DNA of 64,000 nucleotides from Demequina sediminicola (lineage in GTDB: Bacteria > Actinomycetota > Actinomycetes > Actinomycetales > Demequinaceae): positions 813,751 to 877,750 of the forward strand of contig NZ_BBRB01000001.1 in NCBI RefSeq assembly GCF_000975055.1, given 5' to 3'. This document shows positions 1 through 64,000 of the stretch, piece after piece. Below the pieces are notes generated by a model, which did not search any database, had not been told where the DNA came from, and saw only the letters and a program-made list of their open reading frames with translations. The translations under genes and the position numbers were made by a program. The number at the start of each line of letters is the position of its first letter. Position 1 is the stretch's first letter.

Positions 1-149
1 GTGAAGCCATCGACTTCTAGCCGGCCCGCTCGCCCGCCAACACTGTCATGGCGTTCCACCAGCGTGACATCGGCGCCACCACGCGCTAAAAGGGCGGCCG
101 TTGCGAGCCCTGACACCCCACCACCGACGACAACGACGGGACCACTCAT
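1..149 (-). CDS. crtI: phytoene desaturase, N-terminal part (cut by window edge)
   Basis: Translating the minus strand from the ATG at 149 gives an N-terminus opening with the dinucleotide-binding signature [20 protein letters not shown], followed by an acidic beta-strand end (VTLVERHD) and GGRAGR. This is the FAD-binding start of phytoene desaturase/CrtI-type amine oxidoreductases, which introduce double bonds into phytoene on the way to lycopene. The start codon overlaps the stop of crtB by four bases (ATGA), so it is the third gene of the crtE-crtB-crtI operon. Only about 49 residues lie in the window, so a related FAD desaturase or ketolase is possible, but position after crtB favours CrtI. 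Confidence 0.85.
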
Positions 150-1039
150 GCGTTCACGGACTCCTGCTTAGCGGCGCGCATCGCGCTCGCGGCCAACGAC
201 AACTTCTTCAGACGCGGAACACTTACCCGCGTCGTCACCAACTTCTGCGCCGGAACCTTAGAGATGCGCTCCAGAAGTTCCTCATAGATCATCACCGTGG
301 CGAGCACGGCGCGACGCGCTGCGAGCGGCAGGCCGGGGAGCGTGGCGCGTGCCGCCGCCAACTCCGCACGGCACTCGATGACAAGTGAGGCTACGTCGGC
401 ATCGGACATCTCGGTGACGTCAAGTCCGGGGAAATACACCCGGCCACGAGTCTCAAGATCCGCACCCAGATCCCTCAGAAAGTTGATCTTCTGGTACGCC
501 GAACCCAACTTCCGCGCGCCAGCACGCAACTCATCCGGAACATCGGCCGGACCGTCGCCCGTAGCGAGGAACGCGGCCAGGCACATCTCTCCAATGACCT
601 CCGCGGAGCCGTACACATACGTATCGAAAGACGCGGCATCGTGCTCGGTCACGGTGAGGTCCATGCGCATCGACGCAAAGAAGGGGTCAACCAACTCGCG
701 CGTGATGCCCGTCGCGCGTGCGGTCACACCAAAGGCGTGGGCAATGACATCGGCAGAGAACCTGCCGTTCATTGCTTGGTGCACTTGCACCTCAAAGGCA
801 TCAAGCACGGCGGCAGTGTCCGGCCCCCGGTAGGTGTCAACGATCTCGTCAGCAATGCGCACCATCGCGTAAATCGAGGCAATGTGGGTACGCGTGACCG
901 GCGGAAGTAGACGCGTCCCTAGCCCAAAACTGTTCGAGTAGTGGCGGATGACCTGAGCCGCGGCCGCCTGAGAAGCACTATCGAACAGGGCCAGCGACGT
1001 CTCGTCAGTGTGGTGGGCGCGGTGCCCAGACCCAGTCAT
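146..1039 (-). CDS. crtB: phytoene synthase
   Basis: The protein has 297 residues, normal for bacterial phytoene synthase, which condenses two geranylgeranyl diphosphates into phytoene. The first aspartate-rich motif DEIVD is at residues 64-68 and the second lies in [10 protein letters not shown] near 186-196. The residues around them ([26 protein letters not shown]) fit the squalene/phytoene synthase fold. The start overlaps the crtE stop and the stop overlaps the crtI start, each by four bases, which implies translational coupling. A squalene synthase would be the alternative, but the flanking crtE and crtI make phytoene synthase by far the better call. Confidence 0.93.
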
Positions 1040-2118
1040 GAAGCCCGCTCCTGCAGTTCACCAATCAGCTCCACCAAGTAACCACTCAGTGGTGCAGGAA
1101 TACGTTCGCTGGCGATGCGCGACGCCTCACGGGCACGGCGACGAGCCAACGTCAACGCCGCCTTGCGGGCACCCGAGTCAGCGAGGACCGCTCGCACCTC
1201 AGATGCGCAGTCCTCGTCCAGTTCCGGATCCCCCACGTAGCGATTAAGAATGGCCTGCTGTGCGGGCGTCGCCTTCTCATAGCCAAGCCGCATCAACTCA
1301 GTGCGCTTGCCGGAGCGCAAGTCCGAGAGCGTCGACTTGCCCAACGTGTCTGCGGACCCGAACACGCCAAGGTCGTCGTCAATGAGTTGAAACGACACTC
1401 CCAGCGCGATGCCGAACCGCTCGAGATGAGCTTCCATCGTGGGGTCAGCCCCCGCGAGTTTGGCCCCTGCGAGCAACGGAATCACGCATGAGTACCACGA
1501 CGTCTTGAGGATGGACACGAGGATCGGGTCCGCCTGCTGCACGGGTGCGATGTCCCCATAGACGTCGAGTAGCTCTCCTGCGATCGTGGAGCGAATCGCA
1601 CGAGTAATGAGCTCCATACAGGCCACACGGTGGTGTGCGGGGAGCCCGCTACGCACGATGAGGTCATAGGAGCTCGACAGCGCGAGGTCTCCACCGAGGA
1701 GCGACGCTGCCAGCACCTGATCGTCGATCTTGTGAGCAGGCAGGTCAGAACCGGCAAACTGTGCGCGTCGCAGGCCAGCGATGTTGAGTTGGCCGCGGCG
1801 CACCTCGTCGTGATCCAAGATGTCGTCGTGCACCAGCATCGCCGTGTGGAGCATCTCCATGGACGCCGCTACAGGGACCGCAACCTTGGGGTCGCCGCCG
1901 CTGAGCCCGGTGTATGCCGCCAACGTCAGTTGCGGTCGTAGGTTCTTGCCACCGGAGATTTGGGCACCTAGGTAGTCCCACAGCACGCCATAGTCGGGTG
2001 CTGCTACGGCAAGATCGCCCTTGGCCTGGGCAACGTGTTCGCGCAGCGCGGCATGAACCGCAGGGACGTTCTCGTCAACTCTGACGCGGAGAGTCTGGGC
2101 TGTCGCTGTATGGCTCAT
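1036..2118 (-). CDS. crtE: polyprenyl diphosphate synthase (geranylgeranyl diphosphate synthase)
   Basis: This is a trans-prenyltransferase that extends allylic diphosphates with IPP to supply CrtB. From the ATG at 2118 it has 360 residues. The first aspartate-rich motif DDILD is at about residues 98-102 and the second, QLIDDDLG, is in the C-terminal half. GGKNLRPQL is the usual IPP-binding region. The frame stays open back to a GTG at 2178, but that codon lies in a terminator-like hairpin (2178-2207), so I prefer 2118. It heads the carotenoid operon and overlaps crtB by four bases. Chain length (C20 versus C15 or longer) cannot be read safely; the operon context suggests C20. Confidence 0.88.
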   Translation of the reverse strand: MSHTATAQTLRVRVDENVPAVHAALREHVAQAKGDLAVAAPDYGVLWDYLGAQISGGKNLRPQLTLAAYTGLSGGDPKVAVPVAASMEMLHTAMLVHDDILDHDEVRRGQLNIAGLRRAQFAGSDLPAHKIDDQVLAASLLGGDLALSSSYDLIVRSGLPAHHRVACMELITRAIRSTIAGELLDVYGDIAPVQQADPILVSILKTSWYSCVIPLLAGAKLAGADPTMEAHLERFGIALGVSFQLIDDDLGVFGSADTLGKSTLSDLRSGKRTELMRLGYEKATPAQQAILNRYVGDPELDEDCASEVRAVLADSGARKAALTLARRRAREASRIASERIPAPLSGYLVELIGELQERAS

Positions 2119-2177
2119 GGTGTCTGTGAAAACTCTGGCCGTGGCATGTCTATTCCCAAAGTCCCCTGGAAAGGGCA

Positions 2178-2207
2178 CTGCCCGGGCACCACTCGGTACC
2201 CGGGCAG
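2178..2207 (-). terminator. hairpin terminator between pknB and crtE
   Basis: The arms CTGCCCGGG (2178-2186) and CCCGGGCAG (2199-2207) are perfect inverted repeats around a 12-base loop, just downstream of the pknB stop on the minus strand. There is no clear U-run after it. It separates the kinase cluster from the carotenoid operon. Confidence 0.6.
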
Positions 2208-2236
2208 AACGCGATCAGCGATGGTGGCCACTGTCG

Positions 2237-4408
2237 CTAATTGTTTCCATTAGTGGCAGTGGGCTGGGGGTCAGGCTCGGGCTCGGGCCCGTTCGACAGC
2301 GTCAGCGTCACCGTGGTGTCTGGTGCCACCTGTGTGCCCGCATTCGGGTTTTGGGTGATCACCGAGTTCTGTGGGATGTCGTCCGAATACTGCGACTGCC
2401 CATAGGTGAACGCGAGTCCCAGGGTTCCGAGTTCACGTTCCGCGTCGCTCTTGGTGCGACCGGTCACGTCGGGGACAGTCACGAGTGATGGCGCGGAGGC
2501 GACACCGAGTTCAACGGTGCTGCCCTGTGCCACCTTGCCAGAGCCGGGGCTTTGGCTGACGACCGTTCCTTCAGCGACCGAATCGTCCTCGACATCCTTG
2601 ATTGACGGCACCAGGCGCAGGTCAGTCAACGCTGAGCGGGCCTCGTCCTCGCTCATTCCCACGAGGTCCGGGAGTTCGACTTCACCGCTCGAGACGGACA
2701 GCGTGATCTCGGTGTCGGGGGCGACTGACTCGCCTTCGGCAGGGTTGGTTTCCACGACGCGACCGGCCTCCATGGAGGCATCGTCGACTTCCTCGACGTC
2801 GCCAACTTTGAGCCCAGCTTCCTCGATCTTCAGGCGCGCGGATTCCTGTGTGAGGCCTCGAACCGAGGGAACCTCGACGGCGTCGGGTCCAGAGGAGACG
2901 TACACCGTGACGACCGGGACCTCGGTTTCAGCGGCTGCCGCGAGGGTGGCGGAACTGGCCGCAATGGCCTCGCCTTCTGCGGGCACTTCAAGTTCGGTAC
3001 CAACACCTGGATCGGTGCGGGTCACGATGCCTTCTTCTACGTCCGTGCTTGCCTCTTGCTTGACGTCTGCGACAAGGCCTAGGTCTTCGATGGCCGCGAC
3101 AGCCTCTGCTTCTTCGAGGCCTACGACGTTCGGAACACTCACCGTGGTGCCGGTGGGTTCTTCGTCACCGCCGGACAGCAGCACCCACAGCACGATGATG
3201 ATGGCCAACAATGCGGCGCCACCCAGCGACCACCACATGATCTTCTTGCGGCGGCGCTCTTCCTCATCGTCGACGATGTCCTGCTCGCCTGTGACGGGCA
3301 CGGAGGAGGCCTGCGGTGGCGGAACGGATCCACCTGCAGCGGCACCTGTGGCGCCCCACGCCTGCGGGCTCGCGGCGGACATCACTTCCGTGGCGCCCGT
3401 CTCAGGTCCGCCCGGGGTGACCGGCATGGCCTGCGTGGGCTGTTCCGCGATCTCTTCCTGAGACATGCCATTGGCCAGTGCTGCACCTGCGGCAGCACCA
3501 GCGACAGCTGCGCCGCCGACGGCAATCGCGCCGGTCGAGGGGCTGACAGGCGCGCCACCGAGGACGGCGCGGAGATCCGCGAGGAACTCCTGTGCAGTCG
3601 AATAGCGCTGGTCGCGGCTCTTGGCTAGCGAGCGCAACACCACCTGGTCCAGTTCCGTCGGGACGTCGGACGCGAACTGCGAGGGTGCCGGAGGCTCTTC
3701 GCGGACATGCTGATAGGCCACGGACACAGGGGAGTCGCCAATGAAGGGCGGCCGGCCGGTGAGGAGTTCAAAGAGGAGGCAGCCGACGGAGTACAGGTCC
3801 GAGCGTGCATCGACGGTCTCGCCGCGCGCCTGCTCTGGCGAGAGGTACTGGGCGGTGCCGACGACCGCCTGGGTTTGCGTCATGCCGTTGCCGGCATCAG
3901 CCAGTGCGCGAGCAATACCGAAGTCCATGACCTTCACCGCGCCCGTGGGGGTCAACATGACGTTGGCGGGCTTGATGTCGCGGTGGACGAGGCCTGCGTG
4001 GTGTGAATAGTCGAGCGCAGTCAGGACGCCTGCCGTGATTTCGATGGCTTCATCGATGGGAGCAGCGACATCTCCCTTGAGGATCTCGCGAACCGTGTGT
4101 CCTTCGACGTGCTCCATGACGATGTACGGCACAGCGTGGGGATTGCCATCCGGTCCGGTGGTGTGCTCCTCACCGGTGTCGTAGACGGCGACGATGGCGG
4201 GGTGGTTCAGACCTGCTGCAGCCTGGGCTTCGCGACGGAAGCGAGTCTGAAACGACGGGTCGCGTGCGAGGTCGGCTCGCAGAATCTTGATGGCGACGGT
4301 TCGGCCGAGCCGAGTGTCATAGCCGATGTGGACCTCGGCCATGCCGCCTCGTCCAATGAGGTCGCCGACTTCGTATCGGCCACCCAGGATCTTCGCTTGG
4401 TCGTTCAT
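2237..4408 (-). CDS. pknB: PASTA-domain Ser/Thr protein kinase PknB
   Basis: A 723-residue membrane kinase. The kinase domain is residues 1 to about 275, with the glycine loop GRGGMAEV (19-26), ATP lysine K41, catalytic HRDIKPAN (142-149), DFG at 162-164 and an activation loop with TQTQ before GTAQYLSPEQ. A linker rich in Ala/Gly/Pro follows, then one transmembrane helix at about 388-411, so the C-terminal part is outside. That part has four PASTA units, known to sense muropeptides or lipid II. The first unit carries an Ala-rich insertion near its end (AASSATLAAAAE). The order pknA-pknB with rodA/pbpA upstream is the actinobacterial arrangement controlling cell elongation and division. Confidence 0.97.
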   Translation of the reverse strand: MNDQAKILGGRYEVGDLIGRGGMAEVHIGYDTRLGRTVAIKILRADLARDPSFQTRFRREAQAAAGLNHPAIVAVYDTGEEHTTGPDGNPHAVPYIVMEHVEGHTVREILKGDVAAPIDEAIEITAGVLTALDYSHHAGLVHRDIKPANVMLTPTGAVKVMDFGIARALADAGNGMTQTQAVVGTAQYLSPEQARGETVDARSDLYSVGCLLFELLTGRPPFIGDSPVSVAYQHVREEPPAPSQFASDVPTELDQVVLRSLAKSRDQRYSTAQEFLADLRAVLGGAPVSPSTGAIAVGGAAVAGAAAGAALANGMSQEEIAEQPTQAMPVTPGGPETGATEVMSAASPQAWGATGAAAGGSVPPPQASSVPVTGEQDIVDDEEERRRKKIMWWSLGGAALLAIIIVLWVLLSGGDEEPTGTTVSVPNVVGLEEAEAVAAIEDLGLVADVKQEASTDVEEGIVTRTDPGVGTELEVPAEGEAIAASSATLAAAAETEVPVVTVYVSSGPDAVEVPSVRGLTQESARLKIEEAGLKVGDVEEVDDASMEAGRVVETNPAEGESVAPDTEITLSVSSGEVELPDLVGMSEDEARSALTDLRLVPSIKDVEDDSVAEGTVVSQSPGSGKVAQGSTVELGVASAPSLVTVPDVTGRTKSDAERELGTLGLAFTYGQSQYSDDIPQNSVITQNPNAGTQVAPDTTVTLTLSNGPEPEPDPQPTATNGNN

Positions 4409-4494
4409 ATGTCCTTCAGTCTGTCGGTCGCACGTACGCGTCGACAGTCATTGTCGCACTTGCGCCGTTTGGGCTCGCGGTGGTCATGGTATAC

Positions 4495-5439
4495 CTACCT
4501 CGCCCGTGGAACATCGGGCCGTGGTCGGAAAGATTTGGGGGCCACGCTAGGAGGCATGCGTCGTGGCGGTGGGGCGTTGTCGGGTTCAGGGTCAAGGCTT
4601 GGGACCGGCATGACAGCGCCGTCAGGCAAGTCCAAACCTTCGATGCGCTCGGCCAAGGCGGTGGCGTTGCGCGGACGCTTGCGGGGGTTTTTCTCCAGCA
4701 AATCAGTGATGAGCTGTGCCATGGGGCCTGACACGCGGTCGGGAAGCGGAGGGACGTCCTCGTTCACGTGAGCGATCGCGATGTCGACAGCGGTTGCGGC
4801 AGTGAAGGGACGCTTTCCGACGACGCATTCGTAGGCGATGATGCCCAAGGCGTAGAGGTCCGATGCCGGTGTGGCCGGTTTGCCGAGCGCCATCTCGGGT
4901 GCGAGGTATTGGGCTGTGCCCATCACCATGCCGGTCTGGGTGAGAGTGGTTTGGTCGTGGCTACGGGAGACTCCGAAGTCGGTGACCTTGACGTGGTCGC
5001 CATCACGCACGATGAGGTTGCCTGGCTTGATGTCGCGGTGCATGATGCCCGCTTCGTGAGCGACGGCGAGCCCGCGTGATGTGTGCGCGAGGATCATGCC
5101 GATGCGGCGTTCGGGCAGTACTCGTTCGCGTTCAATGATGGTGGAGAGCGGTTCGCCTTCGACCAACTCCATCACCAGGTACGGCGTGCCTTCTTGGTCG
5201 CCGTAGTCAAAGACCTGGGCGATGTTGTCGTGGAGCAGGCTCGCCGCGTTGCGTGCCTCATTGCGAAAACGCTTGAGGAACGTCGAGTTCGCGGCCGCCT
5301 CCTTCTTCAGTACTTTGACGGCCACGGGACGGCCGAGTTCGGAATCCTCACCGCGCCAGACCTCGCCCATGCCGCCCACCGCGAGCAGCGACTTGAGTAC
5401 GTAGCGGCCCCCGAGCGTCGTCCCTGCGTGGATGCTCAT
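4495..5439 (-). CDS. pknA: Ser/Thr protein kinase PknA
   Basis: A 314-residue kinase with K42, catalytic HRDIKPGN (134-141), DFG (154-156) and an activation loop with TLTQTG before GTAQYLAPEM. The glycine loop is slightly divergent (AVGGMGEV, first Gly replaced by Ala). After about residue 270 there is a Pro/Arg-rich tail. I see no transmembrane helix, whereas mycobacterial PknA has one, so this copy may be cytosolic or anchored by partners. The start overlaps the pbpA stop by four bases. The role, phosphorylation of cell-division and wall-synthesis proteins with PknB, is inferred from synteny. Confidence 0.94.
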   Translation of the reverse strand: MSIHAGTTLGGRYVLKSLLAVGGMGEVWRGEDSELGRPVAVKVLKKEAAANSTFLKRFRNEARNAASLLHDNIAQVFDYGDQEGTPYLVMELVEGEPLSTIIERERVLPERRIGMILAHTSRGLAVAHEAGIMHRDIKPGNLIVRDGDHVKVTDFGVSRSHDQTTLTQTGMVMGTAQYLAPEMALGKPATPASDLYALGIIAYECVVGKRPFTAATAVDIAIAHVNEDVPPLPDRVSGPMAQLITDLLEKNPRKRPRNATALAERIEGLDLPDGAVMPVPSLDPEPDNAPPPRRMPPSVAPKSFRPRPDVPRAR

Positions 5440-6905
5440 AGGTTCCCCTCACCTTGTAGGCGAAGCGCCTCTTCCATGAGAGCACGAGCGATGGGCGCTG
5501 CCACTGCGCCTCCCGTGGCTTCGTCACCCAAGGACCCGCCATTCTCCACGATGACGGCAATCGCAATCGCGGGGTCGTCGGCTGGGGCGAAGGAGACAAA
5601 CCACGCGTGAGGGGAGGTGTCCTGGCCAGTTTCCGCAGTGCCAGTCTTGCCCGCCACCTCAACACCGTTGATGCGTGCCGCAGTTCCGGTGCCGTTGTCG
5701 ACAACACCCACCATCATGTCGGTCAGAGCGTTGGCATCCGAGGACGTCATTGCTTCCTTGTAGACCTCAGGTTCCGTGACATCGACCACGGTCAGATCGG
5801 AGGCGCGCACCGTGTCCACTAAATACGGCTTCATGAGGACGCCGTCGTTGGCAATACCAGCGGCGACCATGGCCATTTGCAGGGGAGTGGCGCGGACGTC
5901 GTACTGACCGATCGCGCTCATTGCTGTCTGGGCCTGGTCGGGAGATTCGGGCAAACGTGAATCGGTGACGGCCAGCGGAATGTCAATCGACTCGGTCCAC
6001 CCAAAGTCCTGAGCCTTGCGTTCAATGACCGACCACTGAAGGTCCATGCCCAACTGGGCAAACGCGGTGTTGCAGGAGATACGCAGCGCATCGGACAAAG
6101 AAATGGTGTCGGTGGCGGAACACGACTCGCCCCCGTAGTTGCCGATGGTGTTCGAGGAGCCCGGCAGGTCAAGTTCCTGGGGAGCGAAAAGTTCGGAATC
6201 CCCCGTCATCCCTGCTTCGAGTGCCGCCGCAGTGTCGATGAGCTTGAAAGTGGAGCCAGGAGGATAGGTGTCGCCGGCGATTGCACGGTTCACCAGGGGG
6301 CTGTCCTCACGGTTGAGGAGCTCCTGGTAGTTCTCATTGACCTCGGCGGTGTCGTGGCTTGCCAGCAAAGCCGGATCGTAGGTGGGGCTCGTGACCATCG
6401 CCAATACCTTGCCCGTCTCCGGATCAAGTGCCACGACCGCACCCCGTTGGTCACCCAACTGTTCCGATGCCACTTGTTGCAGCGTCGGCTTCAACGTCAA
6501 CTCGATTGACGCTCCCTGCTGCTGCTCGCCGGCAAAGAGGTTGCCTAGACGAGTCCAAAACAGCGAATCGTCGGTGCCGTTGAGGAGTTCGTTCTCCGTC
6601 TGCTCAAGCGCAGTGCGGCCGTAGACGATCGAATAGAAGCCGGTGGCAGCGGCGTACAGGGCGCCTTCGCTGTAAGTGCGCTGGTAATTGTACGGATCGT
6701 TGACGGGGTCCGACCACACGATCGACTCGCCCTCGACCACGAAAGGCCCACGGAAGTTGCCGTACTGCTTGTATAGCGTGCGGACGTTGCGCGGGTCCTG
6801 ATCCAAATCATCGGCGTTGATCACCTGGATGAAGGAAGCCGACATCATCAAGAGCAACACGAGCGAGAGAACAACGACGCTGAGGCGGCGTACTGGTTCG
6901 TTCAT
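5436..6905 (-). CDS. pbpA: class B penicillin-binding protein PbpA (transpeptidase)
   Basis: A 489-residue single-pass membrane protein with an N-terminal anchor at residues 8-28. The transpeptidase domain has the serine motif STFK (218-221), SCN at 277-279 and KTGTAE near 418. It crosslinks peptidoglycan outside the membrane and normally works with the SEDS polymerase encoded just upstream (rodA, four-base overlap). Length and order match mycobacterial PbpA (Rv0016c type). The Ser/Thr kinases downstream are known to phosphorylate this class in mycobacteria. Nothing appears broken. Confidence 0.96.
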   Translation of the reverse strand: MNEPVRRLSVVVLSLVLLLMMSASFIQVINADDLDQDPRNVRTLYKQYGNFRGPFVVEGESIVWSDPVNDPYNYQRTYSEGALYAAATGFYSIVYGRTALEQTENELLNGTDDSLFWTRLGNLFAGEQQQGASIELTLKPTLQQVASEQLGDQRGAVVALDPETGKVLAMVTSPTYDPALLASHDTAEVNENYQELLNREDSPLVNRAIAGDTYPPGSTFKLIDTAAALEAGMTGDSELFAPQELDLPGSSNTIGNYGGESCSATDTISLSDALRISCNTAFAQLGMDLQWSVIERKAQDFGWTESIDIPLAVTDSRLPESPDQAQTAMSAIGQYDVRATPLQMAMVAAGIANDGVLMKPYLVDTVRASDLTVVDVTEPEVYKEAMTSSDANALTDMMVGVVDNGTGTAARINGVEVAGKTGTAETGQDTSPHAWFVSFAPADDPAIAIAVIVENGGSLGDEATGGAVAAPIARALMEEALRLQGEGNL

Positions 6906-8236
6906 GCGGGAACCGCCTCCTCTGAGGGACGGCGTGCCATGTCAGACACGCGCAGCAGCAAGGCCAGCACTATCCAGTTGGCCAGGAGCGACGAGCCGCC
7001 GTACGCCAGGAAGGGGGCCGTGAGACCGGTGAGTGGAATGACGCGAGTCACGCCACCCACCACAATGAACACCTGAATTGCGATGGTGAACCCTAGACCG
7101 GACGCCAGCAACTTGCCGAATCCGTCGCGCACGCCAATGGCGGCCCGGAACGCTCGCTGCACAACAATCAGGTACAGCGTGAGAATCGCCATGAGGCCAG
7201 TGAGACCAAGTTCCTCACCAAGCGACGCGATGATGAAGTCGGACTCCGCATACGGGACCAGATCGGGACGTCCATTGCCCAAGCCGGTGCCAAACAGCCC
7301 TCCAGACGCCATGCCAAACAGCCCTCGGACCAGCTGCTCCGACGTTCCCGACGCGTACGTGTCCGCATCGAGTGCGTGAAGCCACGCATCGAACCGGGAA
7401 CGCACGTGAGGAATGGTGAGCGCCGCCACCGTTCCACCGATGAAGAACAGTCCAGCGCCCGTGAGCACCCAACTGAGCCGTTGAGTGGCGACGTAGAGCA
7501 TGCCCAAGAAGATGCCGAAGAACAGCAACGATGCACCAAGGTCACGCTCGTAGACCATGATGAGCATGGCTGCGGCCCACACCAGCAGCAACGGTCCCAT
7601 GTCTCGGGGGCGCGGGAAACGCATCCCCAGGAACTTGGGGCCAGCCAAAGCCAAGGTGTCGCGGTTGGTCACCAGGTAGCCGGCAAAGAAGATGACGAGC
7701 GCGATCTTGGCGAACTCACCCGGCTGCATGGAGTGCCCCAGAATGGAGATCCAGATGCGTGCACCGTTGACGGTGATACCCAAGCCAGGCACGAGCGGCA
7801 GCAGGTAGAGCACGAGGCCCACCACGCCAGCGGTGTACGTGTATCGACGCAGTTTGCGGTGGTCACGCAGGACCAACAGCACCACGATCATTGCGGTGAC
7901 GCCGAGGGCCATCCAAATCATCTGTGCATTGGCAAACGAGGTGTCCTCAGCCAAGTCAATGCGGTGAATCTCCGCGATTCCGACGCCGTTGAGCGCGAAC
8001 ACTGCCGGCAGTAACACCGGATCGGCGTTCGGTGCGACCTTGTCGAGCACCACGTGCGCCGCGATCATCAGCACGGCGGTGCCGAGTCCATACAGCGCGA
8101 TGACGGAAATCTCGAGGTACGCGGCGTTGTAATCCACCTGAGCGCGCGCGAGCACAATGATGACCCACGAGATCGCGAGCAACGCCATCTCGGAGCGCCG
8201 CCCTGCGCGCACTCGAATCTCGGAGACCGTCGACAC
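6902..8236 (-). CDS. rodA: SEDS peptidoglycan glycosyltransferase RodA/FtsW
   Basis: A 444-residue polytopic protein with about ten hydrophobic helices. Family signatures include PGEFAKIALVIFFAGY, YERDLGASLL and the C-terminal LTGLTAPFLAYGGSSLLAN. SEDS proteins polymerise lipid II glycan strands and pair with class B PBPs; pbpA follows with a four-base overlap. The start is GTG at 8236, directly after the TAA of pstP. Synteny with Rv0017c favours RodA over FtsW, although sequence alone does not separate the two with certainty. Confidence 0.95.
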   Translation of the reverse strand: MSTVSEIRVRAGRRSEMALLAISWVIIVLARAQVDYNAAYLEISVIALYGLGTAVLMIAAHVVLDKVAPNADPVLLPAVFALNGVGIAEIHRIDLAEDTSFANAQMIWMALGVTAMIVVLLVLRDHRKLRRYTYTAGVVGLVLYLLPLVPGLGITVNGARIWISILGHSMQPGEFAKIALVIFFAGYLVTNRDTLALAGPKFLGMRFPRPRDMGPLLLVWAAAMLIMVYERDLGASLLFFGIFLGMLYVATQRLSWVLTGAGLFFIGGTVAALTIPHVRSRFDAWLHALDADTYASGTSEQLVRGLFGMASGGLFGTGLGNGRPDLVPYAESDFIIASLGEELGLTGLMAILTLYLIVVQRAFRAAIGVRDGFGKLLASGLGFTIAIQVFIVVGGVTRVIPLTGLTAPFLAYGGSSLLANWIVLALLLRVSDMARRPSEEAVPA

Positions 8237-9538
8237 TTACGCGTCCCCTGCGGCAGCCGATGCCCCCGTGCTTGGGCTGGGCGACACGCTCGGCTCGGGT
8301 GTCGCTGACGGGGACGGTGAAACATCGTCGTCAGTGGAGTCGACGCCCAAGGCCTCCACGATAGTGCGGGCCTCTTCCAGGCTCGACGCGCGAATCGTGT
8401 CCTCGATGCGCTGCTGTTGGTACGGCGCCAAGCTCGCTACCGGCACGCCAGTGTCTTCCACCATGGTGTGCATATCGACCAAAGGAAGATCCTCAGGGAT
8501 TCCCTGATAGATGGCCACATCAATGCCATCAGAGCCCACGTAGTACTGAGTTTGGGTCCACAGATACGCGCCCCACGCCCCCAACACCACAACGGCCAAC
8601 GCGATCAGTGGCAACATCCACGGACGAATCTTCACCCACGTGCTATTGCCTCGCGCAGGATCCTCGTCATCCTCGGGAGTCTCACGTGGTGACGACAGGC
8701 GAGCAGCTTTAGCTGCAGCGGACGATCCGCCCGCAGTGGGCCGATGCCGGTCCAAGGCCACCGAACCGACGATCTGTGATGACGTGGACGGGCCCACGCC
8801 ATCGGTCTCGTCGATGTCGACCACATCGGCCACCACGCACGTCACGTTGTCAGGCGCGCCAGAGGCCAGCGCCAACGACACCAAAGCATCGGCACAGTCT
8901 CCAGGATCAGAGACCTCCTTCAACGTGTGCTCCAGCGTCTCGCGACTCACCACACCCGAAAGCCCATCCGAGCACAGCAGCCACCGGTCCCCAGCCCGCG
9001 TCTCGCGTACCGAAATATCGACCGGCACGTCAGCGTCAACGTCACCCAACACGCGAAGCAACATTGACCGCTTGGGGTGATGTTCAGCATCGGCCGCACT
9101 CAAGCGACCCGTATCAATCAAGTGCTGCACAAACGTGTGGTCCGCAGTCACCTGATCCAGCACCGAATCGCGCAACAAGTACGCGCGAGAATCGCCGATG
9201 TGAGCCATCGACAACGTAGAACCCGCACGCAGGAGCGCCGTCACCGTGGTGCCAAGACCGGAAAGTTCAGGATCGTTGGCGGCGCGCTCAACGATCTCCG
9301 CGTGCGCATCGGCGATGGCATCCTTCAACTCATCGAGTGCCTCATCGGAGCCATGAGACTCACCATCCAGTGCGGCAAGGCGTCCCACCGCAATTGACGA
9401 CGCAATGTCACCACCCGCGGCACCACCCATGCCATCAGCGACCACCAGCAAATGGGGGCCCGCATACGCAGAATCCTGATTATTGGAACGCACCAAACCC
9501 ACATCGGAGCGCGCAGCGAAGTGAAGAGACAAGAACAT
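8237..9538 (-). CDS. pstP: PP2C-family Ser/Thr phosphatase PstP
   Basis: A 433-residue membrane phosphatase that removes phosphates placed by PknA/PknB. The PP2C domain covers about 1-240, with metal-binding and catalytic blocks RSNNQD (18-23), DGMGG (35-39), IGDSRAYL, LLCSDGLSGV and DNVTCVVADV. A transmembrane helix at about 305-325 (LPLIALAVVVLGAWGAYLW) is followed by an outside segment of about 100 residues ending in a Ser/Pro/Ala-rich tail. Its stop directly precedes the rodA start and its start is one base from the fhaB stop, so the cluster is a tightly packed operon. Confidence 0.96.
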   Translation of the reverse strand: MFLSLHFAARSDVGLVRSNNQDSAYAGPHLLVVADGMGGAAGGDIASSIAVGRLAALDGESHGSDEALDELKDAIADAHAEIVERAANDPELSGLGTTVTALLRAGSTLSMAHIGDSRAYLLRDSVLDQVTADHTFVQHLIDTGRLSAADAEHHPKRSMLLRVLGDVDADVPVDISVRETRAGDRWLLCSDGLSGVVSRETLEHTLKEVSDPGDCADALVSLALASGAPDNVTCVVADVVDIDETDGVGPSTSSQIVGSVALDRHRPTAGGSSAAAKAARLSSPRETPEDDEDPARGNSTWVKIRPWMLPLIALAVVVLGAWGAYLWTQTQYYVGSDGIDVAIYQGIPEDLPLVDMHTMVEDTGVPVASLAPYQQQRIEDTIRASSLEEARTIVEALGVDSTDDDVSPSPSATPEPSVSPSPSTGASAAAGDA

Positions 9539-9539
9539 G

Positions 9540-10058
9540 TCAGCTCCTCAACTCCAACGCTGTCGCACCCAAGCGGACACTGTCGCCCCGCTTAAACGGC
9601 ATCGGATCACTCACACGCTGGTTATCCAAGAACGTGCCATTGGTGGAACCCAAATCCTCGATACGCCACTCATCGTTCTCAGGAAAAATCCTGCAGTGCT
9701 TCGCCGAGCAATAGTCGTCATCAATCACCAGAGTGCACGTAGGGCTCCGACCGATCAGAATCGGCGCAGTCCCCAACGGAATCGTGGTGCCCTTCAGCGG
9801 ACCCGAAATGACCGCAAGGTGGCCCACAGCCTTCGACGACGTCGAAATCGAACCCGTCCGCACGCCAGTCGCAGACCGTGACGGTGCCGCAACCTTGTCA
9901 GCCCGGGCATCGTCCCTCCGCTTATTGCGGCCCTTGCCGCGCGACGTGACACGCGTGCCATAAAGATCAGCACGCAACACCGCAATCGAGGAGAGCACCA
10001 AAGCCCACAACAAAATGAGGAAGCCGAAACGCAGAACAGTGATCGACAGTTCGCTCAT
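9540..10058 (-). CDS. fhaB: FHA-domain membrane protein FhaB (FipA)
   Basis: A 172-residue protein with an N-terminal transmembrane helix (9-28), a basic linker and a C-terminal FHA domain (about 81-171). The phosphothreonine-binding residues are in place: GRS at 103-105, SAKH at 118-121 and STNGT at 138-142. FHA domains bind phosphothreonine peptides made by the neighbouring kinases. In mycobacteria FipA links kinase signalling to division. It lies between fhaA and pstP with almost no spacing. Confidence 0.95.
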   Translation of the reverse strand: MSELSITVLRFGFLILLWALVLSSIAVLRADLYGTRVTSRGKGRNKRRDDARADKVAAPSRSATGVRTGSISTSSKAVGHLAVISGPLKGTTIPLGTAPILIGRSPTCTLVIDDDYCSAKHCRIFPENDEWRIEDLGSTNGTFLDNQRVSDPMPFKRGDSVRLGATALELRS

Positions 10059-10061
10059 GGG

Positions 10062-10769
10062 CTAGTCATCCTCATCCGCGGGTACGCCGTCCCAATACAT
10101 GATCGTGGTGCGCCCCACCGAAACCACATTGCCATCTAGCAGCGTGACTTCATTGATGCGCTGGTCTTCCACCATCGTGCCATTAGTGGAGCCCAAATCA
10201 GTCAGGATCGTGCCGTGCTCCGTCACTTCGAACCGGCAATGCTGCCTGGACACCCCAGTGTCATCCACCACAATGTCCGCTTCCTGGCCCCGGCCAATGA
10301 CCGTCATGTCACCCGTCAGGTGATACCGCTGCCCATCAATATCAAGCAACGGATACCGCGACCGGTGATCACGATCAGTCGCAGGCGCCACCGGCCCACG
10401 CGTCGAACGACTCGTCACCGCCAACCGGCCAGTGTTCAGCGACACATCCTCACCGAACGACACCTTCACAGCTCCCACGAACGAATAGCGCTGACGCGTC
10501 GCATGATCACGCACCGCATCCTCAATCTCGCGAGCCAAGGCCTCATCGCCCCACTGCTCAATGGTCTCGTAATCAGTAGCGGACAGCGCAATCGAATACT
10601 CATTGGGCGCGACAGTACGGTTGCGGTCAACAGCAGCCGCCCGCGCGTCACACTCACGGCGCACCGCGCTCGCGATCTCCACCGGCTTCACGCCAGATTT
10701 GAAGGTCCGCGCGAACGCCCCTTGGACGACGTTTTCAACGCCCTTTTCAAAGCGGTCTAGGACTCCCAT
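10062..10769 (-). CDS. fhaA: FhaA: DUF3662 plus FHA domain
   Basis: From the ATG at 10769 the protein has 235 residues. The frame opens further to 10847, but that would run into the tRNA gene, so the shorter start is right. Residues 1-115 match the DUF3662 domain (MGVLDRFEKGVENVV opening). Residues 140-225 are an FHA domain with GRG (159-161), SRQH (174-177) and STNGT (194-198). The linker is much shorter than in mycobacterial FhaA (over 500 residues). It is the first gene of the minus-strand cluster, so the cluster promoter must lie near or inside the tRNA-proximal 50 bases or the tRNA itself. Confidence 0.93.
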   Translation of the reverse strand: MGVLDRFEKGVENVVQGAFARTFKSGVKPVEIASAVRRECDARAAAVDRNRTVAPNEYSIALSATDYETIEQWGDEALAREIEDAVRDHATRQRYSFVGAVKVSFGEDVSLNTGRLAVTSRSTRGPVAPATDRDHRSRYPLLDIDGQRYHLTGDMTVIGRGQEADIVVDDTGVSRQHCRFEVTEHGTILTDLGSTNGTMVEDQRINEVTLLDGNVVSVGRTTIMYWDGVPADEDD

Positions 10770-10817
10770 AAGGTGAATCGTATAGTGCCCGCAACTCGTG
10801 CTAAAGTTGCCCGGCAC

Positions 10818-10901
10818 GCGCGAGTGGCGGAATTGGCAGACGCGCACGGTTCAGGTCCGTGTGCCCGAAAGGGCGTGGGGGTTCAACTCCCCCCTCGCGC
10901 A
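10818..10901 (+). tRNA. tRNA-Leu (anticodon CAG)
   Basis: A complete class II tRNA. The acceptor arms GCGCGAG (10818-10824) and CTCGCGC (10894-10900) pair perfectly. The anticodon stem CACGG/CCGTG encloses the loop TTCAGGT with CAG at 10852-10854. A variable arm (TGCCCGAAAGGGCG region) and a TpsiC arm GGGGG-TTCAACT-CCCCC follow. CCA is not encoded. It stands at the left border of the accessory region, a usual integration point, but I found no duplicated 3' end at the other side. Confidence 0.97.
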
Positions 10902-10994
10902 CGTGAAGGAGTGTTCGTGAAAAACGAGCGCTCAATTGGGTTTATTCGTTAATTCGAAGGCCCGATGGCTCTTTAAGGGCTTGTGATACGGCAA

Positions 10995-11030
10995 AACGGC
11001 CGCTCGAGAGGTTTCTCTCGGGCGGCCGTT
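10995..11030 (+). terminator. 16-bp stem terminator after tRNA-Leu
   Basis: The left arm (10995-11010) and right arm (11015-11030) form a 16-bp stem with one G-T wobble around the loop GTTT; the arms begin AACGGCCGC and end GCGGCCGTT. It lies about 93 bases past the tRNA and is followed by a T-containing stretch. It fits an intrinsic terminator for the tRNA transcript. Confidence 0.8.
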
Positions 11031-11079
11031 GCTGTTTCTGGTGGCGGGGTCCGGGGCTTGGCGGGTTTGGGCATGCTTG

Positions 11080-11107
11080 CGCCCCCGGTGAGGTCACACC
11101 GGGGGCG
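11080..11107. terminator. GC-rich hairpin
   Basis: CGCCCCCGGTG (11080-11090) and CACCGGGGGCG (11097-11107) are perfect arms around a six-base loop. It follows the first terminator by 50 bases and sits just past the end of the minus-strand transposase remnant, so it could be that gene's terminator. Confidence 0.55.
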
Positions 11108-11204
11108 AGCGTTGCTGTGGAGTTCGGGGCGCCGCGCTAGCCGGCTGGCCAGAGGGGTGGCGGCTCGTCAGCTGCGTGGTCTGGTGCCGCTGACGCGGTC
11201 GGCG

Positions 11205-11402
11205 AGCTGGGATCTTGGGGCCGGGATCGCTCGGAGGCTTCGATAGGGCCTCGCGGTAAGACTGGACGAAGGTTTCGATTGCGCGGATGTTGGCAGAGAA
11301 CACCATGAGTGCCGCGGGGAGTGCCTGCTTGGCGAAGCCGCGCACGGGACTCGTGGACATTCTGCACCAGCACAGTTCTCCCAGGTGTGACGAATCCGAC
11401 AC
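11205..11402 (-). pseudogene. possible transposase C-terminal remnant
   Basis: The minus-strand frame reads RGFAKQALPAALMVFSANIR, then AIETFVQSYREAL and a basic, Pro-rich tail. This pattern (basic residues, a hydrophobic helix ending in SANIR, then an amphipathic helix) resembles the C-termini of several DDE transposases. No start, catalytic residues or inverted repeats are visible, and the opposite end falls into a different frame near 11400. I could not assign a family. It may instead be a chance open frame. Confidence 0.35.
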
Positions 11403-11547
11403 GAGTCAGTAGTTGCGTACCGAGTTTGACTTGCGGTAGAAATTGCCCAACCCACGAGCGGGATGTTGCCAGTGAGGGCGGCTACGGGGTGGCGGTTGAG
11501 GTTGTCTCAGCTCCGTTTCTTCGTTTTCTGCTTGTGGGGGTTTCGCT

Positions 11548-14500
11548 GTGGCGATTTCTGGTGTCTTGTGGCGCTCGCTGGATTTTCGGTGTGTTTCTGG
11601 TCGTGTGGCCGCTGTGGTGGGCATCTCGACGTTGGCGTTGTTCGCGGGTCTTGAGGCGGGGCCGGCTGCGGCTGATGATGTCATTGCCGAGGACGTGGCT
11701 GAGACGGCCGGTTCCGAGTGGGGTGGCGATACCGCTCCCGATGCCATCGCTGCTGCAGCCTTGGCCGCGATCCGTGGTGTCCTGGTCGAGGACCTCTCCC
11801 AGCGCACTGAGGTGTCTCAGACGTTCGCGTTGCCAGATGGTCAGTGGCGGACCGATATTTCTACGGGTCCGGAGTGGGTTGCCACTGGAGAGGACCCGAC
11901 AAGCGATGAGGGCTGGGAGCACGCGGATAGCGACCTCGTGTCCAATGGTGATGGCGGGTTTGAGCCCAAGGCGCATGTCGCGGGCCTTCAGTTCAGTGGC
12001 GCTAGCGAGGGCCGTACCGAGGTTGTCGCGGGTCACGATGCTGACGGTGAACCGTTCTCGTTGTGGTGGGATGGCGGCCTTCCGGAGCCGATTGTGGCTG
12101 ATGATGCGATCCGCTATGTCGACGTGGAGCCCGGTATTGACCTGGTGTTCAAGGTTGACGCGACCGGTTATGAGCAGTTCTTTGTAGCCAAGGATTTACA
12201 GGCGTTGGAGAGTGTCGGGGAGTTGGCGATGCAGTTCGCTGCTCCGGAGTCTGATCTTCGCGTCGCCGGCGATGGTCTCGTGGTGCGTGGCGACGATGGT
12301 GACAGTGTCGCTCAGGTGTCGGATGTGTCGGCGTGGGACGCCGATTCTGACGCCTTGCACGTGGAGCCTGTCTCCGAGATGGCGCCTGATCCCAGCGCCG
12401 CTGCGGACCCGGCAGGCACTGCCGATGAGGCTATGGACCTGAACCAGCTTCCCACGGTGGTGGATGTTCCTGCGGAAATATCGGTTGCGTCCGATGTGGC
12501 CGAGGTGTCTATCGCGGCCGACGACGTGCCGTTCGATGAGGATGACGCTTTTCCGGTGGTGATTGATCCGTCGGCAAACCTGTCGATCTCTTTCGACACG
12601 TACGTGTCTGACGCGTGGTTGTCTGACCGTTCGGGTCAGACGGAACTTCTCATTGGTACCGCGAACTCGGGTGCTGACAAGTTCCGTTCCTACCTCAACG
12701 TCAGCATTTCGCCGATTCTGGGTAAGAAGGTCACGGCCGCGACATTGAAGCTGTACAACCACCACTCGTGGTCGTGTACGGCTAAGGGGTGGGAGGTGTG
12801 GTCGACATCGACGACGTCGACGGCGACGAGGTGGACCAATAAGCCGGCGTTCGGCACCAAGTATGCCTCGAGCACATCAACGAAGGGTTACTCGTCGTCG
12901 TGCGCCGACGGGTACGTCAGCGCGGACATCACGTCGATGGCGCAGGCGTGGTCGACGGGTACTGCAACGTCGAAGGGCGTTGGCATCAAGGCCGCATCCG
13001 AGACGGACAACTTTGGTTGGAAGCGGTTCTACTCCGGAAACTCGTCGTCGAACAAGCCGGTGATCTCGGTGACGTACAACAGCTACCCGAACACGCCATC
13101 GAGTGTGAAGGTCAACGCGACTGCTCCGGCCTCGGGCGCGGTGCTGTACACCAAGGACACGACGCCGACGTTTACGGCCACGGTGTCCGATCCCGATGGC
13201 AACAAAGTCAAGGGCCTGTTCACGATCAAGCAGGGATCGACCACGGTCGTCTCCAACGCTTCTGGAACATCCGTCGCTTCTGGCTCGACAACCACGTATA
13301 CGCCCGCGGCGCTCGCCCAAGGCAAGGCGTATGCGGTGTCGGTGGCAGCCAATGACGGTACCTTGACATCGAAGTCGTCCTCGTCGCCCACGTGGACGGT
13401 GTATGTCGACACTGCAGCGCCGGGAGCCACGGCGATCACGTCGTCGCAGTTCACCAACGGTCAGTGGAAGGACACCGCGCCGTCATCGGTCAGCGCCACA
13501 CTCAAAGCAACCGACGCCGTCAAGTTCGAGTACAAGGTCGACGGAGGAGCGGTGAAAACTGTCACAGCCTCGTCGACGTCCGCGACGATCACTGGGCTAC
13601 CGCGCGCCAAGGGTGGGCACAGGATCGAAGCGCGAGCCATCGACCGCGCCGCCAACACTGGCGCGTGGGGAGAGTTCGAGTACGGCATCGGATCAGTCGG
13701 CATCACCGCTCCAGCCGCCGGGTTCACCACGACCGACAAAGCCGTCGTGAAGGCCAGCGCCCCCCCGGGAGCAAACGGTGACGTGAAGCGCGCCGTGTAT
13801 TGGCGCCCGTCAGGCAAGGCCAACGGCTCGGGATACTCAGACGCGACGGGATCTGTAAGCGGCTGGACCAAGATTACTGACCTCTCAACCGTCGCCGCTG
13901 GCGCGGCTGCCGATGTGAACTACACCTGGTCGGCAGCCTCTTCCGTTCCCGACGCCTACGAACGTCTGCCGTATCGCATGGACGTGCAGGTGTGCTTTAC
14001 CTACGTCTACACCGCCGACACGCTGTGCAGTTGGACCGACGATGCCGACAGTCACACTTCGGTGGTGCGCCTACCCCACGCGTTCGGTGACGGCTTCCCC
14101 GTGACCGACGCGGGACCCGGTCAAGTCGCGCTCTGGACCGGCGAGTTCAACACTGCTGTGACCGACGTTTCCGTGCCCGGCTACACGGGCACGCTGTCCG
14201 TGTCGCGCTCGTACAACTCGTTTGCTGGCGGCACCGAGACCTCGCCCTTCGGGCCCGGCTGGGCCCCGTCGTTCGAGGGCAGTGATGCCGGTGCCGCGGG
14301 CCTGGCGGTGATCGACACCACCGGCATTAACGGCATGATCGCTTTGGAGGATGTCGACGGCACGTACTTGTTGTATGGCCAGCCCGGAGGCACAGCTACC
14401 GCGCAAAAGACGGGCACATATGTGCCTCTTGATGCCGACACCGCAAGTTCCGGCTGGCAGCTGTCGGTGGCGGGTTCGGGCACGAGCGCACGCCTGACGG

Positions 14501-17500
14501 TCGTCGACGAGGCAGGGGTCAGTACCGTCTGGGCCCACCGCGGTAGCGGACTGTGGCAGCAAGAGCGGGTCACCGAACCTGGCGGCGCCTCCACCACCTT
14601 CACCTACTCTCAGGGCAAGGTGAGCCGTATCCTCGCGCCTGTTCCCGACGGTGTGACGTGCACGACGCTAGTTGCGGGCTGCCGCGCGCTAAACATTTCG
14701 TACTACGCGACAACGGACGCTGCCGTGGGCGCCTATGCGGGCCGTGTCTCGCACATCACCTCGACTGCATGGGACCCGGTATTGGAGCAGATGACGGATG
14801 TGCCTGTCGCACAGTACTCGTATGACTCCAGTGGTCGTCTTACTAAGGTCACCGACCCGCGAAGCGGCCTCGCCACCTCTTACGGCTACGGCGCGGCAAC
14901 TGGATCGGGTGCGCCGACGCTGACATCGGTGACGCCGGCAGGTCTCGCTCCGTGGAAGATCGCCTACGGCAAGTCGACTCGAGGCGAGAACTCGGTACTG
15001 CAGGTCTCCCGCAAGAGCGCCGACGGCGACGGCACGTATATTCCCACCACGCGACTCGTGTATGGCCTGGAGCCTCCTAAGGTGCCGTCCGGTAGCCCCA
15101 ACGTGCGTGAAGCAGCCGCCGCATGGGGCCAATCCCGCATCCCGACACACGGATTCGCGGTCTTCACGCAAGGCTCAGATCCGGGTGGCTCAAGTGTGTC
15201 CGATGTCGACTCGAATGAGTGGCGTGACGCAGCAATCCAGTTCACGGACTCCCTGGGATACACGGTCAACGCGGTAAGTTTCGGTGCAGGGGCGTGGCAA
15301 TACACCGCCACCGAGTACGACGACGAGGGCCGCATCGTGCGAGTGCTCGACGAAGCCGCTACCGCGCACCTGATGGAGCAGTCAGCTTTGAACGACGGCG
15401 ACCCCGTCGCAGAAGAAGACGTCAATGCGGTCGGAACAGTCACGCGTTACAACAGTGACATCGTGGCCGCGTCAGCCATCACGGTCGGCTCTCTCACAAT
15501 CGCCAAGGGTGCAGTGATTCTTCCTGCCGGCAGTGTCGTCACCGATGAATGGGCGCCCGCTTCGGAAGACGCCGACGGCCAGCTGAGCCGCCTGCACACT
15601 CACTACATTTACGACCAGGGCGCTCCGAACTCGGGTATCAACGCTGCGACGGGGCAGCGATACGCGCTGGTGACCACCACCACGCAGTCACGTGCCGACG
15701 CGACCGAAGGCGCCTGGGACACGACGGTTCCCATTGCCACCGCAGAACCCACCATCGGTCAGACGCTAACCGGCTACAACCCCATCGACGGCGAGCCAGC
15801 AACGTCGGCTACCTCGGGGTGGACGCTTGGCTCTGCGACATCGACTACGACTGTCATGGGTGGCGGCCAAGACATCGTCAGCCACACCCGCTACGACGCT
15901 CTTGGTCGCATTGTCGAGCAGCGCCAACCGGGCTCTAGCGGCACTGATGCTGCGACCGAACGCACCATCTATTACACCGCCGGAACCAACACCGAGGATG
16001 CACTGTGTGGGGCAAAGCCCGCCTGGGCGGGACAAGTGTGCGCGACACGCACGGCTGAGTCCGCGCCCAGCACTCCCACGACACGAGTCGAGTCCTACAC
16101 GCGCGATCTCGCGCCCGCCACAGTCAGCGAGACCCTGGGCGACACCACACGCACCACCGTGACGACCTACCTCGCAGACGGCCGCACTGAATCAACCTCG
16201 ACGTCCGCCACCGGACTGGAGGGCTCGTCACCCGTCGCGAAAACTTGGACGCTCTACGACACCGCGACCGGGCTGGCGACCGCGACCGCATCGGCAAGTG
16301 TGGATGGTCCGGACGTGCGTTCCGGGTTTGACGCCTGGGGCCGCACCGTGTCCTACACGGACACCGATGGTGCGATCACCACCACGCAGTACAACGCTGC
16401 AGGTGATGTTGCCGCCGTTGATGACGGTCACTTCGTCACCACCTACACCTATGACGGCACCGATGCGGCGGGCGCCGACGAGCATCGCGGCCTCGCCACC
16501 GCGATGACCGTCACCGGCGCCGATGGAGGCTCGTACACGTACACGGCCGCCTACGATGCCGCCGGCAACCTCACCACGCAGCAACTGCCAGGGGGTCTGA
16601 CCCAAACGCGCACATACACCCTCGATGGCGATCCTATTGAGCTCGCGTATGTGGCTACCGACGTCGACGGTGAAACCGTTCCGCTGGTGGCGTGGAGTCA
16701 GCAGACGGACCTGTTCGGTCGCGTTATCGCCGAGTCCACTCCTAATGCGGGTATCGACCCAGCCGCGGTCAGTGCCTACAACCGCACCTATGCCTACGAT
16801 CGTGCAGGACGCCTGACGGACGTCACCGACCGCTCCCCCACATTGGTCGTGGACGGCACCACGGGTGAAGAGACAACGGCCACGCCGTGCGTGAGTCGCC
16901 ACTACAGCTTCGATACGCGAGGCAACCGACTCGCCCGCTCCACGGTGCTATCAGGTACTGACGGCATCTGTGCCGATGCTGCCGACGGCGCCACAGAGAC
17001 ATGGACCTACGACGACGCCGACCGCGTCCAAACGGCAGCTAACGCCGCCGGTGACTACGAGTACGACAGTTTCGGTCGCCAAACCCTCATCCCTGGGGCG
17101 GACAGCCCGGCAGGTATGAATGCTGGTGATCTGACGATTGGCTACTACGACACCGACCTGGCGCGCTCGATCACCCAAGCCGGTGCCACCACGACATTCG
17201 AGCTCGACCCGCTCATGCGCCGGTCCACCTCAACCACGTCTCGTGGCGAGGACACGTCGAGCACAGTGCGTCACTATGTCGACGACAGCGACGCCCCCGC
17301 GTGGGCCACATCGACCACTGCCGACGGCACCGCCACCATGAGCTGGTACGGTGCTTCACTGGCAGGCGACCTCGCCGTGACCATCACCGACGGCACGCCC
17401 AGAATGCAGTTGGCTGACTTGCACGGCGACGTCGCCCTACCCATCACCATCGGTAGCGACAACACTGTGGCCGCCATCGGCGCCTTCACCGACTACGACG

Positions 17501-18069
17501 AGTACGGACGGACCACCAGTGCGACCGTCACCGCTGAGACCGGGACCCTCACATACGGCTGGCTCGGAGCCAAGGAACGCGCCACCGACACCACCGGGCT
17601 CCTGCTGATGGGGGTACGCCTTTACAACCCCAACACCGGCCTATTCACCTCCGTCGACCCCATCCCCGGAGGCAACACCACCGCTTACGCCTACCCACAA
17701 GACCCCATCAACAAGTTCGACCTGGATGGCCGCGAGAAGCGCAAGGAGTTTTCAAGCGCGGAGCGTCGCGCAGCTGAGAAGGCCAGGGCCGGCCAACCTC
17801 TGACACGCGCGGAAGCCGCAGCATACAGAAGTTACAAGAAGAAGGCTGTATTCAACGAGAAGATCTCAAAGCAGCGCAATGTCGCTAAACGTCAGTCTTC
17901 TTACGGAAAGAGTAAGGGGCGCGGAGGTTCTATTAAGAGTTCGGGACTTGGAGGAGCTCTCCTTCTACTATCGACAGTCGCTGAGTCTCGGCGGATTTCG
18001 ACATGTCGTTCAGCGCGTGGTCATTACTATAGTTATTCGAGTGGTACATGCGTATCAACCTTGATGTAG
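11548..18069 (+). CDS. secreted DNRLRE/Rhs-repeat protein with variable C-terminal tip (polymorphic toxin candidate)
   Basis: A 2173-residue protein starting at GTG 11548 behind a G-rich ribosome site (GGGGG, 7-base gap). Residues 18-44 form a Sec-type signal region ending GPAAADD. About 345-512 is a DNRLRE-type adhesion module (FDTYVSDAWLSD, TRWTNKP). About 513-720 are Ig/FN3-like. About 841-895 is the DUF6531 block opening Rhs shells (GEFNTAVTDVSVPGYTGTLS), followed by many YD repeats. The Rhs core end (GVRLYNPNTGLFTSVDPIPG ... DPINKFDLDG) is at about 2025-2061. The last 112 residues are unrelated: Lys/Arg-rich with a short hydrophobic stretch (GLGGALLLLSTVAES) and two cysteines, in visibly lower-GC DNA. 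In known Rhs systems this tip is the toxin. I do not recognise its activity. Confidence 0.93.
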   Translation: MAISGVLWRSLDFRCVSGRVAAVVGISTLALFAGLEAGPAAADDVIAEDVAETAGSEWGGDTAPDAIAAAALAAIRGVLVEDLSQRTEVSQTFALPDGQWRTDISTGPEWVATGEDPTSDEGWEHADSDLVSNGDGGFEPKAHVAGLQFSGASEGRTEVVAGHDADGEPFSLWWDGGLPEPIVADDAIRYVDVEPGIDLVFKVDATGYEQFFVAKDLQALESVGELAMQFAAPESDLRVAGDGLVVRGDDGDSVAQVSDVSAWDADSDALHVEPVSEMAPDPSAAADPAGTADEAMDLNQLPTVVDVPAEISVASDVAEVSIAADDVPFDEDDAFPVVIDPSANLSISFDTYVSDAWLSDRSGQTELLIGTANSGADKFRSYLNVSISPILGKKVTAATLKLYNHHSWSCTAKGWEVWSTSTTSTATRWTNKPAFGTKYASSTSTKGYSSSCADGYVSADITSMAQAWSTGTATSKGVGIKAASETDNFGWKRFYSGNSSSNKPVISVTYNSYPNTPSSVKVNATAPASGAVLYTKDTTPTFTATVSDPDGNKVKGLFTIKQGSTTVVSNASGTSVASGSTTTYTPAALAQGKAYAVSVAANDGTLTSKSSSSPTWTVYVDTAAPGATAITSSQFTNGQWKDTAPSSVSATLKATDAVKFEYKVDGGAVKTVTASSTSATITGLPRAKGGHRIEARAIDRAANTGAWGEFEYGIGSVGITAPAAGFTTTDKAVVKASAPPGANGDVKRAVYWRPSGKANGSGYSDATGSVSGWTKITDLSTVAAGAAADVNYTWSAASSVPDAYERLPYRMDVQVCFTYVYTADTLCSWTDDADSHTSVVRLPHAFGDGFPVTDAGPGQVALWTGEFNTAVTDVSVPGYTGTLSVSRSYNSFAGGTETSPFGPGWAPSFEGSDAGAAGLAVIDTTGINGMIALEDVDGTYLLYGQPGGTATAQKTGTYVPLDADTASSGWQLSVAGSGTSARLTVVDEAGVSTVWAHRGSGLWQQERVTEPGGASTTFTYSQGKVSRILAPVPDGVTCTTLVAGCRALNISYYATTDAAVGAYAGRVSHITSTAWDPVLEQMTDVPVAQYSYDSSGRLTKVTDPRSGLATSYGYGAATGSGAPTLTSVTPAGLAPWKIAYGKSTRGENSVLQVSRKSADGDGTYIPTTRLVYGLEPPKVPSGSPNVREAAAAWGQSRIPTHGFAVFTQGSDPGGSSVSDVDSNEWRDAAIQFTDSLGYTVNAVSFGAGAWQYTATEYDDEGRIVRVLDEAATAHLMEQSALNDGDPVAEEDVNAVGTVTRYNSDIVAASAITVGSLTIAKGAVILPAGSVVTDEWAPASEDADGQLSRLHTHYIYDQGAPNSGINAATGQRYALVTTTTQSRADATEGAWDTTVPIATAEPTIGQTLTGYNPIDGEPATSATSGWTLGSATSTTTVMGGGQDIVSHTRYDALGRIVEQRQPGSSGTDAATERTIYYTAGTNTEDALCGAKPAWAGQVCATRTAESAPSTPTTRVESYTRDLAPATVSETLGDTTRTTVTTYLADGRTESTSTSATGLEGSSPVAKTWTLYDTATGLATATASASVDGPDVRSGFDAWGRTVSYTDTDGAITTTQYNAAGDVAAVDDGHFVTTYTYDGTDAAGADEHRGLATAMTVTGADGGSYTYTAAYDAAGNLTTQQLPGGLTQTRTYTLDGDPIELAYVATDVDGETVPLVAWSQQTDLFGRVIAESTPNAGIDPAAVSAYNRTYAYDRAGRLTDVTDRSPTLVVDGTTGEETTATPCVSRHYSFDTRGNRLARSTVLSGTDGICADAADGATETWTYDDADRVQTAANAAGDYEYDSFGRQTLIPGADSPAGMNAGDLTIGYYDTDLARSITQAGATTTFELDPLMRRSTSTTSRGEDTSSTVRHYVDDSDAPAWATSTTADGTATMSWYGASLAGDLAVTITDGTPRMQLADLHGDVALPITIGSDNTVAAIGAFTDYDEYGRTTSATVTAETGTLTYGWLGAKERATDTTGLLLMGVRLYNPNTGLFTSVDPIPGGNTTAYAYPQDPINKFDLDGREKRKEFSSAERRAAEKARAGQPLTRAEAAAYRSYKKKAVFNEKISKQRNVAKRQSSYGKSKGRGGSIKSSGLGGALLLLSTVAESRRISTCRSARGHYYSYSSGTCVSTLM

Positions 18070-18085
18070 CTACTGGAGGGATGAG

Positions 18086-18817
18086 GTGACAAGGGTCCTA
18101 AATGCATACATCCAATGGGAGAGGACATCGATGTCGGAGCATGACTTGGACGCTTCAGAACTTTTGAGTTTTCCTCGCCGTGTTGGTGCCCACCGCCTCG
18201 ACTCCGGTTGCGTCGGCTCTCGCAGTGTTGGTCAACCGCTTTCCGCGCGAGGGGTGAAGGTGCTCGACCACTACCTTGAGTCGACGCCCTCCGGCTTCGC
18301 GAGCGTCGTTGTTGTTCGCGCCGCGGCAAGCGCCGCGGGACCTGTGGAGATGAATGCGGCCTTCCTGCACACTGTTACGCGACATCATGCTCCAATATTG
18401 GTTGCAACCGGCTGGGCAGGAGGCCGTGACGAAGTCGACAGTCTGTTAGATCGCAAGATCACGGGGACGCACTTCGAGGAAGCGTGCGTCAGGTGGGAGC
18501 TCATTGTTCGGACCAGCAAGCTGGGGGTGCCACGAGTGTTGTCCAGCGCCACGGAGTGGTTTAGGGTCAGCTCCAATCCAGAGCGCGATGAGTCAGAGGT
18601 AAGCGCGCTTGTATCGCCCCAGGGTGTCCAAGAGCGAAATTACAACGGCCTTAAGTTCCCCACGTCGCTTTCTATCGAGGCTGTCGTCGAACCCGGCTGG
18701 GCTGTGATATCGATTCCATTGACCGTCGTCGAGATTGTCTCGAATACCCAGGGATCTATCTGGATGGATATCCAGCCCTCGCGTGCAGCTCTTGAGGACT
18801 GGAACGCCTCGCTATAG
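18086..18817 (+). CDS. unknown protein, candidate immunity protein for the Rhs tip
   Basis: A 243-residue protein of no family I recognise. The GTG at 18086 has GGAGGG five bases upstream and lies 16 bases after the Rhs stop. A second good start is the ATG at 18131 (GGAGAGG six bases upstream), which would give 228 residues. There is no signal peptide or clear membrane helix, so it is probably cytosolic. Mixed alpha/beta composition with segments such as GFASVVVVRAAAS and PGWAVISIPLTVVEIVS is visible. Its position right after the variable tip of the Rhs gene is where immunity genes sit in polymorphic-toxin loci; that role is inferred from position only. Confidence 0.7.
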   Translation: MTRVLNAYIQWERTSMSEHDLDASELLSFPRRVGAHRLDSGCVGSRSVGQPLSARGVKVLDHYLESTPSGFASVVVVRAAASAAGPVEMNAAFLHTVTRHHAPILVATGWAGGRDEVDSLLDRKITGTHFEEACVRWELIVRTSKLGVPRVLSSATEWFRVSSNPERDESEVSALVSPQGVQERNYNGLKFPTSLSIEAVVEPGWAVISIPLTVVEIVSNTQGSIWMDIQPSRAALEDWNASL

Positions 18818-18987
18818 TGTCCCGTAAAATGATCAATTTATGCTTTTCGCATCTAGTTTGTCCGCTGTAAATGGCACCCCTTGATTGCCGTTGAGGCATA
18901 CCCAACTTCCGCGAAGTGCTCTACAGGTTGAGCCGACGCCGCACAACAATCGTCATCACGGCGCTCTCGCACGCGACCGGTGTGTTT

Positions 18988-19014
18988 TGAACCGTCCCCG
19001 GTTTGATGCCGCTT
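18988..19014 (+). repeat. left inverted repeat of the IS3 element
   Basis: It starts TGAACCGTCCCCGGTTTGAT and continues GCCGCTT. It matches the reverse complement of 20304-20330 apart from one extra T and a two-base difference. Confidence 0.85.
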
Positions 19015-19072
19015 ACTTTCGAGTCTGGAAGGAAGATAGAGCCCGAGCCTCACGAGGATTCCCGAGGAGACC

Positions 19073-19360
19073 ATGCAGCGTGTCGTGCGGCTGGTGCTGG
19101 ACCATCTCGACGAGCACCCGAATCTCACCGTCGCGTGCCAAACGGTCGCTGGACGCCTCGGCTTCGGAGCCGAGTCGCTGCGCCGGTGGGTGCGCCAAGC
19201 GGAGGTCGATGCTGGTGAACGTCAGGGTATGACGACGTCCGAGTCAGAGAAGATCCGCAAGCTCGAGTGCGAGAACCGCGAGCTGCGGGAGGCCAACGCG
19301 ATTCTCAAAGACGCAGCGGCTTTCTTGCGCTACGGGAACTCGACCCCCGTCGCCGTGTGA
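19073..19360 (+). CDS. IS3-family transposase OrfA
   Basis: A 95-residue protein with an N-terminal helix-turn-helix (TVACQTVAGRLGFGAESLRR, then WVRQAEVD) and a C-terminal coiled coil typical of OrfA (EKIRKLECENRELREANAIL, then KDAAAF). OrfA binds the element's ends. The end LRYGNSTPVAV looks off-frame: one frame over, the same DNA reads ALRELDPRRR, the usual OrfA end, so there may be a lesion or programmed slip near 19322. The stop is TGA at 19358-19360. Confidence 0.85.
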   Translation: MQRVVRLVLDHLDEHPNLTVACQTVAGRLGFGAESLRRWVRQAEVDAGERQGMTTSESEKIRKLECENRELREANAILKDAAAFLRYGNSTPVAV

Positions 19361-20304
19361 CACGTCTCGTTCATCGACGAGCAGCGCGCCAAGGGTCGTG
19401 CGGTCGAGTCGATCTGCGCCGTCTTGCGTGGGCAGGGTGTCCAGATCGCCGCACGAACCTACCGAGACTCACGTGTCCGTGACGCGTCGGTGCGTGATCG
19501 AGTGGATGCGGTCGTGATCGACGCGCTACTGGCCACGATGGGAGCTTCCGAGGGCATGTATGGGCGGCGAAGATGGTCTCCCACCTGCGCCGCTAGGGCC
19601 TACCGGCCTCGGCCCGTCAGGTCGACCGTCTCATGCGTGTCTTGGGACTCAACGGCCGAGTGCGCGGCCGTGGGGTGCGCACCACGATCGCTGATCGCAA
19701 TGCTGAGCGTGTCCCGGACCTGCTCGATCGGGGCTTCACTGCGCCCGCACCGAACATCCGCTGCGTCGCGGACTTCACCTACGTGCGCACGTGGGCCGGG
19801 TTCGCGTATGTGTCTTTCGTCATCGACTGCTACTCGCGTGCGATCGTCGGTTGGCACGCGTCGATGACCAAGACCACACCGCTGGTGACGACGGCACTGC
19901 GGATAGGGCTGTGGCGACGTGCCCGTGCTGGCCACTCCGCCAGCGACGGTCTGGTGCACCACTCCGACGCCGGAAGCCAGTTCACGTCCGTGTCGTTCGC
20001 CGAGACTCTCGCCCTTGAGGGCATCGCCGCATCGATCGGTTCTATCGGCGATGCCTACGATAAGCCACACGCAGAGTCCACAATCGGACTGTTCAAGAAC
20101 GAAGCAATCCGCGACGACTCACCACTCCGCACCGGCCCACTGAAGTGTCTCGAGGACGTCGAATGGGTCACGCTGGCATGGGTCGATTGGTACAACCAAC
20201 ACCGCCTCCACTCCCGCCTTGGCCACGTCCCACCAGACGAGTTCGAGGCGACCTACTACGCTGACATCACCACGCCAACACCACCGGTGCCGGCACCCAC
20301 ATAG
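19361..20304 (+). pseudogene. IS3-family transposase OrfB, frameshifted and interrupted
   Basis: OrfB is the DDE integrase part. The first part reads in the same frame as orfA from just after its stop (HVSFIDEQRAKGRAVESICA) up to EGMYGRR at about 19570. From there the similarity continues one frame over (KMVSHLRR, an amber TAG at 19594-19596, then GLPASARQVDRLMRVLGLNG). The catalytic region is present: CVADFTYVRTWAGFAYVSF, then HHSDAGSQFTS, then HAESTIGLFKNE with the last acidic residue. One frameshift and one nonsense codon should abolish function unless supplied in trans. Confidence 0.88.
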
Positions 20305-20330
20305 AAGCGGCAAGAAACCGGGGCGGTTCA
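20304..20330 (-). repeat. right inverted repeat of the IS3 element
   Basis: GAAGCGGCAAGAAACCGGGG followed by CGGTTCA is the near-perfect reverse complement of 18988-19014. The orfB stop overlaps its inner end. Confidence 0.85.
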
Positions 20331-20560
20331 CGGTTTGGTGGCAGTTGGCGTGAGCATCTGGTGCGCGTTGAGGTGCGCGAAGATGCGTACGCAACTGACC
20401 GGAGACGCGCTAATACTTCATGGGCTCGTCGGAACCCGGAGAATTGCTCGCACATCGATTACTGCCGCGTGGGTCGAAGAGTCTGACGATCATGTACAGC
20501 TAACCGTCTACTCCCCGGTCCTTCAGATCGGCGGCGAAGAAATCATGCTTCACGCTCAGC
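20331..20560 (+). pseudogene. 5'-truncated copy of the PH-like membrane gene at 20854-21306
   Basis: Directly after the IS right end the sequence matches the downstream gene from about 20976 onward. The predicted proteins share SIWCALRCAxMRTxLTxDAL, LHGLVGTRRIAR, SITxAWVEESDDHV and LTVYxPVLQxGGxExML. The 5' part encoding the two membrane segments is missing, and similarity stops after the ATGCTTC at about 20546-20552. The piece has no start signal. It is a relic of a tandem duplication cut by the IS on one side and by a rearrangement on the other. Confidence 0.8.
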
Positions 20561-20573
20561 ACAGCGGGCCCAG

Positions 20574-20834
20574 TACGGTGGCGGATTCAAGAAGACGTGG
20601 AGGGCCTCGGCTGCCGATGGAGTCCTCACGGCGGCGACATTCGGCTTGGTGCGAGTACCCACGTCGTTGGCGAAGTACGGGCGCCTAAGTGGGGCGGTGA
20701 ACCGCGCGAAACCTACGAAGTCGTGGAAGGCCATGCCGCGTTGGCAGCGTCGAGCCGTCTCTGCCCCGTCGCTCGCGGTGGGGTCCTCGTATAGCCTCGG
20801 TTGCAAGGTTCGTGCGACTCGGTACTGCCGTTAG
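20574..20834 (+). pseudogene. orphan C-terminal fragment, possibly a displaced Rhs toxin tip
   Basis: In frame with the TAG at 20832-20834 there is an open stretch reading YGGGFKKTWRASAADGVLTA, then ATFGLVRVPTSLAKYGR, a Lys/Arg-rich part (NRAKPTKSWKAMPRWQRR) and GSSYSLGCKVRATRYCR. It has no start codon context or ribosome site of its own. Its layout (small hydrophobic/Gly segment, basic segment, C-terminal cysteines) is like the tip of the big Rhs protein, and it ends 19 bases before an intact gene, as a tip precedes its immunity gene. No sequence identity to the main tip is obvious. It may instead be a scrambled end of the truncated copy upstream. Confidence 0.35.
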
Positions 20835-20853
20835 AGAACACAGCGAGAATGGA

Positions 20854-21306
20854 ATGTCGATAGTGACGCTGCGCGCATGGAGTTGGAACATCGTGGGGGT
20901 ATCTGCATGTCTCATGTTTGCTTTGTCGGGCGCGGCGATGGCATCTGCAGGTGGCAACGGACTCTTTATCGTGGCCGGCCTAGTGACAGTTGGCGCGAGT
21001 ATCTGGTGCGCGCTGAGGTGCGCGATGATGCGCACACGACTGACTCGCGACGCACTAGTGCTCCATGGGCTCGTCGGAACCCGGAGAATCGCTCGCAAAT
21101 CGATTACGGGCGCGTGGGTTGAGGAGTCTGACGATCATGTGCTGCTCACCGTCTACGCTCCGGTCCTTCAGGTCGGCGGCGATGAGGTCATGCTTCGTGG
21201 CTTGACCAGCTATTCGCGTGGCGGTCGAATTTCAAGGCAGGTCGCGCAGGTCGAGGAGTGGCTTGGGCAGGGGTCCGCCGCCCTGACTGGCGAGACCGCG
21301 AGCTGA
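20854..21306 (+). CDS. small membrane protein with PH-like domain, candidate orphan immunity protein
   Basis: From the ATG at 20854 the protein has 150 residues. Two hydrophobic helices (about 11-28 and 33-50) are followed by a soluble domain with the pattern of small bacterial PH-domain proteins: LTRDALVLHGLVGTRRIARK, then SITGAWVEESDDHVLLTVY and a closing helix VAQVEEWLGQG. The open frame extends to a GTG at 20812, but that lies inside the upstream fragment. A second, broken copy lies at 20331-20560. Function is unknown. Location downstream of an Rhs gene and next to a tip-like fragment suggests an immunity protein, though a stand-alone membrane protein is equally possible. Confidence 0.65.
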   Translation: MSIVTLRAWSWNIVGVSACLMFALSGAAMASAGGNGLFIVAGLVTVGASIWCALRCAMMRTRLTRDALVLHGLVGTRRIARKSITGAWVEESDDHVLLTVYAPVLQVGGDEVMLRGLTSYSRGGRISRQVAQVEEWLGQGSAALTGETAS

Positions 21307-22291
21307 CTTACGGTTCGGTGGCTCCCATCGCCGAGAGGGCAGAAGTACGGTGGTTCACACGCCGACTTCGGCCATTCGGTACACCGATGAACGTACACGT
21401 CAGGATCGGGCGATGATTGACTCTCTACCGGTGGGCGCTCTCACGCTCGGTCAGCGCTTTTCCTCGGTCGAGGCGCGTGCGCCAACGGCCATGGACCCGT
21501 GATTGGCCTCGAGTGCTATCTGTTGCACCGTCCGATTCGTGCAACCGTTGACGGCATCGAGGGCTGGCTTGAGGTTCTTTGGACACAATGCCCGGCGAAC
21601 TCCGCGTGCGGCCGTGAAGTCGGTGCGCTTGACGATCTGTGGGTGACGCAGGACTCTTTGGGCGCTCTTCCAGGCCGAGATTTTGGCTGGGCATCGACGG
21701 ATGAGGAGTACGGCGATGTGTTGGGCTGTATCAGTGGCCATGGTGGTTCCCAATGCAAGGCACGACAGGCTGCTGGTGCTCGCACGGGGCAGTTCGAGGT
21801 TGGCGCGATCGCCCGCATCGCTTCTTACTCTGCGTATGAGAGCCATGTGCGATTCGGCGTGACAGTTGTAGACAGGGAGGCTGACAGGCATGACCGCTGG
21901 GTGCGGCCCGGAGAGGGACGGCGATCTGGGCCTCAGGTCGGGCGCCGGGTGAGGGTCGGAGGCAGGATGGGGTTGCGGCATCGGTCATCTTGAGCGTGGC
22001 TTTTGAGGTCTGTCCCGGCACCCCATGCCGTGATGCTTGTGAAGGACGCGGCGTAGGGTACGTGGGCGACCCCGCACAGGACGGAGCATTCGCTTGGGCC
22101 TCGCGGCACCTTCTGGAGATGCGAGGTGTCCGTCGGGCGGTCTTGCCGGAAGCCCTCGCGAGCATACTCGCCGTTCCGCCAGCCTCCGAGTGGACCGCAA
22201 CAGGATGACGTTTTGCGATCGCTTGGGTCTTCGCTCCGAGAATCATATGCGTCGATCCCCGAGCGGTGCATCGGACCCCGAGGAGGTACCG
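21307..22291. other. region without a supportable gene
   Basis: Opposed open frames cover this stretch: plus 21499-21993, minus 21451-21981 and minus 21731-22303. None has a clear ribosome site, recognisable domain or convincing codon pattern. The minus frame around 21454-21740 has fairly GC-rich third positions and could be an old gene relic. Codon use overall differs from the core genes, as expected for accessory or decayed DNA. Confidence 0.5.
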
Positions 22292-22618
22292 GTGACGGGA
22301 CACTGGAACGTGTTTACATTGTCAGCACCGGGCCATGGCGATGACACCGTGGGCTTTATTGCGATGATGTTCGAGGACGGTACGCAGACCGTCAGACGGG
22401 GGATATTTCGGCGCAGCAAGTCCGCGGTCGAGTTGCTCACGTGGCGAGCGGCTTTCCTCGGTCGAAACGGAATTCATCCGGAGGGGATGGAGACCGTCAC
22501 CGCGGACGTCAGGGATGAGTTGGCTCGGCAAATGTTGACCCTTCAAGGCGTGCAGTACGCGCTCCACCCTCTTGACGAAGTCGATGCTAAAGAAGTGTTC
22601 GAGCGGGAGTTTGCTTAG
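22292..22618 (+). CDS. small unknown protein
   Basis: A 108-residue protein starting at GTG 22292 with the ribosome site GAGGAGGT close upstream, the strongest in this part of the window. The frame is open further upstream, but that part does not look coding. It reads as a compact soluble alpha/beta protein: GHWNVFTLSAPGHGDDTVGF, a strand pair (IAMMFEDGTQTVRRGIF), and two helices ending EVDAKEVFEREFA. I do not recognise a family. It lies alone between non-coding stretches in the accessory region, so an orphan immunity or other small accessory protein is possible. Confidence 0.65.
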   Translation: MTGHWNVFTLSAPGHGDDTVGFIAMMFEDGTQTVRRGIFRRSKSAVELLTWRAAFLGRNGIHPEGMETVTADVRDELARQMLTLQGVQYALHPLDEVDAKEVFEREFA

Positions 22619-23164
22619 CTCGAGAGCCCGGTTCGTTGAGCGATGACTTCTGGCCGGTAGTCCTTGCGCCAACGCCTGTCGTCGGTCCAGCCCTAGAGCG
22701 TCTGCCGCGCCCATAGGTGACGCGAGGAGACGTCCCCGAGCGGCGGTGTGGCGGACGCGAAAGGCCGTGTGCAGCAACGGTCGAGGGAAATCGGCCGGGC
22801 GGCCGTGGGGAATGGACAGTCAACTTGCGGCATCACCCCGGTTGCACGATTTTCTCGAACAGCCCACGCGGAGAAGGGCCCCTGGGATACCGGGGGCCAT
22901 TTGCGTTGTCTAGGGCTTCTCTGAGGGCTCGCGCCGTCCGGGCGTGTTCGTGCCTCGTGCGCATTGCCGTGCTGAACCTCCGCAGTCGCAAGTGCGAGAG
23001 CAAGCGGTCCGGAGGCAGGAGCCGCTAGCCGATGTGCTGTCACCGCGATCCGCCACACCGTGCTCTCCATGCGTGCCAAAGCCTGTTTGGCATGAGCCCT
23101 CTCTCGTCAGGTGGCGCTTGCTGGGCGGTGGAAGCCGAGCGTCAAATGCTAGAAAACTAGGACA
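22619..23164. other. intergenic region with a hairpin
   Basis: I see no supportable gene here. A terminator-like hairpin lies at 22877-22898 (GGCCCCTGG, loop GATA, CCGGGGGCC, then ATTT). The last 30 bases become AT-rich before the palindrome at 23165. Confidence 0.5.
22877..22898 (+). terminator. small GC-rich hairpin followed by ATTT
   Basis: The arms GGCCCCTGG (22877-22885) and CCGGGGGCC (22890-22898) pair with one wobble around GATA. It lies about 260 bases past the gene at 22292-22618, so it may terminate that transcript, but the short T-run makes this uncertain. Confidence 0.4.
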
Positions 23165-23200
23165 TATAAGTGAAAATCAAACTTGTCACTAAAACTTATA
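23165..23200. promoter_or_regulatory. inverted repeat just upstream of the HTH gene, possible autoregulatory operator
   Basis: TATAAGT (23165-23171) and ACTTATA (23194-23200) are perfect inverted repeats, with TGA...TCA extending the pattern inward, in an AT-rich island otherwise absent from this region. They end 12 bases before the GTG start of the AbiEi-like gene. Antitoxins of the AbiEi type bind inverted repeats in their own promoters, so an operator is plausible. Confidence 0.45.
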
Positions 23201-23212
23201 AGGCGGGTGGCG

Positions 23213-24209
23213 GTGGGCACAGAGAAGCCGGAGAACGCGGAAACCCGTGCGATCGAACTGCTCGCTCAAGCTGGTTTGCGGGCTGTCGTCCGTGGAAACG
23301 CGGAACTCGAGGTGGTTGACGGGGATGACGTCACTCTGGTTGAGATGAAGGTCCGACGGAGCCGGACGTACGAGTGGGAGGCTCAGCAGATTCTCGCGGG
23401 GACCTCGCGGCATATTGCACTCGCGGTCCCCCACGCGAGCAAAGCGCTGATCGCCATGGCTCACACCCACCCACGCCTCTCGGTAGTCTCGATCGACGAC
23501 GGCCATGTCATCTGGAAAGGGGTCGAGCGAGGCCGCCCTCAAGACCCTGTGTCGCAGGCACCTGTTGGACGGCTTCGATCGGCGTGGGGTCGATGGGCGC
23601 TCATGCGAGCGCTTGCCGTCGACGAGACGCCGCGCTCGCAAGCCGACCTCGCACGAGCGATCGGCATTTCTCAGCCAGCCGTATCGATGGCGCTCAAGGA
23701 CCTCGACGGCACGGTCGAGCGCACGTCTGCCGGGTGGCGGGCTTTGGATCCGGAGCAGATGTGGGATGCATTTCTCGACGAGTACCCCGGCCCGGGTGGC
23801 TTCACCACATATTGGTATGGGTTGGAGTCCATCACCACGCAAGGTGAGACTGTTCGTAATCTCGAGCCGTGCCGACGTGCGAGTTCTCAGCTCGGGCGAC
23901 GTCGCGGCTGACGTGCTCGCGACGTGGAGAGTGCCGTCCAGGGTGGTCGTGTACGCCACATCGGGACTTGCGCTCGCACATGCTGGCTTCGCAGAATCAC
24001 CCCGCAGTGAGGCAACCGTTCAGGTCACTGTCCCTGCCGATCGCACAGTGTGGAACACATCGGTATCCCTCGCTCGACCGGACCTTGCGGACCCGGTGCT
24101 CGTCGCATGGGATGTGTTGCGCACTGGTGGTCCCGACGCTCCCGAGGCTGCACGCCACCTCAAGCACGCGACTTTCGACCGCGGTCGGGGAGACAACATC
24201 GGGGGATGA
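23213..24209 (+). pseudogene. AbiEi-like nuclease-fold/HTH antitoxin-type protein, frameshifted
   Basis: From GTG 23213 the first frame reads an N-terminal restriction-nuclease-like part (ELEVVDGDDVTLVEMKVRR), then a winged helix-turn-helix (SQADLARAIGISQPAVSMAL) and FTTYWYGLESITTQ. After about 23860 that frame drifts into NLEPCRR and stops at 23911. The natural continuation (SRADVRVLSSGDVAADVLAT, then LADPVLVAWDVLRTGGPDAP and EAARHLKH) is in the neighbouring frame and ends at 24209. Joined, it would be about 330 residues. This resembles AbiEi-type antitoxins or related HTH proteins. No partner toxin follows; the next gene is a core gene on the other strand. Confidence 0.6.
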
Positions 24210-24262
24210 GGACTTGGGGTACCGGCGCCGTGATTGCGAAGGCGCGAAAGGGCGCGCGCGGT

Positions 24263-24499
24263 CTAGTGCCCGCCAGCGGCGATGTAGGCGACCGCGCCCA
24301 GGATGGCGACAAGGCAAATGCCGAAGCACAGCCACGCAAGAACCAGGCGGCCGGGCGTGACCTTGCCTGACTCATCCTTGGCGCCTGGCCCGGCCATGAT
24401 GCGCACACCGATGGCAAAGAGCGTGGGCAGTCCAGCACCAACGAGTAGTCCGTAGAGCAAGATGTTGCCCAGGGCTTCCCATTCAACGAAACTTTGCAT
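24263..24499 (-). CDS. small two-helix membrane protein linked to pit
   Basis: A 78-residue protein with two hydrophobic helices (about 11-33 and 52-74) separated by a charged loop (MAGPGAKDESGKVTPGR). It starts at ATG 24499 with AGGGG upstream and follows the pit stop by eight bases, so it is in the same transcript. Small proteins of this layout are often found next to PiT transporters in actinobacteria. Its role is unknown; an accessory subunit is a guess. Confidence 0.75.
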   Translation of the reverse strand: MQSFVEWEALGNILLYGLLVGAGLPTLFAIGVRIMAGPGAKDESGKVTPGRLVLAWLCFGICLVAILGAVAYIAAGGH

Positions 24500-24507
24500 G
24501 GCGGCCC

Positions 24508-25854
24508 CTATTTCCCGTTCTCATCGGTGGGTGTGGATGGGGTGTCGGTCGCCCCGGCATCGGCTCTGTCCGGTGGGTCGACGACCTCGGTAGCGGTGCT
24601 GGTTGCCTCCGCCCCGAGCGTAGCGGCGGCCTCTCGCTCAGCGAGTGCCTTCTTGGCTCGGCGCAGGCGCTTCGTCTTGACCGTCATGGTCTCGGGACGG
24701 TGGGTTGCGACCGATTCGGCGACGAAGGCCTCGGACTCTTCTGCGGGGTCCCAGTCGTCGTTCACGTTGTGTGGGTTGACGGGGTTGCGTCGCGACCAGG
24801 CAAAGATCCCAGCGGAGATGACGACCAGCACACCGAACACGACGTACGAGCCCGCTGCGCCACCGACGAGCTGGTCGAGGAAGTACGCCGCCGCACCCAC
24901 GGCTGCCGCGGACGGCACGGTGATGAGCCACGCGGAGAACATGCGGCCTGCGACGCCCCAGCGCACGGAAGCGCCCTTCATGCCCACACCGGAACCCAGG
25001 ATGGAGCCGGTAGCGACGTGTGTGGTGGACAGCGAGTAGCCAAAGTGGCTGGAAAGCAAGATCACGGCGGCGGAAGAGGTCTCGGCGGCCATGCCCTGGC
25101 GGGATTCGAGTTCCACGAGGCCCTTGCCGAGGGTGCGAATGACTCGCCAGCCGCCCATGTAGGTACCGAGCGCCATCGCGAGAGCACACGAGAAGATCAC
25201 CCAGAACGGCACAGATGAGTCCGAAGGCACGGCGCCGGCTGCGATCAGCGCCAGCAGGATGATGCCCATCGACTTCTGGGCGTCGTTAGTGCCGTGCGCA
25301 AGTGACACCAGTGAGGCAGAGCCAATCTGGCCCCAGCGGAACATCTTGTCGTTGTCCTTCTGCTCCACATCACGGGTGAAGCGCACCACGAGCCACGTGC
25401 CGACGGTTGCGACCGCAATGGCGACCACGGGTGCCACGAGCGCGGGGATGAGCACCTTTGAGGTGAGACCAGACCACAAGACACCTTCTGAGCCAGCCGC
25501 AGCGAGTGCGGCACCGACCACGCCACCAATGAGTGCGTGGGAGGAACTCGACGGTATGCCAAAGAGCCAGGTGATGAGGTTCCAGATGATGCCGCCCGCC
25601 AAACCGGCAAGCACCACCTCCAGGGTGACGATGTCTGCATCGACGATGCCCGTGGCAATGGTCGCGGCGACGGTGAGAGACAGGAACGCTCCCGCCATGT
25701 TCAGGGACGCAGAGAGAAGCACCGCGGTCTTGGGTTTGAGTGCTCGCGTGGCAATCGAGGTTGCCATGGCGTTTCCGGTGTCGTGGAAGCCGTTCGTGAA
25801 GTCGAAGGCGAGGGCCGTCGTCACAACGAGAACCAGGAGGATGGGCTCAGTCAC
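24508..25854 (-). CDS. pit: low-affinity inorganic phosphate transporter, PiT family
   Basis: A membrane protein with about ten helices and both PiT signature repeats: FDFTNGFHDTGNAMATSIAT near the N-terminus and SLAHGTNDAQKSMGIILLAL in the middle. It imports phosphate (usually as a metal complex) with a cation. The C-terminal 90 residues are a cytosolic acidic/basic tail not needed for transport. The open frame extends to 25956, but that overlaps the divergent gene and runs through the PHO box, so I choose GTG 25854 (448 residues). A small membrane protein follows in the same operon. Confidence 0.93.
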   Translation of the reverse strand: MTEPILLVLVVTTALAFDFTNGFHDTGNAMATSIATRALKPKTAVLLSASLNMAGAFLSLTVAATIATGIVDADIVTLEVVLAGLAGGIIWNLITWLFGIPSSSSHALIGGVVGAALAAAGSEGVLWSGLTSKVLIPALVAPVVAIAVATVGTWLVVRFTRDVEQKDNDKMFRWGQIGSASLVSLAHGTNDAQKSMGIILLALIAAGAVPSDSSVPFWVIFSCALAMALGTYMGGWRVIRTLGKGLVELESRQGMAAETSSAAVILLSSHFGYSLSTTHVATGSILGSGVGMKGASVRWGVAGRMFSAWLITVPSAAAVGAAAYFLDQLVGGAAGSYVVFGVLVVISAGIFAWSRRNPVNPHNVNDDWDPAEESEAFVAESVATHRPETMTVKTKRLRRAKKALAEREAAATLGAEATSTATEVVDPPDRADAGATDTPSTPTDENGK

Positions 25855-25870
25855 GCCGACTATTGTGACG

Positions 25871-25892
25871 GAAAGGTGAACAACAGGTGAAC
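25871..25892 (-). promoter_or_regulatory. PHO box (PhoP direct repeats) upstream of pit
   Basis: On the minus strand the sequence is GTTCACCTGTT followed directly by GTTCACCTTTC: two 11-base direct repeats each beginning GTTCACC. This is the PhoP-binding unit known from Streptomyces. It ends 16 bases before the chosen pit start, so phosphate-dependent control of pit is likely, activating or repressing according to the actual promoter position. Confidence 0.75.
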
Positions 25893-25938
25893 TGTCGGCG
25901 TGAGGTGGTGGAGGCCGGCTCTTGCGTAGGGTGGGGAT

Positions 25939-26499
25939 GTGCTCTCCACTCCACACGTTGTCCTCGTTGCGGGACCTCCGGCGTCCGGCAAGTCCACCAC
26001 TGGTGGTGTTCTCGCTCGATCACTTCATGCAGCGCTCCTGGACCAGGACCGGCTGACTAACCCGCTCATGGACGTTGTGACCGAGCTAGTGGGCGCGAGA
26101 GAATACGGTGATGCGGCAGTGGCGTCGATCTCTCGCGACGCCCGCTATGAGTGCGTGTTCCGAGCCGCGGAGGACGCGGTGTCTTCTGGAGTTTCTGCGG
26201 TTGCGGTGGCGCCGTTTACGCGGGAATGCCGCGATCCCGATGCATGGAGTGGCGTTGAATCGCGGTTCTCAGAGTTAGGCGCGCACGCGGTGCTGGTGTG
26301 GATCGACGTCGATCCACAAGAGATTGCTCGACGGATGCGCGGGCGTGCTGCGACGCGGGATTCCCTCAAGCTCGCTGATCTTGACGGCTATCTCGCCACG
26401 CTCGACACCGCCCGGCCCGAGGTGCCGCATATTGCGGTCGATGGCACCGCTCCCGCGGACGTGCAGGCTACCCGGGTGCGCCGCGCCCTGCTTGGCTAG
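25939..26499 (+). CDS. P-loop kinase-like ATPase
   Basis: A 186-residue protein starting at GTG 25939 behind GTAGGGTGGGG. The Walker A motif GPPASGKST is at residues 12-20, a DQDRL motif follows at about 36-40, and a lid-like basic part (RRMRGRAATRD) is in the C-terminal third. This is the layout of small zeta-toxin/gluconokinase-like kinases that phosphorylate a small molecule. The substrate cannot be told. It stands before the sugar regulon with operators starting 52 bases after its stop, so it may be an independent gene. Confidence 0.8.
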   Translation: MLSTPHVVLVAGPPASGKSTTGGVLARSLHAALLDQDRLTNPLMDVVTELVGAREYGDAAVASISRDARYECVFRAAEDAVSSGVSAVAVAPFTRECRDPDAWSGVESRFSELGAHAVLVWIDVDPQEIARRMRGRAATRDSLKLADLDGYLATLDTARPEVPHIAVDGTAPADVQATRVRRALLG

Positions 26500-26550
26500 C
26501 GCGAGCGCCACCGTCCCGAAGTCGCGAAGGTCACGAAAACATCACAACAA

Positions 26551-26564
26551 TGACATCGGTGTCA
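26551..26564. promoter_or_regulatory. LacI-type operator O1 (TGACATCGGTGTCA)
   Basis: A near-perfect 14-base palindrome, identical to the one at 26574-26587; the copies are 23 bases apart start to start, about two helix turns. It lies upstream of the lacI gene at 26746. Confidence 0.75.
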
Positions 26565-26572
26565 TAAATGGA

Positions 26573-26601
26573 TTGACATCGGTGTCATTCGTGTTCATGA
26601 T
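26573..26601 (+). promoter_or_regulatory. promoter with overlapping operator O2 for the sugar regulon
   Basis: TTGACA (26573-26578) and CATGAT (26596-26601) are separated by 17 bases, a good -35/-10 pair. The operator TGACATCGGTGTCA (26574-26587) covers the -35 box, so a bound LacI protein would block RNA polymerase. Transcription would run into the LacI gene and probably on into the ABC importer genes. Confidence 0.7.
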
Positions 26602-26745
26602 GGGTCTCACGCAGTTGATGACAACGATGACATGACTCGATGGAGAGGGCGGACCGATGGTGTTTCGCATGGCAGGCCAGCAGGTGCTCAGCGCCCGGCC
26701 CACATCGTTCATGGGCCGTGACCGCTCAATCAGCGAGGACCGCTC

Positions 26746-27789
26746 GTGACCTCCTCGAAAGGCGCGACCCTGCGCGATGTAGCCGCACACGCCGGAGTCT
26801 CCATCAAGACAGCGTCACGCGTCCTCAACGATGACCCCCGGGTAGCAACGGACACACGCGCAGCAGTCACAGCCTCGATGGTGACCTTGTCCTACCAGCC
26901 CGACCCGGCAGCGAGGTCCCTACGAGCCGGCCGCGACCGCACCGTGGGTGTCGTCGTCGAAAGCATCGGCGATGTCTTCGTTGCCGGTCTCGTGGCTCAA
27001 ATCGAACGCGTCCTCGCAGAAGTGGGCTACCAAGTGCTCGTGGCCTCGAGCTACCGCGAGCGCGACCGCGAACGCGCGATCGTCTCCAACTTTGTTCAGC
27101 GCCGGTGCGCCGGCCTGATCGTGATGCCCAGTTCTCACGATGCGCTTCAAGGCTTACCGCTACGAGACCTTCCCGTGGTCTTTGTCGACCGCGAAGGCGA
27201 CGCCCCAAGCAGCCAGTCTGTCGTCGTCAATGACCACAAACTCGCCAAAGAAGCGACGTCGCACTTGATCGCCCAAGGCCACCGGCGCATCGCCCTCATG
27301 AGCGACGTGCTCGTCGTCGACACCACTCGCCACCGCCACGAGGGCTACCTCGAAGCGCTCCGCGACGCCGGCATCACACCTGACGACCGCCTCATCAGAG
27401 CTGAGTGCATCGACGAGCCCCGCGTCTTCGCGGTTCTCGATGAGCTCCTTGCGCTCGACGCACCACCAACGGCCATCTTCTCCGCGAACACCCGAGTGTC
27501 CCTCGGAATTGTCCCCGCCCTACACGTGGCCGGACGCACCGACGTCGCCATGGTGGCCTTCGGTGACTTCCCGATGGCCGCCAGCCTCAAGCCCGCCATT
27601 ACCGTCATCGACCACTCGCCGGCCCGCATCGGCGAGGTGGCGGCGCGAACACTCATGGCGCGCCTCATTGAATCTTCAGACCAGCGACAGGGCGGGCCCG
27701 TGATCACGGTCCCGGCCCACTTAATTGAGCGTGGCTCAGGGGAGATCCCCGCTGAACCGCCGCGTCGGAAATCTAGGAATCGCCGGTAA
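26746..27789 (+). CDS. LacI-family transcriptional regulator (first of two)
   Basis: A 347-residue repressor. The helix-turn-helix is at the N-terminus (TLRDVAAHAGVSIKTASRVL), followed by the hinge and a periplasmic-binding-protein-like sugar domain (RTVGVVVESIGDVFVAGLVA; LIAQGHRRIALMSD; AMVAFGDFPMAASLKPAITV). The start is GTG 26746, with GAGG about nine bases upstream. Palindromic operators lie 160-195 bases before it, so it probably regulates itself and the importer genes that follow. It resembles the second LacI protein at 33209-34198 around FGDFP. The inducer is not readable. Confidence 0.93.
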   Translation: MTSSKGATLRDVAAHAGVSIKTASRVLNDDPRVATDTRAAVTASMVTLSYQPDPAARSLRAGRDRTVGVVVESIGDVFVAGLVAQIERVLAEVGYQVLVASSYRERDRERAIVSNFVQRRCAGLIVMPSSHDALQGLPLRDLPVVFVDREGDAPSSQSVVVNDHKLAKEATSHLIAQGHRRIALMSDVLVVDTTRHRHEGYLEALRDAGITPDDRLIRAECIDEPRVFAVLDELLALDAPPTAIFSANTRVSLGIVPALHVAGRTDVAMVAFGDFPMAASLKPAITVIDHSPARIGEVAARTLMARLIESSDQRQGGPVITVPAHLIERGSGEIPAEPPRRKSRNRR

Positions 27790-27870
27790 AGCGGTGATCC
27801 GGTGCAACTCGGCAATCGACAAGGGAGTGGAAATGCCAGCACAAGCGTCAAACTCGAAGGAGGTGCGGAG

Positions 27871-28638
27871 ATGAGCACCCCACTGTACGAAGCCCGCGGT
27901 ATTGAGCGGTCCTTCGGATCTGTTCAGGCCCTACAAGGCGCTGACTTTGATGTGCGCCCCGGCGAAGTCTCCGCACTCATCGGTGACAACGGTGCCGGCA
28001 AATCGACATTGGTACGCATCCTCTCCGGAGCGGATAGGCCCGATGCTGGTGAGATCTTCTTTGAAGGAAAGCCCGTATCGCTTGAGACGCCGACGGATGC
28101 ACGTGTCCGCGGGATCGAGACCGTCTTCCAGGACCTTGCACTCGCGAACCACCTTGATCCCATCCAAAACATGTACCTCGGGCGTGAACTCGCGCGGCCA
28201 GGCGTGCTGGGCAAGTTGGGATTCATGGACCGCGCACAGATGCGCCAGGTCGGCCAAGCGGCATTCTCAGATCTCGGCGCCACCGTGCGTGACTTTGAGA
28301 GTCCGGTGGGCGGTATGTCCGGTGGTCAACGTCAGGCCATTGCCGTGGCCCGTGCCGCGGCGTGGGCAAGCAAAGTGATCTTCTTTGATGAGCCCACCGC
28401 TGCGCTTGGAGTGGTCCAAACCAAAGGCGTGCTTGATCTGATCCGCCGTATCCGCGACAAGGGCATCGGCGTGGTGCTCATCAGCCACTCCATGCCGCAC
28501 GTGCTCGAAGTCGCCGACCGCGTGCACGTATTACGCCACGGACGGCGCGCAGCGGTGATGAACAGCGCGGACACCAACGTCGAAGAGCTCGTGGGCGCCA
28601 TGACCGGTGCACTCGATGGCAAGGAGGCGGCAGCATGA
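27871..28638 (+). CDS. sugar ABC transporter ATP-binding protein (FrcA-like)
   Basis: A 255-residue ATPase starting at ATG 27871, preceded by AAGGAGGTG. It has Walker A GDNGAGKST, signature SGGQRQ, Walker B VIFFDEP and the switch histidine in LISHS. Most Rbs/Xyl-type importers use a double-domain ATPase; this is single-domain, as in the Frc fructose importer of rhizobia. It energises uptake with the permease and binding protein that follow (four-base overlap with the permease). A FrcK-like kinase lies elsewhere in the regulon, which supports the Frc comparison. Confidence 0.93.
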   Translation: MSTPLYEARGIERSFGSVQALQGADFDVRPGEVSALIGDNGAGKSTLVRILSGADRPDAGEIFFEGKPVSLETPTDARVRGIETVFQDLALANHLDPIQNMYLGRELARPGVLGKLGFMDRAQMRQVGQAAFSDLGATVRDFESPVGGMSGGQRQAIAVARAAAWASKVIFFDEPTAALGVVQTKGVLDLIRRIRDKGIGVVLISHSMPHVLEVADRVHVLRHGRRAAVMNSADTNVEELVGAMTGALDGKEAAA

Positions 28639-29735
28639 CCGCGACAACCACAGTTTCCTCCGGCACTGGTGTGGGAGGACAGCAACCTGGCCGCCCCAAC
28701 GGCTTCGGAGCACGAGTTCAGCACATGATGCGGGCTCAGGCAATGCAGATCGTCCTGGTGTGGCTTGGCATCGTCGCCGTCTTCACGGCACTGGCGCCCG
28801 GCTCATTCTTTGACGTCACCAACTTCCGCAACATCGCAATCTCGGTGTCGATCCTTGCGATCTTGGGAGTAGGAACCACTTTCATCATCGTGACAGGGGG
28901 CATCGACTTGTCGATGGGCTCCGTGCTGGTCTTCAGCGGCGTGGTCTCATCCCTGGTCATGCAGTCCATCGGTGATGGTCAAGGCTGGTTCGTATCGATT
29001 ATCGGGATCTGTGTGGCGTTGCTGTCGGGGCTTGCGTGGGGCTTGCTTAACGGCGTGCTCGTCGCGAAGGCCAAGGTCCCGCCGATGATCGTCACGCTGG
29101 GAACGTTCGTGGCAGCCTTGGGCTTGGCTCAGGTACTCACCGGCGGTCTCGACCTGCGAGCTGCCCCTGAAGTCCTGGTCGACACCGTCGGCTTCGGAGA
29201 CGTATTTGGAGTCCCGAGCCTCGTCATCATCTCCGCGCTGGTGGTCATCGGCGGAATCATCCTGCTCAACCGCACACGGTTCGGTCTCCATACCTCCGCC
29301 GTCGGTTCAAACGCTGAAGCGTGCCGCAGAGTGGGCATCAAGGTGGATCGCCAACTGATCAAGGTTTACGCCTTCGCTGGACTCCTGGCGGGTCTGGCCG
29401 GACTCCTGAACCTGGCTTTCTTCCGCTCCACGACCATCGCTGGCCACAGCCTTACCAACCTCGACGTCATTGCCGGTGTGGTGATTGGTGGAACCAGCCT
29501 CTTTGGCGGTGTGGGTTCCGTCTTCGGAACCGTGATCGGCCTCCTGATCCCCGCAACGCTCCGCAATGGCTTCGTGATTCTCGGAGTCGAGCCCTACTGG
29601 CAGCAGGTGGTCGTTGGCGCCTTCCTCATCGGCGCCGTCTATGTCGATCAGGCGCGTCGCGCAGCAGCGGCACGCAACACGACACGAAAAACCTTGTTCA
29701 GCCGGATTTTCAGACGTAGTTCAGAACAGAAATGA
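28635..29735 (+). CDS. sugar ABC transporter permease (RbsC/FrcC-like)
   Basis: A 366-residue membrane protein with about nine to ten helices. RbsC-type signatures include TGGIDLSMGSVLVFSGV and AGVVIGGTSLFGGVGSVFGT. The first 30 residues are polar, so the N-terminus is cytosolic. The start overlaps the ATPase stop by four bases, and the binding protein begins 14 bases after its stop. Transport of a hexose, pentose or polyol is the family role; exact substrate not readable. Confidence 0.94.
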   Translation: MTATTTVSSGTGVGGQQPGRPNGFGARVQHMMRAQAMQIVLVWLGIVAVFTALAPGSFFDVTNFRNIAISVSILAILGVGTTFIIVTGGIDLSMGSVLVFSGVVSSLVMQSIGDGQGWFVSIIGICVALLSGLAWGLLNGVLVAKAKVPPMIVTLGTFVAALGLAQVLTGGLDLRAAPEVLVDTVGFGDVFGVPSLVIISALVVIGGIILLNRTRFGLHTSAVGSNAEACRRVGIKVDRQLIKVYAFAGLLAGLAGLLNLAFFRSTTIAGHSLTNLDVIAGVVIGGTSLFGGVGSVFGTVIGLLIPATLRNGFVILGVEPYWQQVVVGAFLIGAVYVDQARRAAAARNTTRKTLFSRIFRRSSEQK

Positions 29736-29749
29736 AAGGAAACACCACG

Positions 29750-30763
29750 ATGCGAAAGACGCATGTTGTAAAGGCTGCCTCGGTAGCCACCCTTGCCCTC
29801 GCACTGGCTGCGTGCTCATCGTCGAGCGACGCTACTGGTGATGCATCGGCCACCGCAGGAGGAAGCAACGATGCTTCATCCTCGGAAGCCGTCAGCGTCT
29901 CATTCATACAAGGAGTCATTGGTGACAACTTCTACATCTCGATGGAGTGTGGAGTGCTTGCCGCTGCAGAAGACCTCGGAGGTATTGACGTCAGTGTTCA
30001 AGGTCCACAGAAGTGGGACCCCGCACTCCAGCAGCCCGTATTGGCATCGGTGACAGCTGCCGACCCTGACGCGATTTTGATTGCACCCAACGATGTTTCC
30101 GCGCTTCAGCGTCCTCTGGAAGAGGCCGCTGAGGGAAGTGAAATTGTCCTTGTGGACACGACGGTCGAAGACCCGTCGTTTGCCGTGAGTGAGATCTCGT
30201 CGGACAACGTCGGTGGCGGCGCTGCAGCGTTCGAAGCCATCAAAGACATGGTCCCTGACGGCGGAAAGGTGCTCGTGATCGACAACCAGCCCGGAATCTC
30301 TACCTCTGACGCACGTGTTCAGGGCTTCGAGGGAGCTGTGGAAGAGGACTCGAACTTCGAGTACATCGGCGTTGAGTACGCACAGAACCAGCCTGCCAAG
30401 GCTGCGCAAATCGTGACCTCAACGCTCCAGGCTCACCCCGACCTCAAGGCAATCTTTGCTACGAACATCTACAGCGCTGAAGGTGCCGCAACCGGCATCG
30501 AGCAGGCTGGTGTCGCTGGTGAGGTGCAGGTTGTCGGCTTCGACGCCGGCCCGGCACAGGTTGAAGCTCTTGAGGATGGCACGGTTCAGGCCATCATCGC
30601 GCAGCAGCCGTTTGACATTGGTTACCAGGGCGTTGAGCAGGCACTTGCCGCGCTGAATGGCGAAGCAACTGAGTCGAAGATTCAGACTGGCTTCACCATT
30701 GTCACCAAGGAAAGCCTCGAAACCGAGGAGGGTCAGGCGGCTTTGTACGCCTCGACCTGCTAG
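29750..30763 (+). CDS. sugar ABC transporter substrate-binding lipoprotein
   Basis: From ATG 29750 (GAAAGGAAA upstream) the protein has 337 residues with a lipoprotein signal; the lipobox LALAAC places the lipid on C22. A Ser/Asp/Ala-rich linker precedes a type I periplasmic-binding fold (VSFIQGVIGDNFYISMECGV, then DPDAILIAPNDVSALQRPLE). It captures the sugar outside the membrane for the permease. An in-frame ATG at 29732 is less likely. The strong hairpin after the stop should favour accumulation of this part of the message. Confidence 0.94.
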   Translation: MRKTHVVKAASVATLALALAACSSSSDATGDASATAGGSNDASSSEAVSVSFIQGVIGDNFYISMECGVLAAAEDLGGIDVSVQGPQKWDPALQQPVLASVTAADPDAILIAPNDVSALQRPLEEAAEGSEIVLVDTTVEDPSFAVSEISSDNVGGGAAAFEAIKDMVPDGGKVLVIDNQPGISTSDARVQGFEGAVEEDSNFEYIGVEYAQNQPAKAAQIVTSTLQAHPDLKAIFATNIYSAEGAATGIEQAGVAGEVQVVGFDAGPAQVEALEDGTVQAIIAQQPFDIGYQGVEQALAALNGEATESKIQTGFTIVTKESLETEEGQAALYASTC

Positions 30764-30776
30764 TAGTTCCCCTCCC

Positions 30777-30821
30777 AGTGGTGGGTGTGCACTTCGCGTC
30801 GCCCAGTGCGCACCCACCACT
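30777..30821 (+). terminator. 17-bp stem hairpin between binding-protein and kinase genes
   Basis: The arms AGTGGTGGGTGTGCACT (30777-30793) and AGTGCGCACCCACCACT (30805-30821) pair along 17 bp with one wobble around an 11-base loop, followed by a pyrimidine-rich run. It probably acts as a partial terminator or 3' stabiliser, giving more binding protein than downstream enzymes. Confidence 0.75.
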
Positions 30822-30890
30822 TCCTCTCCCCCTTTGACCCGCCCCAAGGGCGCCGCTGTGCGCTGCCCTCATGACCTCTATGGAGCCATT

Positions 30891-32252
30891 GTGAAACGCC
30901 CCTACCTCATGGGAATCGACCTCGGAAGTACCGGAGTCAAGGTGCTCGTGAGCGACGTCAACGGCAACGAGTTGGTCGTGGAGCAAGCCCCCACGCCCTG
31001 GATCCACGGTGCTGACGGTGCTGCGGAACTCGACGGGCCCACGCTCCTCGACACGGTCATCGACTTGTGCCGCAATGTATGCGATCAACTCGCAAGCCAG
31101 GTGGCGCCACAGGCTCCTCGCATTGCTGCCGTGGGTGTGACCGGAATGGGCGAATCTGGATTGGTCGTGGGCGCAGACGGGACGACGCACAGTCGTGCAC
31201 TTGCCTGGTTCGATCCGCGCGGCAAGCTTCAGCTCAACGCAATGCCCGCGCCGTTGGCGCGCGAGTTCCCCGGACGCACGGGCTTGCCCCTCGGTGTCCA
31301 GGTCTCTGTCATGAAGATGCTGTACCTGCGTGACAACGGACTTGACCTCCGTGGCCGCCACTGGGCGAACCTCCCCGAGTGGGTCGTCGCCAGGCTGGGC
31401 GGTTGTATGGCAAGTGAGCGTTCGCTTGCCTCGCGAACTGGCCTCATCGACCAAGACACCGGGGAGCCATGGGCGCCGATGCTCGCGCACCTTGGCGTCA
31501 CACCTGATTTTGTTCCACCCCTCACGACTGCGGGGTCATCGTGGGGCACCGTGCATGGCGACGGGCTGCCTCCCGCGATGGAGGGGGCTCAACTGACCGT
31601 CGCGGGTCACGATCACCTCGTTGCGGCTAGTGCGGGCGGAGCAATCCCAGCAGACCGCTACCACGTGTCGATGGGGACTGCGGAGGTCATTCTGCAGGTC
31701 CTCGACGCACCCCTGAGCGTTGCGGCGCGTGACCGGCTCGCGCACCACTTCATCAACCATGTCACCCACGTGGTCCCTGGCCAATATGTGCTGGTCGCAG
31801 GCGTCAAGACAGGTCTCCTGATGCGGCGCGCACTCGACCTGTTCGATGCCACGGGTCCTGAGGATCGAGACGCACTCGACCAGGCAGTCCGTCGCCTCCC
31901 GCCTGGAGGCTCCCTGCCCGAGGGTGCGGTCCAGGTTCAAGGAGCACGCAACGACGACGGGATGCTCTCGCTCGTCATCCGTGCCGACGGCGCCACCTCC
32001 GCCGAAGTGTTCGCGCGCATCTTGGAGCACGGAAATGATGAGATCCATGTCCTCCTGCAGGCGATGGCGCGTGAAACACCGCCGCCGACGTCGACCTTGA
32101 TGTCCGGCGGGTGGACCCGCATGGAGAGCGTGACTGCCGCGCGCCGGCGTGTGCTGCCACACGTCACGGTTTCCCACCGATCACAAGACACCGCGCTTGG
32201 CGCTGCCTTGGCAGCGGCGCCCCTGGAGTTTGCCCCACTACCCCGCAATTGA
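30891..32252 (+). CDS. FGGY-family carbohydrate kinase
   Basis: A 453-residue kinase opening with the phosphate loop YLMGIDLGSTGVKVLV; a second ATP-binding block includes MSGGWTRMESVTAARRRVLP. The start is GTG 30891; ATG 30909 is an alternative. FGGY kinases phosphorylate sugars or polyols (xylulose, ribulose, glycerol, tagatose and others). It follows the ABC importer and precedes a LacD-type aldolase, which suggests it makes a ketose phosphate for that aldolase, directly or after a further phosphorylation. The substrate is not determinable from sequence. Confidence 0.9.
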   Translation: MKRPYLMGIDLGSTGVKVLVSDVNGNELVVEQAPTPWIHGADGAAELDGPTLLDTVIDLCRNVCDQLASQVAPQAPRIAAVGVTGMGESGLVVGADGTTHSRALAWFDPRGKLQLNAMPAPLAREFPGRTGLPLGVQVSVMKMLYLRDNGLDLRGRHWANLPEWVVARLGGCMASERSLASRTGLIDQDTGEPWAPMLAHLGVTPDFVPPLTTAGSSWGTVHGDGLPPAMEGAQLTVAGHDHLVAASAGGAIPADRYHVSMGTAEVILQVLDAPLSVAARDRLAHHFINHVTHVVPGQYVLVAGVKTGLLMRRALDLFDATGPEDRDALDQAVRRLPPGGSLPEGAVQVQGARNDDGMLSLVIRADGATSAEVFARILEHGNDEIHVLLQAMARETPPPTSTLMSGGWTRMESVTAARRRVLPHVTVSHRSQDTALGAALAAAPLEFAPLPRN

Positions 32253-32284
32253 CCTCACCCCACTAAAGAGAGAAGAGGATCGCT

Positions 32285-33184
32285 GTGCCTACAACACTCA
32301 CGAATGCACCGCTACTGACCACCCAGGAGCGCCGAGGGATGAGCGCTATCTGCACCCCCGCTGGGCGAATGCTGATCGTCGCAGCCGATCAGCGCAACGG
32401 CATGAAGGCCGTCATGACTGACGGTGATGGAACGCCTGTCACTCAGGATCAACTCGTCGAGGCGAAGGCGGACCTTGTCTCGTACCTCGGCAATCACGCT
32501 GCGGCGATCTTGCTCGACCCTGAGGTTGCGCTGCCTCAGATCGTGGATGACGGCACCTTGTCGCGCGACACGGCTCTTGTCGTAGGAATGGATGCGTCAG
32601 GCTTCGAAGAGGTCGATGGCCTCCGCTATACACGTTTCGTCGATGGGGTCACTCCTGAGCGGGTGCGTGAATTGGGCGGGGATGTCGCGAAGATGCTGTG
32701 GTACTTGCGCCCAGACCGTCAGGACGAAGCCGACCGGGCTGTGCGCGAGATCCGCGAACTCACTGAGGCGTGCAGCAGTGCCGGGTTGCTACTCATTGTC
32801 GAGATCCTCACCTATCAACTCGAAGGCGAATCGGACGAGGACTATGCCGCTGCGTTCCCCGGGCTGGTAGCCGACAGCGCCAGGATTTCCGTGGCCAACG
32901 GCGCACGAGTGCTGAAGCTCCAGTATCCAGGATCTGCTGAAGCGAGTGCTGCAGTCACCGAGGCAGCCGGCGGTGTGCCGTGGGCGGTGCTCTCCGCCGG
33001 TGTTGACCACGAGACCTTCATCGACCAGGTCCGCACGGCAGTCGCTCACGGCGCGTCCGGCGCCATGGCGGGGCGGAGCCTATGGAAGGACAGCCTCTCG
33101 GTTTCTCACGAGGTGCGCGAGGAAAAGCTCACTGAACTCGCACAGCCTCGTCTGCGGGAGCTCGCTGAGGCTGTGGAGGGATAA
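32285..33184 (+). CDS. LacD-type class I aldolase (tagatose-1,6-bisphosphate aldolase family)
   Basis: A 299-residue TIM-barrel protein. MLIVAADQRNGMKAVM near the N-terminus, AILLDPEVALP, AKMLWYLRPD (candidate Schiff-base lysine region) and ARVLKLQYPGS are in the LacD/YihT pattern. These enzymes cleave ketohexose 1,6-bisphosphates (LacD accepts several stereoisomers), or sulfofructose phosphate in YihT, into two triose units. The start is GTG 32285 with AGAGG upstream. It is the last plus-strand gene before a convergent LacI gene. The neighbours favour a ketohexose or hexitol route. Confidence 0.82.
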   Translation: MPTTLTNAPLLTTQERRGMSAICTPAGRMLIVAADQRNGMKAVMTDGDGTPVTQDQLVEAKADLVSYLGNHAAAILLDPEVALPQIVDDGTLSRDTALVVGMDASGFEEVDGLRYTRFVDGVTPERVRELGGDVAKMLWYLRPDRQDEADRAVREIRELTEACSSAGLLLIVEILTYQLEGESDEDYAAAFPGLVADSARISVANGARVLKLQYPGSAEASAAVTEAAGGVPWAVLSAGVDHETFIDQVRTAVAHGASGAMAGRSLWKDSLSVSHEVREEKLTELAQPRLRELAEAVEG

Positions 33185-33195
33185 GCGAAGTTACG

Positions 33196-33224
33196 GGGCC
33201 CGGTCGCGCTATGCGGCCGGGCCC
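33196..33224. terminator. bidirectional terminator between aldolase and second LacI gene
   Basis: GGGCCCGGTCGC (33196-33207) and GCGGCCGGGCCC (33213-33224) form a 12-bp stem with one wobble and the loop GCTAT. The stop codon of the minus-strand LacI gene lies in the loop, so the terminator is shared with its coding end. Confidence 0.8.
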
Positions 33225-34198
33225 TTAATGTCGCTGGAGGCGCGTGGAACGAAGGTTGTTTCCACCGTGAGGCGCGGCGCAAAGGTAGCGTCTGGGTCGT
33301 TGATGCGCGCCAACAGGCGTGTCGCCGCCTGGACGCCGATGTCCTTGGGGTGTTGGTCGATGGCTGCGACACTGGGCGTGAGAGCATCGGCCAGGGGGAA
33401 GTCTCCGAAGGAGATGGCAGCGACAGGGATGTCCTTGAGTTCTGGACCAAGGGCCATCGCGGCGCGGGCGTTCGAGCAGATCAAAGCCGATGCTGGGGCT
33501 GACAGTGATGCCATCGCCCGGGCTATTGAAGGTGCGAGCGTGGGGTTGTCGCCGTGGAACGTCACGAGATCTGGGTCTTCGGTGAGGCCTGCAACGGCGA
33601 GGCCTTGGCGATAGCCGCGCAAGCGCTCTTGGGTGGTGGTGATGTCAGCATTGTTGCCGATGAAGCCGATGCGTGTGTGTCCGTGGGCTGCAAGGTGCGT
33701 CACGGCGCGCTGGGTTGCGTCGAGGTCGTCTGACAGGACAACATCCGCGTCCAGTCCCTCGGGAGGGCGGTCCACAAACACGATCGGTAGTTGAGCGGTC
33801 CATGGCGCGAGATATGAGTGGTCGTGAGAGGCCGGTGCGATCACGAGTCCCCGCAGACGGCGGTTGAGGAGTGCCTCGACGCGGTTGCGTTCATCGTTTG
33901 GATCAGAAATCGCCGCGACGATGGTCATGAGTTCCGCCCCGGCCACTGTGGCGTCGATAGCCTGCACAAGGCTGGCAAAAAAATGGTCGGTGAGCGATGG
34001 GACGACTACTCCCACGAGTGGAGACGTGCCTTGGCGGAATGTCGTTGCGAGGGCGTTCGGGAGGTAGCCGAGTTCCTTCATTGCCGCTTCGACGCGTTTT
34101 CGCGTGGCGGGCGCGACATTGGGATCCGCATTGTGGACCCGGGACACGGTTTTGAGTGAAACTCCCGCGGCCTGGGCGACGTCTCGCATGCTTGTCAC
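33209..34198 (-). CDS. LacI-family transcriptional regulator (second of two)
   Basis: A 329-residue repressor with the N-terminal helix-turn-helix MRDVAQAAGVSLKTVSRVHN and a sugar-binding domain (SPLVGVVVPSLTDHFFASLV; HTRIGFIGNNADITTTQERL; AISFGDFPLADALTPSVAAI). The start is GTG 34198; AGGAGG lies 11 bases upstream, slightly far. The matching FGDFP and C-terminal block in both LacI proteins suggests paralogues with related inducers. It lies between the two arms of the sugar regulon, transcribed with the SDR gene's strand. Which regulator binds TGACAYCGGTGTCA is open. Confidence 0.93.
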   Translation of the reverse strand: MTSMRDVAQAAGVSLKTVSRVHNADPNVAPATRKRVEAAMKELGYLPNALATTFRQGTSPLVGVVVPSLTDHFFASLVQAIDATVAGAELMTIVAAISDPNDERNRVEALLNRRLRGLVIAPASHDHSYLAPWTAQLPIVFVDRPPEGLDADVVLSDDLDATQRAVTHLAAHGHTRIGFIGNNADITTTQERLRGYRQGLAVAGLTEDPDLVTFHGDNPTLAPSIARAMASLSAPASALICSNARAAMALGPELKDIPVAAISFGDFPLADALTPSVAAIDQHPKDIGVQAATRLLARINDPDATFAPRLTVETTFVPRASSDIKGPAA

Positions 34199-34267
34199 GG
34201 CGGCCGTTCCCTCCTGTTGGTCTGACTCTCGTCCTGAGGGTATCTGTTGTGACCCTCGCGAGGCTGG

Positions 34268-35002
34268 CTACACGCAGGTATAGCCACCGTCGACGGGCAA
34301 GTGGGCGCCGGTAATCATGCTGGCGGCATCGCTGAGGAGGAACGTGACGGGCGCTGCGATCTCGTCCTCTGTTGCCCAGCGTCCAAGCGGCATCCGTGCG
34401 AGTGCGGGCTCTTCGATCTCGGGCCTGCCCCAATAAAACGCTGACATCTCGGTCATCACGACGGTCGGGTGGACAGAGTTCACGCGGATCCCGTGGCGCC
34501 CGAGTTCCAGAGCACTCACGCGCGTGATGTTGTCGAGCGCCGCCTTTGATGAGCCGTACGAGACGTGGTTGCGCAACGCGACGAGCGACGCTTGGCTCGA
34601 TACGTTGACGATCGAGCCGCCTTCGCCGGCCTCGATCATGCGCCGAGCTGCATGTTTGATGACGAGTAGTGACCCTCGCGCATTCACAGCCATGACCTTG
34701 TCGAAGACGTCGATGTCCGTGTCGACGGGTGACGCGATCTCTCCGCCGAATCCGCCACAGTTCACTACGCCCCACACATCCAAGCCTGCGATTGCATCGG
34801 AGATCTCATCTTCTGACGTGAGATCGAAGACTGCGGTGCTGCAGCCAGTTTCGGCAACGAGGTCCGTCAGGCTGTCTCCGGACCGCCCGCTCGCGATGAC
34901 ATGGGCGTTCGCTGCGGTGAGGTGGCGGGCGATGGCGCCCCCGATGCCGCCAGCGGCACCCGTGACAAGGATGGGACGGCCATTGAAGTCGGTGTGGATC
35001 AT
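34268..35002 (-). CDS. short-chain dehydrogenase/reductase (polyol or sugar oxidoreductase)
   Basis: From ATG 35002 (AGGAG four bases upstream) the protein has 244 residues, typical of classical SDRs. The NAD(P) motif TGAAGGIG is near residue 15, VNCGG stands for NNAG, the catalytic serine is in VNVSSQAS and the YxxxK motif is YGSSK. The cytosolic enzyme would interconvert an alcohol and a ketone, here probably a sugar alcohol. Its promoter region is shared with the divergent operon at 35145 and contains the operator at 35072-35085. The longer open frame to 35086 would overlap that operator. Confidence 0.9.
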   Translation of the reverse strand: MIHTDFNGRPILVTGAAGGIGGAIARHLTAANAHVIASGRSGDSLTDLVAETGCSTAVFDLTSEDEISDAIAGLDVWGVVNCGGFGGEIASPVDTDIDVFDKVMAVNARGSLLVIKHAARRMIEAGEGGSIVNVSSQASLVALRNHVSYGSSKAALDNITRVSALELGRHGIRVNSVHPTVVMTEMSAFYWGRPEIEEPALARMPLGRWATEDEIAAPVTFLLSDAASMITGAHLPVDGGYTCV

Positions 35003-35070
35003 GATGCTCCTGAGTTCGCGGGCATCCAACGCCACGGTTGGTGCCCCTGTTCCGGCGAGAATAGCGCGGA

Positions 35071-35098
35071 TTGACACCGGTGTCATCTCGACGATATT
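35071..35098 (+). promoter_or_regulatory. divergent promoter region with perfect operator TGACACCGGTGTCA
   Basis: The operator (35072-35085) is a perfect 14-base palindrome differing in one base from the two at 26551 and 26574. As at that site it overlaps a TTGACA -35 box (35071-35076); a -10-like GATATT follows at 35093-35098 after 16 bases. It sits between the SDR gene and the kinase operon and can control both. Confidence 0.75.
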
Positions 35099-35144
35099 GT
35101 CAACGCAAGTGCAGCGATGCAGGTATGCCGGAAAGGTGACGAGC

Positions 35145-35810
35145 GTGGACGATCAATCGCCTTCAGTGCCAGTGATGACCCTCGAGCAGGCCCAGATCCG
35201 TGCTGCCTGGTTAGCTGAGGCGCCCCAGCGCGTGGTCATCGGCCTGGTCGGGGCCCCCGGCTCCGGTAAATCCACTGTGTCCGATCACCTCACCGCAAGC
35301 CTTCTGAGTGCGGTTGCAGTCCCGATGGACGGATTCCACTTTTCCAACGAGGTGCTGCGCGACCTGGGCCGTCGCCAGCGAAAAGGGGCGCCAGACACCT
35401 TCGACGTTGCTGGATATGTCGCTCTACTGCAGCGACTTCGAGCCGACGCTGGTGTGGTTTATGCACCCCGGTTCGACAGAAGCCTTGAAGAGTCGATCGG
35501 AAGTGCCATCGCAGTGGCCCCCGAATGCCGTGTTGTGGTGACGGAGGGTAACTACTTGCTCGCCCAAGACTACGGCTGGGACGCGGTCCGCTCACATCTC
35601 GACGAGGTCTGGTATCTCGACGTGCCTCGCGAGTCGCTGGTCAAACGGCTCGTCGCGCGACGAGTTTCCCACGGGCACCCTGAGGCCGAGGCGCGCGCTT
35701 GGGTGGACAACGTTGATAGCCCCAACATCGACCACGTGGTGGCAACCGCTCACAAGGCCGATTTCATTCTCACCATTCCAGAGGCTCAAGGAGCTCAAGG
35801 AGAACAATGA
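35145..35810 (+). CDS. P-loop nucleoside/sugar kinase (FrcK/uridine-kinase-like)
   Basis: A 221-residue kinase from GTG 35145 (AAGGTG seven bases upstream). It has Walker A GAPGSGKST, then VPMDGFHFSNEVLRDLGRRQ with KGAPDTFD, YAPRFDRSLE, VVTEGNYLL, and the C-terminal DEVWYLDVPRESLVKRLVAR pattern. This is the pantothenate/uridine-kinase-like family that includes FrcK of rhizobial fructose operons (frcBCAK). In this setting a fructose or other sugar kinase role is likely but not proven. It overlaps the dehydrogenase start by four bases. Confidence 0.85.
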   Translation: MDDQSPSVPVMTLEQAQIRAAWLAEAPQRVVIGLVGAPGSGKSTVSDHLTASLLSAVAVPMDGFHFSNEVLRDLGRRQRKGAPDTFDVAGYVALLQRLRADAGVVYAPRFDRSLEESIGSAIAVAPECRVVVTEGNYLLAQDYGWDAVRSHLDEVWYLDVPRESLVKRLVARRVSHGHPEAEARAWVDNVDSPNIDHVVATAHKADFILTIPEAQGAQGEQ

Positions 35811-37306
35811 CCGACCACCTAGACCGCGAGACCGCTCGTGCGAGAGCCGACCTCCTGCCCGGACCTACATATCGACGTGACGAGATCACCCCTGGAATTG
35901 CACACATAGGTGTAGGTGGCTTCCATCGTGCCCACCAGGCGATGTACGTCGATCGGGTGCTCGATCAGGACCCTGACTGGGGCATTGTGGGAATTGGGCT
36001 CCGCGCCGAGGACCTCGGAACACTTGACGCGCTCGAGGCGCAGTCAGGTGCGTACACGCTGACGATCGTTGACCCAGCGGAGCACGAGGCGTCTCGGGTC
36101 ATTGGAAGCATCGTAGAGACCCGTCACCGCGACCGCGACGGTGCCGCCACTCTCATCGAAACCCTTGCCCAGCCGTCGATACGCATCGTGACGCTCACCA
36201 TCACCGAAGGTGCCTACGGCGTCGATGGCGACACCGGTGAGTACGCCCCGCGTGACGAGGCGACATTGGCCGATCTCGCCGGGGCCGAGCAACCTCGCAG
36301 CGCGATGGGCCTGATCGTCGATGCCCTCGCGTCGAGGTACAGGAAGGGGATCCCGCCATTCGCTGTGGTCTCCTGCGACAACATTCCGCATAACGGATCC
36401 GTCGCACGGGCCGCCCTACTCGGTATGGCCCAGTCTCGAATCCCCGACCTCGAGTCGTGGATCAGTCACCACGTGTCGTTCCCCTCCTCCATGGTCGACC
36501 GCATTACGCCTGTCCCTACGCCTGCGGTGCAGAAGGCCATTGCGGAGAAGTTTGATGTCGACGACGCGTGCGCAGTGCGGTCCGAATCGTTCGTCCAATG
36601 GGTGCTTGAGGACACCTTCCCCGAGGGGCGCCCCGCACTCGAGTCGGTCGGGGTCATGATGGTGGAGGACGTCACGCCGTACGAACTGATGAAACTTAGA
36701 CTCTTAAACGCTTCGCACCAGGTCATGAGCTACCCGGCGCTGCTGATGGGGCACCGATGGGTTCACGATGCGTGCCGGGACTCCCAGGTGCGCAGCCTCA
36801 TCGAACAGTGGATGCTCGCCGCGACCAGCACCCTTGCCCCTGTGCCTGGAGTGGATCTGGTTCAGTACCGCGAGGAACTCATTGCCCGGTTCTCATCGGC
36901 AGCAGTCAAGGACACCTTGGAGCGCCAAGTCGCGTTTTCCTCTGACAGGATTGCCACGTTCGTCAAGCCCGCTCTGGACGACATGGGCGTGGCTGATCAG
37001 CAACGGGTCGGCGCGCTTGTGCTCGCTCTCTGGGCTCATTGGGTGAAGGGCCAACTGGCCGATGCGGATTCCGAGTGGAGCGACCCCAGGCTTCAGGAAC
37101 TGCAGGCCGCCGTGGCTAGCGAAGACGTCAACAGTGCCGCGATTCTTGACCTGCAAGAGATCGTCGGAAGTTTGGGCCAACACCCTGAAGTGCGTCAAGC
37201 CTATCTACAGGTGCGCGCCGAACTTGAGAAGACTCCCGTGGCTGACGTGATTGAGCAGGCGTTGAGCGTGGTGCCCAAGAATCTCGTGAGTGGAGCACCG
37301 CAGTGA
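35807..37306 (+). CDS. mannitol dehydrogenase family protein (mannitol 2-dehydrogenase type)
   Basis: A 499-residue long-chain polyol dehydrogenase. The Rossmann opening is IAHIGVGGFHRAHQAMYVDR; ITEGAYGVDG, VVSCDNIPHNG and the catalytic-lysine region YELMKLRLLNASHQ follow, all family hallmarks. The enzyme oxidises mannitol to fructose with NAD; relatives use fructuronate, altronate or arabinitol. Length and the surrounding fructose-type genes favour a hexitol. It is coupled to both neighbours by four-base overlaps. Confidence 0.92.
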   Translation: MTDHLDRETARARADLLPGPTYRRDEITPGIAHIGVGGFHRAHQAMYVDRVLDQDPDWGIVGIGLRAEDLGTLDALEAQSGAYTLTIVDPAEHEASRVIGSIVETRHRDRDGAATLIETLAQPSIRIVTLTITEGAYGVDGDTGEYAPRDEATLADLAGAEQPRSAMGLIVDALASRYRKGIPPFAVVSCDNIPHNGSVARAALLGMAQSRIPDLESWISHHVSFPSSMVDRITPVPTPAVQKAIAEKFDVDDACAVRSESFVQWVLEDTFPEGRPALESVGVMMVEDVTPYELMKLRLLNASHQVMSYPALLMGHRWVHDACRDSQVRSLIEQWMLAATSTLAPVPGVDLVQYREELIARFSSAAVKDTLERQVAFSSDRIATFVKPALDDMGVADQQRVGALVLALWAHWVKGQLADADSEWSDPRLQELQAAVASEDVNSAAILDLQEIVGSLGQHPEVRQAYLQVRAELEKTPVADVIEQALSVVPKNLVSGAPQ

Positions 37307-38565
37307 CAGATCATGACAATTCTGCAGCGGAGAATTGGCCGGACGAACCTTGGTGGAGGCTCCGCCAGAGCGAACTCCTGGCTTTTGGGCGAGGGTTTCC
37401 CGTGGGTGCGGGAGCCGGCTATCTCGATGGGGCCGGCGTTCCCGTTCCTACCGACCCACCAGACAACGCCGAACTTTACGTGACATGCCGCATGACCTAC
37501 GTCTACTCATTGGCGTACATGGATGGCGACGCGGACGCATTGCCGCTGGTAGCACATGGGTTGGCTTCCCTCGATGGCCCACTGCGGGACGACCACTACG
37601 GTGGCTGGTTCGCTGCCGCCACTCCACAGGTTGCTGTCAATACGGCCAAGGAAGCGTACGGTCACGCGTTTGTTTTGCTCGCCACCGCATCGGCGTGCGC
37701 GACGGGACTGCCCCAAGCGCGAGAGCTTCTCAACGCCGCTGTCGACGTGTTCGAACGGCACTTCTGGGACGACGAAGCGGGAATGACTGTCGAGTCCTGG
37801 GATCGCGAATGGTCCGAATGTGAGGACTATCGCGGTGTCAACGCCAATATGCACGCAACCGAGGCGTTCTTTGCTGTAGCCCTCGCCACGGGTGACGACG
37901 TATGGCGCCAACGCGCATTGCGGATCCTTCGTCGGGTCATCGCCTGGGCCCACGAGTACGACGGTCGCCTACCAGAGCACTTCACAGGCCAGTGGCAGCC
38001 TCAACTGGACTACAACCACGACATGCCCGCCCACCCGTTCCGACCCTATGGTGCGACCGTGGGCCACTGGTTTGAGTGGGCACGGTTGGCGCTCCAGGCT
38101 TACACCAGTGAGCGAGAGCTGGGCCGTGCAGGCGATGCGGAATGGTTGTTGGAGGGAGCGACGTTCCTCTACGACGCTGCAGTCCGCGATGGGTGGTCGG
38201 TAGACGGAGCGCCCGGCTTTGTCTACACCGTTGACTTTAAGGGCAAGCCGGTGGTGCGACAGCGAATGCACTGGGTTGCGGCAGAAGCTGTGGGTGCCGC
38301 GGCCGCCTTGCGGATCGCCACTGGGGACCCCCGCTACGCCAAGGATGAGGCGACGTGGTGGCGCTACATCGTCACGCACATGATTGACGGGTCCGGCTCG
38401 TGGATCCACGAGCTCGATGAGGCCAACTCCCCATCGGGCACTGTGTGGCCCGGCAAGCCAGATCTCTATCATGCGGTGCAGGCGACGATGGTGCCGCGCT
38501 TGCCCCTATGGCCACCGTTGGCCTTTGCCCTTGCAGCGACAGGGGAGTCTGCTCAGTCGAAGTGA
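37303..38565 (+). CDS. AGE-family sugar isomerase/epimerase (mannose isomerase/YihS type)
   Basis: A 420-residue (alpha/alpha)6-barrel protein. Typical pieces are VTCRMTYVYSLAYMDGD, DDHYGGWFAA, NTAKEAYGHAFVLLA, YRGVNANMHATEAFFA, VGHWFEWARL, RQRMHWVAAEA and KPDLYHAVQ. These match D-mannose isomerase/YihS enzymes, which convert mannose (or sulfoquinovose) to the ketose, better than N-acylglucosamine epimerases. Conversion of mannose to fructose fits the dehydrogenase that makes fructose from mannitol. It ends the operon and overlaps the 3' end of the convergent ychJ gene by 13 bases. Confidence 0.87.
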   Translation: MTDHDNSAAENWPDEPWWRLRQSELLAFGRGFPVGAGAGYLDGAGVPVPTDPPDNAELYVTCRMTYVYSLAYMDGDADALPLVAHGLASLDGPLRDDHYGGWFAAATPQVAVNTAKEAYGHAFVLLATASACATGLPQARELLNAAVDVFERHFWDDEAGMTVESWDREWSECEDYRGVNANMHATEAFFAVALATGDDVWRQRALRILRRVIAWAHEYDGRLPEHFTGQWQPQLDYNHDMPAHPFRPYGATVGHWFEWARLALQAYTSERELGRAGDAEWLLEGATFLYDAAVRDGWSVDGAPGFVYTVDFKGKPVVRQRMHWVAAEAVGAAAALRIATGDPRYAKDEATWWRYIVTHMIDGSGSWIHELDEANSPSGTVWPGKPDLYHAVQATMVPRLPLWPPLAFALAATGESAQSK

Positions 38566-38948
38566 TGCCCGTCGACGTAAACCCAGCGCCCGTCGAGCCG
38601 GGTAAAGGTGCTGGTTTCTCGGATGGCGTCCCGTTGCCCGTTGCCATCCTCAAAATAGGCTGTGAATGTCACTTTTCCTTCAGCATCGTCCGGATTTCCG
38701 CCTGATGTTGAACCGACTTCGAGACCGCGCCATGCGGGCGTGGAAAGGTCGCCAAGGGTCTCGCGGGTGGGGCGGGTTGCGGGGTCCCAGGTACGGAGGA
38801 TGTAGTCCACGTCGCGGCGGACATACGCGGTGTAGCGCGAACGCATCAGTTCAACGCAGGTCGTGGCCTCACGCTCACCTTTCATGAGGGGCTTGCAGCA
38901 CTCGGCATACCCCGCTCCCGACCCGCACGGGCAGGGCAGTGCGCTCAC
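38553..38948 (-). CDS. ychJ: YchJ-family SEC-C motif protein
   Basis: A 131-residue protein with an N-terminal SEC-C zinc motif (PCPCGSGAGYAECC) and the conserved block ELMRSRYTAYVRRDVDYILR, then TWDP, plus C-terminal RLDGRWVYVDGHH. This is the UPF0225/YchJ family of unknown function with a cystatin-like fold. It overlaps the next minus-strand gene by four bases. Confidence 0.9.
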   Translation of the reverse strand: MSALPCPCGSGAGYAECCKPLMKGEREATTCVELMRSRYTAYVRRDVDYILRTWDPATRPTRETLGDLSTPAWRGLEVGSTSGGNPDDAEGKVTFTAYFEDGNGQRDAIRETSTFTRLDGRWVYVDGHHFD

Positions 38949-39583
38949 GCAGCGACCTCTCGGACCCAGCGTTGGCCGTCCCTGTGGAAGCCCACCTTGG
39001 TCAGATATGCGGCGTCCTCGCCTTCGTGGGCCGGCATTTCGAGTGAACTGAATCCCGCATCGGCGAGGATTGAGGACTCGCGGTACACGAACTCGCCAGG
39101 GCTGAAGTCGCGGAAGCGCTCCTTGACCCAGTCCAGGTCGATGCGTCCCACGCCATCCCCGGCGTCAGCGACAGCGACCACACCGATGGCTTCATCGCCG
39201 TTGACGAGCAAGAACACGGTGCGCTTGTCGCCGTCGAGGGGAAGGGCCTCGAAATCGGGCCGATGCTCGGCGATGTCGTCGTGGTGAATCGACAGGACGT
39301 GCTGGAGGTACGTGTCGTTCGCCTCGACGGGAAGCGCACGGTAGACGGTCGCGTCACTGCGCTCGCGGTACAGGCGGCGCAACCAGTAGGCGTCGATGAG
39401 AGTGATGGCGAGGTTCATGAAGGCGAACGGCCACACTTCGATGATGCCGTTGTAGATCGTGGCGATGAAAGCTCCGGCGAAGTTCATCCACCGAAACTTC
39501 AGCACGCGGGCCTGCATGAGCGAGGCGACAATCAGCAGCGAGCCAATCCAGCCAATGATCTCTAACACCATCGTTGTGTCCAT
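38945..39583 (-). CDS. YgjV-like membrane protein with soluble C-terminal domain
   Basis: From ATG 39583 the protein has 212 residues. The first 80 hold three helices in the YgjV pattern (VLEIIGWIGSLLIVASLMQA; VLKFRWMNFAGAFIATIYNG; PFAFMNLAITLIDAYWLRRL). Residues from about 90 on form a soluble domain with VFLLVNGDEAIGVVAVADAG and TKVGFHRDGQRWVREV, which looks like an acetyltransferase (GNAT) fold or relative. The fusion is coupled to ychJ by a four-base overlap. Function unknown. Confidence 0.8.
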   Translation of the reverse strand: MDTTMVLEIIGWIGSLLIVASLMQARVLKFRWMNFAGAFIATIYNGIIEVWPFAFMNLAITLIDAYWLRRLYRERSDATVYRALPVEANDTYLQHVLSIHHDDIAEHRPDFEALPLDGDKRTVFLLVNGDEAIGVVAVADAGDGVGRIDLDWVKERFRDFSPGEFVYRESSILADAGFSSLEMPAHEGEDAAYLTKVGFHRDGQRWVREVAA

Positions 39584-39628
39584 TGCACAAGCGTACGCCG
39601 CACCGCACCCCTGATGACTGCGCCGCAC

Positions 39629-40441
39629 TCAGTCGTGAGCGCCACCCACCCCCAATGCGGCTAGGAGCTCTTCCCTCTCGAAGCGCCCGGATCCGTGGGC
39701 GCGGGTCTCATGAATGATGCGCCCTGGCCTACCGGACAGCACCACGATGCGGTCGGCCAGCATGATGGCTTCGTCGACATCGTGGGTGACAAGGACCACG
39801 GTGCTGGCCAGGTTGAGTCCCGCGAGCCACGCATTCATGTGCCGGCGCGTCAGTGGGTCGAGTGCGCCGAAGGGCTCATCGAGCAACAGCACAGGCCGTT
39901 CTGACAGGCATGTGCGCAGCAGTGCAAGACGCTGGCGCATGCCCCCGGACATCTCGTGCGGCCACGCGCGTTCGAAGCCCGCAAGCCCGAACTCTTCAAA
40001 GAGTTCCGCGGCCCGCAGTGCCGCCCTGTCGCGGGGGACTCCAGCGGCGATCGCGCCGACCATCGCGTTGGACATTGCGCGCCGCCACGGCAAGAGGCAG
40101 TCGTGTTGCGGCATCCATGCGGTGGGCGCGGCGCTGGTCACTGCGCCGTGAATGGTGGCTCGCTCGTCGAGCAGTCCGCCCATAGCGCGCAGCAGTGTGG
40201 ACTTCCCGCATCCGGATGGCCCCAGGATTGCCACAAACTCGCGTTCCTTGATGGTCAGGGAGACGTCCTCCAGGACCCGCACTGCGCTTTCATGACGCTT
40301 GCCGTTCCCTCGTGCTGCGAACTCGACGGAGTAGTTCTCCACAGTGATGGTGGCAGGAGATTCTGCGCCGGGGGCCCCGGCGGGGGTGGCCGCTGTGGAG
40401 CGACCCTCCCCGCCGGTGGTGATGGAGACATCGGTGGTCAT
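39629..40441 (-). CDS. ABC transporter ATPase for thiamine precursor (ThiZ-like)
   Basis: A 270-residue NitT/TauT-type ATPase with Walker A GPSGCGKST, signature MSGGMRQR, Walker B LLLDEPFGALDPLT and switch LVTHDVDEA. It belongs with the binding protein and permease upstream in the same TPP-riboswitch operon, so the substrate is a thiamine precursor such as formylaminopyrimidine or HMP rather than nitrate or sulfonate. Its start overlaps the binding-protein stop by four bases. It is the last gene of the operon. Confidence 0.9.
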   Translation of the reverse strand: MTTDVSITTGGEGRSTAATPAGAPGAESPATITVENYSVEFAARGNGKRHESAVRVLEDVSLTIKEREFVAILGPSGCGKSTLLRAMGGLLDERATIHGAVTSAAPTAWMPQHDCLLPWRRAMSNAMVGAIAAGVPRDRAALRAAELFEEFGLAGFERAWPHEMSGGMRQRLALLRTCLSERPVLLLDEPFGALDPLTRRHMNAWLAGLNLASTVVLVTHDVDEAIMLADRIVVLSGRPGRIIHETRAHGSGRFEREELLAALGVGGAHD

Positions 40442-41469
40442 GGCTGTTCCGGGAGGAAGTCATTGGTCCAGGCGCCTTCAACCACGCTGGCGTCCTCGAG
40501 CAGACCCTTGTCTTCCATCCATGTTGCGAAGCGCTCCCACTCCTCGGCGTGCTGGACGCCCCACTCCTCAGGGGAGGGCGCGTAGCGCGTTGAGAGCCAC
40601 TGGGCGCTTGCGGTCACGAGTGGTTCCTCGAGTTCGGGCGCGATGTCCATCAGGGCGTCCGAAGCATCCGTGGGTGTGTCCATGGAGTGCTGGAAGCCGC
40701 GCACCGTGGCGCCCATGAAGGCTTCCACGACCTCAGGATTGGTCTCGATGTCCGATCCGTTTGCGGCCAGCATCGGCGTGTACCAGTTGGGGATGCAGTC
40801 CATCCAGTCGCGGAACGCCAACGTGTTGACGTCGAGGCCGTCGACCTCGCCCAGGCGGATGGTGTCCCACGCGTCGAACACCCATGCGGCGTCGTACTGG
40901 TCCTCGGTGAGTCCCAGTCGGAAGTCGGCGCTCGCAAGCGGCGTGAAGTTCACAAGCTCCGGGTCGCCGCCGTCGCAGGCCACGAGTTCGTTGATGATCG
41001 TCATGCCGAGCTCGTCGCCCCACGTTCCGAAAGTTTTGCCTTCGAGGTCCTTGGGACGTTCGATGCCGTCTTCAGCCAGCGACAAGAACGAGGACGTGTT
41101 GTCGTGAATGACAGCAGCGACGGAGACCACGTCCGCACCGGCGGCCCGGGCGGGAAGCAGGCCCTGGGCGTGAGAGAAAGCGAAGTCCGCTTGTCCCGCA
41201 GCGACGAGTTGCAGGCCATCGGTTTCGCCCGGTTCGATGACGTTGACGTCCAGGCCCGCGTCCTCGTACCAGCCGTTCTCGAGCGCCACGTAGACGCCCG
41301 AGTGATTGGTGTTGGGGGTCCAGTCCAAGACCACGGTGACGGGCGTCAGTGCTTGTGCACCGGCAGCGGTGGGGTCAGCATCAGCGGACGTGGAGCAGGC
41401 GGTGAGGGTGAGGGCCGATGCCGCTGTGACCGCGAGCCCGGTGACCATGGTGGGTCGTGAAGAAAACAA
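40438..41469 (-). CDS. THI5/NMT1-type substrate-binding lipoprotein (thiamine precursor)
   Basis: From TTG 41469, with AAGGAG five bases upstream, the protein has 343 residues and a lipoprotein signal; the lipobox LTAC puts the lipid on C25. The NMT1/THI5 fold is clear: VTVVLDWTPNTNHSGVYVAL, ENGWYEDAGLDVNVIEPG, AAGQADFAFSHAQGLLPARA. ThiY-type proteins bind formylaminopyrimidine or hydroxymethylpyrimidine. The frame extends to 41586, but the ribosome site decides the TTG start. The riboswitch upstream of the operon supports the thiamine role. Confidence 0.9.
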   Translation of the reverse strand: MFSSRPTMVTGLAVTAASALTLTACSTSADADPTAAGAQALTPVTVVLDWTPNTNHSGVYVALENGWYEDAGLDVNVIEPGETDGLQLVAAGQADFAFSHAQGLLPARAAGADVVSVAAVIHDNTSSFLSLAEDGIERPKDLEGKTFGTWGDELGMTIINELVACDGGDPELVNFTPLASADFRLGLTEDQYDAAWVFDAWDTIRLGEVDGLDVNTLAFRDWMDCIPNWYTPMLAANGSDIETNPEVVEAFMGATVRGFQHSMDTPTDASDALMDIAPELEEPLVTASAQWLSTRYAPSPEEWGVQHAEEWERFATWMEDKGLLEDASVVEGAWTNDFLPEQP

Positions 41470-41497
41470 GAGAACTCCTTGAGTAGAAAGTGAAGAA

Positions 41498-42265
41498 TTA
41501 CAGGCGTGCGGGCGCGGTCTGCCACGGTGTGACAGCGCGCCGCAACGCGACGATGGCGAGCACAAAAATGCCGGAAAGCGCGGCAATCAGGACGATGCCG
41601 ACAAAGATTTGGTCGACGGCATAGGCCTTGCGGGAGCGCTGGATAAACACCCCGATGCCGGATTCGCCAGCCAGATACTCCGACACCACCGCCGCGCCTA
41701 CCGCATACGTTGCGGCGATCCGCAGCCCAGCGAGGGCCCCGGGAATGGAAGCGGGCAGGCGCACCAGCCACAGTTGATGCCGGCGTGTGCCGCCCAGTCC
41801 CGCCACCATGTCCGCATGGTCGGCATCCACGTCACGAATCGCAGCCGCAGCGGAGATCAGCACGGGGAAGAACACGGTCAATGCGACCAGGATCACCTTG
41901 GAGGTGAGCCCGTAGCCGGTCCACAGGATCATCAACGGCGCCAGCACCACCGTGGGGATCGTTTGGCTGAGCAACACCATGGGCTGTGCCACGTGGCCTG
42001 ATGTGGGGATGGTGGCGATCAGTACCGCCATCAGCCACCCAACGAGCACCCCACACGCCAATCCCAGTACTGCCTCCGTGGCGGTCGTGATGACGTGCTC
42101 CCCCAGCATCGGCGCTGTTTCCACAGCCGTGGACGCGACATGCGACGGTGCGGGAAGCACAAACTCCGGGAGGCCGGCCGTACGCACGGCCGCCTCCCAG
42201 ATTGCCAGCAGCACCGCCACGGTTGCGCTTCCGATGACGATGGCGCGTGCCCGCCCCCGAATCAT
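41498..42265 (-). CDS. ABC transporter permease for thiamine precursor (ThiX-like)
   Basis: A 255-residue permease with about six helices and the binding-protein-dependent EAA loop (GLGGTRRHQLWLVRLPASIP, then GALAGLR). The start overlaps the thiamine-binding protein stop by four bases. It forms the channel for the binding protein and ATPase downstream. Confidence 0.9.
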   Translation of the reverse strand: MIRGRARAIVIGSATVAVLLAIWEAAVRTAGLPEFVLPAPSHVASTAVETAPMLGEHVITTATEAVLGLACGVLVGWLMAVLIATIPTSGHVAQPMVLLSQTIPTVVLAPLMILWTGYGLTSKVILVALTVFFPVLISAAAAIRDVDADHADMVAGLGGTRRHQLWLVRLPASIPGALAGLRIAATYAVGAAVVSEYLAGESGIGVFIQRSRKAYAVDQIFVGIVLIAALSGIFVLAIVALRRAVTPWQTAPARL

Positions 42266-42555
42266 TGGCGGTGCTTGCCCACGAGGTCCTGCACGCTCGG
42301 GCCATCATCGTTTGCGGCGCCGGAGACCTTGATGATGGACATGCAGCCCTCGGCGCCTGAGTGAAGCGTCGCCTCGTGCACGGTGCGCAGCAGAGCCCAA
42401 ATCTGGTCGGGGCTACCCTCAATGGTGGTGCCCATACCGCCGACCTCGTACTTCAACCCCGAGGCGCTGATCGCAGCGATGGCTGCGTCGACGTGCTTGT
42501 AGCATTCCTCGGTCTTGATGATGGGGCGGGGGACTACTTGGATTTCAGCAATCAT
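42262..42555 (-). CDS. thiamine-binding protein, MTH1187/DUF77 family
   Basis: A 97-residue protein starting at ATG 42555 with AAGGAG six bases upstream. It has the MTH1187 fold pattern: MIAEIQVVPRP, YKHVDAAIAAISASGLKYEV, GGMGTTIEGSPDQIWALLRT, ending in a basic tail. Members bind thiamine and often accompany precursor importers. As first gene under a TPP riboswitch it may act as a sensor or scavenger for the operon. The longer open frame to 42705 runs back to the riboswitch's 3' end and is not used. Confidence 0.88.
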   Translation of the reverse strand: MIAEIQVVPRPIIKTEECYKHVDAAIAAISASGLKYEVGGMGTTIEGSPDQIWALLRTVHEATLHSGAEGCMSIIKVSGAANDDGPSVQDLVGKHRQ

Positions 42556-42699
42556 GGCTGACTCCTTCAGGTTCAGACCTGAGGAATGGCAGCGCTGAAC
42601 CGGAGTGCGCGGCGCACAAACGCACGCCGTGCATGCCGCCACTGGGCGCAGACGTATAGACGCGTGCCTGGATAGACCCGCGCTCAACGCCGCACCTTG

Positions 42700-42797
42700 T
42701 GGCACGTCCTTACGCTGGAATTACCCAGATCAAGTTTTCGGGTCAACAGCGCATGATGGCTGTACTCTCAGCTCGGCTGTCCCGAGCTCCCCGCGTT
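42700..42797 (-). ncRNA. TPP riboswitch (THI element)
   Basis: Read on the minus strand the leader contains the conserved pieces in order: GGGGAGC (from about 42792), GCTGAGAG, TGACCCGAAAACTTGATCTG and GGTAATTCCAGCGTAAGGA (3' edge about 42706). These match the TPP aptamer, including the CTGAGA pyrimidine-binding loop and the TGATCTGG...CCAGCG arm. About 145 bases separate it from the DUF77 start, enough for an expression platform. It should switch the four-gene import operon off when TPP is plentiful. Confidence 0.92.
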
Positions 42798-42848
42798 GGC
42801 ATCGTCATCGTAGCGCGTCTGGTTCTCAGATCCACCTACCCTGGTCTC

Positions 42849-43262
42849 ATGACTCCAGCACCCACCCGCACCACGGCACGAGCCGATGCGTGGGTGTGGG
42901 CTGTGCGCTTGGCGAAGACCCGCTCTCAGGCAACTGCGGCATGCAAGGCAGGGCACGTACGCATCAATGGCGACAAGGCCAAGCCCGCGACTCCAGTGCG
43001 TATTGGTGACCGCGTTGAGGTCCGTGGAGGTGAGTGGCCGCGGATTGTCGAAGTGCGGCAACTGCTGGTCAAGCGCGTGGGCGCTCCCGTTGCCCAGGCC
43101 GCGTACGTTGACCACAGCCCTGCCCAGCCGCCAAAGGTGGAACGTCCGGCGGCGATCGGGGTGCGCGACCGCGGCGCAGGGCGCCCCACCAAGAAGGAAC
43201 GTCGTCAGATAGAGAAACTACCGGGACGCGAGGCCGCCAAGGAGCGCCGCCAGCGTCGCTAG
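42849..43262 (+). CDS. S4-domain RNA-binding protein (Hsp15/HslR-like)
   Basis: A 137-residue basic protein starting at ATG 42849. The S4 domain is at about 13-60 (DAWVWAVRLAKTRSQATAAC; KAGHVRINGDKAKPATPVRI), and the C-terminal half is Lys/Arg-rich with RPTKKERRQIEK. The family binds rRNA or stalled 50S subunits. It is divergent from the thiamine operon; its promoter region overlaps the riboswitch DNA on the other strand. The frame opens further upstream, but that DNA belongs to the riboswitch. Confidence 0.87.
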   Translation: MTPAPTRTTARADAWVWAVRLAKTRSQATAACKAGHVRINGDKAKPATPVRIGDRVEVRGGEWPRIVEVRQLLVKRVGAPVAQAAYVDHSPAQPPKVERPAAIGVRDRGAGRPTKKERRQIEKLPGREAAKERRQRR

Positions 43263-43290
43263 CGGCCCCCTTGGCGTCACGGCCAGAACC

Positions 43291-45753
<2,463 letters not shown>

Positions 45754-45831
45754 AGCTAGCGACCTCGTTGACTTCGGGGACTTGAGGTGCAAGTCCGTTC
45801 ACGTCAACGGTAGCGTGGCTGAGCGCCTCAA

Positions 45832-45852
45832 CGTGGGGTCTGAGGTCCCACG
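45832..45852 (-). terminator. small hairpin downstream of the polysaccharide operon
   Basis: CGTGGG (45832-45837) and CCCACG (45847-45852) are perfect arms with a nine-base loop, 12 bases past the end of the pyruvyl transferase gene. It lacks a clear U-run but fits as the operon's end. Confidence 0.45.
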
Positions 45853-45863
45853 ACTCGCCGAAT

Positions 45864-47111
45864 TTACGAGACCTTAACGGACCCGATCGGCTTCCCGTCA
45901 GCGACAGCGTCAATGACGTCCAACTGCTCGAGCGCCTTGGCATGTACCTCGGGGAATGCCGCAGCAATGGTCGCCGCAATGTCCTTGGACTGGTCAGCCA
46001 ACGCACTGATGCGAATCTGGAAAGCTTCACCGTCAAGATCAGACGCAGCGGAAGCCCACTCAGCAAGCCCAAACATGTCGAGCACCTCGCGATACTTGTG
46101 CGACCACCCCAGCACCAGCGTCGGCACCCCCATGGCGAGAGAAGAGACCATGGCGTGGAAGCGCGACGCGACAAACAGATCACAACGGCCGATGAGGCTA
46201 CGCAACACCTGGCTCGAGAGCTCGCCATCCGGGAAGAACACCTTCTCCGGGGAAGTGACCCGCGCCAGAATCGCACGGCACACCGGGAGGTCGTTGTTGT
46301 GCAACTTGTCGTCACGCGAGCGAGTCGAGTGCGCCACCAAATACACCGGGCGTCCCAGCGACTCAGTAATGAAGTCGATCTGAGCCGCAACCTCGCCCAC
46401 GTAGTCTTCGCCGCGTGCCTCCGCAGCCGCGCGGAGAACCTGCGACGGCGACACGCCTACGACGTCGTTGCCGTCGAAGAACGACCCAGCCACGGCATCG
46501 GCTTCCTTCACGTCCCGGTCCGTCAACTCCAAAGTGAAAGCAAGGTCTGCGCCAGCGACCGTGTTAGTCAGGCCCAAGCCATCGAGGTGCTCTTGCGTCT
46601 TGGCGCCGCGCGACACAATCGCCGCCATCTTGGGCAGGAAAGTCCGGGCAGCCCAACGGTTCGGAGTGCTGGTGAACGGGCCCAAAGCCTGAGCACACTT
46701 CACCACGGGAGTCTTGGTGTTCAACGCCGGCAGGACTGACGCCACGTTGTAGACCAGGTACTTCTCGCGACCATCCACAAAGGTGATGCCGCCCTGATCC
46801 AGCAGGACATCAGCATCGGCAATGGCGCCCACCTCAGGCACGGCGTTACGAATGGCACCGCGCAGTGCGGGAACCAGACGCCACAACAGGGCACCCGAAT
46901 TGATGAAAATGCCCAGGCGCAACGGAGATGCGTCCATCACGGTGACGTTGTCGTAAGGATTAAGTTCAGCGTCCGTCCCCGGGTACATGCTGAGGTGCGT
47001 GATCTGCACATCCGGGTGGCGAGAACTCAAGTGCGTCACCGCGCTCTCCAGCATGGCTGCAGCGCCCTTGTTCCCTGCAAAAGCTGAACCAATAATGGCG
47101 ACGGACTTCAT
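45864..47111 (-). CDS. polysaccharide pyruvyl transferase family protein
   Basis: A 415-residue protein of the CsaB/WcaK type. The N-terminus VAIIGSAFAGNKGAAAMLES is the family's first block; DADVLLDQGGITFVDGR, AQALGPF, CDLFVASRFHAMVSSLAMGV and PTLVLGWSHKYREVL follow. These enzymes add ketal-linked pyruvate from PEP to sugars of cell-wall polymers or exopolysaccharide. It is the last gene of a four-gene operon with a flippase-like membrane protein, a nitroreductase-like protein and a GT2, so modification of a surface glycan is likely. Confidence 0.88.
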   Translation of the reverse strand: MKSVAIIGSAFAGNKGAAAMLESAVTHLSSRHPDVQITHLSMYPGTDAELNPYDNVTVMDASPLRLGIFINSGALLWRLVPALRGAIRNAVPEVGAIADADVLLDQGGITFVDGREKYLVYNVASVLPALNTKTPVVKCAQALGPFTSTPNRWAARTFLPKMAAIVSRGAKTQEHLDGLGLTNTVAGADLAFTLELTDRDVKEADAVAGSFFDGNDVVGVSPSQVLRAAAEARGEDYVGEVAAQIDFITESLGRPVYLVAHSTRSRDDKLHNNDLPVCRAILARVTSPEKVFFPDGELSSQVLRSLIGRCDLFVASRFHAMVSSLAMGVPTLVLGWSHKYREVLDMFGLAEWASAASDLDGEAFQIRISALADQSKDIAATIAAAFPEVHAKALEQLDVIDAVADGKPIGSVKVS

Positions 47112-48121
47112 GAGTTCTCCTTCGGTGGCAACGAGCCAGTTGAGCCGGCCCGACGCCGAGCTACACCCGCGAGGCCAAGATAAATTGCGGCGATCAGCAC
47201 ATCAGCAAAAGTCGCCAACACGCGAGCCACCAACGACACCAGGATAGCCATGTCGGCTCCCAGATACGGAGCGGCAAAAAGAACAAACACAGACTCGCGA
47301 ACACCCAAGCCCGACGGCACAAACACCGCCATAATGCCCACAGCACCAGCAATCGCATACGCTGCGGCCAACGGGATCCAGGACTCCGGCGCGGCATCCG
47401 CCAACGCCACCGCAATGATGACGACGCCCACGCCGTTGATGACCCGGGGAATCAAGAACCCCACCTGATACGTCAACGCAGTCCGCGTTGAGAGCAGCTC
47501 CGACGACGGCACCGCACGGCCCAACGTGCGCTTCCCCAACACCGTCATCACACGACTCAACACCGCGGGATGCATGGCCGCAGCCAAAGGAACCATTGCC
47601 GCAAGCGCAATCCACACGGTGCCGCTCACATCGCCGGCACCACCGCGCGCCAACAGCAGAATCGCGATCATCGGAACAGTCGAGCCCAGCAGCAGGAACG
47701 CATTCTCGTACACGACGGAAAGCAGCACCTTAAAGCGAGACAGGCCACGCGCCTTGCCCCACACCACCTTGGACATCACAAAGCCCACCTGGCCAGGGAT
47801 GTACTTCAGCAGCCACGCCCGATAATGAGCCTGGATAGCCTCCGCCTGGGAAATGCGTGTCCCCGTGAGCCGGTGCAACAACGAACCCCACATCGAACCC
47901 GAGACCGCCACCGCCACAACAAACAGCACAGTGGCGCCCAGCGCCCACCAGCCCAGGGACAAATCCTGCTCCTGCAGGGAATCCCAGTTCGCCGCTAGCG
48001 TCCGCCCAAAGAACCACGCCACCACGCCAATGACAGCAAGCGCAATGCCATTGCGAATCCAGCGCTTACGCCGGTTGCGCGGGCGCCCGGCGTCGGGGGT
48101 GTCGCTAGCGCTCGAGGCCAT
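47108..48121 (-). CDS. lysylphosphatidylglycerol synthase-type transmembrane protein (flippase-like)
   Basis: A 337-residue protein with eight or so helices and a basic N-terminus. HYRAWLLKYIPGQVGFVMSK, VVYENAFLLLGSTVPMIA and the late VPSGLGVRESVFVLF block are the marks of the UPF0104/AglD-like family, related to the membrane part of MprF. Such proteins are thought to move lipid-linked substrates. It overlaps the nitroreductase gene by 17 bases and the pyruvyl transferase by four, so all belong to one operon. Confidence 0.87.
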   Translation of the reverse strand: MASSASDTPDAGRPRNRRKRWIRNGIALAVIGVVAWFFGRTLAANWDSLQEQDLSLGWWALGATVLFVVAVAVSGSMWGSLLHRLTGTRISQAEAIQAHYRAWLLKYIPGQVGFVMSKVVWGKARGLSRFKVLLSVVYENAFLLLGSTVPMIAILLLARGGAGDVSGTVWIALAAMVPLAAAMHPAVLSRVMTVLGKRTLGRAVPSSELLSTRTALTYQVGFLIPRVINGVGVVIIAVALADAAPESWIPLAAAYAIAGAVGIMAVFVPSGLGVRESVFVLFAAPYLGADMAILVSLVARVLATFADVLIAAIYLGLAGVARRRAGSTGSLPPKENS

Positions 48122-49193
48122 GGAAGGTTCGGAGATTAGCGATGTCCTTCTTCTGCGAGTATGCGACCAAGGCTTCAGGGTCCGGGTAGCCCACAGCCAA
48201 AAGCATGATGACGCGCTGGTGCGGCTTCAAATCCAGCTTCTTCGCCATCTTTGCTTCCAGTGGCTCAAAGTCAGGCCAGTTGATGACAGAACTCGACAGC
48301 CCCAGTGTTTCCAAGGCATAGATGAAGCCCATGGTGGCCAGCGACGCATCGATGTATGGCACGTGACGGTCGCGCGGAGAGAAGTAGTTCGACAGATCAC
48401 CCTTCACCACGATGACCGTCGGCACCTGGTGCGAATAGCCGGCCGCGCCAAAGGGAATGCTTGCGATCTCCGCCACCTGCTCGGGGTTGTCAAAAACCTC
48501 AAAGTCGTAGGGGAGACGGTTGCACGCGGACGGCGACTGGCGGGCCACCAGGAGCGCCTTGTCGATCAGCTCGCGGGGAACAGGCTTGTCCTCAAACCAG
48601 CGAATCGACCGGCGGGACTGAGCCAGCGCCAACATCTGGTCATACGTGATGTCCGTGCGCTTCAGGCTCTTCTGCGCATACGGGTGCACATCGCTCGGCG
48701 TGCCATAGGGCGGGAGTGCCTCGAAGCGGGCGCGAGAGCGCTCAATGCCCTCATCGCCGTCGCTGACGATGGAGAAATACTCCGCCAGCACGTCGTGCGC
48801 CCACTGCATCTCGCCTGCATCCATGTTGCTGAACGCCGCAGGACGAGCGAGCGCGGCCTCATAAAACTCAACAGTCTCTTCGATGTAGTCGCGCGCAAAC
48901 ACATCGCGGCGCGGCTGCATGAGGATGCCCTTTTCAAGGCGGTGGACGTTGCGGCGCAGTTCCACGTGGTTGGCGCGGTGGCGTCCCAAGTTCTTGTAGT
49001 AGGCACGGCGTCCCGACAGCACGGCATACTGCTCCCGATTGTGGGTGAAAAACCCAGGAATCGAGTACAGCGTTGCGCCGATGCGGCTGGAGCCTGCGAC
49101 TTCAAGCACGGCACGGTTGGTCCCGTTGTAGGCCTTGCGGATCGTGGGATTGGCGAGCGCGTCCTTGGCGATGCGCTTCAACTTGCCGATCAT
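48105..49193 (-). CDS. nitroreductase-fold protein in a polysaccharide operon
   Basis: A 362-residue protein. The C-terminal part (about 185-345) is a nitroreductase fold: AQSRRSIRWFEDKPVPRELI, ARQSPSACNRLPYDFEVFDN, YIDASLATMGFIYALETLGL, and a GYPDPEAL end. The N-terminal 180 residues are unlike classic nitroreductases and contain HVELRRNVHRLEKGI. Proteins of this double layout occur beside pyruvyl transferases in polysaccharide clusters. The substrate is unknown; an FMN-dependent oxidoreduction of a glycan intermediate is a guess. The start overlaps the GT2 stop by four bases. Confidence 0.85.
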   Translation of the reverse strand: MIGKLKRIAKDALANPTIRKAYNGTNRAVLEVAGSSRIGATLYSIPGFFTHNREQYAVLSGRRAYYKNLGRHRANHVELRRNVHRLEKGILMQPRRDVFARDYIEETVEFYEAALARPAAFSNMDAGEMQWAHDVLAEYFSIVSDGDEGIERSRARFEALPPYGTPSDVHPYAQKSLKRTDITYDQMLALAQSRRSIRWFEDKPVPRELIDKALLVARQSPSACNRLPYDFEVFDNPEQVAEIASIPFGAAGYSHQVPTVIVVKGDLSNYFSPRDRHVPYIDASLATMGFIYALETLGLSSSVINWPDFEPLEAKMAKKLDLKPHQRVIMLLAVGYPDPEALVAYSQKKDIANLRTFHGLER

Positions 49194-50194
49194 GCGTTTT
49201 CCTTTGCGATGGGTGCAGGCTCAGTCACGGCGCGTCCCGCAGCCACAGCGGGAATGGCCGGGCCAAAGCGTTGCGCCTTAGCGTGTTCGAGCGCTTGTTC
49301 CTGCAGCGTGCGGTTGGTGCGGAGGAGGTCAGAGAGGACACCTAGAGCCAACGACAAGAACGCACCGACCATCAAGAGCGTTCCAAGCAGGAGGGACTGG
49401 TAATGATTGCCGTGATCCCCGCTGGCCATCAGGAACAGGTAGCGAACAAACGGGATGAGCCCGATGACCGCGAAAATGGCGGCGAGCATCGCGAAAATGT
49501 TCCACGGCTTGAACATGATGTACGAACGCATGATGGCCTGGCCAGACTTCATCATGTGCTCGCCCATGCTGTTGAACAGGCGTGATTCCCGCGTCTTGGG
49601 GTTGGTGTCGATCTCCACCGAGGCAATGGCAAGACGCTTATTGCCAGCCTGGATGATGGTCTCCATGCAGTAGCTGAACTTCGTCACAATGTTGAGCCGG
49701 TACAGGGAGTAACGGGAGTAGGCCCGGAATCCGGAAGCCGCGTCGGGCAGGTCGGTCCCGGCGGCCTTATTCACCACCCACGAACCGAACTTCTGCATCG
49801 TCTTCTTAAAGCCGGAGAAGTGCTCAATCTTGTGCGTCTGGCGGTCGCCGATGACAATCTCGGCCTCGCCATTGACGATGGGCGCTACCAGATCACTAAT
49901 CCGCTCCTGCGGGTACTGATTGTCGCCATCGGTGTTCACCACAATGTCCGCGCCACGGGAGAGCGCCAGCTCCACACCGTCCCGGAAGGATTGTGCGAGA
50001 CCCATCGGCCGCGGGTGTCGCAGGACCACAGCCCCCAGTTCATGTGCAATCTCGCCAGTGCGGTCCGTCGAGCCATCGTCGATGACGAGGAGTTCAATTT
50101 CATCGATGCCATCAATGTGTCGAGGGATGGACGAGAGCACTGTCTCGAGCGTCGCTTCCTCGTTCAGGCAAGGCACTTGGACTACGAGTTTCAT
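49190..50194 (-). CDS. family 2 glycosyltransferase (polyprenyl-phosphate type)
   Basis: A 334-residue enzyme with a GT-A domain at the N-terminus (VVQVPCLNEEATLETVLSSI, LLVIDDGSTDRTGEIAHELG and the DxD-type NTDGDNQYPQERI) and two C-terminal helices (about 225-250 and 265-290). This is the DPM1/GtrB-like type that moves a sugar to polyprenyl phosphate or directly to a lipid-linked glycan. It is the first gene of the surface-polysaccharide operon, 17 bases after the small membrane gene. Confidence 0.92.
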   Translation of the reverse strand: MKLVVQVPCLNEEATLETVLSSIPRHIDGIDEIELLVIDDGSTDRTGEIAHELGAVVLRHPRPMGLAQSFRDGVELALSRGADIVVNTDGDNQYPQERISDLVAPIVNGEAEIVIGDRQTHKIEHFSGFKKTMQKFGSWVVNKAAGTDLPDAASGFRAYSRYSLYRLNIVTKFSYCMETIIQAGNKRLAIASVEIDTNPKTRESRLFNSMGEHMMKSGQAIMRSYIMFKPWNIFAMLAAIFAVIGLIPFVRYLFLMASGDHGNHYQSLLLGTLLMVGAFLSLALGVLSDLLRTNRTLQEQALEHAKAQRFGPAIPAVAAGRAVTEPAPIAKENA

Positions 50195-50211
50195 GTGAAC
50201 AAGAGTAGCCG

Positions 50212-50502
50212 TCAGGTCGAAGCGCTCCGATTGCGGCGGTCAAGAGCACGCCATATGGAGAGCGCGATGCCTGTCACGGCGATGGCGAGCAGCCCTCCAA
50301 GAGCCCCTGCAGCGAGAGCACCCACCAAAGAGTGGCCTCCAAGAGCGTCAGTGAGACGTGCGCCCCACCACGCCATCCCGAGGCGCCCACCGCAGGCACC
50401 GAGGATTGCCGCCAAGACCCACCCAGGGTTCACAGCAGGGTGCACGCGCGATCCAGTCAACCCGGTGAGCAGGCCGGCGATCCACGGCGCAAGAGCTTCC
50501 AC
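50212..50502 (-). CDS. small membrane protein upstream of the polysaccharide operon
   Basis: A 96-residue protein from GTG 50502, chosen for its strong ribosome site AGGGAGG six bases upstream; the open frame reaches 50595. It has three hydrophobic, Gly/Ala-rich stretches (APWIAGLLTGLTG, GWVLAAILGACGGRLGMAWW, LVGALAAGALGGLLAIAVTG) and a basic C-terminus. No family recognised. It is probably the first gene of the operon with the GT2. Confidence 0.7.
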   Translation of the reverse strand: MEALAPWIAGLLTGLTGSRVHPAVNPGWVLAAILGACGGRLGMAWWGARLTDALGGHSLVGALAAGALGGLLAIAVTGIALSIWRALDRRNRSAST

Positions 50503-50671
50503 GCGATTCCTCCCTAGGTGAGAGTTCATCGTCGCATAGCTGTATGAGCCAAGGACAGGGAAATCTGAGGACGGAAACGATTCGATGAACATCATGCGCT
50601 TCCGGATGCGCTCTGCTCCAGACGCTTATAACGTCGTCCCGGGTGCATAACCCCGACAAAAAGGAGAAACC

Positions 50672-53014
50672 ATGACTAAGTCCCCACGTATGGGCTGGAG
50701 GTCGGCGTCTACCCTGAGCGCCGTTGCCGCCAGCACTCTTGCTGTTGCCGCGATCGCGGTCCCGGCGAGTGCCGCTGACGCGGAGACTGCCGTAGTGACA
50801 CCTCCCGAGGGAGGAACGGTGGTTCAGATTCTGGGCACTAATGATTTCCACGGCCGCATCTTGCCGGACGCCTTTGGTGGCTCCGCGGGTGCTGCATCGC
50901 TCGCTGGCGCCGTCGACGCGCTTGAGGCCGATTACCCCAACTCCGTCTTCGCTGCTGCGGGCGACTTGGTGGGCGCGTCAACCTTTGAGTCCTTCATCGC
51001 TGATGATGAACCGACCATTGAGGCGCTGAGCTTGGCGGGCCTTGACGTGTCCGCCGTCGGCAACCACGAGTTTGATACGGGCTTCGAGGACCTGCGCGAC
51101 CGCATCATGCCTTCGGCAACCTGGGAGTACCTGGGTGCGAATGTCCGCTACCTCAACGGTGATCCGGCGCTGCCCGAGACGTGGGTCCAAACCTTTGGAG
51201 ACGGCGACGATGCTGTCGACGTGGGCTTCATTGGAGCCGTGACCGACGAGACCCCATCACTGGTGGCGCCGTCCGGCATCGCAGACTTGCACTTCGAGAA
51301 CGAGGCTGTCGCCGCCAACCGGTCAGCCGATGCTCTCACCGAGGCGGGCGCGGAACTCATTGTTCTGTTGGTTCACGAAGGTGCCCCCACGCAGGCGTAC
51401 GACGACGCTGTCGACACGTCGAACGACTTTGGCGCGATGCTCGCCGACCTGGATCCTGCCATTGATGCTGTGATCTCGGGCCACACGCACCTGGAGTACG
51501 ACCACCGTGTGCCCGTGGACGAATGGGTTCAAGAGGGACGTGCTGTGATGGAACGCCCCGTCGTCTCGTCGGGGCAGTACGGCATGAACCTCAACCGGCT
51601 GATCTTCTCCTTCGACGCTGCCGGTGATGTTGTCGGTCTCGACACCAGCGTGGTGGACCTCTTTGAGTCGGGCGCCGATGCTCCGGTCTATGCCGAGGAC
51701 CCGGACGTTGCTGCGGTGGTCGCTGAAGCCGTAGCCAATGCGGACAAGCTTGGCGCGGTCGAGTTGGGCATCTTGGATGACCCTCTGTATCGCGCACGCT
51801 TGGCCGACGGTGCACCGGGCAGTTCGCGTGGTGCGGAGTCGACGCTGGGCAACGCGGTTGCTGATGTGCAGCTGTGGGCAACGTCTGAACTCGACACGCA
51901 GATCGCGTTCATGAACCCCGGTGGACTGCGCGCAGACCTCCTGGGACTTGGTGCAGGCGAAAGCGCCTCGTACCCGTCCGCTGTGACGTACAAGCAGGCG
52001 GCTGAGGTGCAGCCGTTCGCGAACACCTTGGTGACGATGACCCTGACGGGCGACCAGATTGCTCAGGTTCTGGAGGAGCAGTGGCAGCCCGAGGGCTCGT
52101 CACGGCCCTTCTTGCGCCTTGGTACGTCTGAGGGCTTCGAGTACACCTATGACCCTGAAGCTCCGGCTGGCGAGCGCATCCTGTCGATGTGGTTGAACGG
52201 TGAGCAGATGACCGCCGATGGTGAATACCGGGTTGTCGCGAACTCGTTCCTGGCGTCCGGTGGCGACAATTTCTCTACTCTGACTGAGGGCTCCAATGTT
52301 GCTGATTCCGGGCGAGTGGATCTCCAGGCCATGGTTGACTACCTCGACCAGGTGGGGTCGCTGAGCGCGGACTACCGTCAGCACGCAGTGTCGGTGACGG
52401 GACTTCCAGAGACGATCGCCGTGGGCGACGAGGTCACCTTCCAGGTGGGTTCGCTGCTGATGACTGACCCCGATGGCGTGACCGACAAGAAGGTTGCAGT
52501 CGAGATTGCCGGGAAGTCGCGTGGAGCCGATGCTGTCGTCAACGAGATCTCCGCGGAACCGTTCGATGAGCACGGCACTGCGGAAATCTCGTTCAAGGTA
52601 CCCAGTGCGGCCAAGGGCGAATCCGTCATCACACTGACGGGTAAGCAGACCGGCACGACGGTGCGCATTCCGGTGACGGTGGGCGCCAAGGTCACACCGG
52701 TGTGCTCGATCGACTACGAGGTTCACGGCGAATGGCCGGGCGGCTTTATTGCACAGGTCACGGTGACGAACACCTCTAAGCAGGATGTCGACGGGTGGAA
52801 CGTGGGCTGGAACTTCACTGGCGATGAGTCCGTGCGTCAGCTGTGGAACGGCACCGTGTCGGAGGATGGCTCAGCGGTGACTGTCGCCAACCCGCATTGG
52901 GACACCGTGCTGGAGGCAGGAAGCAGTGCGACGTTCGGCTTCTTGGGCACCACGACCGACGGTGCGCAGACCCCAGCCGATCTCACGCTGAATGGTGCTG
53001 CTTGCCAGGGCTGA
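50672..53014 (+). CDS. secreted 5'-nucleotidase fused to a family 2 carbohydrate-binding module
   Basis: A 780-residue exported enzyme. The signal peptide ends near PASAADAE (about 34-38). The metallophosphatase domain has ILGTNDFHGR (54-63), GNHEFDTGF, LLVHEGAP and SGHTHLEYDH; the 5'-nucleotidase C-terminal domain follows with NPGGLRADL and VANSFLASGGDNFST. About 575-670 is an Ig-like linker domain. The last 107 residues are a CBM2: two end cysteines (VCSIDYEV ... GAACQG), WNVGWNFTGDESVRQLWNG and VANPHWDTVLEAGSSATFGF. It frees phosphate from nucleotides outside the cell and is held on cellulose or another polysaccharide. GGAGAAA precedes the ATG. Confidence 0.93.
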   Translation: MTKSPRMGWRSASTLSAVAASTLAVAAIAVPASAADAETAVVTPPEGGTVVQILGTNDFHGRILPDAFGGSAGAASLAGAVDALEADYPNSVFAAAGDLVGASTFESFIADDEPTIEALSLAGLDVSAVGNHEFDTGFEDLRDRIMPSATWEYLGANVRYLNGDPALPETWVQTFGDGDDAVDVGFIGAVTDETPSLVAPSGIADLHFENEAVAANRSADALTEAGAELIVLLVHEGAPTQAYDDAVDTSNDFGAMLADLDPAIDAVISGHTHLEYDHRVPVDEWVQEGRAVMERPVVSSGQYGMNLNRLIFSFDAAGDVVGLDTSVVDLFESGADAPVYAEDPDVAAVVAEAVANADKLGAVELGILDDPLYRARLADGAPGSSRGAESTLGNAVADVQLWATSELDTQIAFMNPGGLRADLLGLGAGESASYPSAVTYKQAAEVQPFANTLVTMTLTGDQIAQVLEEQWQPEGSSRPFLRLGTSEGFEYTYDPEAPAGERILSMWLNGEQMTADGEYRVVANSFLASGGDNFSTLTEGSNVADSGRVDLQAMVDYLDQVGSLSADYRQHAVSVTGLPETIAVGDEVTFQVGSLLMTDPDGVTDKKVAVEIAGKSRGADAVVNEISAEPFDEHGTAEISFKVPSAAKGESVITLTGKQTGTTVRIPVTVGAKVTPVCSIDYEVHGEWPGGFIAQVTVTNTSKQDVDGWNVGWNFTGDESVRQLWNGTVSEDGSAVTVANPHWDTVLEAGSSATFGFLGTTTDGAQTPADLTLNGAACQG

Positions 53015-53056
53015 TCTAGCCCGCTCGCACCACCCACCCCCTCCCCCTTACAGTTC

Positions 53057-53137
53057 GAACCAAAGAAACACCCAACACGCCGGCGCGCTGCGCGATCCTT
53101 AGCGGATTGCACGGCGCGCCGGTGTCATCTTTGGTTC
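53057..53137. terminator. long imperfect inverted repeat between nucleotidase gene and gcvP
   Basis: The outer arms GAACCAAAGA (53057-53066) and TCTTTGGTTC (53128-53137) are perfect; the inner arms CCGGCGCGCTGCGCGATCC and GGATTGCACGGCGCGCCGG pair along 19 positions with a few wobbles around the loop TTAGC. Together they can fold into one 80-base hairpin. It probably terminates the nucleotidase transcript, perhaps in both directions. Confidence 0.7.
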
Positions 53138-53192
53138 AAAGTGTCGTGGGGGTGGAGGCTCGCGGCCCTTCCAGCCGCCGTGATGGGAGCCG

Positions 53193-56060
53193 ATGCGACA
53201 CAATGGGCGCGTGACTGCGTTTGCGACCCGACACATCGGCCCCTCCGACGACGCTGTGCAAGCCATGCTTGCCGCCGTTGGCCATTCCTCGCTGGAAACG
53301 CTCATTGAAGCGGCAGTTCCGGAGTCCATCCGCCAGGACGACGTGCTCGTGCTCCCCGATCCGCTCACTGAAAACGACACCTTGCATGCGCTCCAGGGCT
53401 TCGCTCAGCGCAACAAGGTCAACATTCAGATGATTGGCCAGGGCTACGCCGACACCATCACCCCCATGGTGATTCGCCGCAACGTGCTTGAGAACCCTGC
53501 CTGGTACACCGCTTACACGCCGTATCAAGCAGAGATCTCGCAGGGCCGTCTGGAAGCGATGATCAACTTCCAGACCATGATCGCGGACCTCACTGCGCTC
53601 CCCATCGCAGGTGCATCGCTCCTTGACGAGGCAACGGCTGTGGCCGAGGCTGTGCTGCTGATGCGCCGTGCGGTCCGAGGCAAAGATGACGGCGTCATCG
53701 TTCTCGACGACGAGTGCCTTCCCCAGACCATCGCGGTGGTCTCCGCCCGCGCTGAAGCCATTGGTCTGCGCCTCGAGGTGCAACACATCGATGCCGGCTG
53801 GACTGCACCTGACGACCTCATCGGCCTGGTGTTGCAGCAGCCGGGCAACACCGGCGTCCTGCGAGAGATCCAAGACGTTGTCGCCTCGGCGCACGATGCC
53901 GGAGGACTGGTCACGGTTGCCGCCGATCTGCTGTCATTGACGATGGTCAAGGCACCCGGTGAGATTGGTGCTGACATTGCCGTCGGTTCCGCCCAACGCT
54001 TCGGTGTGCCCCTGTTCTTCGGAGGACCCCACGCGGCGTTCATCTCGGTGCGCGAGGGCCTCCAACGTCAGTTGCCAGGACGCCTCGTGGGAGTCAGCGT
54101 TGATGCCGACGGCCGCCCCGCCTACCGCCTGACCCTCCAGACGCGCGAGCAGCACATTCGCCGCGACCGTGCGACCTCCAGCATCTGCACGGCGCAAGCC
54201 CTCCTTGCCGTCATCGCTGGCTTCTATGGCATCTATCACGGCCCAGACGGCCTGCGTGAGATCGCTACTAAGGTCCACAGCACCGCAGTGACCTTGGCCG
54301 ACGCGCTCGCGGCCGCAGGCGTTGACGTCCTGCACGAGCACTTCTTCGACACCGTGGTGGTGGCGGTCCCGGGCGGCGCCGAGTCCGTCATTGCCCGTGC
54401 GGCCGCCGCCGGCATCAACCTGCGTCGCGTCGACGACGACCACGTGGGCATTGCCTGCGACGAGGTCACGAGCCTCGACATCCTGGACGTTGTGGTGGAA
54501 GCCGTCACAGCACGCAAACGCCACGGTGTGTACAGCGCACCACGCGTCGCGATCCCACTGTCACTACGCCGCACGAGCGACTACATGACGCACCCGATCT
54601 TCCACGAACACCGCTCGGAAACATCGTTGATGCGCTACATGCGCCGCCTCGCGGACCGCGACCTCAGCCTCGACCGGACCATGATCCCGCTCGGGTCCTG
54701 CACCATGAAACTCAACGCCGCCGTCGAGATGGCACCCATCAGCTGGCCCGGCTTTGCGCGCATCCACCCGTTCGCACCATCGGACCAAACCGCCGGCTAC
54801 CGCGACATGATTGCGCAACTGGAGGACTGGCTGGCGGACATCACGGGCTATGCGGCAGTCTCCGTCCAGCCCAATGCTGGCTCGCAAGGCGAATACGCGG
54901 GGCTGCTCGCGATCCGCTCTTACCTTCGCGACCACGGCGGTGAAGCGCGTGACGTGTGCTTGATCCCCGCATCGGCTCATGGCACGAACGCGGCGTCGGC
55001 AGTGCTCGCCGGTCTACGAGTGGCCATGGTGGCCACGGCTGACGACGGCAGCATTGACGCCGATGACCTGCAAGCGGTTCTCGCCAAGTACGAGGGCGAG
55101 GTGGCCTGTGTGATGCTCACCTACCCCTCGACTCACGGTGTCTACGAAGAGAACGTGCGTGATGTGTGCGCCGCCGTGCACGACGCCGGCGGCCAGGTGT
55201 ACATCGACGGCGCGAACCTCAATGCGCTCGTCGGCCTCGCTAAGCCCGGACACTTCGGCGGCGATGTCTCCCACCTCAACCTGCACAAGACCTTCTGTAT
55301 CCCCCACGGCGGAGGCGGCCCCGGCGTCGGCCCTGTTGCTGTCGCGCAACACCTGGTGCCCTACCTGCCGGCCCTACGGCAGACCATCCAACGTCCCGCA
55401 GAACTCGCGCGGCGCGGCGCGCCCGTCTCCGCGGCACCCTACGGCTCTGCCGGAATCCTGCCGATTACGTGGGCCTACATTGCGCTGATGGGCCACGAAG
55501 GTCTGGGTCAGGCCACACGCGTGGCGGTTCTGGCAGCCAACTATGTCGCGACGCGCCTCGATGACGCGTTCCCCGTCCTGTACCGCGGGGAAAACGGCCT
55601 GGTGGCCCACGAATGCATCCTCGACATCCGCCCGCTGACCAAGACCACAGGCATTACTGCCGAGGACATCGCCAAGCGGCTCATCGACTTCGGTATCCAC
55701 GCGCCCACCATGTCTTTCCCCGTGCCAGGCACGCTGATGGTCGAGCCCACCGAGAGCGAAAACTTGGCAGAGCTGGACCGGTTCGTTGACGCGATGCTCG
55801 CCATCCGCGAGGAGATCGCGACCGTCGAGAGCGGCGACATTGCGGCCGAGGACTCGCCCCTCCGTCATGCCCCTCATACGGCCGATGCCGTGGTCTCCGA
55901 CTCGTGGGACCGCGCCTACGGCCGGGAGCAGGCCGCGTTCCCCGTGGCTGCTTTGCGCCAGGACAAGTACTTCCCGCCGGTATCGCGAATCGACAACGCT
56001 TACGGCGACCGCAACCTCATGTGCGAGTGCCCACCCATCGAGGAACTCGCCGAGGAGTAA
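53193..56060 (+). CDS. gcvP: glycine dehydrogenase (decarboxylating), P-protein
   Basis: A 955-residue PLP enzyme, the full length of a fused P-protein. The N-terminal half has [17 protein letters not shown] and [20 protein letters not shown]; the C-terminal half has the PLP lysine K699 in [16 protein letters not shown] and the block [16 protein letters not shown]. It decarboxylates glycine and passes the aminomethyl group to the H-protein. GTG 53211 is a possible shorter start. No gcvT or gcvH is in the window, and I see no glycine riboswitch in the 178 bases upstream. Confidence 0.97.
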
Positions 56061-56215
56061 GGCCGCGGCGTGCAATGCTTCACACCCGTGGTGACATTGC
56101 ATGGAAATACTGGAGTTGTCCGCTAGAGTTACCCCGTTCTGAGTGCCTGTCAGGAAGTGTTGCCGGCTGTCTGCGGCACTGATGCAGGTAGTGCTGAGTC
56201 CAGGGGAGGGGGACT

Positions 56216-57328
56216 ATGGCTAAGCGACAACCGTTGAGCCCACCAGTCTTGCCGGGGTACACCTATGTGCGGCCCTTGGGTTCCGGTGGCTTTGCTGACG
56301 TGTTCTTGTTTCAACAGGACATGCCGCGCCGTCTGGTGGCAGTCAAGGTCCTTCTCAGTCGCGTTGAAGATGCCGCAAGCGCCCGCGCGATCAGTGCCGA
56401 GGCCGATGTGATGGCTCGCCTCAGCGCACACCCCAGCATCCTGACGCTCTACCAAGCAGGCGTCTCAGCAGATGGTCGCCCGTACTTGGTTTCCGAATAC
56501 TGCCCTGCGTCCTTGACCAACCGGTACCGCAACGAACGTATGTCGGTGAGCGAAGTGCTGTCCATCGGCATCAAGATTTGCGCAGCCGTGGAAACTGCCC
56601 ACAAGGCGGGTCTGCTGCATCGCGACATCAAGCCCTCCAACATTCTGTTGACGTCCTTTGGCCACCCCGTTCTCGCTGACTTCGGTGTCGCGTCTGCGGT
56701 GGAACAAGGCGAAGACGACGTAATCGCAATGTCCCCGCCCTGGAGTGCCCCCGAGGTAGTGGACCGTCACACCTCAGGCACGGTCGCCACGGAAGTGTGG
56801 GCGCTTGCTGCCACGATCTACACGCTGCTTGCCCAACGCAGCCCCTTTGATTTGCCGGGACAGCGCCGGGACGATGCCGAACTCACCCGCCGCATTCTGA
56901 AAGCCAAGTACGTGCCCATCGAGCGTTCGGACGTTCCCGACGTCCTGCAGCAGGTCCTGGCCGGCGGTATGCGTAGGCTCCCCGGCGACCGTTACGTCAG
57001 CGCCCGTGCTTTGGGAGAGGCGTTGCAAGAGGTGGAGCGAGAAGAGGGGTTCCCCGCAACACCACTGGACGTTCCGACTGAAGAGTGGGCGCACACAGCC
57101 GTGACGCAGGACCGTGGGGATGAGGGCTCCGGAGTCATTCGCTCGACGGTGCCCGTGCAGTCGTCGCGCCAGCGCCGTGACCCGCACACTCAGTCACGGG
57201 TGGGCACGTCCACCATGCGAGCACGCCGCGCCAATCGGTTGGGACGCCGCATTGCGGTAGGCGTTGCCGTGGGTGGCGCCGCGATTCTGGGTGCCGTCGT
57301 GGCTGTTGTCGTGGTGGTGGGGGCCTAA
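56216..57328 (+). CDS. membrane-anchored Ser/Thr protein kinase
   Basis: A 370-residue kinase. The glycine loop GSGGFADV, ATP lysine in VAVKVL, catalytic HRDIKPSNILL and DFG in VLADFGVAS are intact; the APE-like SAPEVV closes the activation segment. A linker of about 60 residues, rich in basic and polar residues, leads to a C-terminal helix (RIAVGVAVGGAAILGAVVAV) with no outside domain. It is followed after two bases by the giant envelope protein, so the kinase probably regulates that protein or the MoxR-type complex downstream. It is distinct from PknA/PknB. Confidence 0.93.
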   Translation: MAKRQPLSPPVLPGYTYVRPLGSGGFADVFLFQQDMPRRLVAVKVLLSRVEDAASARAISAEADVMARLSAHPSILTLYQAGVSADGRPYLVSEYCPASLTNRYRNERMSVSEVLSIGIKICAAVETAHKAGLLHRDIKPSNILLTSFGHPVLADFGVASAVEQGEDDVIAMSPPWSAPEVVDRHTSGTVATEVWALAATIYTLLAQRSPFDLPGQRRDDAELTRRILKAKYVPIERSDVPDVLQQVLAGGMRRLPGDRYVSARALGEALQEVEREEGFPATPLDVPTEEWAHTAVTQDRGDEGSGVIRSTVPVQSSRQRRDPHTQSRVGTSTMRARRANRLGRRIAVGVAVGGAAILGAVVAVVVVVGA

Positions 57329-57330
57329 GC

Positions 57331-60300
57331 ATGAGCGCAGTAGACGCAGGACTCGGGCGTGCCACCGCCGCAAAGTGGCGCAACGTACGTCGAGTCGCGG
57401 TAGGCGCGCTGATTGTGGCCGTAGGAGCGGGAGCTTTCCTCGCTCCCGGCTTCGATGAACGAGAGGTCCAGTCCGATAGCCCTGCCGTATGGGCGATGCA
57501 AAGCTCTACTGGAGAACGCATCGGCCGTGTGAACACTGCTGTCACCGAACTCGACACCACCAAGACCGTGGACTCTCCGTCTGATGTGGTGCAGTTTGGG
57601 ACCACCCTGCTGGTGTATTCGCACAACCTGGGGTCTGTCACCACGATGGACGTGGCACAGCCACACGAGGTTGCCGCGGATGCGCCCGAGGGCACCGTCG
57701 CAACACCCCTGGGCACCGATGTCATTGACTACCAGGGAAATTACGTCGCGTACCTCACTGAGCGTGGGGAAGTTTTTGCTGGAGCAGTCACCGATGGCAC
57801 TGCCGTCGCGCCAGCACAATTCGATCCCTTTGCCGCCGTTGACGTTGAAGAAGGGGAAGAGCGTCCCCAGTTCCGCGCTGTCGCTGTCGCAATCTCGAGC
57901 GAAGGGCGCCTAGCGGCCTACTCCAGTGAACGCCGTGCGGTGTTGACGGCCTCCGTGGGCGGCGCCGACATGGAAACTCAAGCGCTCCCCGAGGGGCCCG
58001 AAAGCGAAGACCTCCAAGTGACGTGGGTCGGCGACAGTTGGGTGCTGTTCGATGCTGAGTCTGGGCTCTTGTGGATGGCGGATCACGCAGAGCCGGTAGC
58101 GACTGGGGCAAGCGACGGCGCCCGCCTGCAGCGCTCCACTGACACCACAGAAGCCGTGGGCATTGCAGATGAGTTTGGGCTCATCAGCGTTGATCTTGAT
58201 GCGAGCGGATCGACCCGCGTGCACGGCTCTACCGAGTCCGTCGTGCTGGGGGTTCCGGCGCGTCCAGTGAGTGCCGCCGATGGGTCAGGACTTGTCGCAG
58301 CATGGCTTCCCGAGGGCGAAGGACCAGGAACGCTGTGGCGCTCCGGTCAGGGCGCAACGGAACTGACCTATGGAACTGAGGCGCTCCCTGAACGGCTCTC
58401 CCCGACGTTGCGCAGCAACGGCACTCGGCTCATTGTGAATGAAACGCGTACGGGCTGGGTCTGGGACGCGTACACCGGCGAACTGGTGACGTCGTCACAG
58501 GCGTGGGACAAGGACGACTCGGCAGAGGTTGTCGCCAACGAGCGCAATGCGACCACTGAGGTCACGGACCCGCGCAACCCCATCGCTCAGGCAGACTCCT
58601 TCGGTGTCCGAGCTGGCCGTCAGGTCGCACTACCGGTGTTGCTGAACGATCACGACGCGAACCACGACCTTCTGACCGTGGAACCGTCCTCCGTGACAGC
58701 GCTGGACGAGAACTTTGGCACGGTAACGGTGGCCGACGACGCTCAGACCATCGTGATCGATGTCCACCCGGAAGCCACTGGAACCGCGACGTTCACGTAT
58801 GTCGTGACGGACGGAACTACCGACGACGGGCTGATGTCCGAGCCGGCTCAAGTGACTGTCACGGTGAAGGATCCGTCGGAGAACTCCGCCCCTGTGTGGT
58901 GCGGTACCGAAGATTGCCAGTTCGAATGGCCGCGCCCACAGGTAGCTCCTGGTGGCACCGTGACGGTGGACGCGCTGACCGGTTGGGTTGATCCTGAAGG
59001 CGACCCCATCTATCTCTTGAACGCGACCTCGGGTTCGACCGTTGGCGTTGTCGCAGCCTCACCTGAGGGTCAGGTCGTGTTCCAGCACACCGATGCGTCC
59101 GATACGGATACGGGCTCTGTCCCCGTGGAGATCACCGTGTCCGATGTTCACGGTGCGACCCAGACTAAAGATCTGTCGATCGCGGTGACGGGAGAGCCCG
59201 ACCTGCAGGTGGAGGACGTCGCGGTTGCGGTGTCCGCTAGCGTGACCGCGACCGTGGACATCACGGGTCACGTCACGGGCGCTCGCGGCCCGTTGACGGT
59301 GACGGAAGTGTCATTGGGTCAGGATGACGACGCGGTAGTCGCCACGTCCCCAGGTTTGGTGGGGTTCACTTTCAGCGCCCCCGAACCGGGGAGCTACCTG
59401 GTCGACTTTGTCGTGTCCGACGGTGTGGCCGATGCTCGTGGCGTGGCGCGCGTGACCGTCACCAGTCCGGATGACGAGCAGCTCAGCACCGTGCCGCTCA
59501 CCGCATTTGTTCGCTCCAAGGAGGATGTCACCGTTGACGTGTTCGAGGCGGTGACCAACCCCAGCCGTGCCGTGTTGCTGCTGTCTGACCTCGAGACCGA
59601 GCCCGCTGACGGCGCGCAACTCTCGGCAGATATCGTCGGTCACGCAGCGTTGCGCTTGAGCGGCGAGACAAGTGACTCCCAGCCCGGGTCGCTGGGAACG
59701 GTGACCTACGTGGTGTCCGACGGCTCGGGCCGGCCTCAGGGGACAGCACGCGGAGAAGTGACCGTGGTGCTGCTCGGGAGCGACGTTCCCACTCGCCCTC
59801 TCGCCGTGGACGACGCCATCACAGTCCGAGCGGGGGCTCAAGCGGACATCAAGGTGCTGAGCAACGACGTTGCGCCCGCAGGAAACGTCATCGCGCTCGA
59901 CGCCGATTCGGTCAACCTCTCCGAAGGTGGCGGGCTTGCCTTCCCGGCAGGCTCGCTGGTGCGCTACTTGGCTCCAGACGAGCCCGGCACCTACACGATT
60001 GACTACGCGACTTACGTGCTGGGTTACCCCACGCAGTCAGACACCGCACGGGTGGTGGTGACGGTGACGCCCGCCGACAACAACCAGCCGCCTATTCCTC
60101 AGCCGCTGCGAGGACGGGTGGCCTCCGGCCAAGAGGTGCGAATCCCGTTTGACGGCACCGGAACCGATCCGGACGGCGACGCGGTGACGCTCGAGGAAGT
60201 GCAGACTCAGCCCACCAGCGGTGCGGCACGAGTCGCCTCCGACGGCCGTTCGCTCGTGTACACCGCGGACTCTGGATTCGCTGGGCAGGTGTCCTTCGAG

Positions 60301-63300
60301 TTCACGGTGGCGGATGCCCGGGGTGCAACGGCGACGGCCACCGCGACCGTCGGTGTGCTCGCAGCCGAACTTGACCCACGTCCTGTGACCTACACCGATT
60401 ACATCCAGGCACAGGTCGGCGATGACCGACGCGTCCTCATCACGCCCACCGCGAATGACCACGACCTCGCTGGTGGCGAGTTGACTCTGGAACAGGTGCG
60501 CCCGGATGCCGATCCCGACAGCGCCGAATATGCGGATCTGGACTCGCGCCTCGAGGGAGTAGAAGAGGGACGTGTCGCACTGTCGGTGGGCACGGAACCA
60601 GGCACCTATGCCTACGTCTACACGGTGGCCAATGACTCGGGATCCACCTCGATCGGCCGCATCATCCTCAAAGCAGTGCGTGAGCCGATTGCGGATGTGC
60701 CGATCATTGCCGACACGGTTCTGACGTCGGAGACCCGTGAGACGTTTACCTCCGGTGTCGACGTTCTGACGGACAAGGTGGCGTGGGGCGCAGGCGATCT
60801 CAATGCCCTCACGTTGAGTGCCTGGGGCGACCCTGACGACCTCGACGTCTCGGGCCGCGAGATCTCCGGGCCGCTCCCCGACGCCGCTCGGTTGGTGCCA
60901 TTTGAAGTGACGGGGCAGAACTTTGCGGGCGAAGACATCGTGTCGTATGGATTCTTGCGAGTGCCCGGTGAAGAAGACGTCCGGGTGGCTCTCCGCGAGA
61001 CCTTCACCCCGCCCGAGGTCAATGAGAACGAGTCCATCACGTTCGACCTGAAGGAACTCATCGCCCTGCCAGCCGGGACGCCGTTCCGTATCGACGGTGA
61101 TGGCGTCGCGGCATCGGGCGTGCGTACCGAAGCCACATGTGAGCTTGCCGGTGGGACGCGTCTGACCTACAGCGCCGGTGCTGGTGAGCCTTACACCGAC
61201 ACGTGCCAGGTGCCGGTTCTCATCGACGGTGCCGAGACCGCTGTGATGCTCCCCGTCCCGATCATCGTCATTCCTGAGATTCCACAGCCGATCCTGACGG
61301 GTGCAGCAATGGAAGTCTCGCCTGGCGACTCTGCCAACTTTGACCTGACCGGAATGGTGTCGTGGCCGGCAGGTGCAGCGGCCCGTGCCGTGGACATCGC
61401 GTTCCAGTACTCGGGCCAGCAGTTCACCGTCACGCGCTCCGCCAACACCCTTGCTGTGACAGCCGCCGACGCTGCCGTCCCGGGCCACGTCGATGCCGTG
61501 ACGGTCTCGCTCCCAGGTGAGCCGGACCTCGCGCCAGTGACGCTGTCGCTTGAAGTGGGGCCGGCACCATCCGTGCTGCCTAAGGGCGGCACTGTCGTCA
61601 AGACGTGCTCGCAAGCCGACGGATCATCGTGCACGGTGGACGTCATTGGCGGCAACGGCGAGGTCAACCCGCTACCGGGAACGCCACTCACACTGGACTC
61701 GGTCTCGGCTGCAGGTACGTGCTCTGGTGTCGCTTTCTCTGTGGCCTCGGACTCGTCCATTCGCGCCTCGTGGACCGGAGACACTCCGGGAGCGGTGTGC
61801 AACGCCACGTTCGTGGTGGTCGATGCTCAAGGCCGCAAGAGTTCCGGTGACCGCACGGGAAGCCTCAGCATCGACCTCCAGGGCTACCCCGCCGGCCCGT
61901 CCGCCATCACGCAGACCGGCTACGGCAACGGCACCGTGACACTAGGCGTGGACCCCGGATCGGCATCGTCCTCCTACCCATCGATCACCGGGTTCTCCGT
62001 CACCGCCAACGGTCGCGAGGTTGCGACCTGCACCGCACAAGGTGTGTGTAGCCAAGTGACGGGCCTACAAAACGGTACGAAGGTGACCTACAGCGTGGTC
62101 GCGGTGAACTCCGTCGGGCAATCCAAGTCCTCGGCGTCCACCACCGCATGGTCCTACGTGCCGCCGAACCGCCCCGCGCTGGTGCGGTGGGAACCCACCC
62201 AGGCTGGCAACGCCGGCTTGAAGGCCGACCTCGTGCTCAGCGTGTCCGATGCGTCGACGCGACAGCTGATCATCACCAGCCCTGCTGGAGAAGAGCGAAT
62301 CCACACGGTGTCCGGCCGTGGAAACCAGACCGTCAGCGGCTACCTCCTGGGATCCAATGACACGACCACGGTCACAGTGACGCCAGTAACCGCCCATGAA
62401 CTGCCTCCCACCAGCGACGGCAACAACAAGGGTGAAGCGCTCACGTTTAGCGCGAACGGCGTAGGCGGGCCGCTGGTGTCGAACGCTAAGTGGACGCCGA
62501 ACTCCGAAGGAGATCAGGTCACTTTCACCGCCACGATCGGCAGTGCCGGTGCAGGTTCAGTGACGTGGGTAGGTATCGCTCGTAGCGGCCAGCACTGCAC
62601 TCCGTCGCAGCAAGTAAGCGGCACGAGCGTGACGCTTACCGCCGGCATTGAGCCCAACCGCCTGACGGATTACGACCTGTGCGCCCAAAGCAGGTGGAAC
62701 GAGCAGACATATGGCTCGACCACCACGGACATCAACGGTGTCTACGCCTACCGTGACCCGGGTGCTCCCAGCGTCGACCGGGGCTACCGCGTCGCCAACA
62801 ACTGCACTGGCATCGTGAACAGCCCACAGTGCAATGCGGATTACACGCAGATGCCGTCCGTCCGTGCTGCACAAGGTTTCAGCGTCTTCTACCGCATTGT
62901 CGGCGGGCCGCTGATCGCTGCCGCCAACCTGAACGCCGGCAGCCTCCCCTACGGACGCACGTTTGATCTGACTGCCTACAACTGCGTCGATGTTCCCGGA
63001 GTGGGCCAGCGATGCTCCCAATCGGGCGCAACGGTGCAGGCAGAAAGCGGCGGGCCGTCGCACGCGACTGGCGTGGCGTTCACCCAATGCACCGTGTCCG
63101 ATAAGGACGTCAACGTGACGGTTAATGCCGCTGGCTCTGCCTGGACCCTCGACAGCGTGCAATGGCTCGACAGCAACGGGCGCGTCACCGACGTCGACTG
63201 GGAAATCCGCTCAGCGAAGGTCACGGTGTCCTTCTCCGGAGCCCTCACGGGATTGCAAACCTGGACGTCTCCCGCCCGTGACTGCGGTTCCCTCGTGCCA

Positions 63301-63339
63301 GAGCCAGAACCAGACCCCGATCCATCGGGAGGCCCGTGA
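57331..63339 (+). CDS. giant envelope protein: propeller-like region, cadherin/Ig-like repeats and FN3
   Basis: A 2002-residue protein with one N-terminal membrane helix (about 22-40) and the rest outside. About 45-395 looks like a beta-propeller (repeated short strands with VQFGTTLLVYSHNL, VTWVGDSWVLFDAES). From about 420 to 1250 come tandem cadherin/Ig-like units of the type GRQVALPVLLNDHDANHDLL ... TFTYVVTDGT. Further Ig-like domains follow, then an FN3-like unit at about 1520-1610 and a Cys-containing C-terminal region (NNCTGIVNSPQCN, YNCVDVPGVGQRC) ending in a PEPEPDPDPSGGP tail. There is no LPXTG sorting signal. It sits between a kinase and a MoxR ATPase, an arrangement found in other actinobacteria; function unknown. 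Confidence 0.9.
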   Translation: MSAVDAGLGRATAAKWRNVRRVAVGALIVAVGAGAFLAPGFDEREVQSDSPAVWAMQSSTGERIGRVNTAVTELDTTKTVDSPSDVVQFGTTLLVYSHNLGSVTTMDVAQPHEVAADAPEGTVATPLGTDVIDYQGNYVAYLTERGEVFAGAVTDGTAVAPAQFDPFAAVDVEEGEERPQFRAVAVAISSEGRLAAYSSERRAVLTASVGGADMETQALPEGPESEDLQVTWVGDSWVLFDAESGLLWMADHAEPVATGASDGARLQRSTDTTEAVGIADEFGLISVDLDASGSTRVHGSTESVVLGVPARPVSAADGSGLVAAWLPEGEGPGTLWRSGQGATELTYGTEALPERLSPTLRSNGTRLIVNETRTGWVWDAYTGELVTSSQAWDKDDSAEVVANERNATTEVTDPRNPIAQADSFGVRAGRQVALPVLLNDHDANHDLLTVEPSSVTALDENFGTVTVADDAQTIVIDVHPEATGTATFTYVVTDGTTDDGLMSEPAQVTVTVKDPSENSAPVWCGTEDCQFEWPRPQVAPGGTVTVDALTGWVDPEGDPIYLLNATSGSTVGVVAASPEGQVVFQHTDASDTDTGSVPVEITVSDVHGATQTKDLSIAVTGEPDLQVEDVAVAVSASVTATVDITGHVTGARGPLTVTEVSLGQDDDAVVATSPGLVGFTFSAPEPGSYLVDFVVSDGVADARGVARVTVTSPDDEQLSTVPLTAFVRSKEDVTVDVFEAVTNPSRAVLLLSDLETEPADGAQLSADIVGHAALRLSGETSDSQPGSLGTVTYVVSDGSGRPQGTARGEVTVVLLGSDVPTRPLAVDDAITVRAGAQADIKVLSNDVAPAGNVIALDADSVNLSEGGGLAFPAGSLVRYLAPDEPGTYTIDYATYVLGYPTQSDTARVVVTVTPADNNQPPIPQPLRGRVASGQEVRIPFDGTGTDPDGDAVTLEEVQTQPTSGAARVASDGRSLVYTADSGFAGQVSFEFTVADARGATATATATVGVLAAELDPRPVTYTDYIQAQVGDDRRVLITPTANDHDLAGGELTLEQVRPDADPDSAEYADLDSRLEGVEEGRVALSVGTEPGTYAYVYTVANDSGSTSIGRIILKAVREPIADVPIIADTVLTSETRETFTSGVDVLTDKVAWGAGDLNALTLSAWGDPDDLDVSGREISGPLPDAARLVPFEVTGQNFAGEDIVSYGFLRVPGEEDVRVALRETFTPPEVNENESITFDLKELIALPAGTPFRIDGDGVAASGVRTEATCELAGGTRLTYSAGAGEPYTDTCQVPVLIDGAETAVMLPVPIIVIPEIPQPILTGAAMEVSPGDSANFDLTGMVSWPAGAAARAVDIAFQYSGQQFTVTRSANTLAVTAADAAVPGHVDAVTVSLPGEPDLAPVTLSLEVGPAPSVLPKGGTVVKTCSQADGSSCTVDVIGGNGEVNPLPGTPLTLDSVSAAGTCSGVAFSVASDSSIRASWTGDTPGAVCNATFVVVDAQGRKSSGDRTGSLSIDLQGYPAGPSAITQTGYGNGTVTLGVDPGSASSSYPSITGFSVTANGREVATCTAQGVCSQVTGLQNGTKVTYSVVAVNSVGQSKSSASTTAWSYVPPNRPALVRWEPTQAGNAGLKADLVLSVSDASTRQLIITSPAGEERIHTVSGRGNQTVSGYLLGSNDTTTVTVTPVTAHELPPTSDGNNKGEALTFSANGVGGPLVSNAKWTPNSEGDQVTFTATIGSAGAGSVTWVGIARSGQHCTPSQQVSGTSVTLTAGIEPNRLTDYDLCAQSRWNEQTYGSTTTDINGVYAYRDPGAPSVDRGYRVANNCTGIVNSPQCNADYTQMPSVRAAQGFSVFYRIVGGPLIAAANLNAGSLPYGRTFDLTAYNCVDVPGVGQRCSQSGATVQAESGGPSHATGVAFTQCTVSDKDVNVTVNAAGSAWTLDSVQWLDSNGRVTDVDWEIRSAKVTVSFSGALTGLQTWTSPARDCGSLVPEPEPDPDPSGGP

Positions 63340-63388
63340 TGCTTCCTGCCACCCCCACTCGTGTCCCACTAGCGCGCAAGGAGCGTTC

Positions 63389-64000
63389 ATGACCGTCACT
63401 GACGAACAGGCCACCTGGTTCGCCTCAACCTTCAGCGCGCTTGCCGACAACGTCGAGCGTGCCGTGCTCGGTAAGCGGCACGTCGTTGAGTTGGCCTTCA
63501 CCGCGATGATCTCCGAGGGCCACCTGCTGCTGGAGGACGTTCCTGGCACTGGCAAGACCTCGTTGGCTCGTGCTTTGGCGCAGACGGTGCGAGGAACCTC
63601 AAGCCGCATCCAGTTCACTCCCGACCTGCTCCCAGGCGACGTGACAGGCATCTCGGTCTTCGACCAGAAGTCCGGCAGCTTCTCCTTCCACGCAGGACCC
63701 ATCTTCGCGAACGTGGTGCTGGCCGATGAGATCAACCGTGCCTCACCCAAGACGCAGTCGGCGCTCCTGGAAGTCATGGAAGAAGGCTCCGTCACTGTTG
63801 ACGGTGAAACCCGTGAAGCAGGCTCACCGTTCATGGTGGTCGCGACACAAAACCCCGTTGAACAAGCCGGAACCTATGCGCTCCCCGAGGCGCAGTTGGA
63901 CCGCTTCATGATGCGCACGTCGCTCGGATACCCGGACCACGGCTCCACAGTGCAGATCCTCGATGCGGGCCGTCCCGTCAAGATGCCGGTGCCTCAGATC
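63389..64000 (+). CDS. MoxR-type AAA ATPase (cut by window edge)
   Basis: The first 204 residues are present, from ATG 63389 with AAGGAG upstream. Walker A is EDVPGTGKTSL, Walker B is VVLADEINRASPKTQSALLE, and the sensor region MVVATQNPVEQAGTYALPEA follows, all standard for MoxR. MoxR ATPases act as chaperones for metal or complex assembly, usually with DUF58 and transglutaminase-like partners, which may lie beyond the window. It is 49 bases after the giant protein, in the same operon. Confidence 0.95.
   Translation, partial: MTVTDEQATWFASTFSALADNVERAVLGKRHVVELAFTAMISEGHLLLEDVPGTGKTSLARALAQTVRGTSSRIQFTPDLLPGDVTGISVFDQKSGSFSFHAGPIFANVVLADEINRASPKTQSALLEVMEEGSVTVDGETREAGSPFMVVATQNPVEQAGTYALPEAQLDRFMMRTSLGYPDHGSTVQILDAGRPVKMPVPQI

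What the first reader, a model, noticed from the sequence alone, without database searches (positions are those of the whole stretch)
17732..18817. Unrecognised Rhs tip plus adjacent gene: candidate new toxin-immunity pair
The Rhs core ends at DPINKFDLDG. The last 112 residues then switch to Lys/Arg-rich, lower-GC coding DNA with a short hydrophobic stretch and two cysteines. Sixteen bases later, behind a strong GGAGGG site, a 243-residue orphan protein begins. This is the textbook layout of a polymorphic toxin tip and its immunity protein, yet I recognise neither family.
Basis: partly seen in the sequence, partly recalled or inferred. Interest (0 to 1): 0.72.

Follow-up and report, generated by a model that had tools for sequence, protein, structure and literature searches.

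The report
New Rhs toxin tip and immunity gene
A giant secreted bacterial weapon protein ends in a swappable 112-residue tip followed by what is almost certainly its antidote gene; the layout is well known, but this tip and antidote match no catalogued family and were found in only two species of one genus.

Summary
A 2173-residue, Sec-signal-bearing Rhs/WapA-like protein (11548-18069) has a conserved core ending in DPINKFDLDG (17701-17730), then a 112-residue tip (17731-18066) of lower GC. A soluble acidic ORF of unknown family (18086-18817; true start perhaps ATG 18131) follows. Across 29 Rhs termini, pairwise identity falls from 0.64-0.74 in the last ten core residues to 0.14 immediately after that glycine. 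Tip and downstream protein match nothing in Pfam, NCBIfam, PHROGs or solved-structure sequences above chance. The tip has one relative, in another species of the genus: its first ~70 residues align well, its last ~40 do not. The gene behind that relative is weakly similar to the window's (about 24%, p about 0.001) and has a 77%-identical solitary copy ~96 kb away without any Rhs, as orphan immunity genes do. I conclude this is a toxin-immunity pair of a Gram-positive Rhs/WapA polymorphic toxin: a new member of a known kind. The toxic activity cannot be read from sequence; the lack of membrane helices in the putative immunity protein favours a cytosolic target. Toxicity and protection are inferred, not shown.

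The parts
11548..18069 (+). Rhs/WapA-like polymorphic toxin, 2173 aa: Sec-type signal near residues 18-43, DNRLRE domain (350-509), DUF6531 (860-910), RHS/YD repeats, Rhs-associated core (1983-2061), variable tip
   Evidence: DUF6531, RHS_repeat; DNRLRE 2.9e-22, TIGR03696 Rhs_assc_core 1.5e-10; signal peptide read by eye from the N-terminus
17641..17730 (+). C-terminal end of the conserved Rhs core (LFTSVDPIPGGNTTAYAYPQDPINKFDLDG), a P-x4-D-x-x-G variant of the PxxxxDPxG autoprotease motif with both aspartates conserved in the listed relatives
   Evidence: 29 Rhs termini; motif and catalytic aspartates as described in PMC8765631
17731..18066 (+). variable C-terminal tip, 112 aa, candidate toxin
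   Evidence: abrupt loss of identity at 17731, GC drop, no family
17752..17946 (+). tip segment conserved in the G028 tip (SSAERRAAEKARAGQPLTRAEAAAYRSYKKK...SYGKSKG): predicted helical hairpin plus Lys/Ser/Gly linker
   Evidence: 44% identity over 69 aa, shuffle z 14.7; AF2 pLDDT about 85-95 over tip residues 1-50
17947..18066 (+). non-conserved C-terminal ~40 aa of the tip: hydrophobic run and two cysteines
   Evidence: not alignable with the G028 tip (z -0.6); AF2 pLDDT about 50-66
18075..18080 (+). GGAGGG ribosome-binding site, 5 nt before GTG 18086
   Evidence: sequence
18086..18817 (+). candidate immunity gene, 243 aa from GTG 18086 or 228 aa from ATG 18131; soluble, acidic (pI 5.7)
   Evidence: weak similarity to the gene behind the related tip in G028

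Best explanation
The locus encodes a Gram-positive (actinobacterial) Rhs/WapA-type polymorphic toxin and its cognate immunity protein. The 2173-aa protein is exported by Sec. Its YD-repeat core forms the usual cocoon and releases the last 112 residues at or near the DPINKFDLDG end. In a neighbouring cell the released tip acts as an antibacterial toxin. The 228/243-aa protein made from the next gene stays in the producer's cytosol and binds the tip to neutralise it. Shown here: architecture, exact variable boundary, lack of known families, a second tip of the same type in another species with a weakly similar gene in the same place, and a solitary second copy of that gene. Inferred: export, self-cleavage, toxicity, protection and binding. 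The most likely target is in the cytosol (nucleic acid or translation machinery; about 50%), because neither immunity candidate has a predicted membrane helix, but the chemistry is unknown.
For: Identity across 29 Rhs termini drops from 0.64-0.74 to 0.14 exactly after the DPINKxDxxG motif. Genus relatives carry unrelated tips, mostly with a following gene. The tip has a compositional break. Tandem partial core + tip + small-gene modules in G004, and a core fragment behind the G028 locus, show the rearrangement habit of Rhs loci. A tip of the same type occurs in G028 (E 1.6e-7, 44% over 69 aa), followed 27 nt later by a 237-aa gene weakly similar to the window's (end-gap-penalised global alignment, 2 of 2000 shuffles reach it). 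That gene has a 77%-identical solitary copy in the same genome beside a ychF-like gene. Candidate immunity proteins are acidic (pI 5.7, 4.5, 4.8) without a strong TM-like segment, while both tips are basic (+18).
Against: No activity can be recognised in the tip, and there is no catalytic motif to point at. The relation between the two immunity candidates is weak (hhalign probability 0.5%, P 0.11; free-end alignment p about 0.03-0.04; P0001 alone does not find the G028 gene), so pairing rests mainly on position. Strong positive charge is a general feature of tips in this Rhs clade (24 of 25 are basic), so it says little about the target. The tip family has only two members.
Confidence: 0.78

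Rival explanations
1. Membrane-acting tip: the hydrophobic C-terminal run (GLGGALLLLSTVA) inserts into the target's membrane and depolarises it.
For: Hydrophobic run in the non-conserved C-terminus; other tips of the clade carry TM-like segments and several have TM-bearing downstream proteins.
Against: The best 19-residue hydropathy is only 1.15, and 0.05 in the related G028 tip; neither immunity candidate has a strong TM-like segment (1.65 and 1.26), whereas several clade immunity candidates reach 2.1-2.8.
Confidence: 0.15
2. The tip is a degenerate or truncated leftover (non-functional CT) and the downstream ORF is an unrelated or orphan gene.
For: Small family, no recognisable catalytic motif, poorly predicted C-terminus, an IS3-like element starting about 250 nt downstream of the ORF.
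Against: The frame is open, and the N-terminal 70 aa are conserved across species with coding-type codon-position conservation; tip length is within the clade's range (94-229 aa); intact RBS and small intergenic gap, as in G028.
Confidence: 0.12
3. Structural or adhesive role: a wall-associated tip, not an antibacterial toxin.
For: YD-repeat proteins with other roles exist (general knowledge).
Against: Hypervariability exactly at the Rhs-CT boundary, an adjacent cytosolic-type ORF and a solitary copy of that ORF's relative fit interbacterial toxin-immunity systems.
Confidence: 0.06

Closest known systems
WapA/WapI of Bacillus subtilis and other Gram-positive Rhs-like polymorphic toxins (PMC3967940, PMC5566331)
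   Same: Very large Sec-type YD-repeat protein (WapA 2200-3600 aa), sequence-diverse C-terminus, small downstream gene
   Different: Tip and downstream gene match no catalogued family; activity unknown; actinobacterial host
Rhs-CT/RhsI pairs with orphan modules (Salmonella, PMC3967940)
   Same: Core ends at a conserved motif, CT switches after it; displaced core fragments with CT and downstream genes occur in the same genus (G004)
   Different: T6SS-linked in enterobacteria; here a Sec-type signal; the G028 orphan is an immunity-type gene alone, without CT
Rhs cocoon with C-terminal aspartyl autoprotease (RhsA, PMC8765631)
   Same: Two aspartates and the P-x4-D-x-x-G end are present in the listed relatives
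   Different: Motif is PxxxxDLDG or PxxxxDTxG instead of PxxxxDPxGL, and the +1 residue is R/K/N etc. instead of W/L/F; cleavage not tested

Membership tests
Rhs/WapA polymorphic toxin system | YD/RHS repeats and Rhs-associated core domain | tested here: met
   TIGR03696 1.5e-10, YD_repeat, RHS_repeat, all above cut-off
Rhs/WapA polymorphic toxin system | Conserved core followed by a C-terminus that differs between relatives at a fixed boundary | tested here: met
   29 termini, identity 0.64-0.74 to 0.14 at the boundary
Rhs/WapA polymorphic toxin system | Export signal (Sec for WapA type) | tested here: inconclusive
   Signal-like n/h/c regions read by eye; no predictor available
Rhs/WapA polymorphic toxin system | Small immunity gene closely downstream | tested here: met
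   ORF 16 nt (or 61 nt) after the stop; same place in G028. That it confers immunity is not tested.
Rhs/WapA polymorphic toxin system | CT inhibits growth and the downstream protein protects specifically | not testable with these tools
   needs expression and competition assays
Rhs C-terminal aspartyl autoprotease | PxxxxDPxG(W/L/F) motif and catalytic aspartate pair | tested here: inconclusive
   P-x4-D-x-x-G and both aspartates present, but second P and +1 aromatic/Leu absent (motif)
Any catalogued toxin domain family (Pfam, NCBIfam, PHROGs, PADLOC) | Profile match of the 112-aa tip | tested here: not met
   no match at E up to 1 nor in Pfam at 10
Any catalogued immunity family (Imm*, SUKH, SuFu, DUF4279 etc.) | Profile match of the downstream protein or its two relatives | tested here: not met
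   no match above chance; DUF4279 profile does not hit the locus

The most novel reading that the evidence does not exclude
The tip is itself two modules: a genus-specific cationic helical hairpin with Lys/Ser/Gly linker that replaces the hydrophobic segment most tips of this clade carry after the core and serves as an alternative entry or linker module, and a miniature ~40-residue, fast-changing toxic end that the 228/243-aa immunity protein recognises.
Probability: 0.2. Interest if true: 0.55.

Novelty: new member of a known kind. Interest (0 to 1): 0.36.

Why it matters
Gram-positive Rhs/WapA toxins are less studied than Gram-negative ones, and new toxin-immunity families often bring new enzymatic activities or targets. 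This pair is small, uncatalogued and easy to test; the conserved N-terminal part with a variable C-terminal part also asks which section of a short Rhs tip is toxic and which serves entry. It does not change the picture of how such systems are built.

Tried and rejected
Pfam, NCBIfam, PHROGs and PADLOC on the tip, the downstream protein and their relatives: nothing above chance; QueH 0.083 on the G028 tip lies below its cut-off. PDB sequence profiles: only antibody, designed-protein and similar chance hits at E above 0.1. My idea that the downstream protein is a DUF4279 relative: the profile does not hit the locus. AF2 on the downstream protein alone: pLDDT 35, unusable. AF2 on the tip: only the helical hairpin is confident; Foldseek best E 2.2, no match. 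Relatives outside the genus: none convincing in samples of 396 order and 395 class genomes, 15 genomes of core relatives, IMG/VR, plasmids, phages (tip only) or the GTDB contig scan for the tip. The G242 hit is a LacI-type regulator frame; G776 is a Lys-rich match in a frame with a stop; the G018 and G591 immunity-profile hits (E about 1e-3, about 20 bits) were not pursued. Charge as evidence for a nucleic-acid target: rejected, because nearly all tips of the clade are basic.

Full report
Observation. The window holds a 2173-residue ORF (11548-18069) with a signal-like N-terminus, a DNRLRE domain, DUF6531, RHS/YD repeats and the Rhs-associated core. DPINKFDLDG is encoded at 17701-17730 and the remaining 112 residues at 17731-18066. 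Several of my early queries began at 17734 and so lack the first residue of the tip; this does not affect the results. The tip is 52.6% GC (GC3 49.5%) against 63.7% (74.2%) in the core, and no 333-nt stretch of the core is as low (minimum 56.8%). K+R is 23% against a core maximum of 13.5% in any 111-residue stretch. The next ORF runs 18086-18817 (243 aa), 16 nt after the stop, with GGAGGG 5 nt before GTG. ATG 18131, behind GGGAGAGG, gives a 228-aa product whose start (MSEHDLDASELLSF) resembles that of the G028 gene (MTEIDSASVFSG) and improves the global alignment from 13/2000 to 2/2000 shuffles, so the true start may be there.

Boundary test. The core has eight further matches in five other genomes of the genus, and 19 loci in other actinobacteria (Actinotalea, Sanguibacter, Oerskovia, Cellulomonas, Brachybacterium, Frankia and others). 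In 29 termini anchored at the final glycine, mean pairwise identity is 0.42-0.57 over core positions -40 to -11, 0.74 and 0.64 in the last two blocks of five, then 0.14, 0.14, 0.13 and lower after the glycine. The tips are mostly unrelated to each other by eye, and many are followed by small genes, several of them membrane proteins. G004 carries partial core fragments each followed by a different tip and small gene, and G028 has a displaced core fragment downstream. This is the organisation described for Rhs and WapA loci with orphan modules (PMC3967940) and for polymorphic toxin loci in general (PMC3482391).

Families. Neither tip nor downstream protein matches Pfam, NCBIfam, PADLOC, PHROGs or PDB sequences above chance. 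Single-sequence AF2 gives a confident helical hairpin for tip residues 8-56 and low confidence for the rest; Foldseek has no match. The downstream protein could not be modelled (pLDDT 35).

The one relative. In the genus, only G028 has a related tip (E 1.6e-7, 44% identity over 69 aa), at the end of a 2278-aa frame with the same core. The similarity covers the hairpin and the Lys/Ser/Gly linker (z 12.5-14.7); the last ~40 residues do not align (z -0.6). The gene 27 nt behind it encodes 237 aa. Its similarity to the window's gene is weak: P0001 alone misses it, hhalign gives probability 0.5% and P 0.11, local shuffles 20/1000, and a global alignment with end-gap penalties from ATG 18131 gives 2/2000. 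I treat the two as probably homologous, helped by their equal position. A profile of the three sequences contains them by construction, so its strong E-values are not independent evidence for the window gene. They do show that the 236-aa copy in G028, ~96 kb away, is a solitary, 77%-identical relative of the linked one, next to a ychF-like gene and without an Rhs frame. Solitary immunity genes are a known feature of polymorphic toxin systems.

Distribution. No convincing relative of either part was found in the other genomes of the genus, in samples of order and class, in genomes of core relatives, or in IMG/VR, plasmids and phages as far as searched. The GTDB contig collection was scanned once with the tip (nothing) and once with the core; the downstream protein was not scanned there. 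Rarity is therefore shown at this depth, not for all sequence space.

How it most likely works. Sec export, cocoon, release at or near DPINKFDLDG, entry into a neighbour and intoxication, with the downstream protein protecting the producer. The core end keeps both aspartates and P-x4-D-x-x-G of the Rhs autoprotease (PMC8765631), but not the second proline or the W/L/F after the glycine, so self-cleavage is likely but untested. The absence of strong TM-like segments in both immunity candidates argues for a cytosolic target; several other tips in the clade have TM-bearing downstream proteins. Positive charge of the tip is uninformative because nearly the whole clade shows it.

Verdict. It is a new member of a known kind: new toxin and immunity sequences in a standard polymorphic-toxin layout. 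The two-part structure of the tip is the most interesting feature, and rests on two sequences.

Noticed in passing
window 20335-20688 and 20812-21306 (+): Tandem paralogues (77.5% identical over 80 aa; the first is truncated), weakly like a bacterial PH domain (bPH_6 0.024) and 31% identical (E 9e-5) to the gene that follows an Rhs tip in G004: likely orphan immunity genes downstream of this Rhs locus.
   Followed up: partly
window 19073-20304 (+): IS3-like element (HTH_Tnp_1 ORF, then rve integrase ORF) directly behind the immunity candidate.
   Followed up: partly
L014 (G004:C1:1049000-1058000) and L013 (G004:C1:2838500-2848600): Repeated partial Rhs cores each with a different tip and small gene: an orphan toxin-immunity cassette array in another species of the genus.
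   Followed up: partly
L044 8070-8933 and 9088-9519: Solitary copy of the P0001-like gene beside a ychF-like gene in G028, followed by a 143-aa ORF of unknown family: possible small polyimmunity locus.
   Followed up: partly
L023 and L037, tips after the core: Tips of the same Rhs clade in Actinotalea sp. C106 and Brachybacterium paraconglomeratum look like GIY-YIG-type nucleases by eye (KYVGQSGNVGRRLSEH, KYVGRSNNMYRRIGEH).
   Followed up: no
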